A stretch of 37,180 nt of DNA from positions 1 to 37,180 of the IMG/VR virus record IMGVR_UViG_3300027969_000220, one strand, 5' to 3'. This document shows, one piece after another, positions 1-37,180 of this stretch (the first letter of the stretch is position 1; each line of letters begins with the position of its first letter). The DNA is from a virus. The notes below the pieces were generated by a model, which ran no database searches, had not been told where the DNA came from, and saw only the letters and a list, made by a program, of their open reading frames with translations. Position numbers and translations under genes: made by a program.

Positions 1-143
1 GTAAAGTCGCCTGTGCCAAATTAAACACGCTTGACGCAGCAATCGTTAATGCGGAACTGGATGACCCAGAAAAATCTCCGAACTGCCCGAACCCGCTCCT
101 CGCTGCCGTATCGCTAATTGCAACACCGCTTGAAGTCACCGTC
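1..143. repeat. Terminal redundancy, left copy (circular contig overlap)
   Basis: These bases repeat 37037-37180 except that a run of four A at the right end is three A here (18-20). A direct repeat at both contig ends with the same gene frame continuing across it is what an assembler leaves on a circular or circularly permuted molecule. The missing A breaks the fibre reading frame, while the right-hand copy keeps it open, so the left copy most likely holds the error. A genuine terminal repeat of the virion DNA is less likely. Confidence 0.93.
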
Positions 144-310
144 AGTGCATTTAAACTAGAATCCGTAAACGTGGTCGATCCATTCGTTCCATCCATACTC
201 AGCATCAGCGAAACGGCTGAATAGTAAGGGTCGCCACCATCTATGACGGCACCTCCGCCGCCACCACCGATACCAGTCTTTTTACGATTGCGGATTATGT
301 TGGAAAGCAT
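1..310 (-). CDS. LamG-domain tail fibre, N-terminal part (continues at 37180-35215)
   Basis: This is the 5' end of the large LamG fibre gene, which crosses the circular junction. The ATG at 310 overlaps the stop of the preceding fibre gene by one base (TAATG). The first residues are basic (MLSNIIRNRKK) and are followed by a run of six glycines, then a stretch resembling the inter-domain linkers further on (LMLSMDGTNGS, compare LLLHMDGTNAS). Reading through, 57 codons here precede the valine codon at 137-139 where the right-hand copy becomes open, giving a full protein of about 710 residues. The frame is broken at 18-20 by the one-base difference between the two contig ends, which is taken as an assembly or read error. 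The Gly-rich tip may be a flexible attachment to the virion. Confidence 0.85.
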   Translation of the reverse strand, partial: MLSNIIRNRKKTGIGGGGGGAVIDGGDPYYSAVSLMLSMDGTNGSTTFTDSSLNALTVTSSGVAISDTAARSGFGQFGDFSGSSSSALTIAASSVFNLAQATL

Positions 311-2289
311 TAGAAGTTTTGACCTCCAACGTACCCTTGCCAATTGGTTCCACCATCTGAGGTGAAGAACGCAAAGCTATCCACCTTGCCGGATGTCGAT
401 GTAAGCGTTGGAGCAGTTCCACCCGCCCATTTGATCGACGAAGGCCAAGTGACTGCCCGTGCAGTGCCGTCAGCAGTAAAGATCAGCGTAAATGACCCAC
501 CAGAACCGCTTGCAGGAGGGTTGCTGATCGTTATGCTTGTGATGGCTGCGTTGAGGCTGACCGTGAAGATGTTGGACGTTTCGAGATTGAGCGTGAGCGT
601 TCCGGCTGAGATCGTTGGGCTGGAGACCGTTTCGGAATAGTCCCTGATCTTGGCTCGGATCAGTTCGTTATCCTGTAGGTTCTGAGTGCCTGTAAAGCTG
701 TTTGCACCAGCAGTGATGTAACCTGACGGGTTGCTTGTGCTGTAGCCGTCCGTGATGCCGTAGCCTGATAGCGTTGTTGGCTTGCCTGTAAGATTGGCAA
801 AAGTCAGGCAGGATGTCGTGGCATAATTTCCCAATAGCTGATAAGTCGTGGATGCGTTGGCCGTGGTCAGATAAACCGTTAAGTTTGGCGTGCCTGTGAG
901 ATTTGCGTAGGTAAAATTGGCCGCTGGTAATTTCGCATCCAGTGCGGTCTGAAGTCCTGTAACATCAGAAATAGCGTGATTGTGAGCCGATGGTGCAAAC
1001 GTGCTTGGCTTGCCTGTCAGGTTCGCATAAGTAAAGTTGGCTGTCTCAAGTTTGGCATCCAGTGCTGTTTGCAAGCCAGTGACGTTCGCGATTGCGTGCG
1101 TATGCCCTAAGACTGAGTAAGTTGCGTTGGCACTGGATATTGTCAGGTATGCAGTCAGATTGGCCGAGGTTAAACCGTCTGTAATGCCATAACCAGCCAG
1201 CGTGGTGGGTGTGCCTGTCAGGTTGGCAAAGGTCAGGTTTGCGGATGTGAGGTAAGATCCAAAAGCCTGATAACGAGTATCAGCATAACCCCTAGTCAGG
1301 ATTGAATAATCTGTCATGTTTGGGGTGCGAAGCGATGTCCGATTGGCGTTTTGAAATACCAGTTCTGCCGATTCACCTAGACTCAAGGTAGTCTTGTAAT
1401 CATATGCGTGATCGAACGCCAAATCTGGGTCGGCATTAGCCCAATCGTTGGTTGCAGTCAAATAAATTTGGCCGGGCCGCCCAATATATGTGCCGTTGTT
1501 AAATCGCGTGACTTGCACAACTGGATAAAGGTCAAATTCTGTTACCTTACCACCAGAAACTCTATCCGCAGAACTACTTGGATTATAACTTCCAGTCGTC
1601 CCTACCGCATATCGAGCGTGAATACCTGCGCTGATCGCATGAGGATCGTATGTTTGCGTAAGTCCGCTTGTTCGCTGTGTGGCATTTAAATCAAACGTTG
1701 CCGTAGTAAGTGTGTTGGCATTAACTTTAGTGGACGACTCAATCATAACCTCGCCATACTGGCCAAGCAGCAATCGTCCTGTTTTTGATGCGTTTGCAGT
1801 ACCTGTGTCGTTGGCGTTAAATCCAATAGACTTGTACTGTAGGATTGTAGAACCGGACGACGAGTATAAGCTACCGTCAAATATAGTTTTAGTAACCGTA
1901 CCCGATGTATTGCTTGTCAATAACCCACGGGAATAGCCCTGAATAGGGCCACTTGCAGCAGTAATTGAACTGTATTTTGGGAACTGCGATAACGTTCCTG
2001 CGGTGGTCTGCGTATCTTTCCAGACCTGAATATAATTTGCGTCTACAAGGGTCGTCACATCGTTTGCAGTCAGCGAAACGTTCCCTGTGCGATTATTAAA
2101 CGCCGTAACACCGCCCGGCTGGGCCGAAAGCACCCCATTGCCTGTGATCGTCAGATTATCCCCAACGATGATCCCGCCAAGCGTCGTGTTTGTGGCGGGA
2201 ACCAGCGTCTGCCCGACGATTGTTACTGGAGCAGGGTTTACAGCTACCTTGTCGCCGCCGGCTTGCTTGATTACGATGATGTCAGACAC
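310..2289 (-). CDS. Tail fibre protein with tandem fibre repeats
   Basis: A 659-residue probable receptor-binding fibre. The C-terminal half carries tandem repeats typical of phage tail fibres: units around GYGITDG, GHTHAIANVTGLQTALDAKL and AHNHAISDVTGLQTALDAKL, separated by variants of TYANLTGKP. The His-x-His elements in such repeats can bind metal in trimeric fibres (family knowledge, not shown here). The N-terminal half (about 1-330) is Thr/Ser/Asn-rich without a recognised domain; the last 100 residues look like a beta-rich tip. It overlaps the upstream 119-aa gene by 8 bases and is coupled by TAATG to the LamG fibre, so the two probably form one adsorption module. Start ATG at 2289. Confidence 0.85.
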   Translation of the reverse strand: MSDIIVIKQAGGDKVAVNPAPVTIVGQTLVPATNTTLGGIIVGDNLTITGNGVLSAQPGGVTAFNNRTGNVSLTANDVTTLVDANYIQVWKDTQTTAGTLSQFPKYSSITAASGPIQGYSRGLLTSNTSGTVTKTIFDGSLYSSSGSTILQYKSIGFNANDTGTANASKTGRLLLGQYGEVMIESSTKVNANTLTTATFDLNATQRTSGLTQTYDPHAISAGIHARYAVGTTGSYNPSSSADRVSGGKVTEFDLYPVVQVTRFNNGTYIGRPGQIYLTATNDWANADPDLAFDHAYDYKTTLSLGESAELVFQNANRTSLRTPNMTDYSILTRGYADTRYQAFGSYLTSANLTFANLTGTPTTLAGYGITDGLTSANLTAYLTISSANATYSVLGHTHAIANVTGLQTALDAKLETANFTYANLTGKPSTFAPSAHNHAISDVTGLQTALDAKLPAANFTYANLTGTPNLTVYLTTANASTTYQLLGNYATTSCLTFANLTGKPTTLSGYGITDGYSTSNPSGYITAGANSFTGTQNLQDNELIRAKIRDYSETVSSPTISAGTLTLNLETSNIFTVSLNAAITSITISNPPASGSGGSFTLIFTADGTARAVTWPSSIKWAGGTAPTLTSTSGKVDSFAFFTSDGGTNWQGYVGGQNF

Positions 2290-2641
2290 GACTGTATACC
2301 TCCACTTCTCCGGCCACGATGGTACGTTCGTATTGATTCGCGTCGATCATGACCAGATACCAAGTTCCGGTGCCGACAGTCAGATTCGATGTTTGCGAGT
2401 CCGTCCATTTGACGGCCATCGAACCAACAGCCGAGCTTAAAATGCTGATCTCGCCGGTGATTGTCAAAGCACCGACTTTAATGGCTGACTCAAACTGATA
2501 TCCGGTGATATTGGTTGGCACAAACGATGTTGTGTTGTTTGTGGTAACGCAAGCGCCAATCTGGAACGGCATAGTCAAGTCGTCGCCGATCACAAACGAT
2601 AGAGACTCATCGGCGGGTAGCTGGTTATACGACAGAGCCAT
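2282..2641 (-). CDS. Small beta-rich virion protein (baseplate/fibre-base-like)
   Basis: About 119 residues from the ATG at 2641, preceded by GGGGGC at a suitable distance; an in-frame upstream ATG at 2662 is possible but lacks a better ribosome site. The pattern of a GDDLTMPFQI strand, a central FESAIKV segment and a C-terminal GTWYLVMIDANQYERTIVAGEVEV resembles the immunoglobulin-like N-terminal domain of baseplate upper proteins (BppU type), but identity cannot be confirmed by eye. It overlaps the portal gene end by 17 bases and the fibre start by 8 bases. That position suggests it links the fibres to the virion. Confidence 0.6.
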   Translation of the reverse strand: MALSYNQLPADESLSFVIGDDLTMPFQIGACVTTNNTTSFVPTNITGYQFESAIKVGALTITGEISILSSAVGSMAVKWTDSQTSNLTVGTGTWYLVMIDANQYERTIVAGEVEVYSRV

Positions 2642-4262
2642 TGGTTTTGCCCCCATTGTCACTTGCGCTGGTTGGGTTTACGCCAGATTGGTCACCGCCA
2701 AAGCCGCCGCCGCCCATCATCATCTCGTCTGGCGGTTGCGAAATATCCTGAATGGATTTGGCGTGTTCGGCTTCGGCTGTCGCGTCTTCCTGTATTTGGG
2801 CCAGCTTTTCGCGTGCCTGATCAAGGGTGATACCGTGCAGGTCGGCCAGAACCCCGGCCTTTGATTCCAGCCCGTTGATAAGTAGGAACTGGAGGTGTTG
2901 GTCGTTCTCTGACCCCGGCCTAGATTTAACGACCGAGCCCCAATTGATGGCCAGATCGAAGTCGGCGTTCATGGCGGTGTCGATCATTGGCACGCCCCCC
3001 AAATACGCGTTGGCGACCACCAGCGTTACCATGGCCACGTCGCGTTCATAGCGTTGTAGGACCAGCTGGCGACGTTCGGCTGCCTCAATCACCGGTAGCT
3101 GTTCGGAGACAATAGCCACGCCCGAAGCCGCCGATTGGCCCTTGAGCCGCCACGCGGCTTCCGGTATTCCAATGGAGTCCGCGTACATGGTCATGTCATA
3201 ATCGAGCTGTTCCCGGTCAAGACTTAGATAAGATAGATCGCAATAAGCGTACTCAATAACCGGTTCTGGCCCGTCGCCAAGCTGGTCCATCACCGGTGCC
3301 ATACGAATCATATCCCCGGCTTGGTATTTGTCCGGTATCTTCACGTCGCTGCGGAGGTTGCGTCCTTGCAGGATCGGCCTTTGATAGAGGATATCGTCGT
3401 TCTGCTTCCAAAGTCGTGCCGTGAGTGCTTCCTGAAACATCTGCATGGAATCACCCGGTGAAGGCGTCCAGAATTCGCTGGTCGGTTGTTCGTGCCAGAC
3501 AAACGCAAAAGGCACCACGCCAAGGAAGTTCTTTTCCTCGGATACTATGTTGTAACTGTTGCCGTCCCAAGGATTATCGGCGTTGTACTTCTTGGTTTCA
3601 TAGGTTACCAACTTCTCGCTTGTCCATGCCCGCAGACGCCGCCGATTGTCGTAATAGTCAATAATTGCCACGCACCACGGTAGAATCGGTTTGTCCGGGT
3701 GTACCCAAACGACAAATTGATCGGCTGGCCAAACGCGATGGCTTACTGCCGGTCTTGCCATGGTCAAAAAAGATGTTGTTTCCTCGTCGCTTTCGGCTTC
3801 ATTGATTTCAATCTGGATAGCCGCGACGCCCGATACTAGAGCATATTGGCAGGCTTGGGTCATAACGGAATCAAAGTTTGACGCAGCATAGGCTTTAGCT
3901 AAATATTGGGATAGCTCCGTATTGTCGGGTACCGACCTTTCTGGGCCACCGGCATAAAGGTATTTAGTCAGAATATCGACCCAAGACTTCATAATATTGG
4001 TTGTACGTACCGTGTTTTCACGTAACCCAAGTTCCATCGCCATAGCTGATAAAAATGGCTTAATATTTCCTTCAAACCATTGCCGGTTCTTCCATGCCTG
4101 AGATAATCGTACCTTCTCGTTTTTTAACCCGGCCCTGATCTCAGAATCAACCTTGGCAAAGTCCATAGCGCTCGGCTTAGACTTGCGAGCCGACGTGGCT
4201 GCCGCAATGTAAGCAAGTTGGTAGTCGGTTATTGGGCCAAGCGTTTCCGGCTGATTGTACAT
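2625..4262 (-). CDS. Portal protein
   Basis: A 545-residue protein, the size expected of a dodecameric portal, directly downstream of the large terminase. The start is the ATG at 4262, with AGGAGA six bases upstream; the frame extends further to 4346, but that part overlaps the terminase end and the promoter. Portal-like features are a long N-terminal helical region with MKSWVDILTKYLYAGG, a mixed stem region, a segment GIPEAAWRLKGQSAASGVAIVSEQ before long helices (QLVLQRYERDVAMVTLVV), and an acidic, glycine-rich tail (DEMMMGGGGFGGDQSG). Its role would be DNA entry and exit and the docking site for terminase. Assignment rests on position, length and architecture more than on one diagnostic motif. 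Confidence 0.85.
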   Translation of the reverse strand: MYNQPETLGPITDYQLAYIAAATSARKSKPSAMDFAKVDSEIRAGLKNEKVRLSQAWKNRQWFEGNIKPFLSAMAMELGLRENTVRTTNIMKSWVDILTKYLYAGGPERSVPDNTELSQYLAKAYAASNFDSVMTQACQYALVSGVAAIQIEINEAESDEETTSFLTMARPAVSHRVWPADQFVVWVHPDKPILPWCVAIIDYYDNRRRLRAWTSEKLVTYETKKYNADNPWDGNSYNIVSEEKNFLGVVPFAFVWHEQPTSEFWTPSPGDSMQMFQEALTARLWKQNDDILYQRPILQGRNLRSDVKIPDKYQAGDMIRMAPVMDQLGDGPEPVIEYAYCDLSYLSLDREQLDYDMTMYADSIGIPEAAWRLKGQSAASGVAIVSEQLPVIEAAERRQLVLQRYERDVAMVTLVVANAYLGGVPMIDTAMNADFDLAINWGSVVKSRPGSENDQHLQFLLINGLESKAGVLADLHGITLDQAREKLAQIQEDATAEAEHAKSIQDISQPPDEMMMGGGGFGGDQSGVNPTSASDNGGKTNGSVV

Positions 4263-4280
4263 GACAAGTCTCCTGCTTCT

Positions 4281-4309
4281 ATTCTTCCCGGTTCTGTCAA
4301 CTGTGTCAA
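4281..4309 (-). promoter_or_regulatory. Candidate promoter of the portal gene with GAACCGGG box
   Basis: On the minus strand TTGACA (4309-4304), a 17-base spacer and AAGAAT (4286-4281). A second TTGACA lies at 4300-4295 and is followed directly by GAACCGGGA. It occupies the 43-base gap between the terminase stop and the portal ATG. The tandem TTGACA next to a GAACC-GG box recurs at 7975-8002. Confidence 0.5.
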
Positions 4310-5652
4310 TCCGCAAACCCAAACGACATGGCCAACGCATCGACAAAGTCTGGCGAATGGCCGATTCGAGAAATGATATCTTCTTTTTTTGTGATCGCTA
4401 TTTGGTCTTTGGCGGTCAGCTCAAACGTTGTCGCCAGCAACTCTTTTTGGAGGCGTGACGAAAACTCCCGTGGGATATGAAAAACGTCCGGTGAGGTATC
4501 CGGGTTGATCCGCCGCCGTAGCGCCCAGTAAGACGCCGCTCGAAGGTTCTGGTACTTCCTGTGGGTACCACGCCCGCCCTGAAACGGCGTCGTATCGTTG
4601 AGCCCGTGGTTGCGAAGCAGGGTGCCAAAGGTCTCGCCCACGCCGGTAGAGTCGTAAACCACACGCGGACCCGGTACGTTCCACTGACGAGCTGTCGCCA
4701 CTGTTCGCCGAGCCAGTTCGTCCACGTCCCATGTGTTCGATGCCGAGATATCAAGGATACCGGTATCGTCGCGAACCATAATCACAGCGTTGTCGCCGCC
4801 CCTGCCGGTTGCAATATCGACCGCGATACGGCGTAGCCCTTTGCGTTCGTCCGGCGGTTGGGCATAGATACACCGCGTTATCCAGTCCACGTTGAAAAGC
4901 TGTCCTTCGACGGAGTTGGGGAACTGGGCCTCGATATGGGATAGCCACCAAGCCGAGCCACGCCCATAGTCGCGTTCGGACCGTTGCAGGAAGTCCAGAT
5001 CGGCCAGCCCGGTGGGGGAACGTTGCACGTTGGCCATCACCGGTGGAGTCTCGTCTGACCGGATTCTAATTAGCGCCGTGTTCACGTCCGGGTCCAACTC
5101 CTGCCGGATACACCGCTCATAGAACACGCCCGACGGGAGCAGGGGGTTGCCGATCATGACTACCATCGACGGGTTTAACGAGTTGAGTGCCGATATCCGG
5201 TCATCCTCGACGCCCGACGCCTCATCTATCACCACCAACAGGTTTTCGGCATGGTGCCCCGACGCGGCCTCCACCGTGGCTGACGATAGCCCGATAGCGT
5301 AACCGCCAGACTCGACGTTCTCGATAAGTAGTGGTGAACGGGTCGCCCGGTCCTCGAATAGTTTCACCGGTGCCTTTGCCTTTGCCGACCAGATCGCCCG
5401 CCATAAGACGTTGGCCAGCTGGTCATGCGTTGGCGCCGTCGTCACCACCACTGCCCCCGGCTTGGTCGCCAGATACCACAGCACCAGCCCCGCCGACATC
5501 CAACTCTTTCCCGTCGCGTTTCCGCTTGGCACCAGCACCGTCTTTTTTCCGGTTTCTAGCGCGTTGCACACTTGCTTCTGCTTGTCCCAGTACGAGTGCC
5601 TCTTGAGCCATATCTCGTTGAATGTCGCCGGATTGAACCATGTTTCGAGCAT
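4306..5652 (-). CDS. terL: Terminase large subunit
   Basis: A 448-residue packaging motor with an ATPase and a nuclease domain. Walker A is GNATGKS (about residues 44-50), Walker B is LLVVIDEAS (about 138-146) with the catalytic Asp-Glu. The C-terminal RNase H-like nuclease shows its acidic residues in VDIATGRGGDNAV, VVYDSTGVGETFG and DFVDALAMSFG. It would cut concatemeric DNA and drive it through the portal encoded next. Start ATG at 5652 with AGAGGA six bases upstream. The first 230 bases lie inside the DUF5681-like gene in another frame, so the Walker A region is encoded by doubly used DNA. Confidence 0.95.
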   Translation of the reverse strand: MLETWFNPATFNEIWLKRHSYWDKQKQVCNALETGKKTVLVPSGNATGKSWMSAGLVLWYLATKPGAVVVTTAPTHDQLANVLWRAIWSAKAKAPVKLFEDRATRSPLLIENVESGGYAIGLSSATVEAASGHHAENLLVVIDEASGVEDDRISALNSLNPSMVVMIGNPLLPSGVFYERCIRQELDPDVNTALIRIRSDETPPVMANVQRSPTGLADLDFLQRSERDYGRGSAWWLSHIEAQFPNSVEGQLFNVDWITRCIYAQPPDERKGLRRIAVDIATGRGGDNAVIMVRDDTGILDISASNTWDVDELARRTVATARQWNVPGPRVVYDSTGVGETFGTLLRNHGLNDTTPFQGGRGTHRKYQNLRAASYWALRRRINPDTSPDVFHIPREFSSRLQKELLATTFELTAKDQIAITKKEDIISRIGHSPDFVDALAMSFGFAD

Positions 5653-5935
5653 CTAGCATCCTCTGAATATACGACGCCACGGTTTCGGTCGTATCGTGTA
5701 TCTCGACCCCCTGAATGGCCTTGCCCTCGACCCGGTCCATCAATAGCTGGGCCGCCTTCATGTCGCCTTGTATCGCTTGCCGGTAGATCGCTTTGACCAC
5801 CGACTCCATGTAGCCTTTCTCCATCCCCATTTTGTATATAAGGTCGGTGAACGGCTTGTGCTTACGGTTCCCGCTGGGGTTGCCGGACTCCCCTAATTTA
5901 AACCTTGTTGCGGGTGATGGATTGGGGTTAGCCAT
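5423..5935 (-). CDS. DUF5681-type protein, probable terminase small subunit
   Basis: A 170-residue protein starting with ATG at 5935, overlapping the methyltransferase stop by 8 bases. Its N-terminus FKLGESGNPSGNRKHKP matches the conserved GxSGNPxGRxKG-type box of DUF5681 proteins, which often precede terminase large subunits. Residues 30-80 look helical (AIYRQAIQGDMKAAQLLMDRVEGK), as in small terminase or DNA-binding subunits. The last ~75 residues (Gln/Ala/Arg-rich, then basic, then Gly-rich) are encoded in DNA that also encodes the TerL N-terminus. Small terminase role is inferred from position and this family; the exact C-terminal end is uncertain because the extension could be tolerated read-through of an overlapping frame. 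Confidence 0.75.
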   Translation of the reverse strand: MANPNPSPATRFKLGESGNPSGNRKHKPFTDLIYKMGMEKGYMESVVKAIYRQAIQGDMKAAQLLMDRVEGKAIQGVEIHDTTETVASYIQRMLDARNMVQSGDIQRDMAQEALVLGQAEASVQRARNRKKDGAGAKRKRDGKELDVGGAGAVVSGDQAGGSGGDDGANA

Positions 5936-7235
5936 CGACGTTTTTCCTGATATCAGGATTCTCGGCAGCCACGTAAGGCTCGCCCGTTATTGCGTTTACG
6001 GCAGTCAATCCCGTATATCTCTGCCAGCGTTGAACAATCATATCGACGTAACGCGGATCAAGCTCCATGCCGCAACAAAGTCGCTCCGTCTGTACAGCTG
6101 CAATGATTGACGTGCCTGAACCTAAGAACGGGTCGTAAACCGCCTCGCCCGGTCGTCCGTGGTGCCTCATGGGCCTTGCCATACATTCAACCGGTTTCTG
6201 GCACCCGTGCTTCGTCTCGCCGTCGTCGGTGTTGTTTCGGTTGACCGTCTCGATTTCCCATAACGTCGATTGCTTCCGGTCACCGCACCAGTTCGCTTTG
6301 CCCCCGTCACGAACGGCGTACCAGCAGGGTTCGTGCTGCCAGTGATACGCGCCCCGTCCCATGACTAGGCTTTTCTTGGCCCAGATGATCTGGTTCCGCA
6401 CCGTCATTTTAGTTTTTTCTAATGATTGCTGCACAGTTGACGTAAATGTTGCCGCGTGCCATACATATGCGACGTCGCCGGGAAACAGTTCCCACGCGGC
6501 CTGCCAATCACACCGGTCGTCATTCAAGACTTTGCCGGTTCGGTTTTTGCTTCTATGTTCGGGTTCGTATTCCACTCCGTATGGTGGGTCGGTAACCATA
6601 ATCGCCGGTTTGTGCCCAAACGTTGCCAGCAGGATCGTCACTTGTTCCGCGCTGGTCGAGTCACCGCACATCACGACGTGATCGCCCAGCCGCCACAGGT
6701 CGCCGTGTCTGGTTGTCGCCACTTCCGGCAGCTCGCCCGCGTCGTCGTCTTCCGCCCCGCTCAAGTGCTTGTTTGCAAGTTCGTTCAATAGCTTTTCAAG
6801 TTTGCGGTCGGAAAAGCCCGCGACCTCGCTTAGATCGACGCGTTGAAGTTCTTCCAGCTGTTCCGCCAGAACCTCGTCATCCCACTCGGCCAGTTCGGCT
6901 GTCCGGTTGTCGGCGATAGCATAGGCTTTTGCTTCCTGTGCCGTCCATTCTGGCCGCCTGACAGCCACCAGTTGCCCTTCCTTGGGTTCGACGACAATCA
7001 GCTCGGTGTAGCCCAGCTCCCTTGCCATTTCCACCGTTCCGTTCCCCGCGCGAACGACGTTGTCCTTGTCCAGAACAATCGAACGACCAGCCGCGAATTT
7101 CTCGAGGCTGGCCTTAATGCTGTTTCGGTTTCGCTCGGTTCTTTTCCGTGCGTTTTGCGAGTCCGTGGTGACGTCGCCCAGCTGAATAACGGGCGCTAAA
7201 TTGGCGTTGACCGAAAGCGGTGGCTTACGAGGCAT
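5928..7235 (-). CDS. ParB-like domain plus DNA methyltransferase (beta-class, N4/N6)
   Basis: A 435-residue two-domain protein from the ATG at 7235 (the frame is open upstream, but that part lies inside the AP2-like gene). Residues ~10-85 form a ParB/Srx-like domain (NARKRTERNRNSIKASLEKF ... VVRAGNG). Residues ~175-410 form a methyltransferase with motif IV DPPYGVEY (216-223), a target-recognition middle part and motif I DPFLGSGTS (368-376). The order IV then I is that of beta-class adenine-N6 or cytosine-N4 enzymes. Such solitary phage enzymes modify phage DNA against host restriction. No cognate restriction gene is nearby. It overlaps the AP2-like gene by 11 bases and the DUF5681 gene by 8. 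Confidence 0.93.
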   Translation of the reverse strand: MPRKPPLSVNANLAPVIQLGDVTTDSQNARKRTERNRNSIKASLEKFAAGRSIVLDKDNVVRAGNGTVEMARELGYTELIVVEPKEGQLVAVRRPEWTAQEAKAYAIADNRTAELAEWDDEVLAEQLEELQRVDLSEVAGFSDRKLEKLLNELANKHLSGAEDDDAGELPEVATTRHGDLWRLGDHVVMCGDSTSAEQVTILLATFGHKPAIMVTDPPYGVEYEPEHRSKNRTGKVLNDDRCDWQAAWELFPGDVAYVWHAATFTSTVQQSLEKTKMTVRNQIIWAKKSLVMGRGAYHWQHEPCWYAVRDGGKANWCGDRKQSTLWEIETVNRNNTDDGETKHGCQKPVECMARPMRHHGRPGEAVYDPFLGSGTSIIAAVQTERLCCGMELDPRYVDMIVQRWQRYTGLTAVNAITGEPYVAAENPDIRKNVDG

Positions 7236-7755
7236 TTTTTTGGGCCTCCCATTTTTCGACGGCTGCCTTGTCGCAAAATAGCCAAGGTCGCTGGCTACCG
7301 TAGTGCCGCCGTACGTACATCTCCCTTGCTGATACCGCGTCCCAAATACATTCGTGCCGCGAGGTGTATCCTTTGACTTCGCCGCCGTTTGGGTTTGTGT
7401 ATGTGTATCTGGCTTCCCATTTCCCGTTGCGGAAATAGACGCCCACAAGCCCGTTGTTGGCCGCCTTTGACGCCTCCGCTCGTAATCTGGCGTTCCGCGT
7501 ATTGGTCTCGCTGTAGGACGTGCTTGGGGGTGCCACCATGACCACCTCGGCTTTGAGTGGGCCGAAGTTCTCCTTGCTGCCGTATGCGTAGTCTTTTGCG
7601 TCGTAAATGTCGGCTACGCTTGGCGTTGGCATTGGCCCAAGCTCTTCCTGCGTTGGCACCCGGCGCAGTTCGCGGGTCATTCGTTCAGCCAGTTCAATCC
7701 GGTTGCGTAGCGCCTTGCCGTAGTCCGATAGTGCTTGTTTGCCTGTCTGTTTCAT
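7225..7755 (-). CDS. AP2-like DNA-binding protein
   Basis: A 176-residue protein. Residues ~100-160 (GVYFRNGKWEARYTY ... RHECIWDAVSAREMYVRRHYG) have the three-strand-plus-helix pattern of AP2 domains found in phage HNH endonucleases and small DNA-binding proteins: GVYF, a Trp after GKW, then an Ala-rich helix. The N-terminal ~70 residues are basic and helical (MTRELRRVPTQEEL). No HNH nuclease motif is seen. It is the first gene after a 247-base intergenic stretch with a candidate promoter and overlaps the methyltransferase start, so both may be expressed together. AP2 assignment is by pattern and moderately sure; function unknown. Confidence 0.7.
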   Translation of the reverse strand: MKQTGKQALSDYGKALRNRIELAERMTRELRRVPTQEELGPMPTPSVADIYDAKDYAYGSKENFGPLKAEVVMVAPPSTSYSETNTRNARLRAEASKAANNGLVGVYFRNGKWEARYTYTNPNGGEVKGYTSRHECIWDAVSAREMYVRRHYGSQRPWLFCDKAAVEKWEAQKNAS

Positions 7756-8002
7756 CTGTTATCCTTTTGCGTAAAAAGAGTGGGCGTAGCCGTTGGCTTT
7801 TGCTCATGTTGCCACGATTTGAATCATCAAGGGTGAAAGACGGAGTTCCCCGGTCCCCCTGTTGCGCTATCCAACAAGCCCCTGTGTTTTGATGATCCAC
7901 ACATCAGCCAGCTTTGAGACGACTGCCACCGGGTTAAGAAGCCCGGCCACGCCCAGCTTGTTTCATAGTTGTATTGTCAACCACTAAACCGGGTTCTGTC
8001 AA
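7756..8002. other. Intergenic region with hairpins and no gene
   Basis: A 247-base gap between two leftward genes. It holds two TTGACA boxes on the minus strand at its right end, a CCGGG/CCCGG hairpin at 7929-7946 and a TGTTG/CAACA hairpin at 7860-7876. The stretch around 7825-7880 has D-loop-like and T-loop-like fragments (GTTGGATAGC, TTCAAATC on the minus strand) but no paired acceptor stem, so it is not called as a tRNA. No open frame here has a convincing ribosome site. Confidence 0.6.
7973..8002 (-). promoter_or_regulatory. Candidate promoter with GAACCCGG box
   Basis: On the minus strand TTGACA (8002-7997) is followed directly by GAACCCGGTTT and, after an 18-base spacer, by GACAAT (7978-7973). 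A second TTGACA lies at 7980-7975. It begins immediately after the stop codon of the 108-aa gene and would drive the AP2-like and methyltransferase genes. The -10 element is weak, so the position is tentative; the TTGACA-GAACC box is shared with other sites in this genome. Confidence 0.4.
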
Positions 8003-8329
8003 CTAAATGTTGTAGTCATACAGCCCGGATTCGCCGTCGTTCAACGCCCTTCGTTCGGCCTCGACGAAGTTGTAGTACTGGCTCGGATAGTAGTGGTGCC
8101 ACCGTTCCAGCCCTTGGGCAATCGCCCACTTGGCCGCCACTGCGTTTGTGTCGATGGTGGCCAGCTCGACCGCTCGCCCTTCGGCGTCGATGAACCGGAT
8201 AGCCTCTTTAATGATCCGAATTTGTTCCTCCGCGCTGAACTTGGCAAAGTTCCGCAGGTCGGTTTTTAGCCGTTGCGGTTCGTAGCCCGACTTACTGGCC
8301 GCCGTCTTTCCTATGTCAAGATGGCTCAT
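8003..8329 (-). CDS. Hypothetical early protein (108 aa)
   Basis: About 108 residues from the ATG at 8329, chosen because GAGGAC lies just upstream; an in-frame ATG at 8347 falls inside the previous gene. It is soluble and helical, with an N-terminal basic part (SKSGYEPQRLKTDLRNFAKF) and an aromatic-rich C-terminus (RWHHYYPSQYYNFVEAERR). No family recognised. It follows the 101-aa gene with a two-base gap and is the last gene before the intergenic promoter at about 8000. Confidence 0.7.
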   Translation of the reverse strand: MSHLDIGKTAASKSGYEPQRLKTDLRNFAKFSAEEQIRIIKEAIRFIDAEGRAVELATIDTNAVAAKWAIAQGLERWHHYYPSQYYNFVEAERRALNDGESGLYDYNI

Positions 8330-8331
8330 GA

Positions 8332-8637
8332 TTAGTCCTCGATCCATATCAAGACACCTTCGACGGTGCAGGTGCAGGGGTAATTACACCAATCGTTGCG
8401 TGCAATGGTATGAGCCGCAACAACCGCCGCTGCCCCCCTCATCGCCGGGTCGTCAATCTTTTCCTTTACCCAGCTGTCGTAAAGCTCTATGGCCGCGTCT
8501 AATAGGTGAACCGAGTCTTCCGGCAGTCGGTATGGTTTGGCTGGCCCACCGGAGTCTTGGTAAGCCATCATAACGGCTTTTTCCATCAGCTCGGTTTTTA
8601 TCACCCCGTTCAAAGCGTCTCGCAAGCTGTAATTCAT
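8332..8637 (-). CDS. Hypothetical early protein behind hammerhead ribozyme 1 (101 aa)
   Basis: About 101 residues from the ATG at 8637, with GAAAGG about 8-13 bases upstream. The longer frame to 8751 reads back through the ribozyme and is rejected. The protein is mostly helical (LRDALNGVIKTELMEKAVMMAY), Ala-rich near the C-terminus, ending with DWCNYPCTCTVEGVLIWIED, where three Cys are close together. No family recognised. Its mRNA would begin with the 3' product of the hammerhead at 8660-8709, giving a leader of about 50 bases with a 5' hydroxyl. Confidence 0.75.
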   Translation of the reverse strand: MNYSLRDALNGVIKTELMEKAVMMAYQDSGGPAKPYRLPEDSVHLLDAAIELYDSWVKEKIDDPAMRGAAAVVAAHTIARNDWCNYPCTCTVEGVLIWIED

Positions 8638-8659
8638 CGTTTTAGCCTTTCGTTTGTTT

Positions 8660-8709
8660 AGCCTCGTCAGTACCGTTATCAACGGTAGACCCCCGGAGGG
8701 GTTTCGGCT
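8660..8709 (-). ncRNA. Type II hammerhead ribozyme 1
   Basis: On the minus strand, 5' to 3': stem II strand AGCC (8709-8706), GAAA, stem III ACCCC-UCCG-GGGGU, cleavage base C17 (8688), stem I UACCGUU-GAU-AACGGUA, core CUGACGA (8670-8664), and stem II strand GGCU (8663-8660). All invariant hammerhead nucleotides are present (CUGANGA, GAAA, U16.1, H17), G10.1-C11.1 pairs, and the molecule is open at stem II, which defines type II. The stem III loop is a UNCG tetraloop. Predicted cleavage is between 8688 and 8687. It starts four bases after the stop of the 79-aa gene and ends 22 bases before the next ATG. Confidence 0.93.
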
Positions 8710-8713
8710 TTGC

Positions 8714-8953
8714 TTAGTTGAGATGTGTGACCTCGTGCAGCGCGTCATCAATGGCCCGCCTTAAAACCCTCAAATCGTATTCGACGGCGGCGGCCATCGT
8801 TCGTATCTGTTTTGCCTCATCGACGGTTGCGTCAACCCTGATACTTTCTACGAGCTTGACAAACTCCTTTATCGTGGCCATAGCCTCGGCCACGGTTGCC
8901 GACACGTCGGCGTCTGGCTTGCCTGTCGCGTACGGTTCGCTTTTATTGCTCAT
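8714..8953 (-). CDS. Hypothetical helical early protein (79 aa)
   Basis: A 79-residue, acidic and almost entirely helical protein (AEAMATIKEFVKLVESIRV ... IRTMAAAVEYDLRVLRRAIDDAL), probably a coiled coil or four-helix element. Its ATG overlaps the stop of the 92-aa gene (ATGA), so translation is likely coupled. It is the third and last gene in the segment bounded by the two hammerhead ribozymes; its stop codon lies four bases before ribozyme 1. No family recognised. Confidence 0.75.
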   Translation of the reverse strand: MSNKSEPYATGKPDADVSATVAEAMATIKEFVKLVESIRVDATVDEAKQIRTMAAAVEYDLRVLRRAIDDALHEVTHLN

Positions 8954-9228
8954 TCGCCCAGCTCCTCAAAAACGTTCCCGATTGTTGTTTCCAGTGACGC
9001 TTGCAACTCTTCCCAGAACCGTAGCTTGGCCTCTTTCATGGCCGCTGTATGGCTTTTGCCGTCTTCAATCTCGTCCTGATACCTTCTTGCCGCTGAATCG
9101 TGGGCGTCGTCATACGCCGTGATCGTGTCGCCTGTGTCGTCTAGGTTCTCGTCAACCCAGTTATTCAGGAGCGTCCTGATCTTGCTTTTGATCGCTTTGC
9201 GTGTCGCTGGCACCTTGTAGTCTGGCAT
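8950..9228 (-). CDS. Hypothetical early protein (92 aa)
   Basis: A 92-residue protein starting at the ATG at 9228, with GAAAGGG about ten bases upstream. The N-terminus is basic (YKVPATRKAIKSKIRTLLNNW) and the rest is acidic and helical (DDAHDSAARRYQDEIEDGKSHTAAMKEAKLRFWEEL). No family recognised. It is the middle gene of the ribozyme-bounded segment and overlaps the next gene by four bases (ATGA). A 66-base gap separates it from the 69-aa gene upstream; no promoter is evident in that gap. Confidence 0.75.
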   Translation of the reverse strand: MPDYKVPATRKAIKSKIRTLLNNWVDENLDDTGDTITAYDDAHDSAARRYQDEIEDGKSHTAAMKEAKLRFWEELQASLETTIGNVFEELGE

Positions 9229-9294
9229 TGTCCCGCCCTTTCAGTATTGTTGTTGAACCGACATTCATCATTCCGAGCCATCCGTTCGCTTTGG

Positions 9295-9504
9295 TCATTG
9301 AGCCTGAGTCCAGATCCAGAACTCGACAACTTTTTCGTCACTTAGCCAATGACCTGTGCATGGGTTTTCAATCCAGATGCCACCAGATTCGTCTACGCTG
9401 GCCTCTTGGCAATTTGCCCACTCGCAAACCGATGCGGCGATCAAATCGCCAACCCCAGCAACTACATCTGCCCCTATGCTTGCCCTTATTTCTGTTGCTT
9501 GCAT
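9295..9504 (-). CDS. Hypothetical early protein behind hammerhead ribozyme 2 (69 aa)
   Basis: A 69-residue acidic protein from the ATG at 9504, with GAAAGG upstream. It shows an Ala/Val-rich helical N-terminal half (GADVVAGVGDLIAASVCEW) and a Trp-rich second half (GGIWIENPCTGHWLSDEKVVEFWIW). No family recognised. The leader between ribozyme 2 and this ATG closely resembles that between ribozyme 1 and the 101-aa gene (shared CGAAAGGCT), so the ribozyme plus leader looks like one duplicated cassette. Confidence 0.7.
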   Translation of the reverse strand: MQATEIRASIGADVVAGVGDLIAASVCEWANCQEASVDESGGIWIENPCTGHWLSDEKVVEFWIWTQAQ

Positions 9505-9526
9505 GTTCCAGCCTTTCGTGTGTTAT

Positions 9527-9576
9527 AGCCTCGTCAGTGCCGACCAGATCGGCAGACGCCTTCCGGCGTTTCGGCT
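9527..9576 (-). ncRNA. Type II hammerhead ribozyme 2
   Basis: On the minus strand, 5' to 3': stem II strand AGCC (9576-9573), GAAA, stem III ACGCC-GGAA-GGCGU with a GNRA tetraloop, cleavage base C17 (9555), stem I UGCCGA-UCUGG-UCGGCA, core CUGACGA (9537-9531), and stem II strand GGCU (9530-9527). The core is identical to ribozyme 1, while stems I and III differ in sequence but keep pairing, which is covariation between two natural copies. Predicted cleavage is between 9555 and 9554. The first A is shared with the TAA stop of the 119-aa gene, so the ribozyme begins exactly at the end of that gene. Confidence 0.93.
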
Positions 9577-9935
9577 TAGGATAAGTCTTTATTCCGCCGC
9601 TGTTCGCCCAGCCAATCCATCTGGTGCCGCAAAACCATGTTGACCATCCGGCATTGGTTTTCGTCGGATATTTCAAGCTTGTCAATCAGGTCGGCCACCG
9701 CGTCAACTATCTTGATAAGCTCTTCCGCATAAATCCAGCCGCTTTGAGTGTTTACAGCGACCCGTTCGCCAATTGTGGGGAAGTATTCGCCGTACATGGT
9801 TATGACCTTTTCTGCCCGTTCAACCCCAACATCCTCAAGCGTGATTTGGGTCTTGGCAGGAAGGGTTGTCTTTGTAACGCTAACGTCTTTTACGGTGCCA
9901 ACTACGATGTATTCGACTTTGTTCATCAGGGTCAT
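9576..9935 (-). CDS. Hypothetical early protein (119 aa)
   Basis: A 119-residue protein from the ATG at 9935 with AAAGG about nine bases upstream (a second in-frame ATG at 9926 is possible). The N-terminal 60 residues are beta-rich (KVEYIVVGTVKDVSVTKTTL ... KVITMYGEYFPTIGERVAVN), like a small barrel; the C-terminal half is helical (LIKIVDAVADLIDKLEI, MVNMVLRHQMDWL). No family recognised. It is the first gene after the candidate promoter at 9993-10020 and ends exactly where hammerhead ribozyme 2 begins. Confidence 0.75.
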   Translation of the reverse strand: MTLMNKVEYIVVGTVKDVSVTKTTLPAKTQITLEDVGVERAEKVITMYGEYFPTIGERVAVNTQSGWIYAEELIKIVDAVADLIDKLEISDENQCRMVNMVLRHQMDWLGEQRRNKDLS

Positions 9936-9992
9936 CGGTTTCTGCCTTTCGTTCGTTTCGGTTTTCGTTCGCCCTCATTGGGCTACATGTAT

Positions 9993-10020
9993 ATAGTACC
10001 GGGTTCCCGGAAATAGTCAA
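9993..10020 (-). promoter_or_regulatory. Early leftward promoter with embedded operator
   Basis: On the minus strand TTGACT (10020-10015), a 16-base spacer and TACTAT (9998-9993). The spacer is filled by TTCCGGGAACCCGG, almost identical to the spacer of the plus-strand promoter at 16747-16774. A further GGAACCCGG copy lies just upstream at 10021-10029. The same operator between -35 and -10 in two promoters pointing in different directions indicates binding by one repressor. It drives the 119-aa gene and the ribozyme-linked genes. Confidence 0.7.
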
Positions 10021-10058
10021 GGAACCCGGCAGAATATTTCTAAATTCTTTCTGGCCTG

Positions 10059-10232
10059 TCATTTAGCCTCATTGATTGCTTGCCGCAAAAACCACGCGAC
10101 GACCCGTACAGGCTGCTCCGGTTGCTCGTCGTCAACCTTTGCCAATCTCTTGGCCATAAGCATGATCGTCTTGGCCGCGACCTCTGGCGTGACATCTACA
10201 GCCACGCTGGCCGATTCCTCTAGTGCCGTCAT
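10059..10232 (-). CDS. Hypothetical small early protein (57 aa)
   Basis: A 57-residue gene whose ATG at 10232 overlaps the stop of the 87-aa gene (ATGA), with GGAAGG about ten bases upstream inside that gene. The product is helical: an acidic N-terminus (TALEESASVAVDV), a central KTIMLMAKRLAKV helix and a C-terminal VVAWFLRQAINEAK helix. No family recognised. It is the last gene of the short cluster starting at 11269 and is followed by the promoter at 9993-10020. Support is the coupled start, the ribosome site and the clean fit between neighbours. Confidence 0.65.
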   Translation of the reverse strand: MTALEESASVAVDVTPEVAAKTIMLMAKRLAKVDDEQPEQPVRVVAWFLRQAINEAK

Positions 10233-10492
10233 ATGATGAGACCTTCCATATTTGCACGAGCCTTGGCGGACAGCGCTTCCGGGTTCTCGATGTCCATAAG
10301 CAAGGCGTACTCTTCCGGGTAGTGTTCGCGGATTGTCTGGAGCAATTTCACGACGGTAGCCGTTTCCGGTTCCAGCTGGTGCCGTGGTCCGATGGCAAAG
10401 AACTCGTCGATTTCCATCATGATCTCAACCTTGTCCAAGCTATCGAGTTCACGGTTTTCGGTCATGTGCTGATATTCATCCCACCTCGTCAT
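10229..10492 (-). CDS. Hypothetical early protein (87 aa)
   Basis: An 87-residue acidic helical protein (DSLDKVEIMMEIDEFF ... TATVVKLLQTIREHYPEEYALLMDI). The ATG at 10492 lies inside the nuclease gene, overlapping it by 17 bases. An alternative in-frame ATG gives MTENREL. No family recognised. Its end is coupled to the 57-aa gene. Confidence 0.7.
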   Translation of the reverse strand: MTRWDEYQHMTENRELDSLDKVEIMMEIDEFFAIGPRHQLEPETATVVKLLQTIREHYPEEYALLMDIENPEALSAKARANMEGLII

Positions 10493-10832
10493 CTATCACC
10501 CCCAAGTTTGTGTCGTCCTTTGCCGCCTGTTGTTCAGCCGCCACTGTTTGCAGATCGGTATCCTTGATCAGGTACCAGCGTCCCGGTCTGCCCTTTACCT
10601 GCAAGCAGACCACCGGTGTCTTTTTTTCCTTCTTGGCCTTCTTGGCCGCGTCGTCCCATAGCGTGATGACCGCGTGCCGTGCGGAGGCTTTACACTCCAG
10701 ATACAGCTTTTCATGCACGGAATCGGACCGGGTCTTGTCGCTTCGGTTCTGGCTGCCTGAGCCGGGGTTGCGGAGGCTACCAAAATCAGCCGCCGCACGG
10801 GCTTCACCCTTCTGCCAAGTTCGTCTATGCAT
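10476..10832 (-). CDS. PD-(D/E)xK-type nuclease, Holliday-junction-resolvase-like
   Basis: A 118-residue protein with the arrangement of small archaeal-Hjc-like or phage resolvases: KGEARAAADFG near the N-terminus (the conserved Glu), a basic SGSQNRSDKTRSDS loop with Asp, the catalytic strand LYLECKA (ExK), then a helix DDAAKKAKKEKKTPVVCLQVK. These match a PD-(D/E)xK fold, in which the Asp, Glu and Lys bind metal and cut DNA. The likely role is resolving recombination or replication intermediates before packaging. Start ATG at 10832, overlapping the 77-aa gene by 8 bases. An alternative is another small nuclease of the same fold; the family-level call is fairly sure, the substrate is not. Confidence 0.72.
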   Translation of the reverse strand: MHRRTWQKGEARAAADFGSLRNPGSGSQNRSDKTRSDSVHEKLYLECKASARHAVITLWDDAAKKAKKEKKTPVVCLQVKGRPGRWYLIKDTDLQTVAAEQQAAKDDTNLGVIDDEVG

Positions 10833-11058
10833 TGTCTAACCTCATTTGGCACCATTCTTTAGCGTGATAAAGGTCTTCAAACTCACACGCCACCCCCCAC
10901 TTCTCAAGTTTGGTTGGGCCATACCCGTCAGGGTGTTGGACCAGCCGCCCAACGTAGGCTTGCCATCTGGTCCCGTCGCCCCGGTAATCTATTTGCGCGT
11001 AATGCCCGTCGCCCAAAGCAATAAGAACCGTTCCGCTTTTGTCATTCGTCCAAATCAT
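10825..11058 (-). CDS. Hypothetical early protein (77 aa)
   Basis: A 77-residue protein with beta-rich N-terminal half (SGTVLIALGDGHYAQIDYRG, RWQAYVGRLVQ) and a C-terminal helix (FEDLYHAKEWCQMRL). The ATG at 11058 overlaps the preceding gene by 17 bases and has GGAAGGAC upstream. The layout resembles small phage proteins of unknown function with one beta sheet packed on a helix. No function assigned. Confidence 0.7.
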   Translation of the reverse strand: MIWTNDKSGTVLIALGDGHYAQIDYRGDGTRWQAYVGRLVQHPDGYGPTKLEKWGVACEFEDLYHAKEWCQMRLDNA

Positions 11059-11269
11059 TGCCGGCGTCCTTCCTCATTTGCTTTCGTGCCTCGTACATCA
11101 TCTCGGCCAGCCCGCCGTAAAGCGTGAACCGGCTGCCCCGGACCAGCGAAAAGGTCGGGTTGGCCTCCGTTTCTTCCTCGTTATGCCCAAAGATGACCAG
11201 CGTAGCGTAGCGCCGGGCCAACTCCTCAAGCAGTTCGTTGTTTGTCGCCATTGCAAGCTCGTTGTCCAT
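11042..11269 (-). CDS. Hypothetical early protein (75 aa)
   Basis: About 75 residues from the ATG at 11269, chosen because AAGGAG stands six bases upstream; the frame also opens at 11287 inside the antirepressor stop. Acidic, with a helical N-terminus (ATNNELLEELARRYATLVIFG) and a C-terminal helix (GGLAEMMYEARKQMRKDAG). No family recognised. It follows the antirepressor after ten bases and heads a chain of overlapping genes to 10059. Confidence 0.7.
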   Translation of the reverse strand: MDNELAMATNNELLEELARRYATLVIFGHNEEETEANPTFSLVRGSRFTLYGGLAEMMYEARKQMRKDAGNDLDE

Positions 11270-11279
11270 TGGTTGCTCC

Positions 11280-12059
11280 TTAAGCAAATAGAGGCGTGTT
11301 GTCGTCTTTGCCGCCCAGCTTTTCCGCCAGCTTTGCTATTCCCTTAGCGGTGATCTTCATCTGCGTTCTTACGGAAGTTGACCCGTCCGGCTTGGACACC
11401 TCTGTTGTAACGTGTTCTAAAAGCCCGCTTTGAAGCTTGTCCTGATAGCCAATCCAAGACATATTGCCGGGTCGCTTGTATGCCCACTTGTCTTGGCTTA
11501 AGTAGTCAAATAGTTCCTTTGGCCTCATCTTAAGCGTTTTGGCCGCGTCGGTTACGCACATGGACCCGTCTTGGCCTTCCAGCCGTTTCATGGCTTTAAC
11601 CTTTGGCGCCGCCTCGTCCAGCTTGCCCGTTAACTCTAAAGTCTTTTGGGCGTATTGCTGAAGCAACGGTATTAACGCTGCCGGGTCGCTCAGGTCGATT
11701 GCCGGTTGCTCCTGCCGACCGTAGCCGCCCGTTTTGCGGATAGACGGGAGGACTTCCGACGTCACCCACTTCTTGAACGCCTTGGCCCCCGGTTTCCGGC
11801 TGGTCATAATCAGGGAGTAAAGGCCAGACTCGTTGACAACGTAAGTCCATTGCTTTCTTCCAATTGAATCCGTGACTTCGATAGTATCGAACTCATCTTC
11901 ATCAAGCCTAAGCATCGCATCAGTTACGTTTCCAATCGTCAGCACGTCGCACACATCCTTGGCCACCCACCTCGGTTCTCCGTCCTCGCCAATGACAACA
12001 CGAATTGTCTGGCTGGTGATCGGGAACGTGAACTGCGTTATTTCGTTTTTGCCCGTCAT
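11280..12059 (-). CDS. Bro-N / KilAC antirepressor
   Basis: A 259-residue antirepressor-like protein. Residues ~5-115 form a Bro-N domain: IRVVIGEDGEPRWVAKDVCDVL, then DEDEFDTIEV, VVNESGLYSLIMTSRKPGAKAFKKWVTSEVLPSIRKTGGY, with the conserved NESGLYSLI and KKWVTSEVLPSIRKTG segments. Residues ~135-250 match the phage antirepressor C-terminal (KilAC) domain, with GSMCVTDAAKTLKMRPKELFDYLSQDKW and a following GLLEHVTTEV. Such proteins inactivate a phage repressor or act as DNA-binding regulators. Start ATG at 12059, with a dyad GGTTC-AATA-GAACC just upstream suggesting it is itself controlled by the shared operator. Confidence 0.9.
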   Translation of the reverse strand: MTGKNEITQFTFPITSQTIRVVIGEDGEPRWVAKDVCDVLTIGNVTDAMLRLDEDEFDTIEVTDSIGRKQWTYVVNESGLYSLIMTSRKPGAKAFKKWVTSEVLPSIRKTGGYGRQEQPAIDLSDPAALIPLLQQYAQKTLELTGKLDEAAPKVKAMKRLEGQDGSMCVTDAAKTLKMRPKELFDYLSQDKWAYKRPGNMSWIGYQDKLQSGLLEHVTTEVSKPDGSTSVRTQMKITAKGIAKLAEKLGGKDDNTPLFA

Positions 12060-12079
12060 ATTTTTACCCTATTCTTTCC

Positions 12080-12093
12080 GGTTCTATTGAACC
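12080..12093. promoter_or_regulatory. Operator-like dyad upstream of the antirepressor
   Basis: A perfect inverted repeat GGTTC-N4-GAACC in the 35-base gap between the zinc-ribbon gene stop and the antirepressor ATG. The following minus-strand bases GAACCGGAAAGAATAG parallel GAACCGGGAAGAATAG at the portal promoter. No good -35 hexamer is visible, so only operator status is proposed. Confidence 0.45.
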
Positions 12094-12094
12094 A

Positions 12095-12460
12095 TCATCT
12101 GCCCTTGGCGAACATCGCCCCGGTGCTACCAACCGACTCAAACCAAGCCCGAAAGCTGGCACGTGATTGGTCATCGGTGCCCTTGAAGTTAATCCCCCGG
12201 TCCTCGGCCCATCTCTTCAGCCGTTCGCCTTCCTCGATCCGCTGACAGCTGGCCTCAAATAGCTGCTCCTCCGTGGCCTTCGGTACGCCCGCGTATTTCA
12301 TCGCCTTAATGCAGCGACAGGCAAACGCCGCCGTATGCGTCCCACTTGTCCCTCTTACGGGAAGAACCACAGCGCCTGTATTTCCACAAGTCGTACATTC
12401 GCCGTAGTAAAGATCTTCCACCGCTTCTGTCACCCACTCTGCTTCCGTTTCTACCAACAT
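12095..12460 (-). CDS. Zinc-ribbon protein (121 aa)
   Basis: About 121 residues from the ATG at 12460, which has AAGGAG seven bases upstream; the frame further upstream to 12586 overlaps the rep gene end and the operator. A likely zinc site is formed by ECTTCGNTG (CxxC) and FACRC (CxC) about 25 residues later, with a loop between. The C-terminal half is helical and charged (EEQLFEASCQRIEEGERLKRWAEDRG). Similar two-part proteins accompany phage replication genes, where a loader or primase accessory role is possible, but no specific function can be assigned. Its own promoter/operator lies at 12488-12534. Confidence 0.72.
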   Translation of the reverse strand: MLVETEAEWVTEAVEDLYYGECTTCGNTGAVVLPVRGTSGTHTAAFACRCIKAMKYAGVPKATEEQLFEASCQRIEEGERLKRWAEDRGINFKGTDDQSRASFRAWFESVGSTGAMFAKGR

Positions 12461-12487
12461 CTTGAATCTCCTTGATTTGGTATCTTC

Positions 12488-12534
12488 ATGGTTCCCGATA
12501 CCCAAGACTATTGAATTGGGAACCATAAAGTCAA
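12488..12534 (-). promoter_or_regulatory. Promoter with inverted-repeat operator, zinc-ribbon gene
   Basis: On the minus strand TTGACT (12534-12529), then TAGTCT (12510-12505) at 18 bases or ATAGTC at 17. Arms ATGGTTCCC (12488-12496) and GGGAACCAT (12518-12526) form a 9-base inverted repeat, 21 bases apart, around the -10. It lies between the rep stop and the zinc-ribbon start. The GGGAACC half-site matches those at other promoters here. Confidence 0.6.
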
Positions 12535-12548
12535 GCAGTATTTTATTT

Positions 12549-13709
12549 TTAATCCGCCAGCCCTTCCTTCCGCAGGATATCGCCAATCTCGGCCAGCTTT
12601 TTTCCTTGGGTCACAAGCTCGTTCTGGCGTTCGTTGCGCCGCTTCATGAGGTCTTTCAGCGCGGCCCTGTCCGCCTCGGCCTTTTGCCTTGCCTCGTTTT
12701 CCCGGATCCTATTTTCCGCCGCTTCCTTTTCCCTTGCCGCTAGGCCATAGCCATTGGCCGCTCGTTCTTCGACGCTCATTTCTACCATCTTGCCACCAAG
12801 AAGCCCGCCAAGAGGCCTTCCCGGCGGTTTCTGGTTCCCGTTACTGGCCGGCAATCGCGGTGGTGGGTCTTGGCCGGGTGCCGGTTGGTTCGGATAGGGC
12901 GTCTTGACCTCTAGCCATTGGCCATTTTTGAGGACGCGTTTGCCGTCCTTAGTCGTGATGCGATCTGTGTTTACCGATGGTGGGGCCAGCGTTTCCCTGA
13001 CCTCGGCGTCGGTCATTCGCCGACAAATCGCCGTGAAATAGTTCACTCCCCGCGCCGGGTCAGTCTTCATCAGAGCCGCCTCGATTCTCGGTTCTTCCCA
13101 GCCAGCCATGCGAATCTGGTGAAGCACGGCGTTCGGGTTGTTCGGGAAAGCTGCGTTGATTTTGGTAATTAGGCTGCCTGACAGAACGAGGGGGAGGACG
13201 CCGGGAAGCTTGGCCGCCGTCGTCGCACTTTGACATTCAGTAACGCTTACGCTCGCTCCCTCCCTCTCTTCCGGTTTAGGAATCAATCTAGGAACCAATC
13301 TAAGTAAAGCATCCCCGTTTTCCGGGGGTCTTAATCCACGTATTTCGGGGGTCTTGATCCTTGTATTTCGGGAATCCCGAATTTCGGGAACCTTGTTTTC
13401 CGTGGGTCTTGAATCGTTATCTTCGCATACCTCCCTGACCTCGCCCACCCATCTTACCAAGGTGCCGGACCGGGTTCGCTTTGTCTCGATAAAACCGTTT
13501 TCTTTCAGCCACCTGATAGCCAAGGTTATCGCGGTTTCCTGAATCCCCCAGTCTTCCATAATGAACCGCTGGATGATCTTCTCAAACCCCGTCAAGTCGC
13601 GCTGGACCGTCCTCGTAAAAATCGAGCCGGCGACCATCTTGTGAGAAGCCGGAATATCAAGCGAAGCAATACGTTGCGGGACCGATATAAAATAGACCTT
13701 GTCAGTCAT
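12549..13709 (-). CDS. Phage replication protein (O/DnaD-like initiator)
   Basis: A 386-residue protein with an N-terminal winged-helix-like region (residues ~10-95: FEKIIQRFIMEDWGIQETAITLAIRWLKENGFIETKRTRSG) typical of phage replication initiators. A low-complexity linker with repeated PEIR/RPPEN words is encoded by the iterons at 13317-13417. A middle conserved part (GSLITKINAAFPNNPNAVLHQIRMAGWEEPRIEAAL) is followed by a highly charged C-terminal helix (EVRARQKAEADRAALKDLMKRR-like) that may recruit a helicase. The origin inside the initiator gene resembles the lambda O arrangement. Start ATG at 13709 with GAGGA upstream. No helicase or polymerase gene is recognised in the window, so the phage probably uses host enzymes. 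Confidence 0.78.
   Translation of the reverse strand: MTDKVYFISVPQRIASLDIPASHKMVAGSIFTRTVQRDLTGFEKIIQRFIMEDWGIQETAITLAIRWLKENGFIETKRTRSGTLVRWVGEVREVCEDNDSRPTENKVPEIRDSRNTRIKTPEIRGLRPPENGDALLRLVPRLIPKPEEREGASVSVTECQSATTAAKLPGVLPLVLSGSLITKINAAFPNNPNAVLHQIRMAGWEEPRIEAALMKTDPARGVNYFTAICRRMTDAEVRETLAPPSVNTDRITTKDGKRVLKNGQWLEVKTPYPNQPAPGQDPPPRLPASNGNQKPPGRPLGGLLGGKMVEMSVEERAANGYGLAAREKEAAENRIRENEARQKAEADRAALKDLMKRRNERQNELVTQGKKLAEIGDILRKEGLAD
13317..13417. repeat. Iterons inside the replication gene, candidate origin
   Basis: Direct repeats of about 23 bases start at 13317 (GTTTTCCGGGGGTCTTAATC), 13340 (GTATTTCGGGGGTCTTGATC) and 13363 (GTATTTCGGG, then diverging). A short copy lies near 13380 (ATTTCGGGAACC) and a further long copy at 13395 (GTTTTCCGTGGGTCTTGAAT). 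The first three have an exact 23-base period, close to two helical turns. Just upstream, AGGAATCAATCT and AGGAACCAATCT form another tandem pair (about 13279-13302). Iterons within an initiator gene mark an initiator-binding origin. Confidence 0.65.
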
Positions 13710-13732
13710 AATCCACTATCCTCATAGCACTC

Positions 13733-13761
13733 TTGATAACCAACGAATCCCGTGCTAGAAT
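13733..13761 (+). promoter_or_regulatory. Rightward promoter antisense to the rep leader
   Basis: TTGATA (13733-13738), exactly 17 bases, TAGAAT (13756-13761) on the plus strand, so transcription would start near 13768. The 10-base inverted repeat CCAACGAATC (13740-13749) / GATTCGTTGG (13763-13772) brackets the -10 and could be an operator, or a hairpin in the oppositely directed rep leader. Confidence 0.6.
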
Positions 13762-13767
13762 AGATTC

Positions 13768-13846
13768 GTTGGTGAGTTCGGTTGCTTCGTTCCACCACAC
13801 CAAAAAAGCGGCCTCAAGACGTTCTAAGCGTCTGGGGCTTTTTTAT
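13768..13846 (+). ncRNA. Candidate antisense small RNA over the rep leader
   Basis: Bounded on the left by the promoter at 13733-13761 and on the right by a strong terminator ending in six T. No reading frame is present. The predicted RNA of about 80 nt is complementary to the leader of the leftward rep transcript that would start near 13852. A TGGTG/CACCA helix can form near its 5' end before the terminator hairpin. Start and role are inferred. Confidence 0.5.
13802..13846. terminator. Bidirectional intrinsic terminator
   Basis: A hairpin pairing GCCTCAAGACG (about 13811-13821) with CGTCTGGGGC, flanked by AAAAAA on the left (13802-13807) and TTTTTT on the right. It can end the rightward small RNA and also leftward transcripts from csrA or from the promoter at 13859-13887. 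In the latter case it would sit in the rep leader as an attenuator. Confidence 0.8.
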
Positions 13847-13851
13847 TGGCG

Positions 13852-14082
13852 TCAGTTCATAGTATCAAGTGAACCCGGTTCAGTCAACTCGTCCGGCGTC
13901 TTTCGTAACATCTTGCTCTGCCAGACTTCTTCGCGGTCAACGATGATGGCCTTTTCGCCCTTGAACCCAATCTTTACCTTGTGGCCGTTGACGATTTCGG
14001 AGATAACAACTTCCAGCAGGACGTTGCCCTCGGCGTCGGTGACGATGCAGCTTTGCCCAGTTTGTCGTGATAGTACCAGCAT
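13852..14082 (-). CDS. csrA: CsrA-family post-transcriptional regulator
   Basis: A 76-residue CsrA homologue. The start is the ATG at 14082 (MLVLSR, the canonical N-terminus), preceded by GGAG six bases upstream; the frame opens at 14094 but that start is poorer. Matching elements are MLVLSRQTGQSCIV, a middle VVISEIVNGHKVKIGF and IIVDREEVW, corresponding to the RNA-binding first strand and the VHREEV-like segment. CsrA dimers bind GGA motifs in mRNA leaders. In a phage it could redirect host translation or control phage messages. It is isolated between a terminator (14102-14126) and a bidirectional terminator (13802-13846), and its 3' end contains a promoter. Confidence 0.93.
   Translation of the reverse strand: MLVLSRQTGQSCIVTDAEGNVLLEVVISEIVNGHKVKIGFKGEKAIIVDREEVWQSKMLRKTPDELTEPGSLDTMN
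13859..13887 (-). promoter_or_regulatory. Leftward promoter of rep inside the csrA 3' end, with operator
   Basis: On the minus strand TTGACT (13887-13882), a 17-base spacer and TACTAT (13864-13859). The spacer begins with the palindrome GAACCGGGTTC. Transcription would start about 13852 at the csrA stop codon and meet the hairpin at 13846-13802 at once, 143 bases before the rep ATG. Confidence 0.65.
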
Positions 14083-14101
14083 GATGAACTCCATTCATAG
14101 G

Positions 14102-14126
14102 AAAAGGGGTGACACGTTGCCACCCC
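14102..14126 (-). terminator. Intrinsic terminator after the ERF gene
   Basis: On the minus strand GGGGTG (14126-14121), nine-base loop, CACCCC (14111-14106), then TTTT (14105-14102). It lies between the stop of the ERF gene and the csrA start, so csrA would need read-through or its own promoter, which is not evident. Confidence 0.7.
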
Positions 14127-14136
14127 TGACTTTAGA

Positions 14137-14754
14137 TCAATAGTCCGCCGAGTAATCGTTCCGGTCTTCCCGTTCGTAATCTCGGTCGTTATTTCGGCGA
14201 GCCGTTTCCGGTTTCCGATCCTTCCAGCAGTACTTCGAACAACCGGGCTTGCCGTTTTTATAGGTCCGATTCGGTGCGCCACAATCGCGACAGCTGCCCA
14301 GATCGCCGCCTCCATCGTCGTGACGCTGTGGAGGCACCTCACGCCCAGATGGCCGAGCATCAAAGTGGCGATCCATCTTGGCGTCGGTTTGGGCTGCCAG
14401 CCCGTCGTCGTCTTCCGGTGACAAGCCCAAAATCGTCAGAATGCTGTACCGGCGAAAGTACGTCAATCGGCTGCCGAAAGACTGCGGCTTTTCGTCGATG
14501 AACAACGGCAGCTCTTGGGTTTCCCGCTCGCCGGTGGCTACGTGAACAATACTGGTCACCAACACCGCGACGTTTGCAGACCGGTCGTATTCGGTACGCT
14601 GGCGAAGAACTAGGCCGCACTCGGTCAGGGGCTCAACGACGGCTTCCAGCACTGCCGGAAGATCGGCGTATTTGTATCTGTCCGCCTTTGCGTTCTTGTG
14701 GACAGCGACGGATTTAGACTGGAAACAGAGCAAGGATTCATTCAGGGTCTTCAT
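14137..14754 (-). CDS. erf: ERF-family single-strand annealing protein
   Basis: A 205-residue recombinase from the ATG at 14754, which has GGAAGG about seven bases upstream; the frame opens to 14808 inside the previous gene. The ERF core is clear: DRYKYADLPAVLEAVVEPLTECGLVLRQ, then VLVTSIVHVATGERETQELPL, then GSRLTYFRRYSILTILGLSPEDDDG, matching the family GS.lTYarRY.l and acidic DDD signature. The C-terminus has a possible zinc knuckle (CRDCGAPNRTYKNGKPGCSKYC, four Cys) that may bind DNA, followed by an Arg/Asp-rich tail. It anneals single strands in recombination or concatemer formation. Overlaps the upstream gene by 17 bases. Confidence 0.92.
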   Translation of the reverse strand: MKTLNESLLCFQSKSVAVHKNAKADRYKYADLPAVLEAVVEPLTECGLVLRQRTEYDRSANVAVLVTSIVHVATGERETQELPLFIDEKPQSFGSRLTYFRRYSILTILGLSPEDDDGLAAQTDAKMDRHFDARPSGREVPPQRHDDGGGDLGSCRDCGAPNRTYKNGKPGCSKYCWKDRKPETARRNNDRDYEREDRNDYSADY

Positions 14755-15034
14755 TTGTTTGCCTTCCAAAAGTTGATAATGGTGTTGTGTTTGAGTCGAT
14801 ATCCTCAAGCGTGAGAATCATTTCCAGCTTGGGGGAATCGGCGTTTGCTTCGATGAAGTCCATCCAAGCCTCATCGACGAGGTGAATCAATACCGGAGTC
14901 ATCTTGGAATCGTAGAAACGTCCCATTGCGTAAATCCTTTGCATAGTCGCCTTGTTGACCGGCCCGCCAGTTTTCAAAAGTGATACCGGGCATTTTACCC
15001 GGACACCCTTTCTTTTTGTCTTCGATTCATCCAT
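14738..15034 (-). CDS. Hypothetical first leftward gene (98 aa)
   Basis: A 98-residue protein, first gene downstream of the strongest promoter in the window (15084-15112). The N-terminus is basic (MDESKTKRKGVRVKCPVSLLKTGG) and the middle contains VLIHLVDEAWMDFIEANADSPKLEMILTLEDI. No family recognised. Its place directly before the annealing protein and next to the lysogeny switch suggests an immediate-early function such as recombination partner or host takeover, but the sequence does not show which. Confidence 0.75.
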   Translation of the reverse strand: MDESKTKRKGVRVKCPVSLLKTGGPVNKATMQRIYAMGRFYDSKMTPVLIHLVDEAWMDFIEANADSPKLEMILTLEDIDSNTTPLSTFGRQTNEDPE

Positions 15035-15058
15035 TGATCTGGTCTCTATGGTTCGATT

Positions 15059-15083
15059 GTAACGGGTTCCCTGTACCCGTTAC
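15059..15083. promoter_or_regulatory. Operator at the main leftward promoter
   Basis: Inverted repeat GTAACGGGT-N7-ACCCGTTAC with perfect 9-base arms, immediately downstream of the leftward -10 and so covering the expected start site near 15077. Its centre contains GGGTTCCC, related to the GGGAACCC core at other promoters. Confidence 0.75.
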
Positions 15084-15112
15084 ATAATATAACTGCAATC
15101 ACACCTTGTCAA
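15084..15112 (-). promoter_or_regulatory. Main leftward early promoter (pL-like)
   Basis: On the minus strand TTGACA (15112-15107), exactly 17 bases, TATTAT (15089-15084): the closest match to the sigma70 consensus in the window. Its -35 shares bases with the rightward promoter. It drives the 98-aa gene and erf. Confidence 0.85.
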
Positions 15113-15134
15113 GCCGGGTTCTGGGAAGTATGAT
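15106..15134 (+). promoter_or_regulatory. Rightward promoter of the lysogeny side
   Basis: TTGTCA (15106-15111), 17 bases, TATGAT (15129-15134). The -35 overlaps that of the leftward promoter on five bases, so polymerase cannot occupy both. CCGGGTTC in the spacer is another half-site of the shared operator type. Confidence 0.75.
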
Positions 15135-15140
15135 CTGAAT

Positions 15141-15156
15141 AGCGGAATGTTCCGCT
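15141..15156. promoter_or_regulatory. Palindrome at the rightward start site
   Basis: AGCGGAA-TG-TTCCGCT is a perfect palindrome with 7-base arms, located where the rightward transcript would start and before the ribosome site at 15165-15171. It differs from the GAACCCGG-type sites, so it may bind a second regulator, possibly the product of the gene that follows. Confidence 0.6.
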
Positions 15157-15179
15157 CTAACATCAAAGGAGCTTTAAAA

Positions 15180-15422
15180 ATGTCGGTTGTATCATCGAGA
15201 CCAAAGTACGTGACTTGCGTTTTGCCGCCTGCCATGGCGGTACCGCTGGAGAGCCTAAAAAACGACCTTCAGAACAAGGGGGTGTCCCTCACCGGTCGGC
15301 AGGTGGTTGGCCGCGATTCTATCGCCATGGCCGCGCTTGCATATATTTTGTCGCTGCCTATGGAGGATCAAGAAAAGCTTGTGATGGCCGGAATTGAAGC
15401 CATCCGAAAGCAAAGTGCGTAA
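15180..15422 (+). CDS. Small putative regulator (80 aa)
   Basis: An 80-residue protein from the ATG at 15180, with AAAGGAG eight bases upstream; the earlier in-frame start at 15147 lies in the operator palindrome. N-terminal strand-like segment (RPKYVTCVLPPAMAVPLESLKNDL) and C-terminal helices (DSIAMAALAYILSLPMEDQEKLVMAGIEAIRK) could fit a small ribbon-helix-helix or similar dimeric regulator, but no motif is diagnostic. It is the first gene rightward from the divergent promoters, where a repressor or Cro-like protein normally sits, and it stands next to attP. Function inferred from position only. Confidence 0.7.
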   Translation: MSVVSSRPKYVTCVLPPAMAVPLESLKNDLQNKGVSLTGRQVVGRDSIAMAALAYILSLPMEDQEKLVMAGIEAIRKQSA

Positions 15423-15456
15423 CGTTATAAACCCTGCGCAAACCGGCGGATTCGCT

Positions 15457-15498
15457 TTTCTAATCCGTGGGTCAGGGGTTCGAATCCCTTCGGGCGTA
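15457..15498 (+). other. attP candidate: 3' half of tRNA-Arg(TCT)
   Basis: The sequence matches a tRNA exactly from position 32 to 73. Anticodon loop TTTCTAA holds anticodon TCT (15459-15461), followed by the 3' anticodon strand TCCGT, variable loop GGGTC and T arm AGGGG-TTCGAAT-CCCTT (15474-15490). The acceptor strand is CGGGCGT and the discriminator A at 15498. The 5' half is absent: the preceding bases do not pair with TCCGT and no ACGCCCG acceptor strand occurs upstream. A tRNA 3' half next to an integrase gene is the classic attP of phages that integrate in tRNA genes and restore the tRNA. Confidence 0.85.
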
Positions 15499-15549
15499 CT
15501 AATCCTAGACGGGTCCGCTTTACGCGTTCATAAATAATATAAATGCCGT

Positions 15550-15578
15550 TTGACAAAGGAGTTGTCGTGTTGAATATT
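15550..15578 (+). promoter_or_regulatory. Candidate integrase promoter
   Basis: TTGACA (15550-15555), 17 bases, AATATT (15573-15578). A small dyad GACAA-N5-TTGTC (15552-15566) covers the -35 and may be an operator or integrase arm site. AAAGGAG within the spacer precedes a GTG-led 36-codon frame, which may be a leader peptide but is not called. Confidence 0.5.
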
Positions 15579-15636
15579 GACGCATGTATCCGCCCCATCC
15601 GATGGCTGACCGTCACCCAATCTACCGAGAATAAAG

Positions 15637-16716
15637 TTGTACTACTACAACTATATCGCTTCCGCCAGCCCTGTTGTTGAACAAATGGGTCGCAAGAAAA
15701 ACACCGTTCCGACCCATTTAATCCGTGCCGACACCGGCATGGGCTATATCAAAATCGGAGTACAACTTTATTACACCGGAATCGAACCGGTGGAGGCAAA
15801 CCGGCGATATCTGGAATATTGCCGGAACCTCGATCTTTACGGTCACCCCGACCCGCCGACGGTGGCTTGTGGTATCATGGTGGCCGACTTGGCTACCCGG
15901 TACCACGCCCACGTCGTGAAGACCAAGCCGCCGGAGTCGCGGGAAGATTGGCCGGTTGGTGTCGCCATGAAGTCTTTGGCCATGATTGACTGCCCGGCGA
16001 AGGACTTTACGCCCGCCCGGCTGGTGGACCTCCGCCAGTCTTGGGTCGATGCCGGGTTGTCGGTCAGTACAATCAGCAAGAAACATAACTACATTCTCGT
16101 CGCTTTCCGCTGGGCCGCTCAGATGGACCTAGTACCGGCGACCGTGTGGACCGCCCTCCAGACCGTCCAAAAGCTCAAGCCCGGTCGGTCGGCGTGCAAA
16201 CAGCCCAAAAAGGTTCATCCTGTGGAACGCTCAACGATTGACGCCATTATGCCGTTTCTCTCCGCCGACGTAGCCGCGTTGGTCGAGTTCCAGTGGCTCA
16301 CCGGGTGCCGGTCCGCCGAGGCGATAGGAATCACGATGGCCGAGGTCATCCTGCCGCGAGTCTACAAACCATCGAAACACAAGAACGCCTTCAGGGGTAA
16401 GCAACGGGTGATCTTCCTCGGCCCTAAAGCCCGTGCCCTGATTGCCAAGTGGGCCACCGATGATCCGCACAAACCCTTGTTTGCCGCCATGACATCCTGC
16501 GAATACGGAAAGCGTATCAAGCGTGCCTGTAAACGAGCCGGGGTTGCCCACTTCACGCCGCACATGATCCGCCACGCCCACGGAACCCTCGTTCGCGAGC
16601 AATACGGGCTTGATGCCGCGCAAGCCGCCCTTGGGCATTCCTCCGCCCGGACAACCGAAATCTATGCAGAGGTCAGTCAGACCCTTGCCAAAAAGGTCTC
16701 GGACGAGATCGGCTAA
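15637..16716 (+). CDS. int: Tyrosine-family integrase
   Basis: A 359-residue tyrosine recombinase when started at the TTG at 15637; the first ATG in frame is at 15685 (343 residues), and neither has a strong ribosome site. The N-terminal ~180 residues include an arm-binding and a core-binding SAM-like region. The catalytic residues are visible as TGCRSAEA (Arg I), a Lys in the KQRVIFLGP strand, HMIRHAHGTLVR (HxxR), LGHSSARTTEIYAEV (His and nucleophile Tyr). The YKPSKHKNAFRGKQRVIFLGPKA segment is reminiscent of integrases from Planctomycetota. It lies directly beside the tRNA-derived attP, supporting site-specific integration into a tRNA-Arg gene. Confidence 0.95.
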   Translation: MYYYNYIASASPVVEQMGRKKNTVPTHLIRADTGMGYIKIGVQLYYTGIEPVEANRRYLEYCRNLDLYGHPDPPTVACGIMVADLATRYHAHVVKTKPPESREDWPVGVAMKSLAMIDCPAKDFTPARLVDLRQSWVDAGLSVSTISKKHNYILVAFRWAAQMDLVPATVWTALQTVQKLKPGRSACKQPKKVHPVERSTIDAIMPFLSADVAALVEFQWLTGCRSAEAIGITMAEVILPRVYKPSKHKNAFRGKQRVIFLGPKARALIAKWATDDPHKPLFAAMTSCEYGKRIKRACKRAGVAHFTPHMIRHAHGTLVREQYGLDAAQAALGHSSARTTEIYAEVSQTLAKKVSDEIG

Positions 16717-16746
16717 AAATTTTATTGAAAGATTATGGCTCAATCC

Positions 16747-16774
16747 TTGACTAGTTCCGGGAACCCGGTATCAT
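16747..16774 (+). promoter_or_regulatory. Rightward promoter with embedded operator
   Basis: TTGACT (16747-16752), 16 bases, TATCAT (16769-16774). The spacer contains TTCCGGGAACCCGG, the same element found between -35 and -10 at 9993-10020 on the other strand. It precedes the 71-aa gene by about 55 bases. Confidence 0.7.
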
Positions 16775-16830
16775 ATAGGTGTCGGGCAAATTAACCGACG
16801 AAAACAAAGACCCTGAAAGGATATAAGACG

Positions 16831-17046
16831 ATGATTGCCGAAATTGTACCAACCGTAATCGAGGTTTTGAGGATGTCTGCCAAGGATCGCCAGCTGCTTC
16901 GCAACGACCTAGCCCGACGTGAACTCGATCTTGTTGAAGAGACCATGTACATCGGTCGCCCCAACGACCAGAACGAACGCGACCTGCTCATGGAGCTGGC
17001 CTTGGTGTCTGATCTGCTGGACGTTATTCGCGAACTTACTGCCTAA
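16831..17046 (+). CDS. Hypothetical small helical protein (71 aa)
   Basis: A 71-residue acidic helical protein from the ATG at 16831, with AAAGGA about 12 bases upstream. It begins IAEIVPTVIEVLRMSAKDRQLLRNDLARRELDLVEE, where SAKDRQLLRNDL could be part of a helix-turn-helix-like unit, but this is weak. It lies behind a promoter with the shared operator, so it may itself be the regulator of these sites or a gene under their control. No family recognised. Confidence 0.7.
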   Translation: MIAEIVPTVIEVLRMSAKDRQLLRNDLARRELDLVEETMYIGRPNDQNERDLLMELALVSDLLDVIRELTA

Positions 17047-17079
17047 GTTGATAGAACCAAAAACAAAGGAACCCGTATC

Positions 17080-17448
17080 ATGACGATTGCAACCCGCTCT
17101 AACGTATCCGCCAAGTCCGCCAAAAAAGCCCAACGCAAGGTCTATGTCGGACTCTATCAGCATACCGGTCGCGACTATGCCGATATGTACCGCCGCCAGC
17201 GTAACGGCTATATACACGAAATCGACTTCCAAACGGTGCGGATATTCCTCCATTTTGCCACGCGTTCGGCGAAATTCTTGGTAGACAATATGCCCTACGA
17301 CCGTGACAGCCGCCGCCGCTGGCTCGGCACGTTAAGCAAGGAAAAAGCCCGCGTGCGTCATGCTTTAGCCGAAATCAAAGTGGACCGGCTGGCTGGCCGT
17401 GGTTTATGGCGACCCATTGGCGGTGATGTCCCATTTGTAAAATCGTAA
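17080..17448 (+). CDS. Hypothetical basic protein (122 aa)
   Basis: A 122-residue strongly basic protein (about one quarter Lys/Arg) from the ATG at 17080 with AAAGGA upstream. It has an N-terminal Lys-rich region (SAKSAKKAQRKVYVGLYQ), then RDYADMYRRQRNGYIHEIDF and a C-terminal helix (LSKEKARVRHALAEIKVDRL). Nucleic-acid binding is likely from charge, but no family is recognised. It is the last rightward gene, 33 bases from the 71-aa gene, and is followed by the terminator at 17474-17507. Confidence 0.7.
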   Translation: MTIATRSNVSAKSAKKAQRKVYVGLYQHTGRDYADMYRRQRNGYIHEIDFQTVRIFLHFATRSAKFLVDNMPYDRDSRRRWLGTLSKEKARVRHALAEIKVDRLAGRGLWRPIGGDVPFVKS

Positions 17449-17473
17449 TACACCTAGGAGACGTTGGTGTGAG

Positions 17474-17507
17474 GCCTCGCCGGAGCGTTTCCGGTGGGGC
17501 TTTTTTT
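17474..17507 (+). terminator. Intrinsic terminator of the rightward operon
   Basis: Perfect 11-base stem GCCTCGCCGGA (17474-17484) / TCCGGTGGGGC (17490-17500), five-base loop GCGTT, followed by seven T. It separates the rightward genes from the convergent late genes, whose last stop codon begins at 17509. Confidence 0.92.
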
Positions 17508-17508
17508 G

Positions 17509-18627
17509 TTATGTCCATGTTAAACGGACAATAGCGTCGGTTTCAGAATAACGAAATACATTATTTCCAGCCGCGTCTGAAACTTGGGCAACTTCCGAAA
17601 GTCTCAATGTTGCCGGAATGTCGTAAGTTCCCTGCCCGCCTTGCCAAAGGCTACCGGCTGGAATGCGATGTGATTTAAACGAGATGGTCACGCCACCAAC
17701 AAAGCGAGTGGTTCGTTTGGTTACGGTGTTATATTGGTCGCCCGCCCCCAGTCTGCCGCAAAGAGCGTCAGTCGTAATCAGTCCACCACCTGCTTGTGCG
17801 GCACCAAGTTCATTACAGGTCACGATAGAACCGTGCTTCCATGTAATCGTGTTATCGGTGGCGTTATAGGTGGGCCAAATGCCGCCGGTCGTAAAAAACG
17901 GTTCTTCTATCTTCCATTGATTTATCCCTGTGTAATTATCGGGCGACATACCGAACCAGTCTACTTGAAATACGTTTCGGTATGGCGCCCGTGGTGGCTG
18001 GTTGGGGGGCCACCTGTCGCCCACAAGGTTTCCTGTTGGGAAATCGCTAGGCTGCGGGTCGGCCAGTTGCGTCACGTGCCAGATATTGCTCCAATTTTGA
18101 CCCGGTTGCGTAATATTAGGGTTAAAGTCCCATGGCCAGCATGTTTGATCTTCTACGATGCTTTGCGTGCCATCGGGGTTTGTAATCGGCCCAGACGCAC
18201 GGTGACCGGTGTCAATGTGACTCCATTCTACAGTCGTGGACTGGAACGCGTTATTGACCGAATACTTTTTGTTTAATGCCATTCGGTATAATAATTTCTT
18301 GTCCGGTGCTACCCAACCCGGTTCCGGTTCCGACCTTTCGATGATGAAAAACGCAGTAGCTGGCGGATTTGTGGCTCCTTGCAAAGTCCAGTAGTAGAAC
18401 TGTTCCGGATACACAAGTGACGGCATAGTGAATATGGCTTGCGCCTTTACCGTTTTGATCTTCCAAATAAACGGCGGGGGAGGATTCCACTCCAGCGTCA
18501 AAACGTTGCCCAGATACTGGGCCGCCATCATGGCCGCGTTGGAACGTGCCAGTTCCTTATCGGCCAGATCTTCCAGCCGATAGACACGCCGTTCCATTTC
18601 GAGCTGCCGCCGGGTCAGGTCATTCAT
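17509..18627 (-). CDS. Virion protein, probable tail tip/fibre component (372 aa)
   Basis: A 372-residue protein, last gene of the leftward late cluster. The first 40 residues form a helix (LTRRQLEMERRVYRLEDLADKELARSNAAMMAAQYL), probably a coiled coil for trimer formation; the rest is beta-rich and rich in Trp, Pro, Asn and Thr (WNPPPPFIWKIKTVKAQAIF, VFQVDWFGMSPDNY, WKHGSIVTCNELG). No domain recognised. It starts one base into the stop of the 53-aa gene (TGATG). Position after the tail tip protein and composition favour an adsorption or tip structural role. Confidence 0.7.
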   Translation of the reverse strand: MNDLTRRQLEMERRVYRLEDLADKELARSNAAMMAAQYLGNVLTLEWNPPPPFIWKIKTVKAQAIFTMPSLVYPEQFYYWTLQGATNPPATAFFIIERSEPEPGWVAPDKKLLYRMALNKKYSVNNAFQSTTVEWSHIDTGHRASGPITNPDGTQSIVEDQTCWPWDFNPNITQPGQNWSNIWHVTQLADPQPSDFPTGNLVGDRWPPNQPPRAPYRNVFQVDWFGMSPDNYTGINQWKIEEPFFTTGGIWPTYNATDNTITWKHGSIVTCNELGAAQAGGGLITTDALCGRLGAGDQYNTVTKRTTRFVGGVTISFKSHRIPAGSLWQGGQGTYDIPATLRLSEVAQVSDAAGNNVFRYSETDAIVRLTWT

Positions 18628-18788
18628 CAGTTGCGCACCACCACGTTCGATGTTAGGCCGCCGCCCAGCGCGGTCAGCATGGTGATAATCTTTTCATTTT
18701 GGGCTGCGATTGCGACGAGCTTTAACTCTAGCCGGTTTTGCCGCCGCTCCACTTCCATCAGCCGCCTCGCCTGTTCGCTGGGATTCAT
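18627..18788 (-). CDS. Small coiled-coil protein (53 aa)
   Basis: A 53-residue gene starting at the ATG at 18788, which has GGAG six bases upstream, and ending with TGA one base into the next gene's ATG. The product begins with a long charged helix (PSEQARRLMEVERRQNRLELKLVAIAAQ) and ends in a Gly-rich turn (ALGGGLTSNVVV). It resembles the first helix of the neighbouring 372-aa protein and may be a fibre or tail assembly peptide. Its first 95 bases are also read by the 93-aa gene in another frame. Confidence 0.65.
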   Translation of the reverse strand: MNPSEQARRLMEVERRQNRLELKLVAIAAQNEKIITMLTALGGGLTSNVVVRN

Positions 18789-18975
18789 CTTGATCTCCTA
18801 TCCAGTCTCCTACGACCACATACGTTGCCCGCAATACTTCCCCTTCGTCGTGCACATACGACGAGTCCATCAGTTCCGCAGCCCGCTGCTCCGCCGCCTC
18901 ACGCGTCGGATAGTTTGCAAGCTCTTCTTGCCGGTCGTATTCGCTATAGTGCCTGTTTGCCATTAGATAGAACAT
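18694..18975 (-). CDS. Hypothetical late protein (93 aa)
   Basis: A 93-residue protein coupled to the tail tip gene by TAATG at 18975; the internal ATG at 18963 (MANRHYS) is an alternative. Residues ~10-70 look like a compact alpha/beta fold (YDRQEELANYPTREAAEQRAAELM, VLRATYVVVGDWIGDQDES), similar in layout to small phage proteins that read a host or structural partner; the tail is basic (KPARVKARRNRSPK). The last 95 bases overlap the 53-aa gene in a different frame. No family recognised. Confidence 0.65.
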   Translation of the reverse strand: MFYLMANRHYSEYDRQEELANYPTREAAEQRAAELMDSSYVHDEGEVLRATYVVVGDWIGDQDESQRTGEAADGSGAAAKPARVKARRNRSPK

Positions 18976-21767
18976 TATTGCGCCCCTCCGGGTTTGTAGC
19001 TCTTGCCGTCTGTACCGTAGCCTGTCTCGATATCGCCATCAGCCGTGTGGTAATTCCCTGACCAGCCCTGACCGTCGCCGCTGAGCGTGCCAGATGCCGC
19101 CGCAGCAACCGCGTTACGTGTTGCGTTGTCCGCTTCCACGCCGGACATATACGCCGCCTGTAGGCCAAACTGGTTGGCTGTTGGCGTCAAGCCCGCCGCC
19201 TGTAACCGGCCCACTTCACTGGCCGCCGCGAACGTGTCGATGTTCACGCCCAGATTGGTTTGCACCGCCGTAATCTGGTTGTCCAGATCGGTCGTATATT
19301 TCGAGATGGAATCGGACTTTGTGTAACCGAATGAGCCGGAACCGTACTCGATTTTGTATTCTCCACGAGGTGCCGCAGGATACTGGCAGGGGTGATAGAT
19401 GATAGGCGTCTGGCTGGCGTATGGGTCGCGCCGGTTTGACAGCGTGTACTCCGTGTGGATCGGCACCACGGAGCTGCCGTGGTTCCACGTGATCGTGCAG
19501 CCGCGAATATCGGTTGTCAGCCGGTCTAGCCCGTCGCCCCGGCATGGATCCGTCCATTCCAGCCAGTAACCGCTGCCAATCAGGGGAGCGTAGCGCAGCT
19601 TGGTAGCTTGACCCTCGACTAACGTATCCTGTATCCCGGCCAAGAGTTGCGCCCCCCATTGCTTAACGACGTCTTTATCGACACCCGACACCCACTGGAG
19701 ATCGTTTACAAACTTGGTGCGTTTCAACCCGTCTTCGGTGTAGCTGGTGCCTTGATAATTTGGGGTGATCGTCGGTAGGTTCGGGTCAACGGTGTTTGCC
19801 GTGACCGTGTCGTCCGGTATTGCTACCTCCAGCGCTTTCAGGCTCACGGGGAGATAAACCTGTATATCCGAGGGTATCCCGTCGGTTGAGTTACCGCCTA
19901 TTGTCAGGTTTGCGTTTGATCCGAAACAGGTCACGACAGGCCTGTCGATAATTACGTGTTCGGTCTGTCGGTCGGTTTGGAATCCCACCAGCATCTGCTG
20001 AACCGTGCTGTTCCCAGTGCCGGGCGCTTTCACCAGCCCAGCCCCCACGGTGGTCGTTGCAATGACTCCGCCGCTGGCATCGAGCCAGACCGAAGCCGCC
20101 GGGAACGACGCCTGAACCCGCTTGGCAACGTTAGTGCCATCGGGGAGGTACTTATTGACCTTGTACCGCCGCCACGTCATCAAGCCCGGCCACCGCGTCA
20201 GCACCATGCTGAACCGCTTAAAATCGGTTTGGGATAGCACCGACGAGAGCGACGCGTAGGATGTCCCACCAGCCACCTGTTGGGTGTTGTCTACGACCGT
20301 GCGAACCTCATTGAGCGTCCATAGCCCATTGGTGGGATTCTGGCGGGTCAGCGTGATATTGCCCGCGTATTCATTAGAGTTTTGCCCTAACAGATGCTCG
20401 CCCCATGAGGCCGATATATTACTAAGCGAGCCGTTGGAAAGCGTAACCGTCTCGTTTGCCACCTGAAACAAGAAGTAACTTCCACTGGCCAGCTTGGCGT
20501 CAGTGATGTTGGCAATATAGTTGGGGTTGGGAATTGTGCCGTTCGGGTTGGCTGGATCAGGAATCGTGGGACTGACTTCGTTGATCGTGCCGGAGTTGAT
20601 CCGTGGCCGACGGTTTAAGCCCGTACCGGTGATTGTCCGGCGGGTTGTGTTTGTCCATACGCTGAGTTTCCAAGCGTCCTTGGCTTGCTGGTTGTTCGTG
20701 TATGGATCAACGACGAAGTCTTCCACCAGCTCGCCCGCCGATAGCTTTAGTATCATCGGCTGAACGTCTGGGCCGCCACGCACCACGACGCGGGAAAAGC
20801 TGCTCTGGTACGACCGCTGAATCTGGGGTAGGGGGTCGGTATCCAGCCCCATGGTGATTTTCTTGGCAGGGTTACGCTTGTTCGTGGCGTCAAAAGCCTT
20901 AGCCGTGTCCGCAAACCGGATGATCCCCATAGGCCGTTTTGGGTCGGGCGTGTTAGCTCCTGCCGGTTGCTCATAGACCGGTTCGACCCACATCGTATGG
21001 TTGGGCGCTACCGCCTGAAGGATAGCCCGGATTCCTTGCAAAAAGTCGTCGCCGTTAAACGTGACCGGTATCGGAGATCTGATTTGGGTTAAATAAGTGT
21101 CGTTCAGGAGATCGTTACGCGTTCGCTGGTCGATCCGCCACGCCTTGCGAGCCGGGTTTGTCAGGTCGATCTGTTGATACTCGTAATTCCCTAAAGCCGC
21201 CCCGATATATCGCCCGTCGGATGGATCGACCAGCTTTGCCAGCTTGTCAAAATGGTCGCAGGTCGTCGGTTCTTCCAATATCAATAAAAACATCTGGGCC
21301 AGATTTAAGTCAGCGTAACCCGCGTCATAATTTGGGTCAGTCGTTGCCAGATTGAACGTGATTGTTCCGGTGCCATCAAACGGAGAAACGATTGGCCACT
21401 GGCTCGCGAGATAATCCAGCCCCAAGGCTTCGTAGCCGTACACCCAGCCCATATCGCCGTTGTTGGCCGTTCGTCTGTGCATTTGGCCAAGAAATACCAT
21501 CTTCCACCACGCGGTGGTTGGCATTGCTGTTATAGGTGCAGACGGGTCAGGTGGAACATATCCTGCTGTAACTGTGCCGTCGTCGATCCATAGCGCCACC
21601 GTCTTGTTAATCCACAAATCGACCGGAATCGGGTAAATCGGTTCTTGCGTAAAAGTCAGGCTGGAAACTTCGTCCTTGATCCACGGTGTCACGGAATTGA
21701 TTCGAATCCCGGCTGCCGTCAGGTCAATGTACTTGCCGTCAATCCAAAGCTGGACGTCGCGTATCAT
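18975..21767 (-). CDS. Tail tip / hub protein (930 aa)
   Basis: A 930-residue protein directly after the tape measure gene (TAATG overlap), the usual place of the tail hub or tip protein of long-tailed phages. The N-terminal ~300 residues resemble hub domains (MIRDVQLWIDGKYIDLTAAGIRI, VALWIDDGTVTAGYV, KMVFLGQMHRRTANNGDMGWVYGYEA). Then comes a long beta-rich body with Asn/Thr/Gly turns and a helical C-terminal region (SISKYTTDLDNQITAVQTNLG, AAYMSGVEADNATRNAVAAAASG) ending in a Gly-rich tail. Role: closing the tail end, contacting fibres and opening on adsorption. Assignment is by position, size and general pattern. Confidence 0.8.
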   Translation of the reverse strand: MIRDVQLWIDGKYIDLTAAGIRINSVTPWIKDEVSSLTFTQEPIYPIPVDLWINKTVALWIDDGTVTAGYVPPDPSAPITAMPTTAWWKMVFLGQMHRRTANNGDMGWVYGYEALGLDYLASQWPIVSPFDGTGTITFNLATTDPNYDAGYADLNLAQMFLLILEEPTTCDHFDKLAKLVDPSDGRYIGAALGNYEYQQIDLTNPARKAWRIDQRTRNDLLNDTYLTQIRSPIPVTFNGDDFLQGIRAILQAVAPNHTMWVEPVYEQPAGANTPDPKRPMGIIRFADTAKAFDATNKRNPAKKITMGLDTDPLPQIQRSYQSSFSRVVVRGGPDVQPMILKLSAGELVEDFVVDPYTNNQQAKDAWKLSVWTNTTRRTITGTGLNRRPRINSGTINEVSPTIPDPANPNGTIPNPNYIANITDAKLASGSYFLFQVANETVTLSNGSLSNISASWGEHLLGQNSNEYAGNITLTRQNPTNGLWTLNEVRTVVDNTQQVAGGTSYASLSSVLSQTDFKRFSMVLTRWPGLMTWRRYKVNKYLPDGTNVAKRVQASFPAASVWLDASGGVIATTTVGAGLVKAPGTGNSTVQQMLVGFQTDRQTEHVIIDRPVVTCFGSNANLTIGGNSTDGIPSDIQVYLPVSLKALEVAIPDDTVTANTVDPNLPTITPNYQGTSYTEDGLKRTKFVNDLQWVSGVDKDVVKQWGAQLLAGIQDTLVEGQATKLRYAPLIGSGYWLEWTDPCRGDGLDRLTTDIRGCTITWNHGSSVVPIHTEYTLSNRRDPYASQTPIIYHPCQYPAAPRGEYKIEYGSGSFGYTKSDSISKYTTDLDNQITAVQTNLGVNIDTFAAASEVGRLQAAGLTPTANQFGLQAAYMSGVEADNATRNAVAAAASGTLSGDGQGWSGNYHTADGDIETGYGTDGKSYKPGGAQ

Positions 21768-23848
21768 TATCGCCTCCCTGCGTTGAACTGCCGCCCCGGC
21801 ATACCGACCTGACCGGCCATGTTCTGGGCCATCATCCGCGACAGCTCCAGCATGGTGCCTTCAATCTGCTGGAACTTCTGGAGCGTGACCTGACCATTTT
21901 GGGCGACTGCCCGAACCATTTTATCTCCAGCGTTGGCGACTTCTTTGGTGTTTTCTTCAGTCTTTTCGCCTGCTGGCGTCCTGTTGTTTTCTGCTGCCGG
22001 TGCGACCGACCTCATGCCACGTCGCTGGGGCACCCGTTGCCGACCGGCGTTGCCGATGTCCCTGAGTCCCGCCGCCTGCTCGTTCTCATCCATGCCACGC
22101 CTAGCCATTCTGGCCCGAAGCTCTGCCGCCTGAGCGCCTGCCACGCGATCACGGGCTTCCTGCCTCATTCGCCCGTTGGGCATACGTGCCGCCGCTTGCT
22201 CCTGCTGTTGCGCTAATCCCTCTGGCGTTAAACCTTCCTGCTGCATGAAGTTGTCGAGCCGTTTCTTACGGCCCGCTTCCAATGCTTCGTTCTTGTCTTT
22301 TTCGACTTTGGCATCAATGATCTTTCTCTGGGCGACCCGTTCCGCTTCCCGTTCTTCAGCTTGACGCTGAGCCGCTACGTTATTTCGGAACGCCTGTTCC
22401 GGTGGCCCGATACCAGCCAGCCGCTTTTGTTCCTTTTCCTCTTCCATTTCCCGCTTTTCGCGTTCAAGCCGCTTTTCCCGCCACTTGGCGTGAACCTCTT
22501 GAGCCTCCTTGTCCGCCTTGACTTCGGCTTCATATTCGGCAAAATCTTTATCCGCCGCCGCAATCTGGGCCAGTGCTTTCTTGTCGCCCCTTGCCGCCGC
22601 CGCCATTGTTCCGGCTGCCATTTCCTTGGAACGGTCGATGGTTTCTTTGTCGTCTGACTTGCGGCGATTGTTTATTTGGTTGCGTGCGAAATCTTTACGC
22701 ATGTCTTCCGACATTGTGCTAACGTCGAAACCCAATAAAGTCGTTCCCTTGAACGCTCCATTACGTTCCAGTGCGTTCATCTCCTGATCGACTAGCTCTT
22801 GGCGTGCTTTCTCTCGCATATCTTTGGCCAGTGCGTCCTGTTTAGCTCTAGCCGCGTCGCCACCTTGACCCTCGATATATTCTTTGTACGTCGCGCCCCG
22901 TTCTTTTTCGGGGGCACCCTCATCAATCTTGTCCAGCATTGCCTCGCCCGCGTTTCGGTCAGCACGATCTTTAGCGGTTTCTTTTTGTAACTCTTTCCAC
23001 TCCTTACCTTTGGCAATAAGTTTATCAAACGCTTCGTTGGATTGCGTCCATGTTTGCCACATGGACGTGCCAAATTCAGTAGCGCTTTCTTTCATATCAT
23101 TGGTTAGCCGCTCAAACTCGCCACTGTCAGCCACGTATTTAGTGATAAATTCTTCCCATACCTCGCCCAGCTCTTTTAATGGTATCTTGGTATCTTTAAG
23201 CAATGGTCCTAAAATTTTAAAGGCTTCATTTACAGCCAACCCAGCAATAGCAAGCGTACCCGCTGTACCAGCCGCCACTCCAAAGGCTTCCGCCAGCATT
23301 GGAATATTGTTTAAAATGGCAGAGAAACCGCCCTGATACAAGTCTTGTAGCGCGTAAGATAGCTGTATGATACCGCGACCATTCCCGCCAGCTCCACCAG
23401 CCGCCCCAGCCCCACCAGCTCCGCCACCGCCACCACCGCCACCACCAGCCGCGTTCTGGGCCGCGTTGCCAAGATTGTTGAGCTGAGCCGCCGCCTGTGC
23501 CGCCGCTTGCCCCGCATGAGTGACCGCCACGGTAGTTTGAACCGCCGCCGAAGCCGCCCCCGCCATTGCCGTGGTTGCCTGAAATGACGCTTGACCCACT
23601 TGGGTAACCGCCACCGCCGTGGTCGTGGCCGCCGTCCCCACCGCCGCCACCGCTGGGGCCGCCGTTGTGGCCGCCGTTGTAGTCTGGCCCACTGCTTTGG
23701 CAGTTGTGGTCGCTGCCGTGGTCACCTTGGCCAACGAAGCATCTGTAGCCCCCATAGCGCTCGTGAGGGCTAACATCTCTTTCTTTAGCGCTTCGATGTC
23801 TTGGACGCCGGTAACGTCCAAGACTAAGCGAACGGTTTCATCTGCCAT
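21767..23848 (-). CDS. Tape measure protein
   Basis: A 693-residue protein. The N-terminus (VRLVLDVTGVQDIEALKKEMLALTSAMG) is like tape measure proteins. There follows a long Ala/Thr/Val heptad-like tract (residues ~45-130, repeats around TTAATTAAPAVAAV), a Gly-only stretch of about nine residues, a hydrophobic segment (AEAFGVAAGTAGTLAIAGLAV) and a very long charged helical region (residues ~230-600, rich in Glu, Lys and Arg). It would set the tail length; at about 1.5 angstrom per residue (family rule) this predicts a tail near 100 nm. Start ATG at 23848 with AAGGAT upstream. Confidence 0.88.
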   Translation of the reverse strand: MADETVRLVLDVTGVQDIEALKKEMLALTSAMGATDASLAKVTTAATTTAKAVGQTTTAATTAAPAVAAVGTAATTTAVAVTQVGQASFQATTAMAGAASAAVQTTVAVTHAGQAAAQAAAQLNNLGNAAQNAAGGGGGGGGGAGGAGAAGGAGGNGRGIIQLSYALQDLYQGGFSAILNNIPMLAEAFGVAAGTAGTLAIAGLAVNEAFKILGPLLKDTKIPLKELGEVWEEFITKYVADSGEFERLTNDMKESATEFGTSMWQTWTQSNEAFDKLIAKGKEWKELQKETAKDRADRNAGEAMLDKIDEGAPEKERGATYKEYIEGQGGDAARAKQDALAKDMREKARQELVDQEMNALERNGAFKGTTLLGFDVSTMSEDMRKDFARNQINNRRKSDDKETIDRSKEMAAGTMAAAARGDKKALAQIAAADKDFAEYEAEVKADKEAQEVHAKWREKRLEREKREMEEEKEQKRLAGIGPPEQAFRNNVAAQRQAEEREAERVAQRKIIDAKVEKDKNEALEAGRKKRLDNFMQQEGLTPEGLAQQQEQAAARMPNGRMRQEARDRVAGAQAAELRARMARRGMDENEQAAGLRDIGNAGRQRVPQRRGMRSVAPAAENNRTPAGEKTEENTKEVANAGDKMVRAVAQNGQVTLQKFQQIEGTMLELSRMMAQNMAGQVGMPGRQFNAGRR

Positions 23849-23858
23849 GGTAGGATCC

Positions 23859-24899
23859 TTAAGCGGTGTAAGAAACCTTCATATCCCAATCTGTACAGTC
23901 GTAATTGGGCCGAAGTACCGCGTTCTGGGTGCTGAATTCGGTCGCTGATAGATTGTCAGTCAGGGACTGAAACACCATGCCCATCCATTCAAAAGTCGTA
24001 TTTCCCGCCACTGCTGGCGAGACTACGGTATCCTGCAAAACCAGCGTGCTTTTGGCGTACTTCACGGAATCCATGCCGTCGATGATTTTGCAATATTTTG
24101 TCTTGTAATCCCACGAATCAATGTCTATCGTGATCGACATCTGCGGAGTCCAACCGGTTTGAACCATGTTGGTGATTGTGGCTCCTTTGTTCATCCGCGA
24201 ACTCATCTGGTGCTGAATTTCCACCGACCACGAACGAATAATCTTATCCAGTACGATGGGGGTAGCTCCGCCGGAGTCCAGAGACAGCGTTGACTTGCTC
24301 CATCGGTACGGCTTCTTTGGTATGTAATCACCGGTACACAATGGAGCCACAAAACCGCTCACTTCTGAAGTCGGTATCTCAATTCGCGTCGAACCTTGCC
24401 AGTTTACCGACAAGGTCACTGGAGCGCGTTGGCCTTCACTTGAGCTGGTCAACGTTGCTGATGTGAACTTGCAGCCTGTAATTCGATCCGTCCATTGAAT
24501 ATTTCCGTTAACCGACATATAGCGGTCAACTTGGTAGCTCGGCAAGTCTTGAACCTTGAACGGGTTATTGGTTGACGCGACCGTCGGTTCCAAAACGGCT
24601 TCCTTCCAGAATTTTGCCTGTTCGTGAAACAAAAGCGTCTGGAATTGTCCGCCGATGGTGTATTGATCGGCACCGGTCAAACGGTTGGTCACGCCTCGGT
24701 TTGGTACGACAGACTGGTGGTTCCAAACGGAAAACACTTGATTGATAGCGGGAACCTGAACGCCAAAGTCGAGCCAAATAAAATCTTGGTTTAGCGTTGG
24801 CGCGGGTGTCGTGATCGCTCCGCTGTTGTAGCCGCCGGAAGTGGTGCCGTTAGAGGTCACAACCGGCTTTTCTTTGGTGATCTTGATGTAGCACTGCAT
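23859..24899 (-). CDS. Tail tube protein (346 aa)
   Basis: About 346 residues from the ATG at 24899 with AAGGGA nine bases upstream; a TTG at 24908 is in frame but overlaps the previous stop. The protein is beta-rich with few charged runs (FIWLDFGVQVPAINQVFSVWN, GCKFTSATLTSSSEGQRAPVTLSVNW, SWSVEIQHQMSSRM, QMSITIDIDSW), as in tail tube subunits. The gene lies between a tail-terminator-like gene and the tape measure, the standard place for the major tail protein. It is longer than the usual 150-250 residues and may include an extra surface domain. Confidence 0.75.
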   Translation of the reverse strand: MQCYIKITKEKPVVTSNGTTSGGYNSGAITTPAPTLNQDFIWLDFGVQVPAINQVFSVWNHQSVVPNRGVTNRLTGADQYTIGGQFQTLLFHEQAKFWKEAVLEPTVASTNNPFKVQDLPSYQVDRYMSVNGNIQWTDRITGCKFTSATLTSSSEGQRAPVTLSVNWQGSTRIEIPTSEVSGFVAPLCTGDYIPKKPYRWSKSTLSLDSGGATPIVLDKIIRSWSVEIQHQMSSRMNKGATITNMVQTGWTPQMSITIDIDSWDYKTKYCKIIDGMDSVKYAKSTLVLQDTVVSPAVAGNTTFEWMGMVFQSLTDNLSATEFSTQNAVLRPNYDCTDWDMKVSYTA

Positions 24900-24901
24900 A
24901 G

Positions 24902-25393
24902 TTAGCAATCCCTTATAGCTAGTGAAACGGATAGAACTGCGGTAGAGATTAATGCACGGGAATCAAAGTTTGGGGTGTAGGTAATCGCGGCCTGCTGCCA
25001 CAACATATTTCGATAGACGATGTTAGGAACAGCAGTTAGTGCCGATGCCAGCCACTCGTCCTTGTGTACGTTCATACATTTGCGTAGCGCTGACCAGAGG
25101 TTCATGAGGTCGCCGTGATAGCCCTGAGCCACCTCAAGCACAAATCCGATCTGGATCGTGTGAAGGTCGCCCAGCATGTTTTGGGGCACTATTGAGCCAG
25201 CTCCGGCTTCAATCCTGATTGCCGGAAGTTTTTGGATCGGTGCCGGTGCAAAGTTGAAGGGTGTATGATGCCACGACTGAACGACACTTTTTAAAACCGG
25301 GTCGTCGGTTACGCGGGCAATAACGAGTTCATAGATCAATAGTTCCGGGGACTTGTCAAGTGGTAAAGTCGATGTGACTTTTGGTATTGGCAT
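24902..25393 (-). CDS. Tail terminator-like protein (163 aa)
   Basis: A 163-residue protein with the alpha/beta pattern of tail terminators or neck proteins: an N-terminal helix (KSPELLIYELVIARVTDD), strands LPAIRIEAG and TIQIGFVLEVAQ, helix LMNLWSALRKCM and a final pair of strands. The ATG overlaps the upstream stop by one base (TAATG). Placed immediately before the tail tube gene, it probably caps the tail tube and joins it to the head. Assignment is by position and fold pattern. Confidence 0.65.
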   Translation of the reverse strand: MPIPKVTSTLPLDKSPELLIYELVIARVTDDPVLKSVVQSWHHTPFNFAPAPIQKLPAIRIEAGAGSIVPQNMLGDLHTIQIGFVLEVAQGYHGDLMNLWSALRKCMNVHKDEWLASALTAVPNIVYRNMLWQQAAITYTPNFDSRALISTAVLSVSLAIRDC

Positions 25394-26136
25394 TAGCGCG
25401 GCCTCCGTCTTGGCAGGATGCCTGTAAAGTCAGGGATATGACCAGCTTTCTGGAAGTACTCGCGTTGCTCGGTCATGACTTCCTCAATCCATTTCCGCAA
25501 GTCTTCTCTGGCTCGCTTCTTGCCCCATGCACGCAAACCACACATATTTCGACGTGGTAGATTCTTGCCACGTCCTACACCAATCATACCAAATAAGGCT
25601 CCTGATGTTGTAGCAGTTGTGGTGGAGTTAAAGTGAAATGGCAAAAACGGTACGCCGGAACGGCTTGTGACGTCCACCCAACTTCCTTCCACGCCAAACT
25701 GGTTATTTGTGCCCATGATCGGGCTGATAAGGTAATTACTGATAATCCGGCTGGCCATTCCCCTTGGAGCAAGTGGTGGCCCGCCAAGCTGCTTGTACTG
25801 TTTGGTTGTCAGGTTGGCTGACCCGCCCGGCTTAAATCCATCTTTGGGCATACCGGAAATATTTACCTTCCAATCCTGCCCGCCAAACGGATTGGGCACA
25901 AACTTCACGTAGGTTGGCCGGTCGTAGCCTGCCTGCGTAAAGCTGCGCCGGTAGATCGTAGCAGTCACTGGCTTGTCGTCTTTATCTGTGCCTGCCAGAA
26001 CGCCTTTTCGGTTGTCCTGAACGAGGGTATTTGCCCACGATTCCATCAGGCTGCCCACGTAATTTTGGACGGTTCCCAACGAAGTGACAAACGCCGTTTC
26101 TCGAGCAAACGAGCCTGTGACGCTGGCGTCGATCAT
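25393..26136 (-). CDS. Virion structural protein of unknown type (247 aa)
   Basis: About 247 residues from the ATG at 26136, which overlaps the preceding stop (ATGA); the open frame further upstream is a shadow of that gene. It contains VQNYVGSLMESWANTLVQDN at the start, a Gly/Pro/Asn-rich middle (GGQDWKVNISGMPKDGFKPG) and a basic Arg-rich C-terminus (KKRAREDLRKWIEEVMTEQREYFQKAG, ending RRRPR). No family recognised. Neighbours are head-tail joining genes, so a neck or minor head role is likely. Confidence 0.65.
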   Translation of the reverse strand: MIDASVTGSFARETAFVTSLGTVQNYVGSLMESWANTLVQDNRKGVLAGTDKDDKPVTATIYRRSFTQAGYDRPTYVKFVPNPFGGQDWKVNISGMPKDGFKPGGSANLTTKQYKQLGGPPLAPRGMASRIISNYLISPIMGTNNQFGVEGSWVDVTSRSGVPFLPFHFNSTTTATTSGALFGMIGVGRGKNLPRRNMCGLRAWGKKRAREDLRKWIEEVMTEQREYFQKAGHIPDFTGILPRRRPR

Positions 26137-26894
26137 CGTCGTTTCTTCTTTCGGCGGTTGAAGTTGGTGCCAATAAATAGCCCTGTGCCCGGCCCCGTTG
26201 CCACCGCTGGGCCGCCTGTTGCAAAACCGGTGCCGGTGTTCACGACTCGGTTTTGATAGTCGTACTGCATAGTTTGGACGCCCAGCTTGGCCCAGTCCGC
26301 CTGTGTGGTGGGTCGCGTCAACATCGGATCGAAAGGAATCGGTGCCACGGTACCGCCGTTGGTCGTTAGCTCCGATTGGACAGGTGGAACAAACCCAGCC
26401 CGCCATGCCTCAATGGATCGCCGCGATATCTCGGCCCGACCTTTGGGCGATATCCCGAACACGTTCCGCACGGGTAGCCGACCGACGCACTTCCCACCCC
26501 GCTTGAGAACGGCCCCGCGCCGGTGGTAGTCAAGGATCCTGCCCCAGTCCATTGCCCAGTAAAATGTGACTTTTACGCCCATGGTGATTGTGCGTAACAG
26601 CCGACGCGTTCGAGACATTGCTCTATGAGGCATGAGTGGGTCGCCGTCCAGAATCCGGCCAGACCGGTAGCGGAGCTTTCTAGCCCGAACAGGTCTGAGC
26701 TTACGCCCGGCATGGTCAAGCCCCTGCGATAGTTCCCTCTGTTTTACCTCCATTGCAATACGTGCCGCTGTCCGCCAGAACTCTTTGCGACGCTCCGGGG
26801 AGGCGTTGGCAAGTTCTGGCGGGACATCAATATCAGGGGTGAATGTCAACGGGAGCTTTCCCGGTGCGACGACAGATCGGCATGGTGCTGGCAT
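26133..26894 (-). CDS. Virion morphogenesis / tail completion-like protein (253 aa)
   Basis: A 253-residue basic protein (ATG at 26894, TAATG overlap with the 79-aa gene). It resembles the layout of phage virion morphogenesis (Mu gpG / tail completion S) proteins: a helical N-terminal part (ASPERRKEFWRTAARIAMEVKQRELS), a GLDHAGRKLRPVRARKLRYRSGRILDGDPL segment comparable to the 'G..W..L.p.T...K......iL..tG.L' pattern, then strands (TITMGVKVTFYWAMDWGRI). The C-terminus is Gly-rich and ends in RRKKKRR. The gene lies before the tail terminator gene. Family assignment is tentative. Confidence 0.6.
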   Translation of the reverse strand: MPAPCRSVVAPGKLPLTFTPDIDVPPELANASPERRKEFWRTAARIAMEVKQRELSQGLDHAGRKLRPVRARKLRYRSGRILDGDPLMPHRAMSRTRRLLRTITMGVKVTFYWAMDWGRILDYHRRGAVLKRGGKCVGRLPVRNVFGISPKGRAEISRRSIEAWRAGFVPPVQSELTTNGGTVAPIPFDPMLTRPTTQADWAKLGVQTMQYDYQNRVVNTGTGFATGGPAVATGPGTGLFIGTNFNRRKKKRR

Positions 26895-27133
26895 TATTTA
26901 CGCCTGTACTTGGAGACATCCATCTTGCCGCCGCCCGCTTCGCCGGATGGACGTTTGAACCTCGCCTTGGGCGAACCGTCCCAGTTGTATTTCTCCGGTT
27001 CATTCATCATCTCTTGCGGAGCTGACCCATGCATGACTTGCCAAGGGAACCCCGTTTCCTTGGCGAGCTTTTTCAATATCTCGATATGGTCGCGGTCGCT
27101 TGGACCATTATCTGTATATTCCATAGTGCCCAT
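26894..27133 (-). CDS. Small hydrophilic late protein (79 aa)
   Basis: A 79-residue protein starting at 27133 or at the second ATG at 27124 (MEYTD), with AAGGG upstream. It is hydrophilic (DRDHIEILKKLAKETGFPWQV) with a disordered basic C-terminus (PKARFKRPSGEAGGGKMDVSKYRRK). It overlaps the end of the 774-aa gene by 26 bases and the next gene by one. No family recognised; probably a minor head or joining protein. Confidence 0.65.
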   Translation of the reverse strand: MGTMEYTDNGPSDRDHIEILKKLAKETGFPWQVMHGSAPQEMMNEPEKYNWDGSPKARFKRPSGEAGGGKMDVSKYRRK

Positions 27134-29432
27134 CCCTTGAAGCGTTTGTGCTTACGTTTGATTGTGACCAGTCTTCATTTCGCCGGGTACGATAAAGGTT
27201 TTTGTACGCCTTCATAGACGGCGAGTTTACGTCGCCAATATCAAGCGTAATGCGGTGTGTACCGATTCCTTCTCTACGCCAAGCGTCACGAGCCGCCCGT
27301 GCCACGACTGGATCGGGGTGATGGACCGTTTCATTGAAGGTACTGCTGCTCGTAACTCTTGCAAGTGCCGGGTGCGCCCGACGAAATACGCCTTGTCCAT
27401 GACTGCCCACTGGGCCATCAAACCCATACTCTACCCACATGTGATAGCCGGAAGTTTGATTGGTGGTATCTACGCTGCCAAGGCCGCGTCCAGCGCCGGA
27501 AACCCTGATCTTTGAGATACCCGCTGCCCGTGCCGCGAGAATCTGCCGGTTATAGTGGTCGGTTGCCATTCCCGATAGCCGCGCGGTGTCGTTTGGAATG
27601 TAGTAATCATTATACACATACGGCGTACCGTCGGTATCCATATTGATAGTTCTGGAGTGGGCACCACCGTTCACGTGGGTGTTTCTGAGGTTGATCGCGT
27701 CCCCGTGAACGGTAACGCGGATATGGCGAGCCGCTTCCGGCGGTGCGCCCAAAATACTGACCAAGTGGTTAAATTTCTGGTCGTTCGTTCGGCCAGCAAG
27801 TTGCACGCCCAAGTCCGCTGCCCTGCCGACTGCCGCCGACCTTTCGGCTGGCGAGTGTTGCGACTGGCTGGCGTAATCGCCAAACGTGCCCGCGTGTCGT
27901 CTTGCTTCGGTAAGCTGGGCCGGTGTGTAGTTGGTCGTCCCATAAACCGCTGCCGGTGACCGTTGCGAGCCAGCCCGTGCCGAGGGTGCAGACGACCTCC
28001 GTGGTGCCCGTGGTGCCCGTGCTGGTGGTGGAGGAGGAGGAGGTGCCGCCGCCGCCTGTTGCGCCGCCAGCTGTGCCCGTAACCCTGCATTAGCTCGATC
28101 CGCATACGCCCGCGTCGCATCAGCTCGGTTTTGTCCAGATATACTCATCGTCGCGTTGGTTCCGCCCGCTGCCCGAAGGTTTGGCCTCATAAGCGGATTG
28201 GCCACTTGGGTTGCCCCGGCTGCCGTCCGCCAGTAATTGCCCGGTCCACGCTGACCAGTTGCCGCAAAGCTGGCGTTTCTAAACCGCCGCACTTCGGCCA
28301 GTTCCCTAGCTGCCGTAGCACGGATTGCAGGAGCGTTCGACAAGTCTCGCCCTGTGCCCATGCCTGACGCGTAGCCCTTGTCATTCGCACGATAGCCACG
28401 GGAATTGAACCGCTGGCCCGCGTCGATACGCATCTGAACGATAGCCGAGTTGATTCTGGTGCCGCGTTGGCTTACGTCAGCCCCACCCAAAGCCCGCATT
28501 GCCTGTGCGTCGCTTCGACCCAATGGCCCCGCTTGACGTAACGCCATCAACCCTCTGGCTGCCCCTGAACGCGATTCTGCTACGCCCGTCTGGGTTCGTG
28601 CCTGACGATTGGCCCGGTAAGCATCCAGACCAATACGGGGAGCCTGTGGCCCCGTTCTGGCCGACAGCGATATTTGCGTTAAATGCCTGTTGGCAGAAGC
28701 GTCGTGCCGGTTGCCAGCATGGTTGCCGGAGGCTCGGACCCTAGCCACCAAATTTGCCGCGCGGTCAACCGGTAGCGCTGGCTGAAGACCCATCTGCACC
28801 CGAACCGGATTTGGCAGCCGATTGGTCTGCCCGGCGTCGCGTATGACTCGCGGTGCTTCCGCTCGTCTGGTCCGTGGTGCCCGTGCTGGGGCAGGAGTGG
28901 CCGCTGGTGTTGTCGCTGTTGTTGTTGAGGTGTTTTGTCGGGTTCTCGATGCCCGGACGCCCTGTAGCCGCTTTAAGGCCGCTGATGGCCCATTAGAGTT
29001 GCCCGACACCCGGCTGGCAATGTCGTTGGCCCGCTGTCGGTCGGCGTCAGATATGGTACGCCCAGCCCGTTCTTGAATCCGCTTTTTCAGCTCGGCTTTC
29101 CGGCTGGAGGCGGTCGCCAGATTTCGATCAATCCGGCTGGTCACGGCCCGGCTGGCAAGTGCCGCCCCGCCCGCCGTGCCCGCTGCCATCCCTGCTTTGG
29201 CGGTCTTGTTGGCTGCCCGGCATTGAGCCAGAACCTTGTAAACTTCCTTACCCGGACTACCACCATGTTTAATAGCAAGCTGCCAAGCGCTGGCCGCCTC
29301 AGAACACTTGACATTCTTAGTTTTAGATCGCTTGCCGAACCGGCTGGAGCGTTTGTTTGGCTGGTTCGGTAGGCTTGGGCCTTGTGGGCCTTGTGGGCCT
29401 TGTGGAGGAGCTGGCGGTCGTGGTCTTGGCAT
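27108..29432 (-). CDS. Large basic virion protein with GNAT-like C-terminal domain (774 aa)
   Basis: A 774-residue protein extremely rich in Ala and Arg. The N-terminus has collagen-like GPQGPQGP; residues ~60-500 are low-complexity basic helices and linkers, including PPPPPPP. From about residue 575 to 673 the pattern changes to a compact domain: an LSGMATDHYNRQILAARAAGISKIRVSGAG helix-strand unit followed by SGYHMWVEYGFDG. This resembles GNAT acetyltransferases, where the helix binds acyl-CoA pyrophosphate and the YxxW..xGF strand follows. No pyrophosphate-loop signature (Q/RxxGxG/A) can be read with certainty. The gene lies among head-joining genes and was read as an internal or ejected head protein that could coat DNA. 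Function is not established. Confidence 0.65.
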   Translation of the reverse strand: MPRPRPPAPPQGPQGPQGPSLPNQPNKRSSRFGKRSKTKNVKCSEAASAWQLAIKHGGSPGKEVYKVLAQCRAANKTAKAGMAAGTAGGAALASRAVTSRIDRNLATASSRKAELKKRIQERAGRTISDADRQRANDIASRVSGNSNGPSAALKRLQGVRASRTRQNTSTTTATTPAATPAPARAPRTRRAEAPRVIRDAGQTNRLPNPVRVQMGLQPALPVDRAANLVARVRASGNHAGNRHDASANRHLTQISLSARTGPQAPRIGLDAYRANRQARTQTGVAESRSGAARGLMALRQAGPLGRSDAQAMRALGGADVSQRGTRINSAIVQMRIDAGQRFNSRGYRANDKGYASGMGTGRDLSNAPAIRATAARELAEVRRFRNASFAATGQRGPGNYWRTAAGATQVANPLMRPNLRAAGGTNATMSISGQNRADATRAYADRANAGLRAQLAAQQAAAAPPPPPPPARAPRAPRRSSAPSARAGSQRSPAAVYGTTNYTPAQLTEARRHAGTFGDYASQSQHSPAERSAAVGRAADLGVQLAGRTNDQKFNHLVSILGAPPEAARHIRVTVHGDAINLRNTHVNGGAHSRTINMDTDGTPYVYNDYYIPNDTARLSGMATDHYNRQILAARAAGISKIRVSGAGRGLGSVDTTNQTSGYHMWVEYGFDGPVGSHGQGVFRRAHPALARVTSSSTFNETVHHPDPVVARAARDAWRREGIGTHRITLDIGDVNSPSMKAYKNLYRTRRNEDWSQSNVSTNASRDGHYGIYR

Positions 29433-29722
29433 TAGAAAAAGCCTCCCGTGGCGGCATTGTTTGCGTTTGCACCTGTTGACCGTCTGCGTCGCATTTTGTT
29501 GATGACCTGCTGGCCTTTGCTTGGCTTTGGGTCCACCCTGCGTGACGCCTGAGATTGAAGCTCCATAGGGCGAACCGCTCGTTTGTTTGTTTGGCCGCGT
29601 TGCATGGAAACCGGAGCGTTCTGCTGCCCCATACCTGACTGGGTTGTGGGCGACTTCTTGCGACCAACGCCGCGACGGGAACGGCTGGCCATGGCGCTTC
29701 TAAGTGAGTCAATCGAGTTCAT
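29432..29722 (-). CDS. Basic late protein (96 aa)
   Basis: A 96-residue very basic, disordered-looking protein (SRSRRGVGRKKSP, KRAVRPMELQSQASRRVDPKPSKGQQVINKMRRRR) ending in an Asn/Ala/Gly tail. ATG at 29722 with AGGAG seven bases upstream; the stop overlaps the next ATG (TAATG). It precedes the large basic virion protein and shares its composition, so both may bind DNA inside the head. No family recognised. Confidence 0.7.
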   Translation of the reverse strand: MNSIDSLRSAMASRSRRGVGRKKSPTTQSGMGQQNAPVSMQRGQTNKRAVRPMELQSQASRRVDPKPSKGQQVINKMRRRRSTGANANNAATGGFF

Positions 29723-29781
29723 GGTCTGCTCCTATAAAGGACTGACGCCCACGCCACTACACGCAGAGCGCCAGCCCTGTT

Positions 29782-29883
29782 TTATTTGCCGCAACCGCAC
29801 TTTGGCTTAGATGTTGGCTTGGTTGTCGGCTTGGGCTTTGGTTTAGCCGATGCCTTGGCTGTTTTTGGTTTTGTCTTATACAT
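29782..29883 (-). CDS. Lys/Pro/Thr-repeat mini-protein (33 aa)
   Basis: A 33-residue gene whose ATG at 29883 overlaps the stop of the head completion gene, with GAGGA five bases upstream. The product is a KPK/KPT repeat chain (MYKTKPKTAKASAKPKPKP, then TTKPTSKPK) ending in CGCGK. It looks like a histone-tail-like or DNA-condensing peptide with two Cys that could bind metal or crosslink. No family recognised. The coupled start and good ribosome site argue against chance. Confidence 0.65.
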   Translation of the reverse strand: MYKTKPKTAKASAKPKPKPTTKPTSKPKCGCGK

Positions 29884-30265
29884 GGATTCCTCGTTTTGAT
29901 ATTCCTAAATTGATGTAATGTTGATCGCCGTTGTCGGTGACAATACAAACCGTCAGCGTGCTGATCTCAGATTCAGCCATTCGCTGGAACTTAGCCGCCA
30001 TTGTCCCGTATGCGTTTTGTTCAACCATAGGTGTGATTTGCGACGCCAATATCTCGCTGGCCGCCTTGTATGCACAGGCACGCTTAACGCGTGAATCTGC
30101 AACAATGTTAAACGTGCCACGAATTCGACCCGCTACAATGACAGCCGCATCGAGCCACACCCTAGCGGACAGCCGCTGCCCGGAGAATTGATCTTCTCCG
30201 GGTGCAAGCTGATCGACATAAGGGCATATTGCAAGAACGTCGTCATATGTGACATATGAACGCAT
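29876..30265 (-). CDS. Head completion / head-tail connector protein (129 aa)
   Basis: A 129-residue protein right after the major capsid gene with the helical pattern of gp6-like (HK97) connectors: a start YVTYDDVLAICPYVDQLAP, helices SARVWLDAAVIVAGRIRG and RVKRACAYKAASEILASQ, and a C-terminal strand pair (TLTVCIVTDNGDQHYINLG). Connectors of this family form the ring between portal and tail. Start ATG at 30265 with AAGGGG upstream. Assignment rests on position and fold pattern. Confidence 0.7.
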   Translation of the reverse strand: MRSYVTYDDVLAICPYVDQLAPGEDQFSGQRLSARVWLDAAVIVAGRIRGTFNIVADSRVKRACAYKAASEILASQITPMVEQNAYGTMAAKFQRMAESEISTLTVCIVTDNGDQHYINLGISKRGIHV

Positions 30266-30278
30266 TGCAAGCCCCTTA

Positions 30279-31220
30279 TTATGCGACCGAATTATGCAGA
30301 ACAGCGTGATCTTTCCGCCATGGTTTTCCGCCCATCAGGCTGTGGAACCACAGGGTATGTTTTGGCTGGTCTGCCGTGTATTGAATCGTGATAAGAATGG
30401 TCAATGGCCCAAACGATTCATAGCTAAAAGCCACGGTCGCTTCGGGTGCTGGTAGCGGTGCCGTTACGAGCGCGAAAGCTCGCTCGTGCCAATAAGCCGA
30501 GGTGTAAGTGCCAGTCGCCGGGCTTGGCATTTGATTATCACGCAATGGCATAGCGCCATAGGTGATTGGCAGTACACCGCTGCCAATTTGGTTTTGTGCG
30601 CGTGAATCACCAACTTTGGCTGCTTCACGCCATTCCGCGTCCTTAAGAAGGCCGGTGTAGATATTGCTGTGAGCTGTAAAATACAGCTTGCCGGTGTCAT
30701 CAACTGGAACGTCACGACCGGCTAAAACTCCAAACATGGAGGTAAAGTCACTTAGTGAAACGCCTTTGCCAGCCGCACCGGTCACGTTTCCGGCGGTGCT
30801 GTAATTGGCGACCGTAAACTTGTCGGCAATGTATTTGTTAGCTGCGCGGACAATTTTGGTGACCGCCTCGTCAACAAACGACATTCGCAGTTGTGACGCG
30901 GATGCGACGGTGACTTCCTCTAGGGACGACAGCTCGAAACCCCACGCTGGCATAAAGTCAAGCGAGATTTCGGTCGGATCGGCCACAAGGCTTGCCGGTG
31001 TTGGTTTAGTCGTGATAGCGTCAACAGCGTTGCCCGGTGTATTGGGTACCTGTAGCGTTACCTTTTTATACTTGGCCATGGGTTCAGATCGAACGTCGGT
31101 AAAGACAGTCGGCTGTCCATTGTTACCACTAAGAAACGTGCCTTGGGGCTTTAAAACCTTGTTGGCTTCCTGAAACGCCCCGGCCATGGAATTGAAAAAG
31201 CTATCTATGCTATTCGCCAT
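30279..31220 (-). CDS. Major capsid protein
   Basis: A 313-residue capsid subunit (HK97 fold). N-terminal helix (SIDSFFNSMAGAFQEANKVL), then a region YKKVTLQVPNTPGNAVDAITTKPTP and SLDFMPAWGFELSSLEEV typical of P22-type coat proteins, the long spine helix (ASQLRMSFVDEAVTKIVRAANKYIADKF), then an A-domain segment (GRDVPVDDTGKLYFTAHSNIYTGLLKDAEWREAAKVGD). The C-terminal part FALVTAPLPAP...FGPLTILITIQY fits the P22-like coat end. Start ATG at 31220 with GAGG upstream. It follows the scaffold gene directly. Confidence 0.9.
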   Translation of the reverse strand: MANSIDSFFNSMAGAFQEANKVLKPQGTFLSGNNGQPTVFTDVRSEPMAKYKKVTLQVPNTPGNAVDAITTKPTPASLVADPTEISLDFMPAWGFELSSLEEVTVASASQLRMSFVDEAVTKIVRAANKYIADKFTVANYSTAGNVTGAAGKGVSLSDFTSMFGVLAGRDVPVDDTGKLYFTAHSNIYTGLLKDAEWREAAKVGDSRAQNQIGSGVLPITYGAMPLRDNQMPSPATGTYTSAYWHERAFALVTAPLPAPEATVAFSYESFGPLTILITIQYTADQPKHTLWFHSLMGGKPWRKDHAVLHNSVA

Positions 31221-31253
31221 CGTTGCCTCAAGTTATGAGGCAGCAGACTGGGC

Positions 31254-31907
31254 TTATTCGTCTTTGTTTGCCCGTGCCAATGCTGCCCGTTCTTGGGCCG
31301 CAGCAGGGTCTCTCAGCCGCACGGCTGATAAAGACTGTTCCGCTGGCGTTGGGATACCACCCCCTGACGCGTTGCTTGCGAACGTGGGCAGCCGTTTGGC
31401 TACACCCGCCGCTGGCGTTCCGCTTTGTAGTCCGTTACTTGTCCCTTGCGTTTGTGCAGCCACTGGTTGCGACGCAAAGAATACCGGTGCTTCCTGTTGC
31501 AGCCGGGTGAACACTTCGCCCATCAAACCGTCAAAGTCCTCAACGTCGTCCAAGTCATTGAGGTTCAAGCCGGTGATGGCCGCGATATGTTCAGCCTTGA
31601 TGCCTTTGGCGATACTGCCATTAGCGTCAATAGCTTGTTGAAACTTGTCCATTCGGGCTTTCTGACGATAGCCGTTAAGCTCTTCTTGTTCGGGAGTTAG
31701 CGGGCTTTCGTTAGCCTCCAGCTCCTCAAAATAGGCTGTCATTTCCTCGACAATTTGGTCGCGTTCTCCAGTAACTTCGGCAATGGTTGCGTCACGTTCG
31801 GCAATGGTCGCCTTTAAAGTGTCTACCTCGGCCAGAAGTGCCCGGATACGTTCCTTCCGCAAGATTGACTCGCGTAACAACTTGGGATCAACACCAGAAT
31901 CAGACAT
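31254..31907 (-). CDS. Scaffolding protein (217 aa)
   Basis: A 217-residue acidic helical protein immediately upstream of the capsid gene. Residues ~10-75 are an unbroken coiled coil (RKERIRALLAEVDTLKATIAERDATIAEVTGERDQIVEEM), followed by a hinge with 'PLTPEQEELNGY', helices (ARMDKFQQAIDANG) and a Gln/Ala-rich low-complexity C-terminal region (PVAAQTQGTSNGLQSGTPAAG). This is the classic layout of a capsid assembly scaffold. The ATG overlaps the upstream gene by 8 bases with GGAGG before it. No maturation protease gene is recognised nearby. Confidence 0.82.
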   Translation of the reverse strand: MSDSGVDPKLLRESILRKERIRALLAEVDTLKATIAERDATIAEVTGERDQIVEEMTAYFEELEANESPLTPEQEELNGYRQKARMDKFQQAIDANGSIAKGIKAEHIAAITGLNLNDLDDVEDFDGLMGEVFTRLQQEAPVFFASQPVAAQTQGTSNGLQSGTPAAGVAKRLPTFASNASGGGIPTPAEQSLSAVRLRDPAAAQERAALARANKDE

Positions 31908-32127
31908 TGATCGCCTCCACCTTGTCGATACGTTCGAGGATCAGGTCACGGCGATACCGTTCAGCGTCGGTTGCCGCCATGTGGTTGTAAGTGTCCACAA
32001 GGAAGCGTTCATCTAACGTTCGATCAATACGGTAAAGCGTCGCGTATAGTCGGTTTAATACGCGTGCTTTCCGGTTGACCGGGTTTCTATCTTTCGCCAG
32101 TGCCTGATCCGCGTTCTTTTCTAGCAT
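31900..32127 (-). CDS. Small charged late protein (75 aa)
   Basis: A 75-residue Arg/Asp/Leu-rich helical protein (KDRNPVNRKARVLNRLYATLYRIDRTL ... DAERYRRDLILERIDKV), starting with ATG at 32127 and CAGGA upstream. Its end overlaps the scaffold gene by 8 bases. No family recognised; it may assist head assembly. The GAACCCGGAAC element and candidate promoter lie about 40 bases upstream. Confidence 0.68.
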   Translation of the reverse strand: MLEKNADQALAKDRNPVNRKARVLNRLYATLYRIDRTLDERFLVDTYNHMAATDAERYRRDLILERIDKVEAINV

Positions 32128-32163
32128 GATTTTGTCCTGATGGTCCTTGGTTCTAGTGTAGTG

Positions 32164-32187
32164 GTGAACCCGGAACTATATTACTTG
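32164..32187 (-). promoter_or_regulatory. GAACC-GG element before the head genes, weak promoter
   Basis: On the minus strand TAATAT is followed by AGTTCCGGGTTCACC. GTTCCGGGTTC is the same half-site pair as at the early operators. A -35-like TTGTGT lies 17 bases upstream of TAATAT. It sits in the 85-base gap before the head assembly genes, so it may be a late promoter. The match is weak. Confidence 0.35.
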
Positions 32188-32212
32188 TTTGCGACGATGG
32201 ACACAACAGCCA

Positions 32213-32323
32213 TTAACGCTTGGCAGCTTTTGCTTCCTTGGCCTTTACAGCCTTGGACTCCCTTTTTTCGTGTGACTTTGATTCTTTTTTTTCTGCCATC
32301 TTTGTTGCGGTTTTTTTTGCCAT
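32213..32323 (-). CDS. Lys-rich mini-protein (36 aa)
   Basis: A 36-residue gene from the ATG at 32323, with AAGGA seven bases upstream and ten bases after the protease stop. The product is almost all Lys, Ala, Glu and Ser (MAKKTATKMAEKKESKSHEK, then RESKAVKAKEAKAAKR), about 40% Lys, resembling the tail of histone H1. A DNA- or RNA-binding or disordered role is possible. It is the second such mini-protein in this genome. No family recognised; support is the coupled position and ribosome site. Confidence 0.6.
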   Translation of the reverse strand: MAKKTATKMAEKKESKSHEKRESKAVKAKEAKAAKR

Positions 32324-32333
32324 ATTCGATTCC

Positions 32334-33122
32334 TTATACAAGAGCTGGCGAAGGGCTTAACGGGTCGGCAACAGTTGCCAAGACCGCGTATGCGTCCCAT
32401 CCGCTTCCTTGAACGTTTCGCTCACCAATTGAGCAATAACCTTGGCGTCCCCAAGCTGTGCCCCAAGAGTTAGGCACGCCCACGACCCACTCGCCGGTAG
32501 GCAAACGTTTCATGTAGACGCCCCCGGTCACGGCGTGATTGTGCGAACCAGCGCGGTTTTTTGGCCTGTCGTACTGGTCAAGCGAGTTAAAGTTTGAGTT
32601 TACAGGCACCGAAAAGTTAAACGGCATTCTCAGCTGGGCAGCGATGCACAGGTCACGGAATGAGTTCAACCGGTACCCGATCTCGATTTTAAATCGCCCG
32701 GCGTCTGATCTGGCCGCCGCTGGAACCTTTGATGGGCTTATAAGACCGTAAGGAACCAGCGACTCGGTGCATGTCCCCTTGCTTTCGAGGTACACCAATG
32801 CCTCTGCGATATTTGACCCCACATCCCAACCGTTGCAAAGGTCAGCATAGATAAGCCAAGGAGACAAAGGGACATAGGTAGCACCAGCAATATACCGAGC
32901 GATCTCCAAGCTGGTTGCCGCCGCGTGCCCATTACATGCCCCCTTACCGTTTTGGTCCTTTATCTTAATTGGGTATTTCGGGTCCTCCCGCAAATCGTAT
33001 TCTTTCCAATCGCTTTCCGGTATATCCGGGAGCTTATTTACCGCAAACATTAGAGTTGACTCATGGTTACCCAGATAGCGAGTTTCGCCGTCTGGGGTAA
33101 GCCATTTATTAAGTTCCGTCAC
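32334..33122 (-). CDS. Papain-family cysteine protease
   Basis: A 262-residue C1A-type cysteine peptidase. Catalytic residues are all readable: Q57 and C63 in KDQNGKGACNGHAA, H196 in GSHNHAVTGGVY and N218 in PNSWGTAWGRQGY (the NSWG signature). The start is GTG at 33122, overlapping the preceding stop (GTGA). There is no signal peptide; the upstream genes encode small membrane proteins, so it probably leaves through a holin or acts in virion maturation. As no muramidase, amidase or transglycosylase is recognised, it may be the lysis or cell-wall entry enzyme of this phage. Capsid maturation is an alternative. C1A peptidases are uncommon in phages. Confidence 0.9.
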   Translation of the reverse strand: MTELNKWLTPDGETRYLGNHESTLMFAVNKLPDIPESDWKEYDLREDPKYPIKIKDQNGKGACNGHAAATSLEIARYIAGATYVPLSPWLIYADLCNGWDVGSNIAEALVYLESKGTCTESLVPYGLISPSKVPAAARSDAGRFKIEIGYRLNSFRDLCIAAQLRMPFNFSVPVNSNFNSLDQYDRPKNRAGSHNHAVTGGVYMKRLPTGEWVVGVPNSWGTAWGRQGYCSIGERNVQGSGWDAYAVLATVADPLSPSPALV

Positions 33123-33616
33123 TTGATTGCCCCCAAAAGTTTCAGGAGGTCATCCTTGTTTTTTGGACTGGCTGATTTGACAATTTTCCCGAATTGATCT
33201 TGAATGATCGCGGTTGGTAAACCTGTCTGCCCAACGGTTTGCTGAAACCCTAGACGGTCGATGTCCGTCTCCCCGGCGGTGTACGATCTGAACTGAATTC
33301 CCTGCGATTCCACTAGCTTTCGAACATCTGGGCTTGTACGCCATGATTGTTGCTCCGCGTTGCCTTCGTCCACGACAAGGGATAACCACTTGGCCCCGGA
33401 TATCGGCCTTGGTGCGGTATCGTCCGGCACAGGTACCGGTGGAGGTTCCGGGGTCCGGCCTTCGTCCAGCACAAACACGTTTCCGGTGGTTTTGCCGACA
33501 AAGTAAGTGTGCCCGGAATGGGAGAAGATGACGCGGTCCTCTGCCGCCGGTGGCACGGTCGTTGACGGAATAGGCTTTTGCTGCGAAATCATAACGGCAG
33601 CAATCAAGGCAATCAT
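33119..33616 (-). CDS. Membrane-anchored thioredoxin-like protein without CxxC (165 aa)
   Basis: A 165-residue protein with a hydrophobic N-terminus (MIALIAAVMIS, then QQKPIPSTTVPPAAED), a Pro-rich linker (RTPEPPPVPVPDDTAPRPISG) and a C-terminal thioredoxin-like fold: KWLSLVVDEG strand, helix, QGIQFRSY, then TGLPTAIIQDQFGKIVKSA with the cis-proline strand (LPT), and a last helix. The usual CxxC is absent, so it is not a simple oxidoreductase. It may be a chaperone-like or peptide-binding partner of the protease next to it, with which it overlaps by four bases. Start overlaps the previous stop (ATGA). Confidence 0.65.
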   Translation of the reverse strand: MIALIAAVMISQQKPIPSTTVPPAAEDRVIFSHSGHTYFVGKTTGNVFVLDEGRTPEPPPVPVPDDTAPRPISGAKWLSLVVDEGNAEQQSWRTSPDVRKLVESQGIQFRSYTAGETDIDRLGFQQTVGQTGLPTAIIQDQFGKIVKSASPKNKDDLLKLLGAIK

Positions 33617-33804
33617 AGGCTACCTCCGTCAAATCCCATGGCCTTGAGTTGTGATTGAACTTGAGATTCGCGTTGCATCATAGCCGCTTTAACGCTCGCT
33701 TCGTCGATGGACACCAGATCGCCGTTTGCCAGCTTGGAAAGTAGTTCGCGAATGACCTCGACGATGACTGGTGTAAGCAAGCGAATAATCAGGGCGCTTA
33801 TCAT
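33613..33804 (-). CDS. Small amphipathic membrane-associated protein (63 aa)
   Basis: A 63-residue protein starting at the ATG at 33804, overlapping the preceding stop (ATGA). The first 25 residues (ISALIIRLLTPVIVEVIRELLSKLANG) are hydrophobic and amphipathic, possibly a membrane helix, followed by a helical tail (VKAAMMQRESQVQSQLKAMGFDGG). The longer frame continuing to 34020 is a shadow of the 70-aa gene. Holin- or antiholin-like behaviour is possible but not shown. Confidence 0.65.
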   Translation of the reverse strand: MISALIIRLLTPVIVEVIRELLSKLANGDLVSIDEASVKAAMMQRESQVQSQLKAMGFDGGSL

Positions 33805-34013
33805 TTGCACGCTCCATTTCCGCAGATTATCACAACTGGGCCTTGGAATAAGCGAGGAAGTGACATACGTCGCTTTGGGCGTTCCGGTGCAATAAAGATG
33901 ACAGGAGCCGGTTTTTCGGTGACGGATACGGTTGTCGTTGCCGTGACCGTTGGTTTTGGGCACTGGCCGGATTGGCACGATTGTGATGTTACGATCAGGA
34001 ATTCTGCAAACAT
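33801..34013 (-). CDS. Small secreted or membrane-linked protein (70 aa)
   Basis: A 70-residue protein from the ATG at 34013 with AGAGGTG upstream. It has a hydrophobic start (MFAEFLIVTSQSC), a Thr/Val/Pro-rich middle (PTVTATTTVSVTEKPAPVIF) and a basic C-terminus ending ICGNGACK. The Cys near residue 13 could be part of a lipoprotein-like signal, though a clear lipobox is not seen. It overlaps the next gene by four bases. Choosing this frame over the alternative 135-residue one rests on the chain of ATGA overlaps and ribosome site. Confidence 0.6.
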   Translation of the reverse strand: MFAEFLIVTSQSCQSGQCPKPTVTATTTVSVTEKPAPVIFIAPERPKRRMSLPRLFQGPVVIICGNGACK

Positions 34014-34023
34014 GATGCACCTC

Positions 34024-34206
34024 TTATTTTGGGTCTCGAAGGGAACGCCTGTAAGCCGCGATTGCGTAAATTATCGCCGCCGCCGCATACATGGTTTGGG
34101 GAATGGACGGATCAATGGGTGTTGATTTCACGACCTGATCAGTTGCAATCTGGGCAACTGGAACAATCCAGCCGTAGTCCGGATTGATTACTTCCTGTAC
34201 CCTCAT
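34024..34206 (-). CDS. Small membrane protein (60 aa)
   Basis: A 60-residue protein starting at the ATG at 34206 (ATGA overlap with the previous gene) with AAGGAG eight bases upstream. One transmembrane segment is expected near the C-terminus (TMYAAAAIIYAIAAY), followed by RRSLRDPK, so N-out/C-in topology is likely. It belongs to the chain of small membrane proteins that may form a holin/spanin-like lysis system. Class unknown. Confidence 0.68.
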   Translation of the reverse strand: MRVQEVINPDYGWIVPVAQIATDQVVKSTPIDPSIPQTMYAAAAIIYAIAAYRRSLRDPK

Positions 34207-34424
34207 CTTTGGCTCCTTGGCGGGTCTTCGCCTTGCCGAAGGTAATAAAGAGCCTGCCCGACGCCAAACGCCAGAGCAAGCCCTAATGGGCTTGTTGTTG
34301 CAACAATGGAATCGAGGTTTTGGCTTAGAACGCCAAGTGCCGAAACGGCACCAACTAAAGCCATTCTAATGATGGTCGCCTTCGCCTGTTGAGCGTTGAT
34401 TTGTCCAATCCAGTCACCGTTCAT
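34203..34424 (-). CDS. Holin-like membrane protein (73 aa)
   Basis: A 73-residue protein from the ATG at 34424 with AAGGGGG upstream. Residues ~18-60 contain one or two hydrophobic segments (TIIRMALVGAVSALGVL and TSPLGLALAFGVGQALYYL) joined by a short polar loop, with a charged C-terminus (RQGEDPPRSQR). This is the layout of a small two-helix holin. The longer upstream frame to 34703 is a shadow of the 68-aa gene. Function inferred from topology and neighbours. Confidence 0.65.
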   Translation of the reverse strand: MNGDWIGQINAQQAKATIIRMALVGAVSALGVLSQNLDSIVATTSPLGLALAFGVGQALYYLRQGEDPPRSQR

Positions 34425-34627
34425 TTCGACCCCCTTGGTACAGTGAAACAATGTCCTAGCACGATTCCAACACCTAGAGAACAGCCAAGACTGTACTGAT
34501 TGACTTCCCAAATCGCCTCGCTCCATGTCATTTCGCCCATCTGCCACTTGACCAGATCGACGAATAGGATCAGGCTTGCAACAGCCATCAAAGCGATAAA
34601 ATTTTTGGCAGCATTGTTGAAGGTCAT
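34421..34627 (-). CDS. Small membrane protein, holin candidate (68 aa)
   Basis: A 68-residue protein starting at the ATG at 34627 (ATGA overlap with the 193-aa gene). It has a hydrophobic segment (FIALMAVASLILFVDLV), a short Trp-rich loop and a second one (YSLGCSLGVGIVLGHCFTV). Two-helix membrane topology and its place in a chain of small membrane proteins before the protease suggest holin or antiholin. It is coupled to the 73-aa gene by a four-base overlap. Confidence 0.65.
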   Translation of the reverse strand: MTFNNAAKNFIALMAVASLILFVDLVKWQMGEMTWSEAIWEVNQYSLGCSLGVGIVLGHCFTVPRGSK

Positions 34628-35205
34628 GACAGCGGCCCGTTAGCTGTTCCGTTGGATGTTCCGTTGCCGTTATTGACAGGCCAGAGAGGTGGCAGCGATG
34701 CAAAGAATTCGCCCACGGTTGGGACTTGTTGCGTACCTGCTTGGACAGCCTGAACCATGTTGTAAAACAAGCTCCAGATCGAGTCGCGATAAGCTAACGC
34801 TGCTTCACCCTCGGCCTTATAGGTCGTGATGTTGCTCAGTGTCCAGCTTGTGGCCGAAAGGATGGAGTCGTACTGTTTGACTGAAACCGCTTGGTCGAGA
34901 AATGAGCCGATACCGTTGCCGATCTCGGTAAGCCTTTGAATTACATAAGCCTGTTGTTCTTCGGCTGTCAGATTAACAATGATGTATATGTCGGTCACCG
35001 TAAAACCGTTAACTGCGAAATGCTGCTCAAGTCGCTGTGTGGCAGGGTTGTACGCTGGTATGGGCGATGGAATGTATGGGTAATAGCCGTATGTGGCTAA
35101 ACTTGCATCATCCAAAGCGTTGAAATTGGAGACAGTCGTGAATGACTGTGGCAACCACTGGGGGCCGGAGATTTGACCGTTGGGACTGACTTGGCAATAC
35201 TGCAT
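34624..35205 (-). CDS. Tail fibre assembly/associated protein (193 aa)
   Basis: A 193-residue protein from the ATG at 35205, ten bases after the LamG fibre stop, with AAGGAG upstream. The N-terminal half is beta-rich (YYPYIPSPIPAYNPATQRLEQHFAVNGFTVTDIYIIVNL), and a helical middle (EQQAYVIQRLTEIGNGIGSFLDQAV) is followed by another helical region (AEGEAALAYRDSIWSLFYNMVQAVQAG) and an Asn/Gly tail. The pattern recalls fibre-associated XkdW/DUF4376-type proteins, which lie next to fibres. Assignment is tentative. Confidence 0.6.
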   Translation of the reverse strand: MQYCQVSPNGQISGPQWLPQSFTTVSNFNALDDASLATYGYYPYIPSPIPAYNPATQRLEQHFAVNGFTVTDIYIIVNLTAEEQQAYVIQRLTEIGNGIGSFLDQAVSVKQYDSILSATSWTLSNITTYKAEGEAALAYRDSIWSLFYNMVQAVQAGTQQVPTVGEFFASLPPLWPVNNGNGTSNGTANGPLS

Positions 35206-35214
35206 GACTGCTCC

Positions 35215-37180
35215 TTATGACATAAACGGGGTGAAGTTTGCGGTGTAAAGGGCTTGGCCCTTGTAAATGATCAGGTTCTGAACCTGTCCGTTGTATTTGA
35301 TATTACCGTTGGCAGGAGTTGGGTCCCATCCAATACGTACCACTTGATTTCCTGTGTAATTGTCGCTTGCCGTTGTACTTGCGTTTAAAACTCCATTGAT
35401 AAATATTCTTAGCGTTGTGCCAGACCGAGTCACTGCAATGTGATACCATGTGCCAACAGTCAGTGTTGAAACAGATGATAAAGTCGTTCCTGTTCCGTAA
35501 TACCCTGCCTTCAGAAGTCCAGTGCTTGAAAAAAATAGAATCAAGCCGTTATTTCCGCATCCTAGCAAAGAACTGTTCCCAGAGTATGCTGCTGGCTTAA
35601 CCCATCCCTCAATTGTAAAATCTCCAGTCCCAAACGCTATCGCCGTGCCATCGGCCAGATCTATCCACTGAGACCCATTAAAGCCAACTGCTCCAAGAGT
35701 GTTCCTGGCGTTTGCGGGGGCAACCCAAGTGGGCCTGTTTCCGCTGGTGGCTTGCGTTGCATTTCGGCCATTGCCTGACTTATCCGACCACTGGTAGACA
35801 AGATCGCCGCTCTTGGTAACCGCACTGCTACCAGCATCTGTGTAAAGCGTTGAACTATCATCTCCAGCAAGCCATAACGCAGCACCAGAGACGGGTAGGG
35901 TTGCATACTGGTTGTATATGTTAGGGAATGCTGCTGTTGGTGCTGCGGTGATCGCGCGAGCGTATTTGGTGACTCTGATTTCGTCCATATAACCGTTGTA
36001 AGTGTAAACGCTAGACTGAGTATCGACAAAACCGCTGATCCGCAAAATGTTGTCGGTCAAAGTTGTTGATGACGTTGCAGTAGTTAACGAGACTCCATCC
36101 ACATAAAGCGTTACTGTTGTGCCTTTTCTTACAAGTGCAACGTGCTGCCACTGGTTTGCAACTCGACCAGTTGTAGTTGATAAAAGTGTGGCATTATTTA
36201 TATAAACCAGAAACCCGCCATCGTTTTCACGCAGCATGAGACCGTTTGTGCCTGTTGCCGCCGTGCGAAAGTCAATCATCCCACGTAGACTTGTGCCGGA
36301 TGTCAGGGAGTAAAACCAACCCTCAATTGTGTAATCTCCAGCACCTAAAGCCAATGCCGTGTTTGCGGGAATTGTTAAACTGTCTCCAGTGCCGTCAAAA
36401 TACCCTGATGCAGCACCGAACTTGCTCTGGGTTGTTGATATTTGGGCATTAGCAACAGCAGTCACCGTCAAAGCACTTGGCCCAGAATCCACAAAGCTCG
36501 TTGATGCGTTCGTGCCATCCATGTGCAGCAGAAGCGATGTGTAATTGTAGTAAGGATCAGCCACCGTGGAGGATGCGGTTGTTGGCAATGCTGCTGTGGG
36601 AGGTGTGAACGTGGAGACGTAGCGAGCAAATTGGGAGATGCGGAGGTCGTCCAGTTTACCTAAAAAGTTTCGGTCACCACCGTTGTTTGCAAGATTGTCG
36701 CCAATCATTAAATTTCGCGAGCTTGATCCGCAATTCCCTGAGTGCGTGCCACTTGCTGCTAGCGTGCCATCTATGTACATTGAAAACGCACTGCCCCGCC
36801 GAACAACAGCCAAGTGATGCCAGTTTCCATCACGATAATCGCCGCTCGTTGGCAGTAAGATTGGAACCGATGCCGAAAATTCGTTGATCCAAAATGAGGG
36901 TCTGAACTGGGTCGCCGATGCCAACGCATATAGCGAAAATGCTCCAGCCGACCAAACATTGTTCTCGTTTGATACAAAGGTTTTGCCGTATGGGCTTCCG
37001 CTAGCCCCTGCTGGAATATTGAACCAGAACTCGATGGTAAAGTCGCCTGTGCCAAAATTAAACACGCTTGACGCAGCAATCGTTAATGCGGAACTGGATG
37101 ACCCAGAAAAATCTCCGAACTGCCCGAACCCGCTCCTCGCTGCCGTATCGCTAATTGCAACACCGCTTGAAGTCACCGTC
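35215..37180 (-). CDS. LamG-domain tail fibre (main part; N-terminus at 1-310)
   Basis: This is the body of the LamG fibre. The frame is open to the contig edge and continues, across the circular junction, to the ATG at 310, giving about 710 residues. Three laminin-G/concanavalin-like domains can be read, each starting with a GTGDFTIE-W or GAGDYTIEGW motif and ending with W-H-A-V-R-G and DG/NG strands: GTGDFTIEFWFNIPAG, GAGDYTIEGWFYSLTS and GTGDFTIEGWVKPAAY. LamG-like domains bind carbohydrate, so this is a probable receptor-binding adhesin. LamG domains are common in Planctomycetota and their phages. It is followed by the 193-aa gene. Confidence 0.88.
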   Translation of the reverse strand, partial: TVTSSGVAISDTAARSGFGQFGDFSGSSSSALTIAASSVFNFGTGDFTIEFWFNIPAGASGSPYGKTFVSNENNVWSAGAFSLYALASATQFRPSFWINEFSASVPILLPTSGDYRDGNWHHLAVVRRGSAFSMYIDGTLAASGTHSGNCGSSSRNLMIGDNLANNGGDRNFLGKLDDLRISQFARYVSTFTPPTAALPTTASSTVADPYYNYTSLLLHMDGTNASTSFVDSGPSALTVTAVANAQISTTQSKFGAASGYFDGTGDSLTIPANTALALGAGDYTIEGWFYSLTSGTSLRGMIDFRTAATGTNGLMLRENDGGFLVYINNATLLSTTTGRVANQWQHVALVRKGTTVTLYVDGVSLTTATSSTTLTDNILRISGFVDTQSSVYTYNGYMDEIRVTKYARAITAAPTAAFPNIYNQYATLPVSGAALWLAGDDSSTLYTDAGSSAVTKSGDLVYQWSDKSGNGRNATQATSGNRPTWVAPANARNTLGAVGFNGSQWIDLADGTAIAFGTGDFTIEGWVKPAAYSGNSSLLGCGNNGLILFFSSTGLLKAGYYGTGTTLSSVSTLTVGTWYHIAVTRSGTTLRIFINGVLNASTTASDNYTGNQVVRIGWDPTPANGNIKYNGQVQNLIIYKGQALYTANFTPFMS
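37037..37180. repeat. Terminal redundancy, right copy (circular contig overlap)
   Basis: The copy of bases 1-143 with four A (37054-37057) instead of three. In this copy the LamG frame stays open, so it is taken as the correct version. Removing one copy gives a circular unit of about 37,036 bp. Confidence 0.93.

Follow-up and report, generated by a model that had tools for sequence, protein, structure and literature searches.

Two type II hammerhead ribozymes lie on the minus strand of the window, a virus record of 37,180 bases analysed here at its full length, and both probably cleave themselves and thereby cut a phage operon mRNA at the gaps between a stop codon and the next start codon. 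Copy A occupies positions 9527–9576 and copy B positions 8660–8709. Sequence, architecture, and an independent covariance model all identify both copies as type II hammerheads; the assignment was made by sequence reading, RNA folding, Rfam, and the independent model. The reading as self-cleaving elements is supported by the intact core and fold, the E-value of about 1e-14, the placement found across the class, the confinement to one strand, and the published cleavage of tandem phage hammerheads.

Read directly from the minus strand, copy A (9576–9527) consists of AGCC, GAA, the stem III hairpin ACGCC-GGAA-GGCGU, C, the stem I hairpin UGCCGAU-CUG-GUCGGCA, CUGACGA, and GGCU. Copy B (8709–8660) is built in the same way from AGCC, GAA, the stem III hairpin ACCCC-UCCG-GGGGU, C, the stem I hairpin UACCGUU-GAU-AACGGUA, CUGACGA, and GGCU. 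In both copies, the 5' strand of stem II is followed by GAA, the stem III hairpin, C17, the stem I hairpin, CUGACGA, and the 3' strand of stem II, which is the type II order. The hammerhead core (CUGANGA ... GAAA ... UH, with A15.1–U16.1 and G10.1–C11.1) is present in both, and stems I and III are closed by loops while stem II is open, the arrangement that defines type II. Stem II is identical in the two copies (4 bp, AGCC/GGCU), whereas stems I and III differ between them. Folding of both 50-nt elements gives the expected three-way junction in the minimum-energy and centroid folds, and the three helices also appear in the covariance-model alignment. The direct reading bears out the full core (C17, U16.1, and G10.1–C11.1), the open stem II, and the coordinates proposed in the initial annotation, together with its GNRA and UNCG tetraloops on stem III, which are GGAA in copy A and UCCG in copy B. 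Its description of stems that have diverged while staying paired is right in that stems I and III differ with pairing kept, but the stem I strands that it set against each other (UACCGUU and UGCCGA) need correction, as stem I is 7 bp with a 3-nt loop in both copies. From the sequence, cleavage is predicted at 9555/9554 in copy A and at 8688/8687 in copy B. A pseudoknot between loop I and the 3' tail is absent from both copies, since the loops CUG and GAU, read by eye, have no complement of at least 3 nt in the tails AUAACACACG and AAACAAACG.

The pattern of core plus stem II matches the window exactly twice, at copies A and B, and gives 0 matches in 100 shuffles. In Rfam, Hammerhead_II (RF02276) is the sole family matched in the window at E-values up to 1; copies A and B rank first, yet at 31.0 bits (E = 0.015) for one and 28.5 bits (E = 0.067) for the other they fall short of the gathering score, which is 37. 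The core, the element order, and the three stems are common to this family and both copies, but the RF02276 model expects a short stem II and an interaction between loop I and the tail, whereas copies A and B have a 4-bp stem II and a 3-nt loop I. An independent model, R1, was built from alignment A1, which holds 37 same-shape copies from other sequences, with the window left out; the type II copies for modelling were gathered by pattern scans of viral and genome contigs. R1 recovers both copies, one with 65.2 bits (E = 1.1e-14) and the other with 60.9 bits (E = 1.4e-13), and the next-best place in the window reaches 13.5 bits. The covariance-model check that had been proposed for the two elements thus succeeds with R1, while the RF02276 matches stay sub-threshold. 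Neither the pattern scan nor the R1 search finds a third hammerhead copy in the window.

Along the direction of minus-strand transcription, the genes run from an ERF recombinase, an antirepressor (Ant), a Holliday-junction-resolvase-like gene, and several small genes to copy A, followed by three small genes, copy B, two small genes, a ParB/methyltransferase protein, the terminase, and the portal. As in the clustered hammerheads of phages, two same-strand copies flank genes, and terminase, portal, ERF, Ant, and ParB-methyltransferase genes are found in the window. The genes around copies A and B are plausibly early genes, with ERF, Ant, and the resolvase-like gene lying upstream. The 119-aa ORF upstream of copy A (9576–9935, minus strand, no PHROG or Pfam match) ends in a TAA whose last base is the first base of copy A. 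The block bounded by the ribozymes contains, all on the minus strand, a 69-aa ORF, the first downstream of copy A (9295–9504, no family), a 92-aa ORF (8950–9228, no family), and a last ORF of 79 aa (8714–8953, no family above cut-off), the TAA of which lies 4 nt ahead of copy B. A 101-aa ORF (8332–8637, minus strand, no family) is located downstream of copy B. The ATG starts at 9504 and 8637 are each situated 22 nt past the end of copy A and copy B, respectively, and the former is preceded by AAGG, 7 nt upstream of the ATG. The placement claimed at the outset therefore stands, with copy A at a stop, copy B just past a stop, and a start 22 nt after each; the starts do bear ribosome sites, as was also claimed, but these are only GAAAGG/AAGG. 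PHROG- and Pfam-type searches gave no significant family assignment for the enclosed ORFs, the 92-aa ORF has no relative in the viral contigs searched, and neither protein nor DNA search found close relatives of the three-gene block. Across 8003–10232 (minus strand), the small ORFs near the ribozymes are mostly orphans. Judged by terminase, the nearest relative is L272 (65% identity), whose 16 kb examined contain no hammerhead; the elements are therefore dispensable. Near the contig end of the same relative (L272:308-340), a weak sub-threshold RF04351 match coincides with the tRNA T-arm-like GGATTCGAACC.

Each ribozyme would fold co-transcriptionally, with stems III and I forming closed local hairpins and stem II pairing over 4 bp (AGCC/GGCU). 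The predicted cut after C17 would split the operon mRNA into units, including an RNA of 867 nt (8688–9554, minus strand) that is read from the sequence as the product of double cleavage and that would carry the three small genes as ORFs of 69, 92, and 79 codons. The predicted 5' end of this RNA comprises the stem I hairpin of copy A, CUGACGA, and GGCU, and the predicted 3' end comprises AGCC, GAA, the stem III hairpin of copy B, and UC>p. At each cut, the upstream RNA would end in stem III, with its stable GNRA or UNCG tetraloop, and a 2',3'-cyclic phosphate; simultaneously, the downstream RNA would have stem I with a 5'-OH at its start and the ribosome site after it. A hairpin on both new ends is a consequence of the type II layout, the sole permutation that gives this. 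Hairpin ends can protect RNA from exonucleases and from the 5'-phosphate-dependent RNase E. With cleavage in vivo, the hairpins of copies A and B may protect the new ends in this manner, and the likely benefit would be independent stability and translation of each block.

The arrangement in the window recurs throughout the class. Of 483 sequences put through a structural scanner, 313 contained type II hammerheads, giving 473 non-redundant copies, some of them in MAGs and in one isolate genome; an earlier scanner pass over 1.6 Mb gave 167 matches versus 0 in one first-order Markov control. Hundreds of unrelated phage contigs carry the same motif with stems that covary, and the covariation supports the alignment without being proof of structure because the scanner itself demands pairing in those rows. 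An upstream stop within −20 to +30 accompanies 239 of the first 255 non-redundant copies (94%), and such a stop plus an SD-bearing start within 40 nt accompanies 174 of the 255 (68%), compared with 11–22 at random same-strand positions (about 4–9%) and 10 on the opposite strand (4%). Mixed-strand arrays number 0 among the 45 contigs with two or more copies, and a single gene spans the distance from ribozyme to ribozyme in 81 of 160 intervals between tandem copies. Placement in the order stop, ribozyme, start is the rule across the class, with tandem copies on one strand, so that the gene-junction placement initially described for this virus holds class-wide. Among stem III loops of four bases, moreover, 247 of 347 belong to the GNRA or UNCG type.

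One array, in a 57-kb virus record (IMGVR_UViG_3300017605_000570, L406/L485, record positions 9932–17520), consists of 24 tandem type II hammerheads on one strand. All exceed the Rfam cut-off, their spacing is mostly ~160–450 nt, and there is nearly one per small gene; loop I and the tail covary between copies (UGGU with AGCC, GUCGCG with AGCG). Four tandem type II hammerheads are found in a contig binned as Lokiarchaeota (L165, JABXKD010000121.1), which may represent an archaeal virus or mis-binning. The isolate Singulisphaera sp. GP187 carries six tandem type II hammerheads (L176, NZ_FSRB01000001.1, 5232001–5240000) and might serve as a test system in culture. Between the same two genes, one contig contains two adjacent ribozymes (L290:5050-5190, minus strand) and another contains one hybrid (L038:3839-3910), which could reflect recombination inside the core or duplication in L290.

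A 3-nt loop I is present in about one third of the surveyed copies, including copies A and B. In this subclass, 150 of 161 copies have a 7-bp stem I, 140 of 161 a 4-bp stem II, and 129 of 161 the stem I tip GU-NNN-GC, while an A lies immediately 5' of stem II in 97 of 103. Copies A and B share this A, and their stem I tips depart from the consensus (AU-CUG-GU in copy A and UU-GAU-AA in copy B). Complementarity of at least 4 bp between loop I and the tail is seen in 11% of the 3-nt-loop subclass (5% with swapped tails) versus 49% of the longer-loop group (13% with swapped tails). By estimate, the loop I/tail pseudoknot is used by ~40% of hammerheads, and it speeds many type II hammerheads; many hammerheads do without it, possibly through other contacts or none (PMC3088659). 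Given such uniform lengths, the subclass may rely on a different tertiary contact, for which the stem I tip and the A before stem II are possible partners. Copies A and B could be slow, because they have no loop I/tail pseudoknot and their stem I tips are off the subclass consensus. Among 35 records searched for the subclass with RF02276, 4 reach the cut-off and 11 have no match at E 0.01. At its gathering score, RF02276 mostly misses the pseudoknot-less type II hammerheads with a 3-nt loop, which a second model would recover; with a large subclass under the Rfam cut-off, such ribozymes are therefore under-counted in phage genomes.

Several other explanations were weighed against self-cleavage of the operon mRNA. 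In favour of the reading that copies A and B have lost activity, or that they are plain hairpins (protein or RNase III sites, terminators) that resemble hammerheads, stand the sub-threshold Rfam scores. Against it, no core nucleotide is altered in either copy, although their stems have drifted apart and still pair, the independent model gives E-values of about 1e-14, and no U-run follows the elements; this reading is highly improbable. Scarcely credible is a ribosome-site switch, in which the stem II strand AGCC pairs with the GGCU of the core or, as the alternative, with another GGCU located 12–13 nt downstream and overlapping the ribosome site (GAAAGGCU), so that cleavage frees the SD. The second GGCU is present in both copies, and the minimum-energy fold of a longer RNA of copy B uses it; across the class, however, a second stem II strand occurs within the next 35 nt in 27 of 255 copies versus 30.3 with swapped tails, and the switch was rejected in view of this lack of enrichment. 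The identity of stem II in copies A and B, despite differing stems I and III, invites a further explanation, namely that the GGCU of the copy A 3' half and the AGCC of the copy B 5' half pair as a product complex and that the ribozyme or an RtcB-type ligase circularises the 867-nt RNA. Ligases of the RtcB type join a 2',3'-cyclic phosphate to a 5'-OH end. In 40 contigs with unselected stem II and with near-paralogous pairs removed, the first 3 nt of stem II are alike in 66% of within-contig pairs versus 21% over 1000 permutations matched by class, in which the maximum was 35%. The conservation index peaks at 10.2–10.4 and 11.2–11.4, on both stem II strands, and fades outward, and stem II is GC/GC in all 21 parsed copies of the 24-copy array; stem I within contigs stays close to its background (0.42 vs 0.38). 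Part of this signal is due to shared descent: when homologous copies from different phages are compared, stem II proves to change less rapidly than stem I, and stem III is also somewhat conserved within contigs. The slow change weakens shared stem II as proof of circularisation. Moreover, arrays with mixed stem II exist (L134, L209, and L373), and circular or spliced products were sought by Perreault et al. with none detected (PMC3088659). Circularisation of the 867-nt RNA is thus quite improbable, and it is more doubtful still that phages with tandem hammerheads maintain a single stem II sequence to let every excised mRNA close, which would yield circular, exonuclease-resistant mRNAs including the three-gene RNA of the window.

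The shared stem II fits two functional readings, a pairing that holds RNA ends ready for ligation or ribozyme halves that can be swapped, and the window, with two copies only, does not by itself decide between them. The latter reading regards the ribozyme mainly as a shared DNA joint for phage gene exchange, in which the common stem II keeps swapped cassettes cleavable. In the type II layout, any 5' half can be combined with any 3' half if stem II matches, because stems I and III are local hairpins. Swapping has direct evidence in its favour, and the likeness between related phages frequently ends at a ribozyme: just one ribozyme flank is common to 29 of 49 related pairs on different contigs, and homology endpoints fall at ribozymes at 4.2 times the coverage expectation (59 vs 14.0). 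In L038, a single ribozyme has a 5' half that matches L290 copy 1 and a 3' half that matches its neighbour, L290 copy 2. However, ordinary gene junctions are mosaic too (2.5 times), the conserved ribozyme itself stretches alignments to its edges, and searches for relatives of the cassettes in the window, as material for a test, came back empty. An exchange joint also gives no reason for keeping a catalytic core rather than any linker, and a role mainly of this kind is unlikely; self-cleavage that divides the operon mRNA is preferred.

Clustered hammerheads flanking phage genes are known, and their role in phage transcript processing was proposed by Perreault et al. in 2011 (PMC3088659). The suggestion in the initial annotation of intercistronic processing sites is thus supported by the placement of copies A and B but is not novel, and the function is putative. 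Tandem phage hammerheads cleave in vitro and, in the case of A. tumefaciens, after cloning in E. coli (PMC3088659). The prophage clusters of that study (for example the Agrobacterium tumefaciens ardA triple array, Clostridium scindens, and Azorhizobium caulinodans) resemble the window in that several hammerheads flank single genes or short blocks; the window differs in its phage, its block of three orphan ORFs, and its lack of a pseudoknot, and is known here from sequence. The HHphage of haloviruses HF1 and HF2 (Perreault et al. 2011) likewise places a hammerhead just before a start codon among early operon genes, but it is a structurally distinct variant from a haloarchaeal virus, in a single copy 13 nt ahead of the start. 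Hammerhead and twister ribozymes near Mu-like phage genes and one another show the same habit (PMC10085705); the window genes tested included none recognisable as Mu-like.

Copies A and B are not new in kind; the survey adds the placement, the single strand, the shared stem II, the mosaic joints, and a subclass mostly missed at the Rfam threshold. Why phages keep ribozymes between genes has been a question since 2011, and according to a 2023 paper the biological reason for the association with phage genes is still unknown (PMC10085705). The window offers a clean and small case of it, and the survey sharpens the question to cut ends protected by hairpins, circular mRNA through the shared stem II, or joints for gene exchange.
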